32,760 bases of DNA from positions 1 to 32,760 of IMG/VR virus record IMGVR_UViG_3300030380_002060; one strand, given 5' to 3'. Below the pieces are notes generated by a model, which saw nothing but the letters and a program-made list of their open reading frames with translations, ran no database searches and had not been told where the DNA came from. This DNA is from a virus. Positions 1 to 32,760 of the stretch are shown piece by piece; positions within the stretch are counted from its first letter, which is position 1; each line of letters opens with the position of its first letter. Both the position numbers and the translations under genes were made by a program.

Positions 1-1
1 A

Positions 2-520
2 ATAAATGATTCAACAGCTATCTGGTTTGCCCAGATATTTAGAAGTGGAGCAGTAAATGTTATTGACTACTATGAAAGCAGCGGTGTTGGCTTGGATCAC
101 TACGCTGAAGTCCTACGTCAAAAAGATTACCACTGGGGAGACCACCTCGCCCCCCACGACATCGAAGTCAGGGAAATCGGGTCGGGCAAAAGCCGCCTCG
201 AAACGGCGTTCAGCCTCGGCATCAGGTTCAAAGTCATCCCGAAAATGAAAGTTGCTGACGGTATCAACGCTGCCAGAGTATTGATACCTAAATGCCACTT
301 TGATCGTGACAAATGCGCTGAAGGCGTAGAAATGTTGAAACAGTACAGGCAGGAGTGGGATGAACGTAGAAAAATGTTTAGAGATCACCCGCGCCATGAC
401 TTCACGTCTCATGCTGCGGATGCGTTTAGGTATCTGGCTGTTGGGTTGGAGAATAGGCAAGCTGCTGTTCGCGCACCGCAGAAAGTGGCAGTCAATGAAT
501 ATAATCCCTTCACGATATGA
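2..520 (+). CDS. Terminase large subunit, C-terminal part (5' truncated by window edge)
   Basis: The frame is open from the first bases, so the N-terminal ATPase domain lies outside the window. The visible 172 residues are the nuclease-domain end of a packaging motor. They begin with an NDSTAIWFAQ segment typical of the RNase H-like fold, and end with the H-x-A-A-D-A-F-R-Y motif near residue 137 that closes many TerL proteins. TerL translocates DNA into the prohead with ATP and cuts it at the end of packaging. Its stop overlaps the next ATG (ATGA). It lies upstream of the portal gene, as expected for a packaging module. Family assignment is confident; the exact TerL subgroup is not resolvable from this piece. 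Confidence 0.85.
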   Translation: MNDSTAIWFAQIFRSGAVNVIDYYESSGVGLDHYAEVLRQKDYHWGDHLAPHDIEVREIGSGKSRLETAFSLGIRFKVIPKMKVADGINAARVLIPKCHFDRDKCAEGVEMLKQYRQEWDERRKMFRDHPRHDFTSHAADAFRYLAVGLENRQAAVRAPQKVAVNEYNPFTI

Positions 521-951
521 CAACACAAGATATAGAGGACATAGTTTATTTAATAAGATCAAGCGATTACCATAGCTGGTGGGGCAAAGACTACTTTATT
601 GATTTAATTAAGACGCCGTTTAGTCTGAAGCAATACATAGTTGTAAGGGATGGGCATGTGCCAATTAGCTTTGCAACATGGGGGTTTCCAAACCCGAAGC
701 ATGTAAAAGAGTATTTATTGGAACATAAGTTCCCGGCAAAGGGATTTCATGGTGGGGGCAAAGACCCTTGGTTAGTGGACTTCATAGCTGTTGGTGGTAT
801 GCGTAATACGACTACAGGTTTCAGAAGTGTAAAAAATGTGTTATCAAATATGGGATATAGTCAAGCTTATTGGTTCAGAACAGAAACAAACAAGCTTGGG
901 TTTCATAAGCTAAATGGAGTGAGTGATGGGCGGCGCACCAAAAAAAGTTAA
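517..951 (+). CDS. HlyC-like toxin-activating lysine acyltransferase
   Basis: This 144-residue protein matches the RTX toxin acyltransferase family (HlyC/CyaC), GNAT-fold enzymes that move a fatty acyl group from acyl-ACP to internal lysines of a target protein. Family landmarks are present: SDYHSWW (His19), a hydrophobic F-x-Q-Y stretch, P-I-S-F-A-T-W near 49-55, and WLVDFIA with Asp88. The His-to-Asp distance of 69 residues equals that between catalytic His23 and Asp92 of HlyC. It is shorter than HlyC (170 aa) because the C-terminus ends early. The ATG overlaps the terminase stop, and its 3' end overlaps the next gene by 26 bases. No RTX toxin is in the window, so the substrate is unknown. 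Family call is good; function in the phage is inferred. Confidence 0.75.
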   Translation: MTTQDIEDIVYLIRSSDYHSWWGKDYFIDLIKTPFSLKQYIVVRDGHVPISFATWGFPNPKHVKEYLLEHKFPAKGFHGGGKDPWLVDFIAVGGMRNTTTGFRSVKNVLSNMGYSQAYWFRTETNKLGFHKLNGVSDGRRTKKS

Positions 952-1288
952 AAAAGCAGCAAGAAAAGTTACCAAGGGTGTTGGTAATGTCGTAGAAACT
1001 GTTATTGAAAAGCCAATTAAGAAGATTGGCAAGGAAACCTTTGATGTGGTTATGGGTACGACTGATGAAGAACGCCGTGCCATGCTTTACGGTGATATGC
1101 CTTCTCCAGAAACACCAGAGGTTACACCAGAAGTAACACCAGAGGTTGTCCCTGATGACAACACAATTCTTGGTAGAGGCAGACGCAGAACCAAGGCAAA
1201 GCGTTCTGGTGCTGCTGGCTCATTAGAAGAAGGATTTGGCGTTACTTACGCCAAGCCTAGCCCGAAAGCACCAACAGGGAGTGCATAA
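926..1288 (+). CDS. Small basic head-region protein with TPEV repeats
   Basis: 120 residues. I chose ATG 926 over an in-frame GTG three bases earlier because GGAG at 915-918 is well spaced from it and the MGGAPKK start looks natural. The N-terminal third is lysine-rich (MGGAPKKVKKAARKV). The middle carries three tandem T-P-E-V units around residues 67-77, and the C-terminal part is basic and low in complexity. I do not recognise a domain. Genes of this size and composition sit between terminase and portal in related environmental phages, suggesting a structural or packaging accessory role. It directly follows the acyltransferase and could be a lysine-bearing substrate, which is speculation. 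Confidence 0.7.
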   Translation: MGGAPKKVKKAARKVTKGVGNVVETVIEKPIKKIGKETFDVVMGTTDEERRAMLYGDMPSPETPEVTPEVTPEVVPDDNTILGRGRRRTKAKRSGAAGSLEEGFGVTYAKPSPKAPTGSA

Positions 1289-1515
1289 TGTCTTTTCTAA
1301 AGCCAAAAGTTTATATACCGCCAGCCCCACCACCGCCACCGCCGCCAGCCCAAGCGAATGATGTGGATACACAAAAGGCGGTTGCTTTGGCTGAAGAGGC
1401 AACAAAAAAGGCTCGTAAGAAGAAAGGTGCTGGCTCAACGATTGTTGCTGGGGCTTTGACAGACAAGCCGGAAACAGTATCGCCAACAGGCGGCACACCA
1501 ACATTATTGGGGTAA
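1288..1515 (+). CDS. Small proline-rich protein upstream of portal
   Basis: 75 residues, starting one base inside the previous stop (TAATG). The N-terminus reads MSFLKPKVYIPP followed by a polyproline run of about eight residues. An Ala/Lys-rich segment follows, probably helical, and then a Gly/Thr-rich tail ending in LLG. No catalytic motif is visible. Its constant place before the portal gene suggests a virion or assembly factor. The polyproline stretch could bind a partner or act as an extended linker. Function unknown. Confidence 0.7.
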   Translation: MSFLKPKVYIPPAPPPPPPPAQANDVDTQKAVALAEEATKKARKKKGAGSTIVAGALTDKPETVSPTGGTPTLLG

Positions 1516-1519
1516 TCTC

Positions 1520-3112
1520 ATGCACATGAACTACATCAAAGATTTGATTGGCAGATATGATTATCTCAAAACCCAGCGCGACAACTGGAATAGTCACTAT
1601 CAAGAACTAGCTGACTATATGTTGCCAAGAAAAGCAGATGTGGTCAAAAGCCGTTCCAAAGGCGATAAGCGCATGGAACTTATCTTTGATGGTACGGCAC
1701 TGCAAGCTGTAGACCTTTTGTCATCTAGTCTTCATGGGATGCTTACCAGCGGTGCAACACCTTGGTTCCATCTTGATATGAAAGATGAAGACATAGGACG
1801 CGATGACGCTGTGCGTGAATGGCTGCAAGACAGCAGTATGCGTATGATGAGAGCGTTTGGGCAGTCAAACTTTGAAACAGAAGTTCATGAGATGTATGTG
1901 GACTTAGTTGTGTTTGGCACAGGCTGTATGTTTGTTGAGATGGAAGGCGGTGACTTACGTTTTAGCACCCGGCACATCTCTGAGTTTTATGTCCAAGAAA
2001 ATCAGTTTGGCATTGTTGATACAGTATTCCGTTCATACAAATCGCCTGTGCGTCAGGTTATCCAACGCTTTGGCGTAGAGAATGTCACTGATTACATTGT
2101 AAAGAAACATCAGGAGAAGCCTGATGAAGAAATAGAAATATTGCATGTTGTCATCCCAAGAGAAGAACGGGACAAGACAAAGCTAGACAACAAGAACATG
2201 CCGTTTGCATCAATCTATATTGATATGCAGTCAGCAGCCGTACTTTCGGAAAGTGGTTTCCAAGAGTTCCCGTACATTGTCCCACGATTTTTGAAGGCGA
2301 CTGGTGAGACAATGGGGCGTTCCCCCGCGATGGTTGCGTTGCCTGATGTCAAGATGCTGAACTTGATGTCTAAAACAATTATCCAAGCTGCTCAGAAACA
2401 AATAGATCCTCCCTTGCTTGTTCCTGATGATGGGTTCCTTTTGCCTATTAGAACGCAGCCGGGGGGATTGAACTTCTTTAGAAGCGGTAGCAGAGATACC
2501 ATCACGCCACTGAACACAGGCGCAAACATTCCTATTGGTTTGAATATGGAACAACAGCGTAGAGAAGCCATTAGATCGGCTTTCTACGTTGATCAGCTAC
2601 TATCAGGCGGTGCGCCTAACATGACCGCTACAGAGGTCATACAACGCCAAGAAGAGCGTATGAGAGTAATAGGGCCAGTTCTGGGCAGATTGATGAATGA
2701 AATGTTGCGTCCGTTGATTGATCGTGTGTTTGCCTTGATGGTTCGTGCTGAAATGCTGCCGCAACCACCAGAAATTTTGCAAGGTCGTGATGTAGACATT
2801 GAGTATGTCTCACCTCTTGCACGCGCACAGAAATCAAGCAGCTTGAACAGCACTATGAAAGCGTTGGAAATCTTAATGCCGTTGGCTCAAATGCTCCCTG
2901 TTGGAGATCACATTGACCCAGATGGGTTGGTGAAACACATCACTGAATCACTTGGAGTTCCAAAGACAACCCTGAAATCAACTGCTGAGATACAACAAAC
3001 GCGTCAGCAAAGACAGATGGCAGAGCAACAACAAGCAGAAGCCATGCAGGAGTCACAAGATGTTCAAGATATAGCACAGTTGGCACAGGCTACTAGGATG
3101 GTAGGCAAGTGA
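1520..3112 (+). CDS. Portal protein (head-tail connector, T7 gp8-like)
   Basis: 530 residues, close to T7 gp8 (536). The N-terminus has the Head-tail connector family signature: an aromatic helix, then WNSHYQELADYMLPRK, then IFDGTALQAVDLLSSSLHGMLTSGATPWF. The middle contains the conserved FPYIVPRFLKATGETMGRSP block, and PNMTATEVIQRQEERMRVIGPVLGRL follows around 365-390. The last 40 residues are Gln/Ala-rich. The dodecameric portal forms the unique head vertex through which DNA passes. ATG 1520 and ATG 1526 are both possible starts. The GTG of the next gene overlaps the stop. Confidence 0.95.
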   Translation: MHMNYIKDLIGRYDYLKTQRDNWNSHYQELADYMLPRKADVVKSRSKGDKRMELIFDGTALQAVDLLSSSLHGMLTSGATPWFHLDMKDEDIGRDDAVREWLQDSSMRMMRAFGQSNFETEVHEMYVDLVVFGTGCMFVEMEGGDLRFSTRHISEFYVQENQFGIVDTVFRSYKSPVRQVIQRFGVENVTDYIVKKHQEKPDEEIEILHVVIPREERDKTKLDNKNMPFASIYIDMQSAAVLSESGFQEFPYIVPRFLKATGETMGRSPAMVALPDVKMLNLMSKTIIQAAQKQIDPPLLVPDDGFLLPIRTQPGGLNFFRSGSRDTITPLNTGANIPIGLNMEQQRREAIRSAFYVDQLLSGGAPNMTATEVIQRQEERMRVIGPVLGRLMNEMLRPLIDRVFALMVRAEMLPQPPEILQGRDVDIEYVSPLARAQKSSSLNSTMKALEILMPLAQMLPVGDHIDPDGLVKHITESLGVPKTTLKSTAEIQQTRQQRQMAEQQQAEAMQESQDVQDIAQLAQATRMVGK

Positions 3113-3315
3113 ACAAAGAAATAGAAAAGACAAAAGATCTTTACAAACAGACATTTAATACAGACAGTGGAGCTAAAGTCTTAACTGATCTGGAAGCTAG
3201 GTGTAACTTTAAGACACTTAGCTATGTTGCTGGCGATGCCAATGCAACAGCGTTTGAAGAAGGCAAGAGAGCCGTAATTCTTCATATCTACAACATGATT
3301 AGAGAGGAGTCATAA
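3109..3315 (+). CDS. Bbp19-like small phage protein
   Basis: 68 residues with a GTG start in a GTGA overlap with the portal stop. The pattern LYKQTFNTDSGAKVLTDLEARC, then a small-residue stretch, then TAFEEGKRAVILHIYNMI matches the Bbp19-like family found beside portal and scaffold genes in many podovirus-type phages. The family has no established biochemical role; its location suggests head or connector assembly. It ends in a TAATG overlap with the scaffold gene, so the three genes are probably translated as a coupled unit. Confidence 0.75.
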   Translation: MNKEIEKTKDLYKQTFNTDSGAKVLTDLEARCNFKTLSYVAGDANATAFEEGKRAVILHIYNMIREES

Positions 3316-4160
3316 TGTCATTAGAAAACGCCGAACAGGTAGCCCAGCCAGAGGCAACCCTTGCGCCAGCGATTGAAACGCCAGCAGAGGTAGCATCAGG
3401 CGGGTCTGGTAACGAGTTTTTGAACATGATACCAGAAGACTTGCGAGAGCATCCAAGTCTTTCACCTATTAAAGATGTACCAAACTTAGCCCGGTCATAC
3501 GTCAACAGTCAGAAGTTGATAGGGGCTGACAAGTTACCATTACCAACCAATCCGACAGATGAGGATCTCGACAGGATTGCTGATAGACTAGGACGCCCAG
3601 AAACAGCATCAGGTTATGAGATAGCTGTAGATGGCAACATAATCACAGAAGAGGCAGCGCAAGATTTTGCACAGATGGCTCATGCCACAAGGCTTACGCC
3701 AGCGCAAGCAAACGGCATATTGGAATATTACAAAAATCGTGTAGAAGGTTCTGTGCAAGCAGATGCAGAAGCAAGGCATCAGTCACAGATAGACGCCAGT
3801 AACCAGCTTAAAGCTGAATGGGGTTCTAACTATGATAAACGAGTTGAGTTAGCCCAAGGTCTTGCAAACGAACTATCTGACACTCAAGCAATCACACGGA
3901 TTGTTCTGGAAGATGGAACAAACTTGGGTGATCATCCTGAGTTTATTAAGGCATTTGCAAAATTCGCTGAGTTCAGGCAGTCTGTAACAAGTGAAGATAC
4001 TGTTGCAGAAAAGTCACAGGTCAATCATATGACAAGGCAAACTGCACAAGCGGAGATAGATGCTATCATGCGTGGGCCTGATTACACCAGTAAAGATCCT
4101 GTTGCGCGTGATAGGGCTGTGCAAAGAGTGGCAGAGTTAATGGTTATTGTTCATGGTTGA
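3315..4160 (+). CDS. Scaffolding / capsid assembly protein (T7 gp9-like)
   Basis: 281 residues, comparable to T7 gp9 (307). It is acidic and Ala/Glu/Gln-rich, with a disordered N-terminus (many E, P, A). The segment LNMIPEDLREHPSLSPIKDVPNLARSYVNSQKLIG followed by a proline-rich linker is typical of phage scaffolds that precede a capsid gene. The central helices (about 120-220) are charged and likely coiled. Scaffold proteins guide prohead assembly and leave before or during packaging. No protease motif is visible, so it is not a scaffold-protease fusion. Position between portal and capsid strongly supports the call. Confidence 0.85.
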   Translation: MSLENAEQVAQPEATLAPAIETPAEVASGGSGNEFLNMIPEDLREHPSLSPIKDVPNLARSYVNSQKLIGADKLPLPTNPTDEDLDRIADRLGRPETASGYEIAVDGNIITEEAAQDFAQMAHATRLTPAQANGILEYYKNRVEGSVQADAEARHQSQIDASNQLKAEWGSNYDKRVELAQGLANELSDTQAITRIVLEDGTNLGDHPEFIKAFAKFAEFRQSVTSEDTVAEKSQVNHMTRQTAQAEIDAIMRGPDYTSKDPVARDRAVQRVAELMVIVHG

Positions 4161-4371
4161 CGGTTTGACAACAAAAGAGATTAGGCTGGAATGTTTACGA
4201 CTTGCTGTTGAAAATGGCACAAGTCGTGATATGATACAGCCTCATCTACTCGCAGACACATACTACGAGTGGGTAATGCAGGGTAGCGAGGAAACTCGTC
4301 CTGATGACAATCGGAAAGACGAAGGCCACAAGAAGGCCAAAAATTCTAGGGGTGTCCGGGCTATCGGGTAG
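4153..4371 (+). CDS. Small hypothetical protein between scaffold and capsid
   Basis: 72 residues from ATG 4153, which overlaps the scaffold stop by eight bases; a TTG six bases earlier is in frame but less likely. The N-terminal 40 residues look like a compact helical domain (TTKEIRLECLRLAVENG, then ADTYYEWVM). The C-terminal third is highly charged and probably disordered. No known domain was recognised. Comparable small helical genes occur near capsid genes in other phages, but no function can be assigned. Confidence 0.6.
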   Translation: MVDGLTTKEIRLECLRLAVENGTSRDMIQPHLLADTYYEWVMQGSEETRPDDNRKDEGHKKAKNSRGVRAIG

Positions 4372-4415
4372 CACGCTGAAAATCAAATGTCATAAAGGTA
4401 AAAGGAGACATAGAT

Positions 4416-5279
4416 ATGTCTGTTGAAGTAACCACGGCATTTGTCCAGCAGTATTCTGCAAACGTGCAGATGCTATCACAGCAGAAAGGTTCACTTCTGC
4501 GTGATGCTGTGCGTGTTGAGAGTATGCAGGGCAAAAACGCCTTTTTTGATCAGGTAGGTAAGGCAACAGCGCAAAAGCGTACAACGCGCCACGCCGACAC
4601 CCCACAGATCGACACACCCCATGCAAGACGCCGGGTGTCACTTGTTGACTACGAATACGCTGATTTGATTGACGAGCAAGACAAGGTTCGTATGCTCATT
4701 GATCCAACCTCTGCCTATGCACAAGCTGCTGCTTTTGCATTGGGTCGTGCGATGGATGATGAGATCATCTCAGCAGCTTTGGGTACAGCATTTACTGGTG
4801 AAACAGGTAGCACATCAACTGCGCTTCCTGCTGGTCAGCAAATTGCTAATGGTAGTGCAGATTTGACTGTTGCAAAACTAAGAGAGGCCAAGAAGACCTT
4901 AGATCTTGCGTCAGTTGATCCGTCAATCCCACGCTACATTGCTGTAGGCCCAGATCAGATTGAAGCATTGCTTGGCGATACAAACGTCACCAGCAGCGAT
5001 TTCAACACGGTCAAAGCTTTGGTACAGGGTGAAGTCAATCAGTTTATGGGCTTCAACTTCATCACAACAAATCGTCTGTCAAAGTCTGGCAACATCCGTT
5101 CATGTTTTGCATGGGCAGAGGATGGTCTTGCTCTGGCGATTGGTAAAGATGTTATGGCAAGAATTGATGAGCGTTCCGACAAAGGTTACGCAACTCAGGT
5201 CTACTATTGCATGAGCATCGGTGCTACTCGCATGGAAGAAGAAAAAGTTGTCCAGATTGACTGTGACGAATCGGCTTAA
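4416..5279 (+). CDS. Major capsid protein
   Basis: 287 residues behind a strong ribosome site (AAAGGAG, about 8 bases before ATG). The N-terminal arm has FVQQYSANVQMLSQQKGSLLRDAV. A basic loop with RTTRHADTPQ follows, then a conserved helix (YAQAAAFALGRAMDDEIISAAL), a P-domain-like segment (PRYIAVGPDQIEALL) and DKGYATQVYYCMSIGATRMEEEKVVQI at the end. These features fit the Phage_capsid_2 type of HK97-fold capsid proteins rather than the T7 gp10 sequence family. Position after portal and scaffold supports it. It should be the most highly expressed gene here, consistent with its good Shine-Dalgarno sequence and the terminator 500 bases downstream. Confidence 0.9.
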   Translation: MSVEVTTAFVQQYSANVQMLSQQKGSLLRDAVRVESMQGKNAFFDQVGKATAQKRTTRHADTPQIDTPHARRRVSLVDYEYADLIDEQDKVRMLIDPTSAYAQAAAFALGRAMDDEIISAALGTAFTGETGSTSTALPAGQQIANGSADLTVAKLREAKKTLDLASVDPSIPRYIAVGPDQIEALLGDTNVTSSDFNTVKALVQGEVNQFMGFNFITTNRLSKSGNIRSCFAWAEDGLALAIGKDVMARIDERSDKGYATQVYYCMSIGATRMEEEKVVQIDCDESA

Positions 5280-5292
5280 AGGAGAGTGATCA

Positions 5293-5772
5293 ATGACTAC
5301 TAGAAATTCAACTCTCGTTGCAAACTTTGAAGCCACCCCACAGGTAGCCAATGCGCCTCATAACCTACACGGTGTTGTCCGTGTGGCACAGGGTAACATT
5401 GCCTTACTTGCTGGTGATAGCACTGACAATGACATTGTTATGCTTGCACCAGTCCCAAGCAACGCAAGCATCAAGTCTCTGCAAGTAGGTGCAGACGGTC
5501 TTGGCGGTAGCTGCACATACAATGTGGGCATCTACACAAGTGCTGGCGCTGTGAAGGATGAGGACTTTTTTGCTACATCTGTAGCTGATGGCGCGGCTCT
5601 TGCTGAGTTACGTTATGAGGCAGCAGACCTAAATACTACAGGTCAGCAGTTGTACGAAATGGCTGGAGATAGCGATGATCCGGGTGGTTACTACTATATT
5701 GCGGTGACATTCAACGCAACTGGTGGTACAGCCGGAGACATGGCGTTCATCATTGAATATGTGGTGAACTAA
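5293..5772 (+). CDS. Putative capsid-associated (decoration or head) protein
   Basis: 159 residues with a strong ribosome site (AAAGGAGAG) 13 bases after the capsid stop. The sequence is rich in Gly, Thr, Ala and Val with short alternating hydrophobic stretches, suggesting an all-beta fold. A Gly-rich segment (GADGLGGSCTYNVGIYT) and acidic loop (GDSDDPGGYYYIAVTF) stand out. No domain was recognised. Its place directly after the capsid gene, before a terminator, and its own strong ribosome site suggest an abundant head decoration protein; this is inference. Confidence 0.7.
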   Translation: MTTRNSTLVANFEATPQVANAPHNLHGVVRVAQGNIALLAGDSTDNDIVMLAPVPSNASIKSLQVGADGLGGSCTYNVGIYTSAGAVKDEDFFATSVADGAALAELRYEAADLNTTGQQLYEMAGDSDDPGGYYYIAVTFNATGGTAGDMAFIIEYVVN

Positions 5773-5778
5773 AAACTT

Positions 5779-5804
5779 GAGAGGGCGGTGTGAGCCGCCT
5801 TCTC
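5779..5804 (+). terminator. Terminator-like hairpin after the head genes
   Basis: A 10-bp stem (GAGAGGGCGG with CCGCCTTCTC, one G-U pair) closes a six-base loop. It is preceded by AAAAACTT and followed by TTCTAT, a short pyrimidine tail. It lies seven bases after the stop of the capsid-associated gene. T7 has its main late terminator in the same place, after gene 10. The short U-tract suggests partial termination, which would lower expression of tail genes relative to capsid. Confidence 0.65.
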
Positions 5805-5810
5805 TTCTAT

Positions 5811-5840
5811 GGCAGGGGGTCAATCCGAAACACCCCCGCC
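5811..5840 (+). other. Second GC-rich hairpin in the head-tail intergenic gap
   Basis: GGC-A-GGGGG pairs with CCCCC-GCC, an eight-bp stem with a single bulged A and a 13-base loop. It sits six bases beyond the terminator-like hairpin and 20 bases before the gp11-like ATG. No U-tract follows, so it may be a processing or mRNA-stabilising structure at the 5' end of the tail-gene message, or it may assist termination. Seen directly; role inferred. Confidence 0.5.
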
Positions 5841-5859
5841 ACCCACTTAGGAGTTTGCT

Positions 5860-6456
5860 ATGGCATCAGTTGTGGATCTTTGTAACAGAGCATTAGATCT
5901 GTTAGGCGCAGCAAACATAACCGCGCTTACTGAAAACTCAAAAGAAGCTAGATTGTGTAACGGTAACTTTGATGATGTCAGGGATGCCGTTTTGCGTTCC
6001 CATCCTTGGAACATAGCAATCACAAGAAAGGCTTTGCCACGCGACTCTGACACTCCAGCATTTGGTTTTAGCTTTCAGTATACTTTGCCAACAGAGCCAT
6101 ACTGTTTGCGTGTCCTGTCGTTCTGGAACAGTAACGTAGATAACGAAGTTGCCGCATACGATAGCAACGTCATGTTTAAGATCGAAGGCAGAAAAGTGCT
6201 GTCAAACGAAGGCACATGCAACATCATTTATATTGGTCGTGTCACAGACACAGAGAATTTTGACTCATTGCTAAACAAAGCCATATCAGCGCGTTTGGCG
6301 GCTGAGATAGCTTACAATATAACAGGTAGCAACTCTGTTGCTCAGAACATGCTGACAATCTATGAAGCGCGTCTAAAAGAGGCTAAAGGCGTTGATAGTA
6401 TGGAAGGTTTCCCAGAACAGCCGCAAGCAGATGACTTTACAAACATTAGGTTATAG
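5860..6456 (+). CDS. Tail tubular protein A (T7 gp11-like adaptor)
   Basis: 198 residues; T7 gp11 has 196. The N-terminus has the family pattern of a helical bundle (DLCNRALDLLGAANITALTENSKEA, then NFDDVRDAVLRSHPWNIAITRKAL). A beta-rich part with FQYTLPTEPYCLRVLSFW follows, and then a C-terminal helix region (KAISARLAAEIAYNITGS). Gp11 proteins form the 12-fold adaptor ring between portal and nozzle. TAGGAG lies six bases before the ATG. The stop is three bases before the gp12-like gene, as in T7. Confidence 0.9.
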   Translation: MASVVDLCNRALDLLGAANITALTENSKEARLCNGNFDDVRDAVLRSHPWNIAITRKALPRDSDTPAFGFSFQYTLPTEPYCLRVLSFWNSNVDNEVAAYDSNVMFKIEGRKVLSNEGTCNIIYIGRVTDTENFDSLLNKAISARLAAEIAYNITGSNSVAQNMLTIYEARLKEAKGVDSMEGFPEQPQADDFTNIRL

Positions 6457-6458
6457 AA

Positions 6459-8858
6459 ATGGCGCGTGTCTCCAGCATAATCACCAACTTCAGAACTGGT
6501 GAGATTTCGCCTAAACTTGAAGGCCGTATTGATCTACAGAAATACAATGAGGCCGTACAAACTCTAAACAATATGGTTGTCTTCCCATCAGGCGGGGCTA
6601 CTCGCAGACCGGGTACATTCTTTGCTGGGCGTTCCAAGGACGGCGGCAAAGTCAGGCTTGTCAACTTTGAGTTCAGTGATGAGCAAGCGTATGTGTTGGA
6701 GTTTGGCGCAAACTACATTCGTTTTTATAAAGATGGCGGGATACTGACAGAAGCCACTATCAACATCACAGCAATAACCAAAGCAAACCCAGCAGTTGTA
6801 ACAGCCGCCGCACACGGTTTGAGCAATGGTGACAGAGTGTTTATCAAATCTGTGGTGGGCATGACAGAGATAAACAATCTTGAGTTTACAGTTGCAAACA
6901 AAACAACGGACACTTTTGAGTTATCAGGTATCAACAGTAGTTCGTTTACTACATACTCAAGCGGTGGAACTGTAGGTAAAATAGTTGAGGTGACAACTAC
7001 ATACTCAGTTACACAAATATTTGAGATTAATCATGCACAGTCGGCAGACGTTTTGTTCTTAGCTCATAAAGACCATGATCCAGCAAAGCTGACAAGAACC
7101 ACCGCAACAAGCTTTACACTTACAGATATAGATTTCACAGATGGCCCATACCTAGACGAAAATGATACCAACACTACTCTTTATGCTTCAGCAAACACAG
7201 GAAGCGTAAGCATTGTAGCTTCTGCTGATTTATTTTCGGCATCAGATGTTGGAAGGCTAATAAGGTTCCGGGAAGTAATTGAAGTTGAACATGACGCATG
7301 GGCTGCAAGCACTAGCTATGCACAAAATGTTTTAGTTCGTCATGGGAGCAATGTTTACAAGAAAACAGACTCTGGAACAGATACTAGCGGAAACACACCG
7401 CCAGTTCATTTGTCAGGGTCTGAAACATACGGAGCAATCACATGGCAATTTCAGCATAGTGGCTCTGGTTTTGTCAAAATAACAGCGTTTACAGACGCGC
7501 GGAATGTCACTGCAACTTTCAAAAATGAAGAAGGTTTTTTACCAGCAAGCGTAGTTGGCTCAAGCAACGCTACAAAAAAGTGGTCTTTAGGCTCATTTGG
7601 TGGCAATCAGGGCTTTCCCAAGGCCGTTGCGTTCTATGAGCAACGATTGTACTTTGCTGGCACTACAGGCAAGCCACAGACCATCTTTGGCTCAGTATCG
7701 GCTGATTTTGAAAACATGACCCCCGGCACACTGGATGACTCAGCCGTAAACTTTACGATTGCATCTGATCGTGTAAACGTCATACGGCATTTATTGCCAG
7801 CTAGATTTCTACAGGTTTTGACAACAAGTTCAGAGTTTACCTTGTCAGGTGGTACAGGATCTACGCCAGTAACGCCAACAAACGTAAACGTGTTGCGAGA
7901 AACCACCTTTGGATGTTCACAGGTGCGTCCTGTCAGGGCTGGTAACAGTACGATCTTAATACAAAAAGGTCAGGAAAAGGTTAAAGAAATAACTTTTGAT
8001 TTAGACACAGATGGCCTGTTGGGTATTGACTTGACAATTTTGGCTGACCACATACCACGCGGCGGTCTGACAGATATGGTCTGGCAACAGGAACCAGAGT
8101 TGATCTTGTGGTTTGTGCATACTGATGGACGGTTAGTTGGTCTGACCTATGACCGGGCAAACGCTGCTATTGGATGGCATGACCATGCGATTGGCGGTAG
8201 TGGTGTTGTGGAAAGCGTGACAGCAATCCCATCAGGCGCAGAGGATCAGGTGTATGTATCTGTCAAAAGAACCATTGATGGCAGCACAGTAAGACACATT
8301 GAGTTCTTAAAAACTATTGAGTTTGGGACAGACGTTGCTGACGCATTTTATTTAGATAGCGGTCTTACATATTCTGGATCAGCAACAACAACTATATCTG
8401 GCCTAAATCATTTAGAAGGTGAAACTGTTTCTATATTAGCGGATGGTGCTACCCATCCAGACAAGACTGTATCAGGCGGCAGCATTACCTTAGAAAGATC
8501 TTCTTCAAAGGTTCACATTGGATATAGTTATACATCCACAATAGAAACATTGCGTATTGAAGCTGGCGCAGATGATGGTGTAGCGCAGGGTAAGATCAAG
8601 CGTATACATGGCGTGACTGCACGTTTCTTCAATACAGTTGGCGCAGAGTTAGGCCCAGACACATCTAACCTAGACAGATTACCATTCCGCGATAGCAGCA
8701 TGGCTATGGATAAAGCTGTGCCATTGTTTAATGGTGATAAAGAAATAAGTTTCCCGGCTGGGTATGAGAATGACGCGAGAGTGGTTATCAGACAGTCACA
8801 GCCTTTGCCTATGACGGTTCTTGCTATTATGAGAAGGTCAAACACATTCGATGCTTGA
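6459..8858 (+). CDS. Tail tubular protein B (T7 gp12-like nozzle)
   Basis: 799 residues; T7 gp12 has 794. It begins MARVSSIITNFRTGEISPKLEGRIDLQKYNEAVQ with NMVVFPSGGATRRPGTFF close behind, the hallmark of podovirus nozzle proteins. Most of the chain is beta-rich, as expected for a propeller-type nozzle. A segment around 275-325 (YAQNVLVRHGSNVYKK, TPPVHLSGS) resembles a small carbohydrate-binding-like insert. The EQRLYFAGTTGKPQTIFGS motif near 395-412 is a family landmark. The protein forms the distal tail tube through which DNA exits. Confidence 0.92.
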   Translation: MARVSSIITNFRTGEISPKLEGRIDLQKYNEAVQTLNNMVVFPSGGATRRPGTFFAGRSKDGGKVRLVNFEFSDEQAYVLEFGANYIRFYKDGGILTEATINITAITKANPAVVTAAAHGLSNGDRVFIKSVVGMTEINNLEFTVANKTTDTFELSGINSSSFTTYSSGGTVGKIVEVTTTYSVTQIFEINHAQSADVLFLAHKDHDPAKLTRTTATSFTLTDIDFTDGPYLDENDTNTTLYASANTGSVSIVASADLFSASDVGRLIRFREVIEVEHDAWAASTSYAQNVLVRHGSNVYKKTDSGTDTSGNTPPVHLSGSETYGAITWQFQHSGSGFVKITAFTDARNVTATFKNEEGFLPASVVGSSNATKKWSLGSFGGNQGFPKAVAFYEQRLYFAGTTGKPQTIFGSVSADFENMTPGTLDDSAVNFTIASDRVNVIRHLLPARFLQVLTTSSEFTLSGGTGSTPVTPTNVNVLRETTFGCSQVRPVRAGNSTILIQKGQEKVKEITFDLDTDGLLGIDLTILADHIPRGGLTDMVWQQEPELILWFVHTDGRLVGLTYDRANAAIGWHDHAIGGSGVVESVTAIPSGAEDQVYVSVKRTIDGSTVRHIEFLKTIEFGTDVADAFYLDSGLTYSGSATTTISGLNHLEGETVSILADGATHPDKTVSGGSITLERSSSKVHIGYSYTSTIETLRIEAGADDGVAQGKIKRIHGVTARFFNTVGAELGPDTSNLDRLPFRDSSMAMDKAVPLFNGDKEISFPAGYENDARVVIRQSQPLPMTVLAIMRRSNTFDA

Positions 8859-9273
8859 GGTAGTTAAATTCAACGCGGATCATGTCGCAAAGATAGAAAC
8901 GAACTTTGATTTGCCCAAGTCTTTCAAAGATGCGTTTAAGTCAGGTGATGCTGTTGATGCCTTTACTGTCATGCAGGGCGACACGGTGGTAGCTATTGGC
9001 GGTATACATGTGTTGTGGGAAGGCGTTGGAGAAGGCTTCTGTATGCTGTCAAAACACGCTGGCAGATGGCAAACGTCAGTTGCACGATATGCAAAAACGA
9101 TGTTTGAAGGTATAATAGCAAACAATGACTTGCACAGAGTACAAGCAAGCATCAATGAATTAGACCCAGAGGCCATTAGATTTGCTAGATGGCTAGGGTT
9201 CAAAGACGAAGGCATGATGCCCAAGTATGGGCCAGATGGCTCAAACTATTATAGGATGTCAATGGTGTTATAA
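8851..9273 (+). CDS. GNAT-like protein in the T7 gp13 position
   Basis: 140 residues (T7 gp13 has 138), with its ATG eight bases inside the gp12-like gene. The fold pattern of an N-acetyltransferase is visible: an N-terminal strand, the VVAIGGIHVLW strand pair, a helix with MFEGIIANNDLHRVQASINELDPEAIRFARWLGFKDEGMM, and a short C-terminal strand YYRMSMVL. The RFARWLGFKDEG segment matches motif B of GNAT proteins. The Q/RxxGxG/A acyl-CoA loop is not clear, so enzymatic activity is doubtful. T7 gp13-type proteins (DUF2824) keep this fold and act in virion assembly. That role is the most likely by synteny. Confidence 0.75.
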   Translation: MLEVVKFNADHVAKIETNFDLPKSFKDAFKSGDAVDAFTVMQGDTVVAIGGIHVLWEGVGEGFCMLSKHAGRWQTSVARYAKTMFEGIIANNDLHRVQASINELDPEAIRFARWLGFKDEGMMPKYGPDGSNYYRMSMVL

Positions 9274-9695
9274 TGATTGGCGCAATTTTAGGATACAAGG
9301 GTAATCAGGCAGCGGCAAAAGCCGCACAGGGCGTTGCTGAGTTCAATGCACAGGTGGCTGAAAACGAAGCTGTAATCTTGCAACGGAAGAAGACTGCTGA
9401 AGACGCTAACCTTAGAAAAGTATCTGAGCGTACTATTGCTACCCAGCGCGTAGCTACAGCCGCATCAGGCATTGAAATGTCTGGTAGTGCGCTTGAATCG
9501 TTGAAAGACTCATACATGAATACACAAATGGATGCTTTGAACTTGGCATATGCTTCAGACATTGAGCAAGCTGCAAAGGCAAGCGAAGCCGCGTTGACAA
9601 GGGCAGAAGGCAGAGCAAGGGCAACAGCTTACAAAACAGCTTCATATCAATCTTTACTAGAAGGCGCAGAGCAAGCAGCAAAAGCTATGGGATAA
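9273..9695 (+). CDS. Internal virion protein, gp14-like
   Basis: 140 residues, shorter than T7 gp14 (196), with a TAATG overlap to the previous gene. It is almost entirely Ala/Glu/Gln-rich helix with an N-terminal Gly-containing hydrophobic start (MIGAILGYKGNQAAAKA). The GIEMSGSALE and MDALNLAYASDIEQAA segments are typical of gp14-like proteins. In T7 this protein is ejected first and forms the outer-membrane part of the DNA-ejection channel. Identification rests on position and composition more than on a unique motif. Confidence 0.75.
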   Translation: MIGAILGYKGNQAAAKAAQGVAEFNAQVAENEAVILQRKKTAEDANLRKVSERTIATQRVATAASGIEMSGSALESLKDSYMNTQMDALNLAYASDIEQAAKASEAALTRAEGRARATAYKTASYQSLLEGAEQAAKAMG

Positions 9696-9717
9696 TATAA
9701 TTATATGAGTTGATCAA

Positions 9718-12087
9718 ATGGTACAGATTAAAAAATATGAACAACAGGTAGGAGTAGTAGCTGGCGGTCTTGGGCCAAGGGCTAGTGGTGCATTTGAAGC
9801 ACCCGGCAAAGCTGCTGCTGCGTTTGGTGCGAAGCTTGATCAGGTAACTTATGACTTTTTGCAAAATCAAAAAAACGCCGAAACTCGCCGTGAAAAAGAT
9901 GAATACTTTACTAGCACAAGCCAAGAGGCTGATGACTATGTAAGAAATGACAAAAGCACTGATACAGAGACTTTCCAAGCAAATTTCAAAAGAAATATTG
10001 TAGACAAGAAAATTAATGACATAGATGCTAGAACGGATTTGTCTAAAGGCCAAAAGGACGAGATTAAAAGATCACTGTCATCAACTTTTCTTTCGTTCCA
10101 GTTTAAGGGTGAAAACGAAGCGTTTAGAAAAGGCAGAGCCTTACAAACAGATGCGTCAAAGGCCAAGATAGAAGAGATGATACGTCAAGCGTCTAACGTG
10201 CCAGAAACGCACCCTGACAGAAGGCGGTTAGAAGCAGAGATAGATCTTGAATTAAGAAACAATCTTGTTGATGGCATCAGAACTGGATATGACAGTGACT
10301 CAATCAAGCAAGGCTTCAAGGCCATTGACCTTGGCAAACAAATAGACGCAGCCGCAAGTATTGATGAGTTAGATAATATAGCAGAAACCATACCCGGCAA
10401 AGGTATGGCTGATACCACTCAGCAAACATACAAAAACAGAATAAGAACAAGAAAGCGCGAAATGCGTGGATTGTCTTATGATCAGGCTATTGGCGATATT
10501 GATGCTTTGTCTGTGTCTGCGGCTGATCAAGAGGGTTTGCAAGATGCAATAATGAATGGCAAGCCTTTTGTTGGTGTGACAGATGACGGTCAACAGAAAG
10601 TAATCAATACGGCTGATTTGACTAACGGTCAGAGAATGGCTCTTGTTCGTTCCGTTGCTGATCCAAAGTTTAAGGATTTGGTAGATCTTACACAGCAAAA
10701 TGCTGTTGATGACATAACTGAGTCAGAAGATCCATTGTCCATGTTCCAAAGTCAGGTAAGCAACCCAGAGGGCAGAGAAACAAGAGATATTGAATTAGGT
10801 GTGCTTGAAGCCGCTGAACAGATGTCACAAGCCGCACAGAACGGGCTTGCGACAGGAGATATGACAACGGAAGAAGTGACATCAATGCTTGCTCAAACTG
10901 AACAGCTTTTGCAGAGCGAGGTAAGCCCAAACGGTGCGTTGTCTAAAAGAGCCGACAAGTTTGGTGATGCAGCCCAACAGACTTTATCAAGGGTCGCAAA
11001 AGTAAGAACAGCATTAGCCAAGAGGGTCAATACTGAAAGCAAACGTGACGTATTGAGAGATGCGGCTAAAAATGGAACTTTGCTTAACGCATCTAATCAA
11101 CCTGATCTCAAGGCTTCTACAGATGATGTGCAAGCTGTTGTAAATGAAAACCTTGATGCTCTGAAGGATAGCCCACAGAAACAGTTAGACTTCTTGCAGA
11201 AAAATGGTGTGACTTCACAAGTTTTCACAGACACACTTGTAAAGCATAAAGGAAGATTATCTGATCCAAACAAGACGGATATTGACGATGAGGATAGGTT
11301 TGCCATCACCTTGTTTAGAAACATGGAGATGAGAGAAGACTTATTGAATAAGCACCTCAATGCAAAAGATCTTGCTTGGTGGAGAAGCTTTGAAACTTTG
11401 TCTGATGTTTATGGTGATGAGGGTGCGCTTCAGCAGATGAGGTTGCAAGGAGACATTGACCCAGAAGCGTTTTCTAAAGAATTAGACAGAACTTTAGATG
11501 TCACAGACGCACAACTCACTCGTCAGCCTTGGTATAAGTTTGATTTAGACTCACCGCAAAACACCGGATACATGAAGCAAGAAATAAAAGACCTTGCAAA
11601 AGAGTATATAAAAATGGGTGTTGGCGTGGACAAAGCACTTGAAAGAGCCGGAGAAGATCTGGCTAGAAGCCATACTTTGATTGGTTCTGTGCTTGTTCCT
11701 AATTTGCCTGAGTTTGGGCAAGGTGGAGAACTGTCAAACATCAAAGAAATAGCCACGTTGGTCATTGATGATTTTGCTAAAACAAACAAACAGATGCTTG
11801 AAGATGCGGGGCTGGATAAGGGCAACATAGGGTTGCTTAACATCGAAGGAACGGCTGACAGGTTCTATCTAGTAAGAGATGGCGGCTTCCCAATTCAAAA
11901 CTCAGATGGCAAATACATGTCCTACACAAAAGAAGAGTTGATGAAGCTTGGGCCTGATGCAGCAAAAGTGGCGGCAGATAACAGTTTGCAGAGCGTCAAT
12001 GATGCACTGGCTCAAACAGGCGCACGAATTGAACGTACAGAAAATGTAGAAGACATAGACGCTTTTGATGTGGAAACGATGAACTGA
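9718..12087 (+). CDS. Internal virion protein, gp15-like
   Basis: 789 residues; T7 gp15 has 747. The start MVQIKKYEQQVGV followed by a Gly/Ala stretch and long charged helices is characteristic of this ejection protein. It is predicted almost all helical with no signal peptide or membrane segment. T7 gp15 forms the periplasmic tunnel with gp16. The ATG has only a weak GAG-type ribosome site, eight bases upstream. The stop overlaps the next ATG (TGATG). There is an AT-rich 22-base gap before it (TATAATTATATG), but no convincing promoter. Confidence 0.8.
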   Translation: MVQIKKYEQQVGVVAGGLGPRASGAFEAPGKAAAAFGAKLDQVTYDFLQNQKNAETRREKDEYFTSTSQEADDYVRNDKSTDTETFQANFKRNIVDKKINDIDARTDLSKGQKDEIKRSLSSTFLSFQFKGENEAFRKGRALQTDASKAKIEEMIRQASNVPETHPDRRRLEAEIDLELRNNLVDGIRTGYDSDSIKQGFKAIDLGKQIDAAASIDELDNIAETIPGKGMADTTQQTYKNRIRTRKREMRGLSYDQAIGDIDALSVSAADQEGLQDAIMNGKPFVGVTDDGQQKVINTADLTNGQRMALVRSVADPKFKDLVDLTQQNAVDDITESEDPLSMFQSQVSNPEGRETRDIELGVLEAAEQMSQAAQNGLATGDMTTEEVTSMLAQTEQLLQSEVSPNGALSKRADKFGDAAQQTLSRVAKVRTALAKRVNTESKRDVLRDAAKNGTLLNASNQPDLKASTDDVQAVVNENLDALKDSPQKQLDFLQKNGVTSQVFTDTLVKHKGRLSDPNKTDIDDEDRFAITLFRNMEMREDLLNKHLNAKDLAWWRSFETLSDVYGDEGALQQMRLQGDIDPEAFSKELDRTLDVTDAQLTRQPWYKFDLDSPQNTGYMKQEIKDLAKEYIKMGVGVDKALERAGEDLARSHTLIGSVLVPNLPEFGQGGELSNIKEIATLVIDDFAKTNKQMLEDAGLDKGNIGLLNIEGTADRFYLVRDGGFPIQNSDGKYMSYTKEELMKLGPDAAKVAADNSLQSVNDALAQTGARIERTENVEDIDAFDVETMN

Positions 12088-15000
12088 TGGCAGAAGAAGA
12101 TTTCCTTACCCCATCCAAGCCTGTAGCAGTTGAAACACCAGAGTTTCAAGCTTTTGCAAAGGCAGAGCGTCAAAGAGAGATAGAGGCGCAAAAGCCAGAG
12201 GTGTCTTTCTCAGACTTTATTGGCGCAAGCATCGAAGAAGACTGGATGACCTCTTATGCTTTTCAAAACAAAGAAGAGTTTGCTCCTGATTTGAACTATC
12301 TCAAAGAGGGCATTGATCAAGAACTTTACGATGAACTTACCGCTGGGATACCAGAAAATTACCACGATTACTTGGAAGATACTGTAAGCGAAGCACATGC
12401 AAGAAGTATGCGTGAAACAGTTTTGCAGTCAGTTGAGAATGAAAAGAAGATGCAGTCTTGGGGATGGTACGGTGTTCCTTTGAGGCTGGCTACAAACATT
12501 GCTGACCCCGGAGCGATAGGGGCAACATTACTTACAGAAGGTGTTGCTGCTCCTTTGATATGGGGTAACAAGCTTTCAAGAGTTGGTCGCATCGTTAGAG
12601 GTGCAATAGGTGGCGCAGCATCAAACGCTGCCATAGAAGGCTATATAGCCTCTGAGAGCGTCACAAGAGATGAATATGATGTTTTGTATGCCGCTACCGC
12701 TGGGATGCTTCTGGGGGGTGGTATAGGAGCAATAAGCAGGGGTGTGGGTAACGAGCCTGAGTTGCGTCAAGCGCACGAAAACCTGTTGCAAGAAGTTGAA
12801 GGCGCACAGAAAGCAGAGTTAGAGGCCAGAGCAAAACAAGACTTGCTTGGAGAAAGAAGCGTTGGTGCGGCTGAAGCACCATTTGACCCGCCTTTGATGG
12901 AAAGAAATCTGAGAGATACGGATGCAGTAGAAGCGACTATTGAAAACTTTGGCGAAATGCAAAAGTCAGAGTTTTCTAGTTTGCGTATCGACATGGCTAA
13001 CTACATGCTCAGTTCTGACAACCCAATAATAAATGGTTTGGGAAGGATTTTAGGAGAAGATGCGGTCGGTGTGCGTGGCGATAATGTTATTGAGTCAACT
13101 GCTGATTTGCTGAAGACAAACGCCTTCAAAGGCAAACTTGCACGTTTCTATCAAACCTATGGTGTGGAATACAGAGCGTGGGCAAAAGAAAACAATGTAG
13201 GTTTCTTTGCTAGATCAAAGTCAAAGAACAGAACTTCTTTTGGCGAACAAGTAGCAGACGCTATTGAAAACCCTGATGGCATACATTCTCCAGCCGTAAA
13301 GCGTATGGCACAGAGAAATGCAACTTTGTATCGTGATATTCTGCGTGAAGCAAAAGAAGCTGGCGTCAAGGGCTTTGAAAATATCCCAGAAAACCTGACG
13401 TATTTTACTCACAGATGGAACAAATTTAAGTTTGATGATCTGCGAGGCAAGATTGGTGATGATGGCATTGAAGATTTGCTAACACAGGGGTTAGTAAGAG
13501 GAACAACTGATCTTACTGAAGACGCGGCTGCACAAATAGCCAAAGCCATGAACATAAAGATTAAGAGTGATTTAGCCGGGTTAGACTCTGGTTTTTCACG
13601 ATTGTTCACTGCTGATAGCAGAGACACGCTCAAACAAATAATGAAAGAAGAACGTTTCGGCAAAGAAGAAAACGGTGTCTTCAGACCATTTAATGATAAC
13701 GAATTAGATAATCTTTTAGGTTTGTTTGAACAGTCACAAACAGGCGTCCCAGCAAGAGCAAAGTACAGGCTCAAATTTGATATGGAGACAGCGTTTGAGG
13801 CTAACAACAAACTTACAGGAACAAGGGAATTTTTTTCCATAAAAGACTTGCAAGAGCGTGATGCTGAACAAGTCTTTACTCTTTATGCAAACGAAATGTC
13901 TGGGCGTATTGCTCTTGCCAAGAAAGGCATCAAATCAGAAAGTGATTTTGAAACTCTTATCAGTCAGGCAAAAGATTACGCTACTAATGAAGGCGTTGGA
14001 AAAATAAGAAAAAGAAATAGGAAGAGAATCAAAAAAGAAGAAGAAGTTGCAAGAACCATCTACAATATGATCTTAGGCAGAAGACCGCCAAACTCACCTG
14101 ATGCAGATGGCGCGTACATGAGGATTTCACGCCTTATTCAAGATTACAACTTTATCAGATTGATGAACCAAGTCGGATTTGCACAATTTGCTGAACTTGG
14201 AAATGCTGTGCAAGTGGGTGGCATTAGAGGATTGATCAGGGTTGTGCCTGAGTTTAAGGCCATGATCAAACGTGCTGAGAACGGCGAATTGACTGACCCT
14301 GTTTTGCGTGACATTGAAGCGTTCTATGGCACTGGCGCAGAGCGTATGACAAATCAGATGATCCATAGAATTGATCAGCTTGAAACAAATTCACCTTATG
14401 GGCGTGGCATCCTTGATGGCATACAAAGGACTGCCGACAGAGCAAAAAGAATTACTGCTGACGTATCTGGCATGGCCCCCATAACTCTTGGCCTTGAGCG
14501 TGGGACATCTAGAATTGTTATGCAAACGCTTGCTGACATGGCCTTTTCAAACAAATCACTGAGCGTCCAGAGAATGAAAAGCCTTGGCCTTGGTGACGAT
14601 GAAGCACAGCTTGTTTTTGACAACTTCAAACAACATGCAAAATTACAAAATTCTTATTTGTTTAAGACAAAAAAATTAAGAGAAATAAATCTTGAGCAAT
14701 GGGATCCAAAGGCTAGAGATATTTTAGGGATAGCCGTTGCAAGGTGGACAAGAAGAGCCATTCAACAAAATGATGTTGGCAATCTAAGTCTGTTTATGAC
14801 CAAAGAATACGGAAAGATGTTGGTTCAGTTTAGAACCTTTATGATCGTTTCTCACGCGAAACAGCTACTGCATAACGTCAAAATGTTTGATATGAGAGCA
14901 TTTCAAGCAATGATGTATTCATCTATTTCTGCTGGTTTAGCCTATACTGCACAGCAACAGATACAGATGATTGGATTGAGTGATGAAGAAAAAAGAGAGC

Positions 15001-15380
15001 GTAAAGAAGAAAGGCTTTCATATAGTGCTATAGCAAAAGCTACATTTGCAAGGTCTAGTTACGCAGCATTTGTTCCGGGGACTGTTGACACACTATACGA
15101 TATTTATGGAGCAGATCCATTTTTTGCAAATTACAGAAGCAGCGGCCTTGACAGCAACTTGGTAACAGGAAACCCAAGTTACCAAATTTTGTTTGGTGCG
15201 TCTGGTGTTGAAAATCAGCTAAAAACTTTAGTTAGAACAGGACTAAATCCTGACTATCAAATGAGTAGAGGTAAGGCTAGATCGCTTTTGACCGCTTTAC
15301 CTTTCTCGAACGCTATGGGGATACAGAACGCAATTAGAATAGCAACAGAAGATTTACCTACAGAAAGTAGAGTGGACTAG
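12087..15380 (+). CDS. Large internal virion protein, gp16-like, lacking a transglycosylase domain
   Basis: 1097 residues against 1318 in T7 gp16. I see no lytic transglycosylase signature (no ES-type catalytic Glu motif) at the N-terminus; it starts with a charged, disordered segment. A Gly/Ala-rich hydrophobic region at about 135-225 (IGATLLTEGVAAPLIWG, then GMLLGGGIGAISRGVG) could insert into membrane. The rest is helical, and the last 250 residues (MTKEYGKMLVQFRTFMIVSHAKQLLHN, then a Ser/Ala/Gly-rich stretch) resemble the C-terminal part of other podophage ejection proteins. Together with gp14- and gp15-like proteins it should build the trans-envelope DNA channel. Confidence 0.8.
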   Translation: MAEEDFLTPSKPVAVETPEFQAFAKAERQREIEAQKPEVSFSDFIGASIEEDWMTSYAFQNKEEFAPDLNYLKEGIDQELYDELTAGIPENYHDYLEDTVSEAHARSMRETVLQSVENEKKMQSWGWYGVPLRLATNIADPGAIGATLLTEGVAAPLIWGNKLSRVGRIVRGAIGGAASNAAIEGYIASESVTRDEYDVLYAATAGMLLGGGIGAISRGVGNEPELRQAHENLLQEVEGAQKAELEARAKQDLLGERSVGAAEAPFDPPLMERNLRDTDAVEATIENFGEMQKSEFSSLRIDMANYMLSSDNPIINGLGRILGEDAVGVRGDNVIESTADLLKTNAFKGKLARFYQTYGVEYRAWAKENNVGFFARSKSKNRTSFGEQVADAIENPDGIHSPAVKRMAQRNATLYRDILREAKEAGVKGFENIPENLTYFTHRWNKFKFDDLRGKIGDDGIEDLLTQGLVRGTTDLTEDAAAQIAKAMNIKIKSDLAGLDSGFSRLFTADSRDTLKQIMKEERFGKEENGVFRPFNDNELDNLLGLFEQSQTGVPARAKYRLKFDMETAFEANNKLTGTREFFSIKDLQERDAEQVFTLYANEMSGRIALAKKGIKSESDFETLISQAKDYATNEGVGKIRKRNRKRIKKEEEVARTIYNMILGRRPPNSPDADGAYMRISRLIQDYNFIRLMNQVGFAQFAELGNAVQVGGIRGLIRVVPEFKAMIKRAENGELTDPVLRDIEAFYGTGAERMTNQMIHRIDQLETNSPYGRGILDGIQRTADRAKRITADVSGMAPITLGLERGTSRIVMQTLADMAFSNKSLSVQRMKSLGLGDDEAQLVFDNFKQHAKLQNSYLFKTKKLREINLEQWDPKARDILGIAVARWTRRAIQQNDVGNLSLFMTKEYGKMLVQFRTFMIVSHAKQLLHNVKMFDMRAFQAMMYSSISAGLAYTAQQQIQMIGLSDEEKRERKEERLSYSAIAKATFARSSYAAFVPGTVDTLYDIYGADPFFANYRSSGLDSNLVTGNPSYQILFGASGVENQLKTLVRTGLNPDYQMSRGKARSLLTALPFSNAMGIQNAIRIATEDLPTESRVD

Positions 15381-15427
15381 CCGTTTGATGATTTATCTGA
15401 TAATATGCGGAACAACTGGAGACATAA

Positions 15428-16858
15428 ATGACAGTTAGCACTACTAACACCAGAAACAGCTATAGCGGTAACGGCAGCAATACCGTTTTCGCTTATACGT
15501 TTAAGATCTTTGATGATGACGATATTACAGTCATCGTCCGTACTGATTCGACTGGTGTTGAAACCACAAAGACCAAGACAACACATTACACCGTCTCTGG
15601 TGTAGGTAGTGCTAGTGGTGGCAATATTACATTTGGAACCGCCCCAATATCCGGGGAAACTGTTGTTCTGCTTAGAACTACAGCGCGTACTCAGCTAACT
15701 GATTATGTCGCAAACGATCCGTTCCCAGCCGACACACACGAAGACGCGCTAGATAAGCTTACATTTATCGTACAAGAACTTGAAGAAGAAATTGGGCGTT
15801 CACTCAAGCTGTCACAGACAAACACCATTGCTACGGCTGAGTTTACGGTAGGCGCGACAGACCGCGCTAATAAGATACTTGGCTTTGACACTAGCGGTGA
15901 CTTGGCTATTTTCCAAGAAATTGGCACGTTCAAAGGCACAGACGCAACAACAACTACGGCGGATTATGTTGAGCGTGATATTGTCAAATCAACTTCTACA
16001 TCTGAACTAAACAATGTTTATATCGCGCTACAAAACTCATCTAGTGGCACAGCACTTACAAACACAAACTTCTGGGCGTTGCTTGTAGACGCAGTATCTG
16101 CGGCAACATCAGCTACAAATGCTGCTGCTAGTGCTGCAACAGCTTTAAGTCACAAAAATGATGCTGAGACTGCAAAGACAGCAGCGGAAACAGCAGAAAC
16201 AAACGCCGCTACAACATTAACGACATTCCAAAATCAATATCACGGCGCGTCAAGTTCAGACCCGACATCTAACCTAGATGTTGGGGATTTGTATTTTAAC
16301 ACCACTGACGGTGATATGCGTGTTTACAATGGTAGCGCATTTATCAACGTAGTTACCGCGATAGGCAACCTAGCGAATGTTGTTGAAGATAGCACTCCAC
16401 AGCTAGGCGGCAATCTTGATACTAATGGCAATGATATTGTTACAGCATCTAATGCTAACTTAGACCTTGCGCCGAATGGTACAGGTGCTGTGGTTGTAAA
16501 GGGTAATACAAACCCCGGCACTGTGATATTCAACTGTGAAAGCAACAACCACGGTCAAACAGTCAAGGCACAACCTCATTCGGCTTCTGTTACAAATACA
16601 TTGACGCTTCCGGCTGGTGGCAACCAAGAGATTGTTGGCACAACAGCCACACAAACACTAACAAATAAATCTATTGATGGCGCACAGCTTACTGGTTCAG
16701 TAGCTACAGCCAGATTAGATACTGGCACATCTGCAAATCAGATTGTTACACTTGATGGTTCAGCTAAGTTGCCAGCCGTAGATGGTTCACAGCTAACTAA
16801 TCTCAGCTTTACTGAATCTGACCCATCAGCATTAGCATTTGCAATAGCGTTAGGATAG
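15428..16858 (+). CDS. Tail fibre protein with T7 gp17-type N-terminus
   Basis: 476 residues behind a GGAG ribosome site. Residues 1-150 match the T7 tail-fibre N-terminal domain that attaches the fibre to the tail: TRNSYSGNGSNTVFAYTFKIFDDDDI, YTVSGVG, and DPFPADTHEDALDKLTFIVQELEEEIGRSLKL. Residues 210-260 form an Ala/Thr-rich coiled coil. Then come a YFNTTDGDMRVYNG beta unit and LGGNLDTNGNDI shaft repeats ending in SNLDLAPNGTG. The C-terminus lacks a known receptor-binding domain, so host specificity may be supplied by the short fibre proteins downstream. Confidence 0.88.
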   Translation: MTVSTTNTRNSYSGNGSNTVFAYTFKIFDDDDITVIVRTDSTGVETTKTKTTHYTVSGVGSASGGNITFGTAPISGETVVLLRTTARTQLTDYVANDPFPADTHEDALDKLTFIVQELEEEIGRSLKLSQTNTIATAEFTVGATDRANKILGFDTSGDLAIFQEIGTFKGTDATTTTADYVERDIVKSTSTSELNNVYIALQNSSSGTALTNTNFWALLVDAVSAATSATNAAASAATALSHKNDAETAKTAAETAETNAATTLTTFQNQYHGASSSDPTSNLDVGDLYFNTTDGDMRVYNGSAFINVVTAIGNLANVVEDSTPQLGGNLDTNGNDIVTASNANLDLAPNGTGAVVVKGNTNPGTVIFNCESNNHGQTVKAQPHSASVTNTLTLPAGGNQEIVGTTATQTLTNKSIDGAQLTGSVATARLDTGTSANQIVTLDGSAKLPAVDGSQLTNLSFTESDPSALAFAIALG

Positions 16859-16862
16859 TACA

Positions 16863-17207
16863 ATGGCAAACGCATTTTTATCAGAAACAGACACAGCGAT
16901 AGGCACAGGTGCTGCTACTATTTTTACCTGTCCTAGTAGCACTGAAACAACAATTATTGGTCTAAGTATATCTAACATAGTTACTAGCCAAATTACAGTT
17001 GACGTAAAACTCAATGGGGCTGGACGCACAAGCGGTGCGGTTGACAATGTACATCTTGTAAAATCTGCACCCATTCCTGTTGGCGGCAGTTTGGTGGTTG
17101 TCGGAGGAGACCAAAAAGTTGTAATGGAGCCGGGCGATACAATAACAGTACAAAGCAACACAGCAAGTTCTGCTGATGTAGTTCTTAGCCATCTTGATAT
17201 TACATAA
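16863..17207 (+). CDS. Small beta-rich structural protein in the fibre cluster
   Basis: 114 residues, four bases after the fibre stop. Alternating hydrophobic residues and a late GDTITVQSNTASSADVVLSHLDI segment suggest a small beta sandwich. The pattern of a STETTIIGLSISN strand and a VDVKLNGAG strand resembles small proteins seen next to marine phage fibres. No motif gives a specific activity. It may cap or connect fibres; that is inference from location. Confidence 0.65.
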   Translation: MANAFLSETDTAIGTGAATIFTCPSSTETTIIGLSISNIVTSQITVDVKLNGAGRTSGAVDNVHLVKSAPIPVGGSLVVVGGDQKVVMEPGDTITVQSNTASSADVVLSHLDIT

Positions 17208-17217
17208 GGATTAGCCA

Positions 17218-18093
17218 ATGGCATATCTTGGAAACACACCAGCCGAACGATTTAGTTCGATGCAATATCAGGACTTTACTGGCGTTACAGGTAGTCCAAC
17301 AGCAAAGCGCGATTTTACGCTAAATCATTCTGTTGGAAGTGCAAATGAGATAGAGGTTTTTGTTAATAATGTTAGGCAAGAACCATCTGTAGCATACACA
17401 GTATCTGGCACTTTACTAAGCATGACGGGCGATGTTGAGACTACTGATGATTTCTATGTAGTGTTCCAAGGTCTTGCCCAGCAGACTGCAACCCATCCAC
17501 CGACACATGGTTTAATAGCTACAACTGGTACATTTAATTCTACGTTATCTGTTACTGGCGCGGCTACAGCTACTGGCGGCTTGAATGTAGGCACAATCAA
17601 AGATGCATCTGCTACGACAACGGCTATGACAATAGATAGCAGTGGGCGGATACTAACACCAGCTAGGCCAGCGTTTAGCGTTTATCGCACAGACAGTTCT
17701 CTTACAGGTATAAGTGGTCAGGTTACTTTTAATAATACTCATTTTGATATTGGCAGTAATTGGAATACTAACTACTTCGAAGTACCAATCGATGGGATTT
17801 ATATGTTTAGTTGGAATCTGTTTACTGCAAATAGTTCAGGTCAACTTGAGGCGGCAAATTCGCCGGTTGTTGCAAATATTGAGAAGTCTACAAACGGCGG
17901 TTCTAGTTATGATACTTCACTGTTTGAAGGCGTAACAAACATACAATCAACAGCTTACCGTGAACAAATGAATTTGAACGGTATTATACAGCTTAATGCA
18001 AATGACAGAGTAAGATGTCACATGACCACTGGACACGCATTTAGTGACACAAGAACAGATGGTTTAACATTCACTGGTTTCTTAGTGGGGTAA
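17218..18093 (+). CDS. Short tail fibre with C1q/TNF-like C-terminal domain
   Basis: 291 residues behind AAGGAT. The N-terminal 90 residues (MAYLGNTPAERF, LNHSVGSANEIEVFVNNVRQEPSVAYTVSG) form an attachment module similar in start and layout to the protein at 18988. A GTFNSTLSVTGAATATGGLNVG shaft repeat follows. From about residue 155 the chain reads PAFSVYRTDSSLTGISGQVTFNNTHFD, then a YFEVPIDGIYMFSWNLF block and a late LNANDRVRC block. This fits a C1q-like trimeric jelly-roll domain, often used for surface binding. A receptor-binding role is likely. Confidence 0.75.
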   Translation: MAYLGNTPAERFSSMQYQDFTGVTGSPTAKRDFTLNHSVGSANEIEVFVNNVRQEPSVAYTVSGTLLSMTGDVETTDDFYVVFQGLAQQTATHPPTHGLIATTGTFNSTLSVTGAATATGGLNVGTIKDASATTTAMTIDSSGRILTPARPAFSVYRTDSSLTGISGQVTFNNTHFDIGSNWNTNYFEVPIDGIYMFSWNLFTANSSGQLEAANSPVVANIEKSTNGGSSYDTSLFEGVTNIQSTAYREQMNLNGIIQLNANDRVRCHMTTGHAFSDTRTDGLTFTGFLVG

Positions 18094-18098
18094 TAAGA

Positions 18099-18701
18099 AT
18101 GGCACTTTCTAAAATACAAAGCGGAAGTATAAACCTTGCTGATACATTTGCCTTTACTGGCACGGTGACAGGCGCTGGTGGATTAGTACATCTTCAAACA
18201 ACCGAAGCAACAGGCAGTGCATCTATTACATTTAATAGTTCAGTTATGGATGTAACAAAATATGAACGCTATGTTTTTTATGGTAACTTCTTACCTGTTG
18301 GAGATGGCACTGATTTAATTTTTAGGTTTTTAGATAGTGGTGGCAGTGCTATTACCACATCAAATGCCTATGAAACATTTTTAGAAGGTGGTTCTTTGAC
18401 TAATAGGAATTATGGTCAAATTTGTGGTAACACAGGTAGTGTTAACGATAATGAGATAGGCTGTATATTTCAAAGTTTTCTTGACTTCAAACAAAGAGGG
18501 GCAGCAGATATATGTGCCTCTTTAACAAGCATCACATTTAGAACCAACTCAAATACAGTAGGTGCTGTAGTGCAATCTGGTTCGTTCTTAGACCCGGTTT
18601 ATGTTACAACACAACCAACAGGTATAACATTTTTTTGCGCAGATGGTGGCAATTTTGCTAGATGTAAAATCGGGGTGTTTGGTGTACTAGGTTCAGCATA
18701 G
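18099..18701 (+). CDS. Short tail-fibre-like protein
   Basis: 200 residues, five bases after the preceding gene. It begins MALSKIQSGSINLADTFAFTGTVTGAGGL, a common short N-terminal peptide of marine phage fibres that ends in a collagen-like or shaft strand. The C-terminal 160 residues are beta-rich with several Cys and Phe (FYGNFLPVGDGTDLIFRFLD; QICGNTGSVNDNEIGCIFQ), probably a trimeric tip domain. The neighbouring chaperone gene supports fibre identity. The receptor is unknown. Confidence 0.65.
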   Translation: MALSKIQSGSINLADTFAFTGTVTGAGGLVHLQTTEATGSASITFNSSVMDVTKYERYVFYGNFLPVGDGTDLIFRFLDSGGSAITTSNAYETFLEGGSLTNRNYGQICGNTGSVNDNEIGCIFQSFLDFKQRGAADICASLTSITFRTNSNTVGAVVQSGSFLDPVYVTTQPTGITFFCADGGNFARCKIGVFGVLGSA

Positions 18702-18709
18702 GTAATAAT

Positions 18710-18988
18710 ATGACAAGATATAATATTATAAATGGTGTATCAGTTCCTTTCACAGCAGAAGAAAATGCACAAAGGGATGCTGATGAAAAAGCATGGAATG
18801 ATGGGGCGGCTGAACGAAATATATCAGCATTGCGTATAGAACGTAATGCAAAGCTGGCTGAAACAGACCATTACGGATTGTCAGACCAAACCATGACAGA
18901 CGATATGTCTACTTATCGTCAAGCCTTGCGTGACATCACTAAAACATACTCATCACTAGATGAGGTAAAGTGGCCGGAGAAACCATAA
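18710..18988 (+). CDS. Tail fibre assembly chaperone (first copy)
   Basis: 92 residues. The C-terminal half matches the phage tail assembly chaperone domain: RIERNAKLAETDHYGLSDQTMTDDMSTYRQALRDITKTYSSLDEVKWPEKP, of which the RNxxLxxTD, YRQxLRDI and WPxKP parts are the key landmarks. The N-terminal half carries an acidic, Ala-rich helix. Such proteins help fold and trimerise the fibre encoded upstream. It shares its C-terminal domain with the protein at 19802. The stop overlaps the next ATG. Confidence 0.85.
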   Translation: MTRYNIINGVSVPFTAEENAQRDADEKAWNDGAAERNISALRIERNAKLAETDHYGLSDQTMTDDMSTYRQALRDITKTYSSLDEVKWPEKP

Positions 18989-19800
18989 TGGCATACATAG
19001 GCAAATCCCCAACAGGCACTGGCGTAAGGTCACGGTATTATTACACTGCTACGGCTGGCGCTACATCACTGTCTGGCGCAGATGACAATAGCAACACGCT
19101 AGTATTTAGTGATGGCAACTATGTAGATGTATCATTGAACGGTATAGCGTTGGTTGCTGGCACTGACTACAACACTTCCACAACTAACACGATTGCTGGT
19201 TTGGCTGCTTTGTCTGCTGGCGATATTGTTGAGGTTGTTGTCTATGACATCTTTGGAATAGCTGACACTGTATCTGCCAAGAATGGCGGTACGTTTAGTG
19301 GTAATATTACTGTTAATGGCGCGATAAATGCTACTTCATTTAGCGGCGATATCACTTCTGTTGCAAGAGTATCAGAACAAGTATCTTCTAACGCAGGAGC
19401 ATCTACATCAGGGTCTTGGGTAAAAAGAGCATTGAACACAGAAGAATTTGACCCAGATAATATTGTGACCCTGTCGAGCAATCAGTTTACCTTGGGTGCT
19501 GGTAAATACCTTCTTTATTTTGACGCAACTGGGTACAAAACTGGCAGGCATACAGCAAAAATTTACAATGTTACAGACACTGCCGATGTTGGAAAAGGTC
19601 TAAACGCATACGGTGCTAGTGGATACGATGTTAATACTGTCAGTAGTGGAATGGCGTTTGTAAATATAACTGGTTCTAAAGTCTTTGAGTTGCAGTGGCA
19701 GTGTACCGCTTCAAAAGCAACAAACGGTCTTGGTTCTGGGGGTTCTGGTAATATATCGCCAAATACTTTTAGTTCAGTAACCGTTTTGAAGGTGGGTTGA
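18988..19800 (+). CDS. Short tail fibre protein (paralogue of the 17218 product at the N-terminus)
   Basis: 270 residues from ATG 18988 in a TAATG overlap; an upstream in-frame GTG would add six residues but lies inside the chaperone. The N-terminus MAYIGKSPTGTGVRSRYYYTATAG and the YVDVSLNGIALVAGTDYNTS module parallel the first 90 residues of the 17218 product. A GGTFSGNITVNGAINATSFSGDI shaft repeat leads into a C-terminal domain ending in VTVLKVG. That domain (about 120-270) is beta-rich with aromatic strands, plausibly a jelly-roll tip. Likely host-recognition protein. Confidence 0.7.
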   Translation: MAYIGKSPTGTGVRSRYYYTATAGATSLSGADDNSNTLVFSDGNYVDVSLNGIALVAGTDYNTSTTNTIAGLAALSAGDIVEVVVYDIFGIADTVSAKNGGTFSGNITVNGAINATSFSGDITSVARVSEQVSSNAGASTSGSWVKRALNTEEFDPDNIVTLSSNQFTLGAGKYLLYFDATGYKTGRHTAKIYNVTDTADVGKGLNAYGASGYDVNTVSSGMAFVNITGSKVFELQWQCTASKATNGLGSGGSGNISPNTFSSVTVLKVG

Positions 19801-19801
19801 T

Positions 19802-20128
19802 ATGGCTTGGGTTTTGTTAGATAGCAATAAAATAGTTATTCAAAAACAACCGAATGAAGCAGAGGGTTTTGTTGAGGTTGATGACAATGTTTTTTGTGGT
19901 CAAGTGAAGAACAAAGATGGTGCGTTTGTAAACCCAACTGAAAGCGCAGAAGACTTGATGCTTGCTTTGCGTGAAGAGCGAAATTCATTGTTGTTAGAGA
20001 CAGATTGGTGGGCGAATTCTGATTTGACGATGACCGATGCTCAGAAAAAATATCGTCAAGACTTAAGAGATATAACTGAAACCGCCACATCTCTTGATGA
20101 TGTGAATTGGCCTACGAAGCCGGAGTAA
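19802..20128 (+). CDS. Tail fibre assembly chaperone (second copy)
   Basis: 108 residues starting two bases after the fibre stop. The C-terminal domain LREERNSLLLETDWWANSDLTMTDAQKKYRQDLRDITETATSLDDVNWPTKP matches the same chaperone domain as the 18710 product, with RNxLLxETDWWA, YRQDLRDI and WPTKP conserved. The N-terminal half differs: MAWVLLDSNKIVIQKQP looks like a short beta domain rather than a helix. The domain pairing suggests each chaperone is specific for its own upstream fibre. Confidence 0.85.
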   Translation: MAWVLLDSNKIVIQKQPNEAEGFVEVDDNVFCGQVKNKDGAFVNPTESAEDLMLALREERNSLLLETDWWANSDLTMTDAQKKYRQDLRDITETATSLDDVNWPTKPE

Positions 20129-20132
20129 AGAT

Positions 20133-21185
20133 ATGAGCAGAGCCAGAGACTTAGCAGATTTAGGTGGCAGCGCAGATGCGGGTGGCCTGACAGGTGCAAA
20201 CGCCTTGATTAACGGTCAGTTTGCTGTAGCGCAAAGATCCACCTCGTTTACATCTGGGGCTAATAATGACACAGACTATACGCTTGACCGCTGGAAGCTG
20301 TTTTCTGATGGAAATGATATAGTTGATATAACGCAAGAGACATCTACTGTGCCTACAAACAGGCAGTATGCTATTGCTTTGGATGTTGAAACAGCTAACA
20401 AAAAGTTTGGCATTGCACAAATTATAGAACAAAAGAATTGTGTCAATCTTATTGGCGAAACTGTAACTCTTTCGTTCCAAGCGAAGGTATCAGCGACAAC
20501 AAATCTGGACAATGTAAAAGCCGCCATTATTGCTTGGGATGGTACGGCTGATACAGTAACGTCTGATATGATTTCTGCTTGGGGTGTAGAGGGTACGAAC
20601 CCGACCTTGGCTACTAATTTTACCTATGAGAATACGCCAGCTAATTTGAATCTAACAACCTCATATGCAACATATTCTGTCACCGCTTCTGTTGATACAG
20701 CGAGTGCAAAAAACATTGTCGTATTTATCTGGTCAGATGTAACAACTACATCGGCTGGTGAGTTTCTTTATTTATCTGATGTAAAGTTGGAAGCTGGTCA
20801 AACAGCCACGCCATTTGAACACGAGGATTACGGCGCTACACTTGCTAAGTGTCAGAGGTATTATTCACATTCTGGTTTTCATAGTGGAACTCCATATGGG
20901 GGTGGTGGTTGTACTATGTATTGCAGTAATTCAAGCGAAAGCGGGGGAACTATTGTGTTTCCTGTCACAATGAGAGATGCGCCAACTGTTAGAACTAAAG
21001 ACAGTGCTGGAAACATAGGTGGCATACATAGGGCAGGAGTTGGAAATATTACGAGTGGTATTACTATAAATTGGTCTGGAAATACAGAATCAGATAAAGT
21101 TGGGTTTTCTGGCCTTAAAAAAACAGGCGCTTGGTCACAAGGTAATTTGCTTATTGGTGTATGGGAAGCAAATGCGGAGTTATAA
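20133..21185 (+). CDS. Tail fibre / receptor-binding protein with carbohydrate-binding-like domain
   Basis: 350 residues. It begins MSRARDLADLGGSADAGGL, a frequent attachment peptide in phage fibres. Residues 25-230 resemble a carbohydrate-binding jelly roll found in phage tails: LINGQFAVAQRST, DRWKLFSDG, VTLSFQAKVSATTNLDNVKAAI, FIWSDVT, and LYLSDVKLEAGQTATPFEHEDYGATLAKCQRYY. The last 120 residues are a separate Gly/Ser-rich tip. The AGQxATPFExxxxxxxLxxCQRYY segment is a strong family landmark. Probably binds surface glycans. Confidence 0.78.
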   Translation: MSRARDLADLGGSADAGGLTGANALINGQFAVAQRSTSFTSGANNDTDYTLDRWKLFSDGNDIVDITQETSTVPTNRQYAIALDVETANKKFGIAQIIEQKNCVNLIGETVTLSFQAKVSATTNLDNVKAAIIAWDGTADTVTSDMISAWGVEGTNPTLATNFTYENTPANLNLTTSYATYSVTASVDTASAKNIVVFIWSDVTTTSAGEFLYLSDVKLEAGQTATPFEHEDYGATLAKCQRYYSHSGFHSGTPYGGGGCTMYCSNSSESGGTIVFPVTMRDAPTVRTKDSAGNIGGIHRAGVGNITSGITINWSGNTESDKVGFSGLKKTGAWSQGNLLIGVWEANAEL

Positions 21186-21362
21186 ATGATTATTAGTGAA
21201 GCAAAATATATCAGAAACACTATTGAGGACAAAAACGTAGGTGTTTTTTGCAGAATTGATGGCATCCAATCTAGTGTTCCAATGTCTACAGGAAATTCCG
21301 ACTACGCAGAAATTTTGCGCCAAGTGGAAGCTGGCGAACTGACTATAGCGGATGCTGACTGA
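21186..21362 (+). CDS. 58-residue conserved small protein after fibre cluster
   Basis: ATG follows the fibre stop immediately. The protein reads MIISEAKYIRNTIEDKNVGV, then a short beta-rich middle with SSVPMSTGNSDYAEIL and an acidic end. The VPxxxGNxxYxEILRQVxAGxLTI pattern occurs in small proteins located after fibres in marine phages. No function known. Its stop overlaps the next ATG (TGATG). Confidence 0.65.
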   Translation: MIISEAKYIRNTIEDKNVGVFCRIDGIQSSVPMSTGNSDYAEILRQVEAGELTIADAD

Positions 21363-21532
21363 TGTCAAAGCCAACCTTGCAATCTATTCATGTTGAATTA
21401 GAAAAGCATATGGCTGTATCTGATGAGCGTTGGACAGAAACTATACTTCGTATCAAGCGCATCGAACATATTATGATTGGCTCTGCTGGCACGATGATTG
21501 TCTTGTTGCTGGGTGTTATCTTGCGAGGCTGA
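21362..21532 (+). CDS. 56-residue protein with C-terminal membrane helix
   Basis: TGATG overlap with the previous gene. The first 36 residues are amphipathic and charged (VELEKHMAVSDERWTETILRIKRIEHI). Residues 37-54 form one hydrophobic segment (MIGSAGTMIVLLLGVIL). This layout resembles XhlA-type or other small lysis-associated membrane proteins. It opens the membrane-protein cassette that ends with the holin at 23059. Role in lysis is inferred. Confidence 0.65.
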   Translation: MSKPTLQSIHVELEKHMAVSDERWTETILRIKRIEHIMIGSAGTMIVLLLGVILRG

Positions 21533-21533
21533 C

Positions 21534-22034
21534 ATGGAGCCTATCACAACAGCCGTTGCAGCCGTTGCAGCCGCCAGTAATGCCATAGCATTTATCAAAG
21601 CAAGGATTAACGATGTTCAATCTGTTGCTGATATTTCATCACAAATCGGTACGCTCTTTGACTGTCAAAAGAAACTCAATGATGAGCGTAATAAACAAGC
21701 TGGTGTCGGTGACATCAAGTTTCAAAGCAGTATTGATGCGGTTCTTGAAGCAAAGAAATTACAGGAGCAAATGCAAGAAATCAAAACTATGATTAACTTG
21801 CGGTTTGGCCCGGACACATGGCAGGAAATCGTTGACCTTCATAATAAGAAACTCAGAGAACAAAAAGAGGCAGAGAAAGCGGCGCGTAAAGAGGCTGCAC
21901 GAAGGGCCAAGGAAATTGAAGAGACGATTAAAACAACGATGCTTGTCACCTGTATCATTGCAGTCACAATAGCTTTATTTGTTTTCTTGTTCGTTACTGT
22001 AGCGCAAAGTAGTGCAGAGGAGATTGTGTTGTGA
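21534..22034 (+). CDS. Coiled-coil protein with C-terminal membrane anchor
   Basis: 166 residues from ATG 21534, one base after the previous stop; upstream in-frame codons lie inside that gene and are rejected. Residues 4-22 are a hydrophobic Ala-rich helix (ITTAVAAVAAASNAIAFIK). Residues 65-135 form a long coiled coil rich in Lys, Glu and Ala. Residues 136-158 are a strong membrane segment. The ends suggest a rod tethered at both sides, as could be expected of a spanin-like or lysis-coordinating protein. No classical spanin motif (lipobox) is seen. Function inferred only. Confidence 0.7.
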   Translation: MEPITTAVAAVAAASNAIAFIKARINDVQSVADISSQIGTLFDCQKKLNDERNKQAGVGDIKFQSSIDAVLEAKKLQEQMQEIKTMINLRFGPDTWQEIVDLHNKKLREQKEAEKAARKEAARRAKEIEETIKTTMLVTCIIAVTIALFVFLFVTVAQSSAEEIVL

Positions 22035-22246
22035 CAAATTGGTGGAAGCGATACATACAGTTTAATCTAACAGCCAAGCTAACAATGCTTGCATCTGTGG
22101 CTATGTCATGGCGTTGTGCAGAATGGTTTATGAATTTGGAAGATCCAACAACCCAGCAATCAGCATTTGTATCTGTAATTATGGGTGTGATGACAGGCGT
22201 GTATGGCATTTATCTTGGTAAGGAAGCAAGGACTCCAAAAGAATGA
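22031..22246 (+). CDS. Two-helix membrane protein (holin-like)
   Basis: 71 residues, GTG start in a GTGA overlap. Two hydrophobic helices at about 15-34 (AKLTMLASVAMSWRCAEWFM) and 44-63 (SAFVSVIMGVMTGVYGIYLG) flank a short loop with LEDPTTQQ, and the C-terminus is charged. Size, topology and location fit a class II-type holin. The AKLTMLxxxAMxW and PTTQQSAFVSVxMG patterns recur in marine phage small proteins. Holin identity is likely but unproven. Confidence 0.65.
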   Translation: MTNWWKRYIQFNLTAKLTMLASVAMSWRCAEWFMNLEDPTTQQSAFVSVIMGVMTGVYGIYLGKEARTPKE

Positions 22247-22464
22247 ATGAGGCGTTGTTTGTTTTAGTCATTAGCATGTGGGGGAATGATGGGGTAGCCA
22301 ATCATCCAATAGGGCATGTGACATTACAGCAGCCTATGACCGAGGAACAATGCCAGTGGTTAATAAGCGATGGCTTGTGGAGTCATTCTGTAAACAATGA
22401 GTTTTATTTTATGATACCTCAATGCTATCCAGTAGAATGTGCGGGTCAAAAAAGTTGTAGTTGA
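22243..22464 (+). CDS. Small Cys-containing protein with hydrophobic N-terminus
   Basis: 73 residues in an ATGA overlap. Residues 1-13 (MNEALFVLVISMW) are hydrophobic and could target or anchor the protein. The rest contains HVTLQQPMTEEQCQWLI and a C-terminal group of four Cys residues in all (positions about 37, 60, 66 and 72), suggesting a disulfide-stabilised periplasmic protein. No lipobox is clear. The family is common in marine phages but uncharacterised. It may be a spanin-like partner for its neighbours. Confidence 0.6.
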   Translation: MNEALFVLVISMWGNDGVANHPIGHVTLQQPMTEEQCQWLISDGLWSHSVNNEFYFMIPQCYPVECAGQKSCS

Positions 22465-22853
22465 TGCCAAAGTTAAATGAGAACACTGAACTGGCAATGC
22501 CCATACGCAATTTGATTGCGTTAGTTGGTGCGGCAACGGTTGGAACATGGGCTTACTTTGGTGTTATTGAACGGCTAAATACCATTGAAAATAAACTTAT
22601 CTTGATGGAAACTGATCTGGCTATGAATACAGAGTTTCGTATTAAGTGGCCTAGAGGAGAGATGGGTAGTCTGCCAGCAGATTCTGAACAGTTTATGATG
22701 ATTGAACACTTGGCTAGTGAGTTGGAAAAACTGGCAGAAAATATAGAATCAGGTAATGCGCCACACGACCAACAGCAGAAGCTGGTCTTAGAGTTTTATG
22801 ACAGGCGGCTTACAAAGATTGAGGACAACATAGAAAAGTTGACGAACAAATGA
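22464..22853 (+). CDS. Membrane-anchored coiled-coil protein
   Basis: 129 residues from ATG 22464, which overlaps the preceding TGA. One membrane helix spans about residues 14-34 (IRNLIALVGAATVGTWAYF). A long coiled-coil region follows: RLNTIENKLILMETDL, then HLASELEKLAEN and FYDRRLTKIEDNIEKL. A WPRGEMGSLPADSEQ loop interrupts it. This single-pass plus coil layout is frequent next to holin/lysozyme genes. No enzymatic motif. Probable role in lysis or superinfection control is inference. Confidence 0.65.
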   Translation: MPKLNENTELAMPIRNLIALVGAATVGTWAYFGVIERLNTIENKLILMETDLAMNTEFRIKWPRGEMGSLPADSEQFMMIEHLASELEKLAENIESGNAPHDQQQKLVLEFYDRRLTKIEDNIEKLTNK

Positions 22854-23062
22854 TTGAGATGACATTTGTTTTACTGTTGATGATAGGTGAAGAGCGTGTT
22901 GAGTATACGCCTTACAAGAACCTGTCTGAGTGTTTGAACATACGGCGCAAGATAAAACGCAATGTCGGACACACTGCTGATTTTGATAAGAAGTGGTCAT
23001 GCAAGCAGCTAAAGGTAAGGCTGCAAGCTGGTGAGATTATGGAGATTATAGAAGAAGAATGA
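22850..23062 (+). CDS. Small protein with signal-like N-terminus
   Basis: 70 residues in an ATGA overlap. MIEMTFVLLLMIG is hydrophobic; the rest is charged, with VEYTPYKNLSECLNIRRKIKRNVG and KKWSCKQLKVRLQAGE. Two Cys (28 and 51) are placed to form a disulfide. The pattern resembles the small secreted proteins that co-occur in marine phage lysis cassettes. Its own stop overlaps the next ATG. Function unknown. Confidence 0.6.
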   Translation: MIEMTFVLLLMIGEERVEYTPYKNLSECLNIRRKIKRNVGHTADFDKKWSCKQLKVRLQAGEIMEIIEEE

Positions 23063-23403
23063 TACAGTTATTAGGAGTTGTTGGCAGTCTGGCGCAGACA
23101 TTTCTTGAAGGCAAGGTCGAGAAAGAAAAAGCCAAATCAGAGATAATGAAGACTGCCGCCCAGCATGATAGCAAGTGGGAAATGATTATGGCTGAGTCCA
23201 CCAAAGGATCTTGGAAGGATGAAGTAATCACAATAGCCGTACTAACCCCTTGTATTTTATCGTTTATTCCGGGAATGGAAGATGTTGTGAAGTCTGGCTT
23301 TGAGCGACTTAGTGAGTTGCCGGACTGGTATCAGAATATTTTATACGTTACAATTTTAGCGGGGCTGGGTTTGAAAGGGCTTGATAAATTTAGGAGAAAG
23401 TGA
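23059..23403 (+). CDS. Holin of the GTA 3-TM type
   Basis: 114 residues in an ATGA overlap. An N-terminal amphipathic helix (MIQLLGVVGSLAQTFLEGK) precedes a charged stretch, a GSWKDEVITIAVLTPCILSFIPG membrane segment (56-71) and a LPDWYQNILYVTILAGLGLKGLDKFRRK final helix. The WKDE and LPDWYQ landmarks match the gene-transfer-agent holin family (Holin_3TM). Holins permeabilise the cytoplasmic membrane so lysozyme can reach the wall. It is followed within 750 bases by the lysozyme gene. Confidence 0.78.
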   Translation: MIQLLGVVGSLAQTFLEGKVEKEKAKSEIMKTAAQHDSKWEMIMAESTKGSWKDEVITIAVLTPCILSFIPGMEDVVKSGFERLSELPDWYQNILYVTILAGLGLKGLDKFRRK

Positions 23404-23537
23404 TGAGTTTGTATCGCAACATCCATGCAAAGCGTAAGCGTATCAAGGCTGGCAGTGGTGAGAAGATGCGTAAGGTTGGACAGAAAGGTGCGCCAACTGC
23501 AAAGAACTTCAAGCAAGCCAAGAGGAAAAAGCGATGA
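23403..23537 (+). CDS. 44-residue Lys/Arg-rich protein
   Basis: Overlaps the holin stop (TGATG) and the next gene (ATGA). MSLYRNIHAKRKRIKAGSGE is followed by a basic tail ending KRKKR; 17 of 44 residues are Lys or Arg. The GSGEKMRKxGxKGAPTAKNF pattern recurs in environmental phages. Likely a nucleic-acid-binding or virion DNA-associated peptide, which is inference from charge only. Confidence 0.65.
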   Translation: MSLYRNIHAKRKRIKAGSGEKMRKVGQKGAPTAKNFKQAKRKKR

Positions 23538-23716
23538 AACGTAAGTTTGCAAAGGTTCCTAAAACTAAGGGTGGTGTGCCAAAGAAATATGTGCGCGGTG
23601 CCAAGAACCCAAAGAAGCGTGAGGCAGAGATCAAACGCACTGCCAAGCTGTATCGGCAGGGCAAGCTGACCCCGGCTATGATGGATCGTATTAGCAAGCA
23701 GAGGAGCAAGGGGTAA
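23534..23716 (+). CDS. 60-residue Lys/Arg-rich protein
   Basis: ATGA overlap with the previous gene and TAATG overlap with the next. 22 of 60 residues are Lys or Arg. A PKTKGGVPKKYVRGAKNPKK stretch leads into a helix (REAEIKRTAKLYRQGKLTPAMMDRISKQR). The helix-forming C-terminus makes it less like a random tail than the 44-residue neighbour. Unknown function; DNA- or RNA-binding is plausible. Confidence 0.65.
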   Translation: MKRKFAKVPKTKGGVPKKYVRGAKNPKKREAEIKRTAKLYRQGKLTPAMMDRISKQRSKG

Positions 23717-23964
23717 TGTCTAAGTATGCAAGTGTTTCTGGTGCTTCACGGTATTCTAAATCAACTCTTGATAAGGTCTACAAGCGTGGGCTGGGTGCGT
23801 ACTATTCATCAGGCTCTAGGCCAAAGACATCTGCACATGCTTGGGCTATGGGTAGGGTAAAATCTTTTGTGTCTGGTAAAGGCGGTGCAAGGAAAGCTGA
23901 TTCGGATTTGCTACGCGGTGGTAGCAAGAAGAAGAAAACAACCGCAAAGAAAAGGAAGAAGTAA
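23716..23964 (+). CDS. Small basic protein of DUF5824 type
   Basis: 82 residues. The pattern KSTLDKVYKRGLGAYYSSGSRP, then SAHAWAMGRVKSFVSGKGGARKADSDLL, matches DUF5824, a phage and virus family recognised by HAWAxxRVxSF and the final AD-DL. A Lys-rich tail (KKKKTTAKKRKK) closes it. Molecular role is unknown. TAATG overlaps on both sides place it in one translationally coupled row with the basic peptides and the lysozyme. Confidence 0.75.
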   Translation: MSKYASVSGASRYSKSTLDKVYKRGLGAYYSSGSRPKTSAHAWAMGRVKSFVSGKGGARKADSDLLRGGSKKKKTTAKKRKK

Positions 23965-24140
23965 TGGGCAAAGGCGTAAAACATTATTTTAGAGACGGTA
24001 CTTTGCACAAGGGTGGCACACACAAGATGCCAAACGGTCAGTTACATTCTGGCAAAACACATGGCAAAACATCCAAGCGTTTGTTTCACTTAAAAGACTT
24101 GTCTAAAACTGCACAGGCAAAAGCAAAGAAAAGCAGATGA
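23964..24140 (+). CDS. 58-residue basic His/Gly/Lys-rich protein
   Basis: MGKGVKHYFRDGTLHKGGTH, then KMPNGQLHSGKTHGKTSKRLFHLKDL and a Lys-rich end. Six His and a repeating HxxG layout suggest a compact beta unit or metal site, but no known zinc motif is met. It overlaps the preceding stop (TAATG) and the lysozyme start (ATGA). The same small protein type is seen near lysozymes in marine phages. Function unknown. Confidence 0.65.
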   Translation: MGKGVKHYFRDGTLHKGGTHKMPNGQLHSGKTHGKTSKRLFHLKDLSKTAQAKAKKSR

Positions 24141-24586
24141 ACAAAGATAAATTACGCGAAGAGATAGCTGAAGACGAGGGTTGCAAGTACGAGGTGTATT
24201 TAGATCACCTTGGTTTGCCAACGTGCGGTATCGGTCATCTTATCACTGAGGCTGACGAAGAGCATGGCAAGGCTGTTGGCACTGTCGTTGAGCAAGAGCG
24301 TGTCAAACAGTTGTTCTCTCTTGATATGGCTGTGACTCTTGATGAGTGCCGGGTGCTATATGATGACTTCGATGATCTGCCAGAAGAGTGCCAGCACATC
24401 ATAGCTAACATGATGTTCAACATGGGTCGTCCCCGGTTATCAAAATTTAAGGGAATGAAGGCTGGCGTAGATGCTAGAGACTGGGACAAAGCGGCAGATG
24501 AAATGGTAGACTCGCGGTGGTATACTCAGGTACCCAACCGGGCTAGACGTTTGGTAGATCGTATGAGGGCATTGGCAGATGGCTAA
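24137..24586 (+). CDS. Endolysin, GH24 lysozyme (T4-type)
   Basis: 149 residues. The T4 lysozyme catalytic triad is intact with correct spacing: Glu14 in EDEG, Asp23 in YLDHLG and Thr29 in PTCGIGHL (T4 uses Glu11, Asp20, Thr26). Other landmarks are IIANMMFNMGRPRLSKFK and the C-terminal SRWYTQVPNRARRLVDRMR. It cleaves the glycan backbone of peptidoglycan (muramidase). No signal peptide is visible, so export through the holin is expected. ATGA overlap with the upstream basic gene; the next gene starts eight bases inside it. Confidence 0.93.
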   Translation: MNKDKLREEIAEDEGCKYEVYLDHLGLPTCGIGHLITEADEEHGKAVGTVVEQERVKQLFSLDMAVTLDECRVLYDDFDDLPEECQHIIANMMFNMGRPRLSKFKGMKAGVDARDWDKAADEMVDSRWYTQVPNRARRLVDRMRALADG

Positions 24587-24887
24587 AACACCCGCATGGC
24601 AACGCAAAGCTGGCAAGAACCCGAAGGGTGGCTTGAACGCTAGAGGCCGTGCGTCTGCTAGACGGCAGGGTATGAATCTAAAAGCACCTGTAAAGAAGGG
24701 CGACAACCCCAGACGCGCTAGTTTCTTGGCTCGTATGGGAAACATGAGGGGGCCAGAGAGAAAGAATGGCAAGCCGACACGGTTGTTATTATCACTCCGG
24801 GCATGGGGTGCCAGTAGCAAAGCTGATGCAAAGAAGAAGGCAGCAGCAATCTCCAAACGCAACAAGGCCAAGAAAGGAAAGAAGTGA
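24579..24887 (+). CDS. Basic protein of DUF6321 type
   Basis: 102 residues. The pattern TPAWQRKAGKNPKGGLNARGR, then LKAPVKKGDNPRRASFLARMGNMRGPERKNGKPTRLLLSLRAWGASSKADAKKKA, matches DUF6321, a family of small phage or virus-associated basic proteins. The C-terminus is Lys-rich. Its start lies inside the lysozyme's last codons. Possible nucleic-acid binding is inferred from charge; no experimental role is known to me. Confidence 0.75.
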   Translation: MAKTPAWQRKAGKNPKGGLNARGRASARRQGMNLKAPVKKGDNPRRASFLARMGNMRGPERKNGKPTRLLLSLRAWGASSKADAKKKAAAISKRNKAKKGKK

Positions 24888-25003
24888 TGTACGGCAAAAA
24901 GAAAAAAGCAGGGGCCAAGAAGAACGGCCTGACCGCTAAACAAAAGACTTTACCTATGGCTCTTCAGAAGAAGATCATGGGTGCAAAGAAAAAGAAAAAA
25001 TAA
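24887..25003 (+). CDS. 38-residue poly-Lys protein
   Basis: TGATG overlap with the previous gene. MYGKKKKAGAKKNGLTAKQK, then LPMALQKKIMGAKKKKK; 15 of 38 residues are Lys. The LTAKQKTLPMALQKKI core repeats in small proteins at the same place in related phages, which argues it is real. It is the last gene of the + strand late operon before a terminator. Function unknown. Confidence 0.6.
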   Translation: MYGKKKKAGAKKNGLTAKQKTLPMALQKKIMGAKKKKK

Positions 25004-25007
25004 AACA

Positions 25008-25052
25008 AGGGGCAGAGTGAAAACCAAACTGTATGGTCTTACTCTTGCCCCT
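25008..25052. terminator. Terminator between converging operons (best on - strand)
   Basis: AGGGGCA at 25008-25014 pairs with TGCCCCT at 25046-25052, then GAGT with ACTC after a bulged T, giving an 11-bp stem; ACC/GGT pairs inside the loop. Read on the - strand it is followed by TGTTTTATTTTTTC, a good U-tract. On the + strand the tail CTATCGTT is weaker. It ends the - operon (last gene 25103) and probably also the + late operon, so both signals share one hairpin. Confidence 0.75.
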
Positions 25053-25057
25053 CTATC

Positions 25058-25091
25058 GTTGGTCTTGCCTTTATTCAAGGCGGTGTCCAAC
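25058..25091. other. Second hairpin in the convergent gap
   Basis: GTTGG pairs with CCAAC as the outer stem and GCCTT with AAGGC as the inner stem around a TATTC loop, with an internal loop between them. No U-tract follows on either strand. It may help stop or stabilise the converging transcripts, or protect the 3' end of the - transcript. Confidence 0.45.
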
Positions 25092-25102
25092 AAACAAAAG
25101 AT

Positions 25103-25354
25103 TTATAGCACCAACTCTCCACCATTTGCAATGTATTGAGCAAGACATTCTATGATGTGGGCTTCTGTTGTGTACCCGGCTGAGTCACACAGAGGCACCA
25201 CATGATTTGCTTTTAGCGGTTCAAAGCCGTGATGCTCTAGTATTCTGAACGGCCCCCACCCCAACAGTATCAAACCAGCATAGTAGTTAGGTGCTACCAG
25301 TCTCGCTTCTTTGATGTCGATATGCGCTTTGAGCGAAACAACTTTCGTTTCCAT
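25103..25354 (-). CDS. Hypothetical protein, last gene of the - operon
   Basis: 83 residues, with AGGGGAG about 10 bases before its ATG. METKVVSLKAHIDIKEARLVAPNYYAGLILLGWGPFRILEHHGFEPLKANHVVPL and a Cys-containing end (SAGYTTEAHIIECLAQYIANGGELVL). No domain recognised; it looks like a small mixed alpha/beta protein. Its first 68 bases overlap the zinc-protein gene at 25287-25505 in another frame, which is unusual here, where overlaps are otherwise 1-41 bases. Both have ribosome sites or coupling, so I keep both. Confidence 0.5.
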   Translation of the reverse strand: METKVVSLKAHIDIKEARLVAPNYYAGLILLGWGPFRILEHHGFEPLKANHVVPLCDSAGYTTEAHIIECLAQYIANGGELVL

Positions 25355-25505
25355 AGCACAACAACTCCCCTAGTCCATTGATTACCCAATCACCACCAGA
25401 CATCGGCATCTGCTTCTCACAACGCTCACAAGTTACCCATTGCTGCATTGCTGGCGTTTTAACGGCTGTCTGGCGGCTCTTGCGTCTTTTGTGCCTAGTT
25501 ACCAC
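25287..25505 (-). CDS. Small zinc-ribbon-like protein
   Basis: 72 residues. GTG at 25505 overlaps the upstream stop (GTGGTAA) and is the only sensible start. CERCEKQMPMSGGDW begins with a CxxC knuckle near residues 26-29, followed by LLCYGNESC, a second Cys pair near 50 and 56. This is a plausible four-Cys zinc site. The N-terminus is basic (VTRHKRRKSRQTAVK). Probably nucleic-acid binding. The 3' end overlaps the next gene by 68 bases. Confidence 0.5.
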   Translation of the reverse strand: MVTRHKRRKSRQTAVKTPAMQQWVTCERCEKQMPMSGGDWVINGLGELLCYGNESCFAQSAYRHQRSETGST

Positions 25506-25861
25506 CGCTTTGTGACACTTGGCTGTTGTGGGGCTTCCTGACGCCCTTCTGGGTAATGTTTCACTTCTACTGCTTCTGCAATGGGTTTGAACCCGGCTTG
25601 TGAAACATTGTCTGCAATGCTATCGGCTGACTCTACCATGATGACTTCATTGATTGCGATGCCAATAGATCCATCAGCCTCTGTCCAAGCTGACGCCTCA
25701 TACTTGCTATCTGGCGACAGTGATACAGGCCCAACCTGTTTCATGATAGGGTCATAACACTGCACATTTGCATTGCCAAAGTCCGGCGCACGATCTGATT
25801 TCTTGTCCCGGTTAGGGAACAACTTAAAACCAAATACTTTCTTTCTTTGTTTTACAGGCAT
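25499..25861 (-). CDS. Hypothetical protein downstream of the annealing protein
   Basis: 120 residues, starting in a TAATG overlap. MPVKQRKKVFGFKLFPNRDKKSDRAPDFGNANVQCYDPIMKQ suggests an OB-fold-like or DUF736-like beats of strands in the first half. An acidic, Ala-rich segment and a Pro/Gln-rich tail follow. Acidic or flexible tails and this location behind a recombination protein suggest a single-stranded DNA-binding partner, but no binding motif is proven. Uncertain. Confidence 0.6.
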   Translation of the reverse strand: MPVKQRKKVFGFKLFPNRDKKSDRAPDFGNANVQCYDPIMKQVGPVSLSPDSKYEASAWTEADGSIGIAINEVIMVESADSIADNVSQAGFKPIAEAVEVKHYPEGRQEAPQQPSVTKRW

Positions 25862-26511
25862 TACTTCAACTCCACTTTTAATCTACGCGCAGCTTGCGCT
25901 AGGGTTTCTTCAATCTTATTGAACACTGCTGGCGCATGTTCTTTTGCATGTCTCATGCGTCCAGCAAAAAAGTCTGGCGAAACCAATATCTCCAAGTCAT
26001 TAGATGTTTTCATGTTAGCTGGACTACATTTCATATCAACTTCACGCAAAAAGTCCCTTGCCTTCTGCTCTTCTGGGTCGAAGCCAGCGTCATCATTTGT
26101 CTGAAGTTGTGGTTTGCTATCCTTAAATTCATCAGCCTCTTCCTCTGAATAAACAAAACCAGCAACACCTATTAGCTTTAGTATCACCCTGTCTTTTGCG
26201 CGTTTCTCTGCCATTGCGAAAGGGTAATTGTTTGTGGTGTTTCGCGGTGTACTTTCGCCTATTGACCATTCGCTAAACTCACCAAGGTAGCCAGTGACAC
26301 ACATCACAGCGATGTTTTGTTCAGCACTTGTCTCTATAACCATTGGTGGATCAAAGCGTATGCCCTTCTTATGAGCGATACGCTCTAACGCTTTGTGCAA
26401 TACAACTGGCGTACCCCGGCAGTTCCACACAGCACCCTGATCCATGACAGGACTCATGCCCACCTCTTGCAAGGCTTCAATAAGTGTTGGCGGCAATTCT
26501 GCTCTAGCCAT
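25861..26511 (-). CDS. Putative single-strand annealing (recombination) protein
   Basis: 216 residues. The core GYLGEFSEWSIGESTPRNTTNNYPFAMAEKRAKDRVILKLIGVAGFVYSEEEADEF has the layout of phage ERF/RAD52-type annealing proteins: a beta hairpin with Gly, then an (A)-x-KRAxxDRxxLKLxG helix and an end with Tyr-Ser-Glu. The C-terminal 60 residues are charged and separate, as in annealing proteins that bind an SSB partner. It is linked to a RecB/Cas4-like nuclease in the same operon, the usual exonuclease-annealase pairing. The fold call is tentative. Start ATG overlaps the upstream gene by eight bases. Confidence 0.45.
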   Translation of the reverse strand: MARAELPPTLIEALQEVGMSPVMDQGAVWNCRGTPVVLHKALERIAHKKGIRFDPPMVIETSAEQNIAVMCVTGYLGEFSEWSIGESTPRNTTNNYPFAMAEKRAKDRVILKLIGVAGFVYSEEEADEFKDSKPQLQTNDDAGFDPEEQKARDFLREVDMKCSPANMKTSNDLEILVSPDFFAGRMRHAKEHAPAVFNKIEETLAQAARRLKVELK

Positions 26512-26746
26512 TTCTTTGCTCCATCAAATCCGCAATCAGTTTCAAGGCAGTTGTAAAGGCAACCATTTGTTCTAGCACCTTTGCCTCTAATTCATCAATT
26601 TTCATCTGCATCATGTCGATGCGCTGTTGTGTTTCATCATCCATTGTTTCGTGCCTTATGTTAGCTGTTGCCAAATAATCAAATGGATCTGTCCCATTCT
26701 GTGACATTCTTTCTATCACCTTTTCCACGCTGTCAAACTTTGGCAT
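26504..26746 (-). CDS. Small coiled-coil protein
   Basis: 80 residues. The second half (TQQRIDMMQMKIDELEAKVLEQMVAFTTALKLIADLMEQ) is a clear heptad coil; the first half is short and polar. The ATG lies 14 bases inside the winged-helix gene. No known family. It could oligomerise a partner of the annealing or nuclease protein; that is inference. Confidence 0.6.
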   Translation of the reverse strand: MPKFDSVEKVIERMSQNGTDPFDYLATANIRHETMDDETQQRIDMMQMKIDELEAKVLEQMVAFTTALKLIADLMEQRNG

Positions 26747-27098
26747 CGTCAGACTCTTGATAGTGTTTCGATGCCCACATAACTAGCTGGCTTCTGCCGC
26801 TGATAGCCTTACGCTTGCGGTGGTCTACAATAACCAGCCCCTTCTCTTTTAACTGCTTGTACCGTGCAGTGATGGTGCTGTAGCGGTGATGTGACAAAAC
26901 CTCTAGCACCTGATCAGATATGCAACCGCTTGGCCCAAACCCTTCGATAACCTCATAGACAACCTGTTCCATGTAGGTAGCGTTGACACTTTCTGCCGCC
27001 TCATGGCTTGTCGATGGATCTTCATTACGCACCAGCTTGAATGGCGGCGTGTATGAAAACAAATCATCCATGTCATCAAGATCTTTTGCTGTAATCAT
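26733..27098 (-). CDS. Winged-helix DNA-binding protein
   Basis: 121 residues from ATG 27098 in an ATGA overlap; a TTG six bases upstream is rejected. The signature NEDPSTSHEAAESV followed by a helix with V-Y-E-V-I, GPSGCISDQVLEVLSHHRYSTITARYKQLKEKGLVIVDHRKRKAISGRSQLVMWAS is typical of the winged-helix proteins that carry a DPxTSxxAA start in phage early operons. The recognition helix is about 74-88 and the wing about 90-107. It may control early genes or act in replication. Function not proven. Confidence 0.7.
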   Translation of the reverse strand: MITAKDLDDMDDLFSYTPPFKLVRNEDPSTSHEAAESVNATYMEQVVYEVIEGFGPSGCISDQVLEVLSHHRYSTITARYKQLKEKGLVIVDHRKRKAISGRSQLVMWASKHYQESDDAKV

Positions 27099-27961
27099 TT
27101 CCAAAACTCCCTTGCTAGTTTGAGTATGTATGGCCCATGACGCCGGGTGATCTCCGTAAAATCCGGCGTCACAAGGCCAGCTAGTGTGTGCCAGTTTCCA
27201 TTAGCGGCACGAATTAAATTTTGTGTGGTAATCCAACTGCGCTTCAAATCCTGATAAACATTCTCAAGATGATCCTCTTGAAGCAATGAGCAGTTGTCTT
27301 CATTCCAAATGTGATAGCCTGATGCGCTGACTTGCAACAGCGATGGCTTCTGCCCGGTGGCTCTCCAGTATCCAGCCATTTGCCAAATGTTATATTCAGT
27401 TGGTTGCATGTCGGGCTTGGGTATGCGCCATGTCCGGGTGCCATCTTTCTTGACCGGATTGCGTTGCGGCATCTTGCATTTGAGATCGCACAGTACGTCA
27501 CCGCCATAGTAATCGCGGAACATCATAATCTTTACGTCCAACTCTGGGACTGTGAACCATGTTTGATGTTCGCCGTGGATAGTGTTAAGGCCATGACGCC
27601 TCTGCCACTCTCTCAAGCCTTCAACAGCATGACCTAGCATATCTGGCAAGAAATCGCGGAACGCCTCATGTTCCTCTTTGTCTTTGCCATCATCCCAATC
27701 ACGCGGCTGGTATTCATCATACTCTGCCAGCATGTGCCGGGTGGCTTCAGCTATCGGCATACTATCTTGTCTGCCCTTGTCTGGGTCATAGTTTTCAAGA
27801 CCCTCAACGCGGTTTAGACCGCCCTCTACTATGCGGCCTGTAAACATTGCTGTGTTCTGGGGGAACTGCATCTTATGCTGGTGACGCAACCAAAGTTTGA
27901 AAAGCATTTCATACTTTGCAGATGTGCCGCCGCTGACGCTATCGTGGGTGTACCAATCCAT
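27095..27961 (-). CDS. PD-(D/E)XK nuclease, RecB/Cas4-like exonuclease
   Basis: 288 residues. Motifs in order: Glu131 in GEHQTW, Asp150 in MMFRDYYGG, Asp159-x-Lys161 in LCDLKCK, and Gln194-Met-Ala-Gly-Tyr198, matching the GxxD, (D/E)xK and QxxxY pattern of RecB-family nucleases. The N-terminal half is helical (RIVEGGLNRVEGLENY, HAVEGLREWQRRHG). In phages such enzymes resect DNA for the annealing protein encoded downstream in the same operon. The KLARE codons near the stop double as the ribosome site of the next gene. The substrate and polarity are not known. Confidence 0.75.
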   Translation of the reverse strand: MDWYTHDSVSGGTSAKYEMLFKLWLRHQHKMQFPQNTAMFTGRIVEGGLNRVEGLENYDPDKGRQDSMPIAEATRHMLAEYDEYQPRDWDDGKDKEEHEAFRDFLPDMLGHAVEGLREWQRRHGLNTIHGEHQTWFTVPELDVKIMMFRDYYGGDVLCDLKCKMPQRNPVKKDGTRTWRIPKPDMQPTEYNIWQMAGYWRATGQKPSLLQVSASGYHIWNEDNCSLLQEDHLENVYQDLKRSWITTQNLIRAANGNWHTLAGLVTPDFTEITRRHGPYILKLAREFWK

Positions 27962-28185
27962 TAGCGTAAACCGAATATCGGGTTGAGGTCAGTGATTGGC
28001 TGGGTGCAACCATCTTTATGACCGCCACGCTCACCACAATACTTACAAACGCGGTTAGCGCGTTCTATTTGTGCTGGTGTTGCGTCTGTAAAACTGACAT
28101 CATCATCTGCGTTGTTGAAGTAGACAGCTTCATAGTGTCCATCAGCAAACTGCATCAGCCCATCAAAATCCCATTCTCTTTGCAT
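27961..28185 (-). CDS. Small zinc-binding protein, first gene of the - operon
   Basis: 74 residues behind AAGGAG. The C-terminal half contains CKYCGERGGHKDGC, a CxxC-x5-HxxxC zinc knuckle near residues 47-60. The N-terminus is acidic (NADDDVSFTDATPAQIERANRV). Similar CxxCxxxxxHxxxC proteins are common at the front of phage early operons. Its ATG is about 19 bases downstream of the predicted transcription start, and the gene ends in a TAATG overlap with the nuclease. Confidence 0.65.
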   Translation of the reverse strand: MQREWDFDGLMQFADGHYEAVYFNNADDDVSFTDATPAQIERANRVCKYCGERGGHKDGCTQPITDLNPIFGLR

Positions 28186-28210
28186 TGCTTTCTCCTTTGC
28201 TAGTTTTTAC

Positions 28211-28239
28211 ACTCTAACACAGCGTAAACATATTGTCAA
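28211..28239 (-). promoter_or_regulatory. Sigma70-type promoter of the - recombination operon
   Basis: On the - strand: TTGACA at 28239-28234, a 17-base spacer, and TAGAGT at 28216-28211 (4 of 6 matches to TATAAT). The predicted start is near 28204, shortly before the AAGGAG ribosome site and the ATG at 28185. A perfect -35 with ideal spacing makes this the strongest promoter found in the window. Confidence 0.7.
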
Positions 28240-28261
28240 CCGATCCGTTCTATGCCATACT
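28233..28261 (+). promoter_or_regulatory. Candidate promoter of the divergent Cro-like operon
   Basis: TTGTCA at 28233-28238, a 17-base spacer, and CATACT at 28256-28261 (4 of 6). Its -35 hexamer almost coincides with that of the opposing promoter, sharing the sequence TTGTCAA. The predicted start is near 28268, ahead of the AAAGAGG ribosome site for the ATG at 28289. Weaker match than the - promoter, so binding of one polymerase should exclude the other. Confidence 0.5.
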
Positions 28262-28288
28262 GGAAGCCAAATCGAAAAGAGGTGTGTT

Positions 28289-28498
28289 ATGACACTAAGC
28301 GAATATTTGAAGACAAACAAGATCAGTCAGGCTCGATTCGCAAGGCGGTGTGGGATTACTCGTTCTGCCGTTTGTCACTTCATAGCTGGCAGACGCTACC
28401 CAAGCCCGGAAATCATGCGTAGGATTTTGTTGGCAACAAATGGTGAGGTAAAACCAAATGACTTTTTTGAACAGACAATGCTATCGGTGCAGCGGTAA
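28289..28498 (+). CDS. Cro-like helix-turn-helix regulator
   Basis: 69 residues. Helix-turn-helix at about 13-34: ISQARFARRCGITRSAVCHF, then IAGRRYPSPEIMRRILLATNGEVKPNDFF. The RRYPSPEIxxRIxxATxGxVxxxDF pattern is the Cro/C1-type end of the domain, giving a DNA-binding-only protein of Cro length. It reads divergently from the recombination operon across the shared -35 site, the classical place for autoregulation. RBS AAGAGG. The 3' end overlaps the next gene by 41 bases. Confidence 0.78.
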   Translation: MTLSEYLKTNKISQARFARRCGITRSAVCHFIAGRRYPSPEIMRRILLATNGEVKPNDFFEQTMLSVQR

Positions 28499-28721
28499 GG
28501 GTTTCCGTTACGTCAAAGACTGGTTTGATCCTACTGACGTAGTGCCGGAAGACTGTGACCTATGCAAGGGCACTGGCAAGCTACCGCCGGAAACTGAGCA
28601 AGGTGATGGCAGACTGGCTAGACTTGCGGCGGCTGACATGTGTTTGCGGTGTGAAACCTTTTTGGATGGAAGGCTGACTTGCCCGGTTTGCAAGCTAGTG
28701 TATGGAAGCCGCCATGACTAG
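28458..28721 (+). CDS. DnaJ-type zinc finger protein
   Basis: 87 residues from ATG 28458 (GAGGT eight bases upstream). CYRCSGKGFRYV and CDLCKGTGKLPP are two CxxCxGxG units at about residues 8-15 and 33-40. CLRCETFLDG and CPVCKLVYG form a second pair in the C-terminal half. The CxxCxGxG motif is that of the DnaJ zinc domain; isolated copies are common in phage early regions. Function unknown. Its end overlaps the methyltransferase-like gene. Confidence 0.7.
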   Translation: MTFLNRQCYRCSGKGFRYVKDWFDPTDVVPEDCDLCKGTGKLPPETEQGDGRLARLAAADMCLRCETFLDGRLTCPVCKLVYGSRHD

Positions 28722-29223
28722 ACAAAAAGATGATTTTTACCCAACACCATTAGTAGCCATTGAAGCATTGCTTGACCATGAAAGTTTTGATGGTGACATA
28801 TGGGAACCAGCTTGCGGCGATGGGGCTATCTCTGAGCCTGTTTCTCTGTATCACAATGTTATCAACACTGATCTAAATGACTACGGCTTTGGCGATTCGG
28901 GGATCGACTTTCTGATGGAACAAAAGCTTGCGGCCCCCAACATCATAACCAACCCCCCATACAAACTGGCGCAACAGTTTATACAGAAGGCTATTGATTT
29001 GGGTGCAAAGAAGCATTGCTGGTTGTTGCGTCTGTCATTCTTGGAAGGCCAGCAACGCCGTGTCTCTCTCTTTGACAACCATAGGCCAGCTAGGGTCTGG
29101 GTGTTCTCTCAACGGCTGACAATATGGCGCGGTGATGAAGAACCAAGCGGCAATGGCACCACTGCTTATGGCTGGTTTGTTTGGGAAGGTAACGCAACAG
29201 AAACAAGGATTGATTGGCTATGA
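28714..29223 (+). CDS. Adenine-N6 methyltransferase-like protein
   Basis: 169 residues from ATG 28714 (GGAAG seven bases upstream); an in-frame ATG 12 bases earlier is possible. DFYPTP at 7-12 is the phage methyltransferase start, EPACGDGAIS at 31-40 is the AdoMet-binding motif, and TNPPY at 79-83 is the catalytic motif IV of N6-adenine enzymes. It is short for a full enzyme and I see no target-recognition domain, so substrate choice is unclear and it may be partly degenerate. It may protect phage DNA from restriction. Stop overlaps the next ATG. Confidence 0.7.
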   Translation: MTRQKDDFYPTPLVAIEALLDHESFDGDIWEPACGDGAISEPVSLYHNVINTDLNDYGFGDSGIDFLMEQKLAAPNIITNPPYKLAQQFIQKAIDLGAKKHCWLLRLSFLEGQQRRVSLFDNHRPARVWVFSQRLTIWRGDEEPSGNGTTAYGWFVWEGNATETRIDWL

Positions 29224-29624
29224 CTGACAGTAGAGCGAAAGGCGCACAATTTGAAAGATTTTGCGTCAACTACATAAAAGATAATCTTGGTGAGCATCTA
29301 CCTGAGATGCCGAAACGCAACCTCTCTCAATATCAAGTCAAGGGTGAGGCTGACATTGTGATTCCCGGCTGGTCGATTGAGTGTAAAGCCTATGCCTCTG
29401 GTGCCAGCTACAAAGAGGCATGGTGGCAACAGGCTTGTGAGGCATCTGGCGATAGGTTCCCGGTGCTGATATACAAGTTTAACAACCGCCCAATCCGCTG
29501 CGTCATACAACTGATGGCGGTCTGTCGCTCTTTCTCTTATAATCCGAAGCTTGTTGCAGAAATGTCACTGCCAACTTGGGTTCAAGTGGTGCGTGAATCT
29601 TATGGGGTTGACAAAAAAAACTGA
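29220..29624 (+). CDS. Holliday-junction-resolvase-like PD-(D/E)XK nuclease
   Basis: 134 residues from ATG 29220 in an ATGA overlap; a TTG six bases upstream is rejected. Glu12 in AQFERF, Asp45 in GEADIVI, Glu54-x-Lys56 in SIECKAY, and a late helix with Q-Q-A form the catalytic pattern of the Holliday-junction-resolvase-type PDDEXK proteins. Such enzymes cut branched DNA made during recombination or replication before packaging. It ends the divergent operon; a hairpin follows 12 bases downstream. Confidence 0.65.
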   Translation: MTDSRAKGAQFERFCVNYIKDNLGEHLPEMPKRNLSQYQVKGEADIVIPGWSIECKAYASGASYKEAWWQQACEASGDRFPVLIYKFNNRPIRCVIQLMAVCRSFSYNPKLVAEMSLPTWVQVVRESYGVDKKN

Positions 29625-29635
29625 CTGGATAAAAT

Positions 29636-29650
29636 CGCGCTTGCGCGTTT
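29636..29650 (+). terminator. Weak + strand hairpin after the nuclease gene
   Basis: CGCGC (29636-29640) pairs with GCGCG (29643-29647), realistically a CGCG/CGCG stem with a four-base loop, preceded by A-rich sequence and followed by TTT. It can end the + operon (28289-29624). Further small inverted repeats at 29657-29674 (AATGC/GCATT) and 29680-29695 (GGCAA/TTGCC) occupy the rest of the gap up to the opposing terminator. Confidence 0.45.
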
Positions 29651-29709
29651 AGGCGCAATGCTAAGTAATGCATTACCGGGGCAAACCGAATTGCCTAACA
29701 AAACAATCT

Positions 29710-29754
29710 ATTTGTAAATAAAAAAAAGCATAGCCAAGTGTAAAGGCTATGCTT
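29710..29754 (-). terminator. Strong - strand terminator of the antirestriction operon
   Basis: Ten-bp perfect stem AAGCATAGCC (29726-29735) with GGCTATGCTT (29745-29754) and a nine-base loop. Read on the - strand it is followed by TTTTTTTATTTAC. It lies 23 bases past the stop of the gene at 29778-29987. The stem pairs perfectly and the U-tract is long, the best intrinsic terminator in the window. Confidence 0.85.
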
Positions 29755-29777
29755 CAAAGATATGCCACGCGGCATTG

Positions 29778-29987
29778 CTAGTTTTTCAATCTCAAACACT
29801 CGACACAGTTGCCATTGCGAACAAGTCTATTGGCTACATGTCCATTGCTACACTCATTGCCTGTAAAGAAATGCGGCAAGCCATTGAGTCGTGCCGTCTC
29901 TCTTGTGATGCGTCTGTTGCCATAGTCATCATGGCTAACTAGGCGCAAAGCCTTTCTCAATTCAGTATATGTTGGCACGTTATCCAT
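29778..29987 (-). CDS. Small zinc-binding protein
   Basis: 69 residues. LPHFFTGNECSNGHVANRLVRNGNCVECLRL is a recurrent phage motif: Cys and His at CxxxH, then CxxC near the C-terminus, a small zinc finger also found as an appendix of HNH enzymes, though no HNH catalytic His pair is present. Its ribosome site (GAGAGGGAG) lies inside the last codons of the XRE gene. Its TAG stop falls in a copy of the CTAGCAA repeat. Role unknown. Confidence 0.65.
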   Translation of the reverse strand: MDNVPTYTELRKALRLVSHDDYGNRRITRETARLNGLPHFFTGNECSNGHVANRLVRNGNCVECLRLKN

Positions 29988-29991
29988 TGGC

Positions 29992-30333
29992 TCAACTCCC
30001 TCTCTGTTTTATAAATTCTTTGCAAGTAAGCATGACTATATGTGCATAGTCTTTTTGATTGCTAAATTGTTTTATATCTAAGGTTGATATAATTTCTGCA
30101 AACTCTGTAAGCAGATCAACAAGCCAATCTAAATCATTATTTATTTCTGCCTCTCTTTCTATACGCTCTCTCTCTTTTGAGCAGTTGTGCAGCTTGGTAA
30201 CAGTATCCGGCACATGCGTTACGCCAGTCTCATAATTGATAATGGTGCGTCTTGTGACGCCTAGCCTCTCTGCCATCTTTTGCTGGCTGATGCCTAACTG
30301 CAACCTTTCGGTCTTGATTTTTTGTGCATCCAT
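29992..30333 (-). CDS. XRE-type helix-turn-helix regulator
   Basis: 113 residues. HTH at about 14-37: ISQQKMAERLGVTRRTIINYETG, followed by THVPDTVTKLHNC, a typical XRE domain. The C-terminal half is a Glu/Leu-rich helix pair (RERIEREAEINNDLDWLVDLLTEFAEIISTLD), probably for dimerisation. It has a triple GGAAGG upstream and a TTGCTAGTT leader copy at 30356. It could regulate the divergent operon at 28.2 kb or the ardC operon; targets are not identifiable from sequence. Confidence 0.75.
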   Translation of the reverse strand: MDAQKIKTERLQLGISQQKMAERLGVTRRTIINYETGVTHVPDTVTKLHNCSKERERIEREAEINNDLDWLVDLLTEFAEIISTLDIKQFSNQKDYAHIVMLTCKEFIKQRGS

Positions 30334-30370
30334 GATATTTTCCTTCCTTCCTTCTTTGCTAGTTGGATGT

Positions 30371-30407
30371 GAGAGGCCGCTTTAGCGCAATGCTTTGGCG
30401 GCTTCTC
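30371..30407 (+). other. Terminator-like hairpin oriented + inside a - strand region
   Basis: GAGAGGCCGC pairs with GCGGCTTCTC (one G-U) and is followed on the + strand by TTTTGCCC. No + strand gene precedes it nearby. On the - strand no U-tract follows. The stem resembles the terminator at 5779-5804 in sequence (GAGAGG stem, TTCTCTT tail). It may stop antisense transcription or be a processed leader of the XRE gene. Confidence 0.4.
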
Positions 30408-30422
30408 TTTTGCCCTCTCTCT

Positions 30423-30605
30423 TTATGATACTGGCTCAATGTGAACCACTCTGATTTCATGCGGCGTAAAATCCTGCATGTATTCCCGGCACCATTCTGC
30501 TTGTTCTTTTGTCCAAAATGTTTCGCCGCCCATAACCCAACGCTTTTTTGTGGGGTTGAATGTTTGCAATGCGAAGCAGTCTGTATCATATTTGCTTTCA
30601 ACCAT
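30423..30605 (-). CDS. Small hypothetical protein
   Basis: 60 residues with GAGGG eight bases before the ATG. MVESKYDTDCFALQTFNPTKKRWVMGGETFWTKEQAEWCREYMQ, then a beta end VRVVHIEPV. Small mixed fold, no known domain. I prefer this frame over an 80-residue alternative in the same place because of the ribosome site and the folded look of the sequence. Function unknown. Confidence 0.55.
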   Translation of the reverse strand: MVESKYDTDCFALQTFNPTKKRWVMGGETFWTKEQAEWCREYMQDFTPHEIRVVHIEPVS

Positions 30606-30623
30606 TTTGTTGCCCTCTCTCTT

Positions 30624-30869
30624 TTACTGGTTAAGTTGAAAATGATTCTGGTCTAGTGATATTGTCATCACACACCCACGAGCATCACGAAGCCCAACTT
30701 CAAAGATAAACTCGCCGTTTCTCTGCAAATCATCGTCCAAGCTTGCACAACGATTTATTTCTGACGCTATGCCATTAGCCCATAGATCAAAAACCCGTGG
30801 GTTATATTCTTGATTTTCATCAATCCATTTTTGAATGTGATAGATGCCTTCTTGATTTACTGTATACAT
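30624..30869 (-). CDS. Small hypothetical protein
   Basis: 81 residues behind AGAGAGG (about eight bases). MYTVNQEGIYHIQKWIDENQEYNPRVFDLWANGIASEINRCASLDDD looks like a short helical domain, followed by strands (FIFEVGLRDARGCVMTISLD). No motif recognised. The same AAAGAGAGAGG leader type is shared with the gene at 30423. Part of the - small-gene operon. Confidence 0.6.
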   Translation of the reverse strand: MYTVNQEGIYHIQKWIDENQEYNPRVFDLWANGIASEINRCASLDDDLQRNGEFIFEVGLRDARGCVMTISLDQNHFQLNQ

Positions 30870-30886
30870 TGCTTTTTCCTCTCTCT

Positions 30887-31048
30887 TTATCTATTGACCT
30901 TGCCAGTGCCTTTGCATGTCTCGCATTTATACGGCCCTAGACTACTGCCAGTTGATAGATTGATTTTATATTCGCCTTTGCCCATGCAACCGTAACAAGT
31001 CTTTTTGTTGCGGTCTGGCTTTCTGGTGTGAACTGGTGCTGAAATCAT
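30887..31048 (-). CDS. 53-residue zinc-finger micro-protein
   Basis: MISAPVHTRKPDRNKKTCYG then CMGKGEYKI and CETCKGTGKVNR. The pair of CxxCxGxG units at about residues 18-25 and 42-49 repeats the DnaJ-type zinc motif of the protein at 28458. The ribosome site AAAGGG lies before ATG 31048. Probable zinc-binding, function unknown. Confidence 0.65.
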   Translation of the reverse strand: MISAPVHTRKPDRNKKTCYGCMGKGEYKINLSTGSSLGPYKCETCKGTGKVNR

Positions 31049-31110
31049 TTTTCGCCCTTTCTCTTCTAGCTAGTTGTGTAATTGCCAGCGATTTAAGCGT
31101 CACTGACTGG

Positions 31111-31149
31111 CTTTGTCATGTCCGGGCTAGGTATCCAGCCCGAACAAAG
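31111..31149 (-). other. Two-part RNA hairpin in the 31049-31170 gap
   Basis: Outer stem CTTTGT/ACAAAG (31111-31116 with 31144-31149) and inner stem CGGGCT/AGCCCG (31123-31128 with 31137-31142) joined by an asymmetric internal loop. It lies within a 122-base gap with no gene. No U-tract follows on either strand. It could be an mRNA leader element of the zinc micro-protein gene. Confidence 0.45.
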
Positions 31150-31170
31150 TTAAACGGCTTGCACGGCTTT

Positions 31171-31338
31171 CTATGGCGTAACAGCAAAGAAAACAGTTAT
31201 GCACCACCACAAGCCAAGCATCATCGCATAAGCACCGATAACCATGCCTATAAGCTTGGCAACTATTCGCGCCACGTTGTAATGACGTCTAGTTGCTTTG
31301 CTGGCTTGGTCAATGTGCAGCTTCAAATATTTATTCAT
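31171..31338 (-). CDS. 55-residue membrane protein
   Basis: TAATG overlap with the gene upstream. A basic, amphipathic first half (MNKYLKLHIDQASKATRRHY) precedes a long hydrophobic segment at about 24-53 (ARIVAKLIGMVIGAYAMMLG, then LWWCITVFFAV). One, possibly two, membrane passes. Function unknown; superinfection exclusion or an early host-takeover membrane peptide would fit, but is speculation. Confidence 0.6.
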   Translation of the reverse strand: MNKYLKLHIDQASKATRRHYNVARIVAKLIGMVIGAYAMMLGLWWCITVFFAVTP

Positions 31339-31559
31339 TAGACTATTTCCTGTATTGCTTGTTTAACCCCGGTGCGATTAAAGATTGCGCCATCTGGCGT
31401 TTTATCGCCTTGCCATTGTGCAACAAGTATTTTCAAGCCCCGCACATATCCAAAACGTTTCACTGTGTCTCTTGCTATGTTGTAAAGGTATTGATCGTTA
31501 TTGATCCACAATGAAACATTCCATGCATTCCAACTTGTATAACCGTTATATCTTGCCAT
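31338..31559 (-). CDS. Small conserved phage protein (YNGYTSWNAWN family)
   Basis: 73 residues behind AGAGGAA. The N-terminal YNGYTSWNAWNVSLWINNDQYLY is the landmark of a family found in phages and some bacteria near antirestriction genes; the rest is a helical domain. It lies between the ardC-like gene and the membrane peptide, preceded by three hairpins. Molecular function is unknown to me. Confidence 0.65.
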   Translation of the reverse strand: MARYNGYTSWNAWNVSLWINNDQYLYNIARDTVKRFGYVRGLKILVAQWQGDKTPDGAIFNRTGVKQAIQEIV

Positions 31560-31586
31560 TATCTTATTTCCTCTTTGCTAGTGTTT

Positions 31587-31642
31587 CTGATCTCATCAGC
31601 TATGGCTTAACCATAGGACAGGCAAAGCATAGCCTTGCCTGT
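31587..31642 (-). other. Three tandem hairpins in the ardC-downstream gap
   Basis: CTGAT/ATCAG at 31587-31599 with loop CTC; CTATGG/CCATAG at 31600-31616 with a five-base loop; and ACAGGCAA/TTGCCTGT at 31618-31642, extended inward to 11 bp with one G-U pair. All lie within the 93-base gap between ardC and the next gene. No U-tract is attached. They may be a weak terminator, an attenuator or RNA processing sites. Confidence 0.55.
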
Positions 31643-31652
31643 TTCGATCTGT

Positions 31653-32546
31653 CTATTCAGCCGCTACCGCTAGGCTATCGGTTGCCAAGATATAATCAGC
31701 CGCTTTTTGCGCTTGACCAAAAGCTTTGATCATGGCGCGTTTATCTTGCTTCAAAACTTCAAGCCAGTTGTTTAGGTATTTGGCATGGTCTGGAGTCGGT
31801 TGCTTTTCAAGCCCTAGCATAGCACAAAGAAAAGCCGCGCCAGTCTCTGCGATCAACTCCTCAAAAGCATAGGCATTGCTACCAAAACGGCTGATTAGTT
31901 TACGATCAAGCCGCGACTGGTGGCCTGTCCAATGCGTCAATTCATGCATCATGGTTGAATAGTAGCTTTGCTCTGGCGTGCTATCTTTTGTACCCTTAAA
32001 CGCGCTTTTCTCTGGCATCTGGATAAAATCCGGTTGCGGCGCATAAAATGCCCGGTTGCCACCATGCTTGATATCAGCTCCAGTAGACGCAATAAGCTTT
32101 TCCGCGTCATGGTGGTTCAAAACAATTTCTGGCTGTTCATCAACAGGCTTTGAAACGTAACCGTCAACTTGATCAGCATTGAAAACGCAAAAGCCTTTCA
32201 ACAATGGCACCATTGACTGTTCATCTGTTTCTTTGTCGGTGATCATTACCTTGTCAAAAAACAAAATATCAGTCCCTTTTGAACCTTTACGCACCTTGGC
32301 ACCAAGCTTTTCCCATTGCTTAAATGTTGCCCATTGGTTGCTTTTGAAGCCGTGCCGATATGCTGAAATAGCAGTCATAAAGGTATTTGTCCCTTGATAG
32401 GCTTTTTTAGATACTACGTTGTGGTGACAGTTTCCGGCTTGCTCTTGCCAGCCTTTTGTCCAATCAGCCCCGTATTTTTCCATCTGTTCTGTGACAATAT
32501 CTGTAACCATCTGGTAACGATCTTTTTTTGTAAATGTTTTAGTCAT
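31653..32546 (-). CDS. ArdC-like antirestriction protein (ssDNA-binding plus zincin domain)
   Basis: 297 residues behind AGAGGAA. Residues 1-130 match the ArdC N-terminal ssDNA-binding domain: VTEQMEKYGADWTKGWQ, AYQGTNTFM, NQWATFKQWEKLGAKVRKGSKGTDILFFD and LLKGFCVFNADQ. The C-terminal half is the polyvalent-protein metallopeptidase: HELTHWTGH at 201-209 (HExxH zinc site), then FEELIAE with the third ligand Glu near 230. ArdC proteins protect incoming DNA from type I restriction and bind ssDNA. Same position early in the operon fits an immediate-early role. Family call is strong; protease activity is not shown. Confidence 0.88.
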   Translation of the reverse strand: MTKTFTKKDRYQMVTDIVTEQMEKYGADWTKGWQEQAGNCHHNVVSKKAYQGTNTFMTAISAYRHGFKSNQWATFKQWEKLGAKVRKGSKGTDILFFDKVMITDKETDEQSMVPLLKGFCVFNADQVDGYVSKPVDEQPEIVLNHHDAEKLIASTGADIKHGGNRAFYAPQPDFIQMPEKSAFKGTKDSTPEQSYYSTMMHELTHWTGHQSRLDRKLISRFGSNAYAFEELIAETGAAFLCAMLGLEKQPTPDHAKYLNNWLEVLKQDKRAMIKAFGQAQKAADYILATDSLAVAAE

Positions 32547-32557
32547 GATTTCCTCTA

Positions 32558-32566
32558 TTGCTAGTT
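32558..32566 (-). repeat. Leader repeat TTGCTAGTT, copy in front of ardC
   Basis: Representative copy of a nonamer that recurs at 27112, 28197, 29775, 30356 and 32558, with variants at 31575 (TTGCTAGTG) and 31068 (AGCTAGTT). On the - strand it reads AACTAGCAA and usually sits 11-22 bases before an ATG and directly next to an A/G-rich ribosome site. Four full or near copies precede starts (28185, 30333, 31559, 32546). Confidence 0.6.
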
Positions 32567-32581
32567 GATAACCTTTACCTA

Positions 32582-32596
32582 GTGCAAGATTTGCAC
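32582..32596. promoter_or_regulatory. Operator-like inverted repeat, ardC-proximal copy
   Basis: GTGCAAGATTTGCAC, a perfect 6-bp inverted repeat with three-base spacer (GTGCAA/TTGCAC). On the - strand it lies directly downstream of TTGACT (32602-32597), a possible -35. It would therefore occupy the spacer of that candidate ardC promoter, although no good -10 follows (TAGGTA). A likely repressor target. Confidence 0.5.
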
Positions 32597-32665
32597 ATAG
32601 TCAATACCACAATACAAACTTTTTTAATTTATTTTATTTAAGCTTCTAATCCAGCCTATATATAT

Positions 32666-32680
32666 GTGCAGTCTTTGCAC
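32666..32680. promoter_or_regulatory. Operator-like inverted repeat, distal copy
   Basis: GTGCAGTCTTTGCAC matches the 32582 site at 12 of 15 positions, with GTGCA/TGCAC arms. The two centres are 84 bp apart. On the - strand it sits 11 bases after TTGACA (32697-32692). An AT-rich stretch (TATATATA, AATTTATTTTATTTAA) separates the two sites. Confidence 0.45.
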
Positions 32681-32760
32681 CGTTTACTGTCAACGTGCGG
32701 CATGTTATTAGTAAAGAGTATACAGGCAAAGCATTGTTGGCTTGGCTTCGCTGTTTGTTG

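Follow-up and report, generated by a model that had tools for sequence, protein, structure and literature searches.

Two 15-bp inverted repeats upstream of the anti-restriction gene ardC, here called OL and OR, are most probably the cognate operators of the phage's own XRE-type repressor, encoded at 29992-30333. We put the probability at about 0.86 that this repressor autoregulates the leftward promoter PL and that each site independently serves one promoter. We read the protein as an autorepressor of the Cro/Aca kind, acting on an early operon in which ardC comes first. The analysis covered the window, meaning the whole 32,760-nucleotide stretch of viral DNA, together with viral contigs that carry the pair at the same place and have related terminase, ArdC or HTH genes. 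It is the joint change of the recognition helix and both sites across these relatives that, at the level of sequence, identifies the switch. The features are collected in Table 1.

Table 1. Features of the putative operator region, the regulator and the leftward operon in the window.
Feature	Position	Strand	Basis
OL, GTGCAA-N3-TTGCAC, GTGCAAGATTTGCAC	32582..32596	.	Inside 17-bp spacer of leftward promoter PL; kept in position and class-specific in relatives
OR, second operator, GTGCAGTCTTTGCAC	32666..32680	.	Adjoins -10 of putative rightward promoter PR
-35 of PL, TTGACT	32599..32604	-	TTGAC kept in the relatives scored
-10 of PL, TAGGTA (2/6, weak)	32576..32581	-	TATATT in GGCAA-class relatives
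Putative -35 of PR, TTTAAG (weak)	32637..32642	+	Homology to TTTACA-17/18-TATAAT in L325, L330
Putative -10 of PR, TATATG	32661..32666	+	TATAAT in L325, L326, L330
Regulator gene, 113-aa XRE/434-type HTH, putative autorepressor	29992..30333	-	Pfam HTH_3, AF2, 434 profile; helix tracks class
Recognition helix, residues 28-36 (RRTIINYET)	30226..30252	-	AF2 helix; class-separating R28, I32, T36
ardC, first gene of leftward operon; anti-restriction ArdC N-domain and zincin	31653..32546	-	Pfam ArdcN 2.9e-27, MPTase-PolyVal 1.5e-49
Remainder of leftward operon, a mosaic of small early genes with the regulator near its end	29778..31559	-	
Intrinsic terminator, AGCATAGCC-loop-GGCTATGCT-T run	29719..29753	-	Read directly after operon

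The Operator Pair in the Window

Genes for the small and large terminase subunits lie beyond the end of the window on the + strand, and ardC lies on the - strand; OL and OR therefore occupy the divergent region between them. Ten N follow the window end directly (L003 1262-1271, record position 32761-32770), so that the record is joined across a gap that separates the operator region from the terminase genes.

An earlier note had described two 15-bp inverted repeats around an AT-rich stretch, and both the repeats and the stretch between them were confirmed. The start-to-start distance is 84 bp, 12 of the 15 letters match, and 6 of 7 base pairs are symmetric in one 15-mer and 5 of 7 in the other. 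The TTGAC(A/T) claimed to precede each site on the - strand is also present, with OL 2 bp past TTGACT and OR 7 bp past TTGACA, but as a -35 the copy before OR is not conserved: relatives carry GTATACAG or GTAGACGG in its place, and no -10 is suitably placed for it.

Judged on the single sequence alone, the pair is only suggestive. OL and OR are the sole GTGCA-N4-TTGCAC sites within the 34,178-bp record. Dinucleotide shuffling of the 214-bp intergenic stretch gave an equally good pair 9 times in 5000, but when the pair could lie anywhere in the whole window it arose in 25 of 60 shuffles. Since shuffles of one sequence leave chance open, the relatives had to decide, and it is conservation there that makes the pair solid. 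A scan of the collection for pairs of GTGCAN5TGCAC sites separated by 55-85 bp returned at least 120 stretches, which we read as coding repeats because their spacings step mostly by 3; the scan was thus uninformative.

Operator Classes in Related Phages

The half-sites fall into classes: GTGCAA in the window, and GGCAA/GGAAA or ATGCAY in other phages. GTGCAA half-sites, sometimes with one mismatch, occur at both sites in five distinct phages (the window, L312, L314, L005 and L320). Half-sites of the GGCAA, GGAAA or GGTAA type occupy both sites in others, for example CGGCAAGTATTGCCT and CGGCAAACTTTACCT in L325, and ATGCAY-like half-sites do so in L331, L333 and L335. OL and OR are of the same class in every phage where both were found. 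A full OR occurs in the close group and in the class whose regulator has L28, and there it matches OL in class; in distant relatives OL and the regulator are kept and a full OR is absent. The proposal of paired operators was thus borne out by the conservation of the pair and its joint class switching.

On a tree of the terminase small subunit, which has few strongly supported branches, phages of the GTGCAA and GGCAA classes intermingle, with four changes over all three classes; the classes are therefore not simply clade markers. The three classes were defined after inspection of the data, and the GGMAA rule (below) was already visible in the close relatives L208 and L210 before its use on distant ones. 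In the automatic operator table the row for L314 gives OR as OL and that for L331 lacks OR; a pair search and a direct string search gave spacings of 84 and 88 bp, respectively, for these two.

The Regulator and Its Recognition Helix

The protein encoded at 29992-30333 matches Pfam HTH_3 at 38.5 bits (cut-off 23; E 1.2e-9), and its AF2 model has a pLDDT of 91 with helices at residues 3-13, 17-24 and 28-36. It also matches the 434 repressor structures 1r63 and 1per (E 6e-8 to 8e-8), without gaps, from profile 5-52 to chain 5-52. Domain, helices and match together mark it as a DNA-binding protein of the XRE/HTH_3, 434 type. Among the first 60 columns of the regulator, 24 vary among phages of the GTGCAA and GGCAA classes and exactly three separate the two classes: column 28 (R vs. 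A or G), column 32 (I vs. R) and column 36 (T vs. S). All three lie on the recognition helix, as judged from the AF2 helix and the shared register with the 434 repressor, and three separating columns placed at random among the 24 would be exactly these with a chance of 1 in 2024.

A rule based on residue 32 extends this to the third class. I goes with GTGCAA, R with GGMAA, and G or Q (together with L28) with ATGCAY, in 32 of 32 loci, many of them fragments and several near-copies of one another, when each locus is assigned the operator class with the fewest mismatches. The rule holds also for proteins only 28-46% identical to that of the window. In L320 and L325, whose operator classes differ, DNA identity of the repressor genes is 95.9% outside the helix and falls to 70.4% within it. 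This natural swap pair, two near-identical repressors with different helices and operators, offers a simple test of the recognition code.

The window encodes two HTH proteins, and the earlier note had suggested that one of them might be the regulator. From this tracking of operator class, the XRE protein at 29992-30333 very probably is that regulator. The other, at 28289-28498, was rejected: none of its columns separates the GTGCAA from the GGCAA class, and a phage of the GGCAA class carries a copy 99% identical to that of the window. This second protein is an HTH_3 member annotated by phrog as a transcriptional repressor; its two allele groups do not follow operator class, and the divergent intergenic region of its gene has a conserved GTCAAC element.

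Some other factor might bind the sites instead, such as a LuxR/TraR-type protein from the host or a phage or, if they mark a packaging site, the small subunit of the terminase. The GTGCA arms resemble those of the tra box, ATGTGCAGATCTGCACAT, and the sites do lie upstream of the terminase genes. The arms here are, however, separated by N5 rather than the N4 of the 18-bp tra box palindrome, and site class follows the XRE helix at every one of the loci scored, which argues against both candidates, as does the interleaving of the classes on the tree of the terminase small subunit. We regard binding by any such factor as extremely unlikely.

Spacing of the Two Sites

The distance of 84 bp, eight turns of the helix, had been taken as the geometry of a looping repressor, in which dimers at OL and OR would be in contact with the intervening stretch looped out and the sites in helical phase. 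Most close relatives do have 82-84 bp, and L325 has 73 bp (6.95 turns). The 82-84 bp values are not independent, however, as the sequences behind them are closely related, and elsewhere the phase drifts: the distance is 88 bp (8.38 turns at 10.5 bp per turn) in L331 and L333, 107 bp (10.19 turns) in L335 and 268 bp (25.5 turns) in L320. In addition, OL and the repressor persist in the distant relatives that lack a full OR, and the regulator can be as short as 57 aa, the forms of 57-66 aa having little beyond the DNA-binding domain. The conservation in relatives that the earlier note had called for was thus found for OL, and neither the full OR in distant relatives nor the helical phase was kept; looping is very unlikely. 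In L320 and L211 about 184 bp of extra sequence lies between OL and OR, with both operators intact. More simply, 84 bp would be the distance between two back-to-back promoters with one operator each, which explains the spacing without looping.

The Promoters PL and PR

The TTGAC(A/T) and the -10 of PL stand about 17 bp apart, and OL takes up this spacer, its center falling 10-13 nt after the -35; this holds at all loci of the operator table except L314, whose row has OR in the place of OL. PR is near consensus in L325, L326 and L330 (TTTACA or TTTGCA, a spacer of 17-18 bp, and TATAAT; 10-11 of 12 letters), where OR adjoins its -10, and is weak in the window. A generic promoter scan called neither the -10 of PL (TAGGTA, 2/6) nor PR (7/12) in the window. 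A conserved element of the form GTNNACRGTAAAY on the - strand adjoins OR in the window (32681-32694) and in relatives (GTTGACAGTAAAC, GTATACAGTAAAC, GTAGACGGTAAAC).

A TTTACT lies 2 bp past OR, followed at 17 bp by TATTAG or TATAAA (read directly). These boxes could form a second rightward promoter, TTTACT-N17-TATTAG, in which case OR might serve to activate it from upstream and not to repress PR; the conserved element beside OR would fit such a role. We consider this improbable, since in L325, L326 and L330 a better promoter, with 10-11 of 12 consensus letters and a TATAAT -10, runs right up to OR. On the preferred reading, OR is a repressor site at PR.

The Leftward Operon and the Phage

From PL, the - strand carries ardC, several small genes, the regulator, one further small gene and the terminator, the last of which was absent from a terminator scan whose loop limit was 8. 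In the 17 loci whose gene order was drawn up, the regulator stands at or close to the end of a mosaic operon of small genes, which probably share one transcript. Pfam searches of 10 operon proteins found GP88 and Kyano_Gp96, with no known Acr among the matches. GP88-family proteins are also encoded in the leftward operon of some relatives without ardC there (L320 4446-5210, L346 4487-5200). The motif ACTAGCAA occurs six times in the window, all on the - strand (27112, 28197, 29775, 30356, 31575 and 32558), against 1.7 expected on both strands together. Several copies lie just ahead of gene starts in the leftward operons, where the motif might act as a leader or mark a boundary at which mosaic genes are exchanged.

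The phage is probably a lytic relative of the HTVC010P pelagiphages. Its TerL is about 51-54% identical to those of HTVC010P-type phages, the gene order matches HTVC010P, and both groups have a leftward module beside the terminase genes. They differ in the switch itself: a search of HTVC010P for the operator pair found no equivalent, and no phage record, that of HTVC010P among them, showed a homologue of the repressor. A leftward-operon protein of L325 (4051-4470) resembles HTVC010P gp64 by eye, a likeness that would, if it holds, connect the leftward module of one group with that of the other.

The lifestyle bears on whether the protein might be a CI-like lysogeny repressor that keeps PL and PR off in the prophage of a temperate phage. 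The XRE fold, divergent promoters with one operator each, and specificity classes reminiscent of immunity would all suit such a repressor. Against it, no phage integrase (PF00589) was found in eight near-full records (controls positive in 14 of 14), and a scan of genome contigs for hosts and prophages yielded no prophage, only one short, weak fragment. In addition, the repressor gene comes at the end of the very operon that would be under its control, and no convincing promoter of its own was found. The integrase and prophage results favor a lytic phage, which in turn makes a Cro/Aca-like role likelier; a CI-like one is quite unlikely.

A Model for the Switch

We propose that PL fires on entry of the phage and transcribes the early operon, ardC first and the repressor gene near the end. 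As repressor accumulates, a dimer would bind OL in the -35/-10 spacer and shut PL off in negative autoregulation; the position of OL inside the core promoter implies repression by a block to RNA polymerase. A second dimer would bind OR over the start of the divergent PR, which points at the terminase genes, and each site would control its own promoter independently of the other. The likely outcome is an early burst and then shut-off, because the regulator is carried by the very transcript it would block. The sequences support the two sites and the way they switch class, the tracking protein with its recognition helix, and the place of its gene in the operon; dimer binding, repression rather than activation, the timing and a function for PR are what we infer in addition.

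No description of early control in the HTVC010P-related group was found in the literature, leaving aside the main HTVC010P-type paper. The present reading would provide, for the early genes of this group, a regulator, its operators and a readable code of protein-DNA recognition. The operators also mark the start of the mosaic early operon, and hence a place to look for further anti-defense genes.

Comparison with Known Systems

The closest parallel is with anti-CRISPR-associated (Aca) autorepressors such as Aca10 and Aca2, which bind inverted repeats inside the core promoter, for which a block to RNA polymerase has been proposed (PMC9410881, PMC9410906). As in those systems, an early operon of small, swappable genes has the gene for a small HTH protein at its end, and an inverted repeat, sometimes with a second one, lies in the core promoter (PMC9410881, PMC9410906). 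The regulator here is encoded downstream of other genes in the operon it would control (17 loci, the shared transcript being presumed), and OL lies between the -35 and -10 of PL. Foldseek matched Aca10 (7xi5, rmsd 0.8 over 52 columns) and Aca2, with weak E-values, the best of all matches being 0.013. Pfam identified no acr gene among the 10 operon proteins. Unlike in Aca systems, the lead gene is ardC, or another small gene in other phages, and the second site belongs to a divergent promoter.

With CI and Cro of phage 434, the regulator shares the HTH fold and its register, as well as operators that serve divergent promoters. It differs from them in that the repressor gene is not between the operators and there is one operator per promoter, not three; neither a CI partner with opposite control at this region nor an integrase was found.

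In the immunity groups of lambdoid phages and of cluster A mycobacteriophages, repressor and operator specificity likewise change together within a phage family. Here no integrase was found, and otherwise near-identical repressors differ between classes only in the recognition helix. One speculative possibility, to which we give rather low odds, is that in a strictly lytic HTVC010P-like group the autorepressor of an anti-defense operon acts as a superinfection barrier, a resident phage silencing the early operon of a newcomer of the same class. Such a barrier would favor rare specificity classes, so that selection would repeatedly have swapped the helix together with both operators. If this is true, these swaps are the natural counterpart of laboratory helix-swap experiments.
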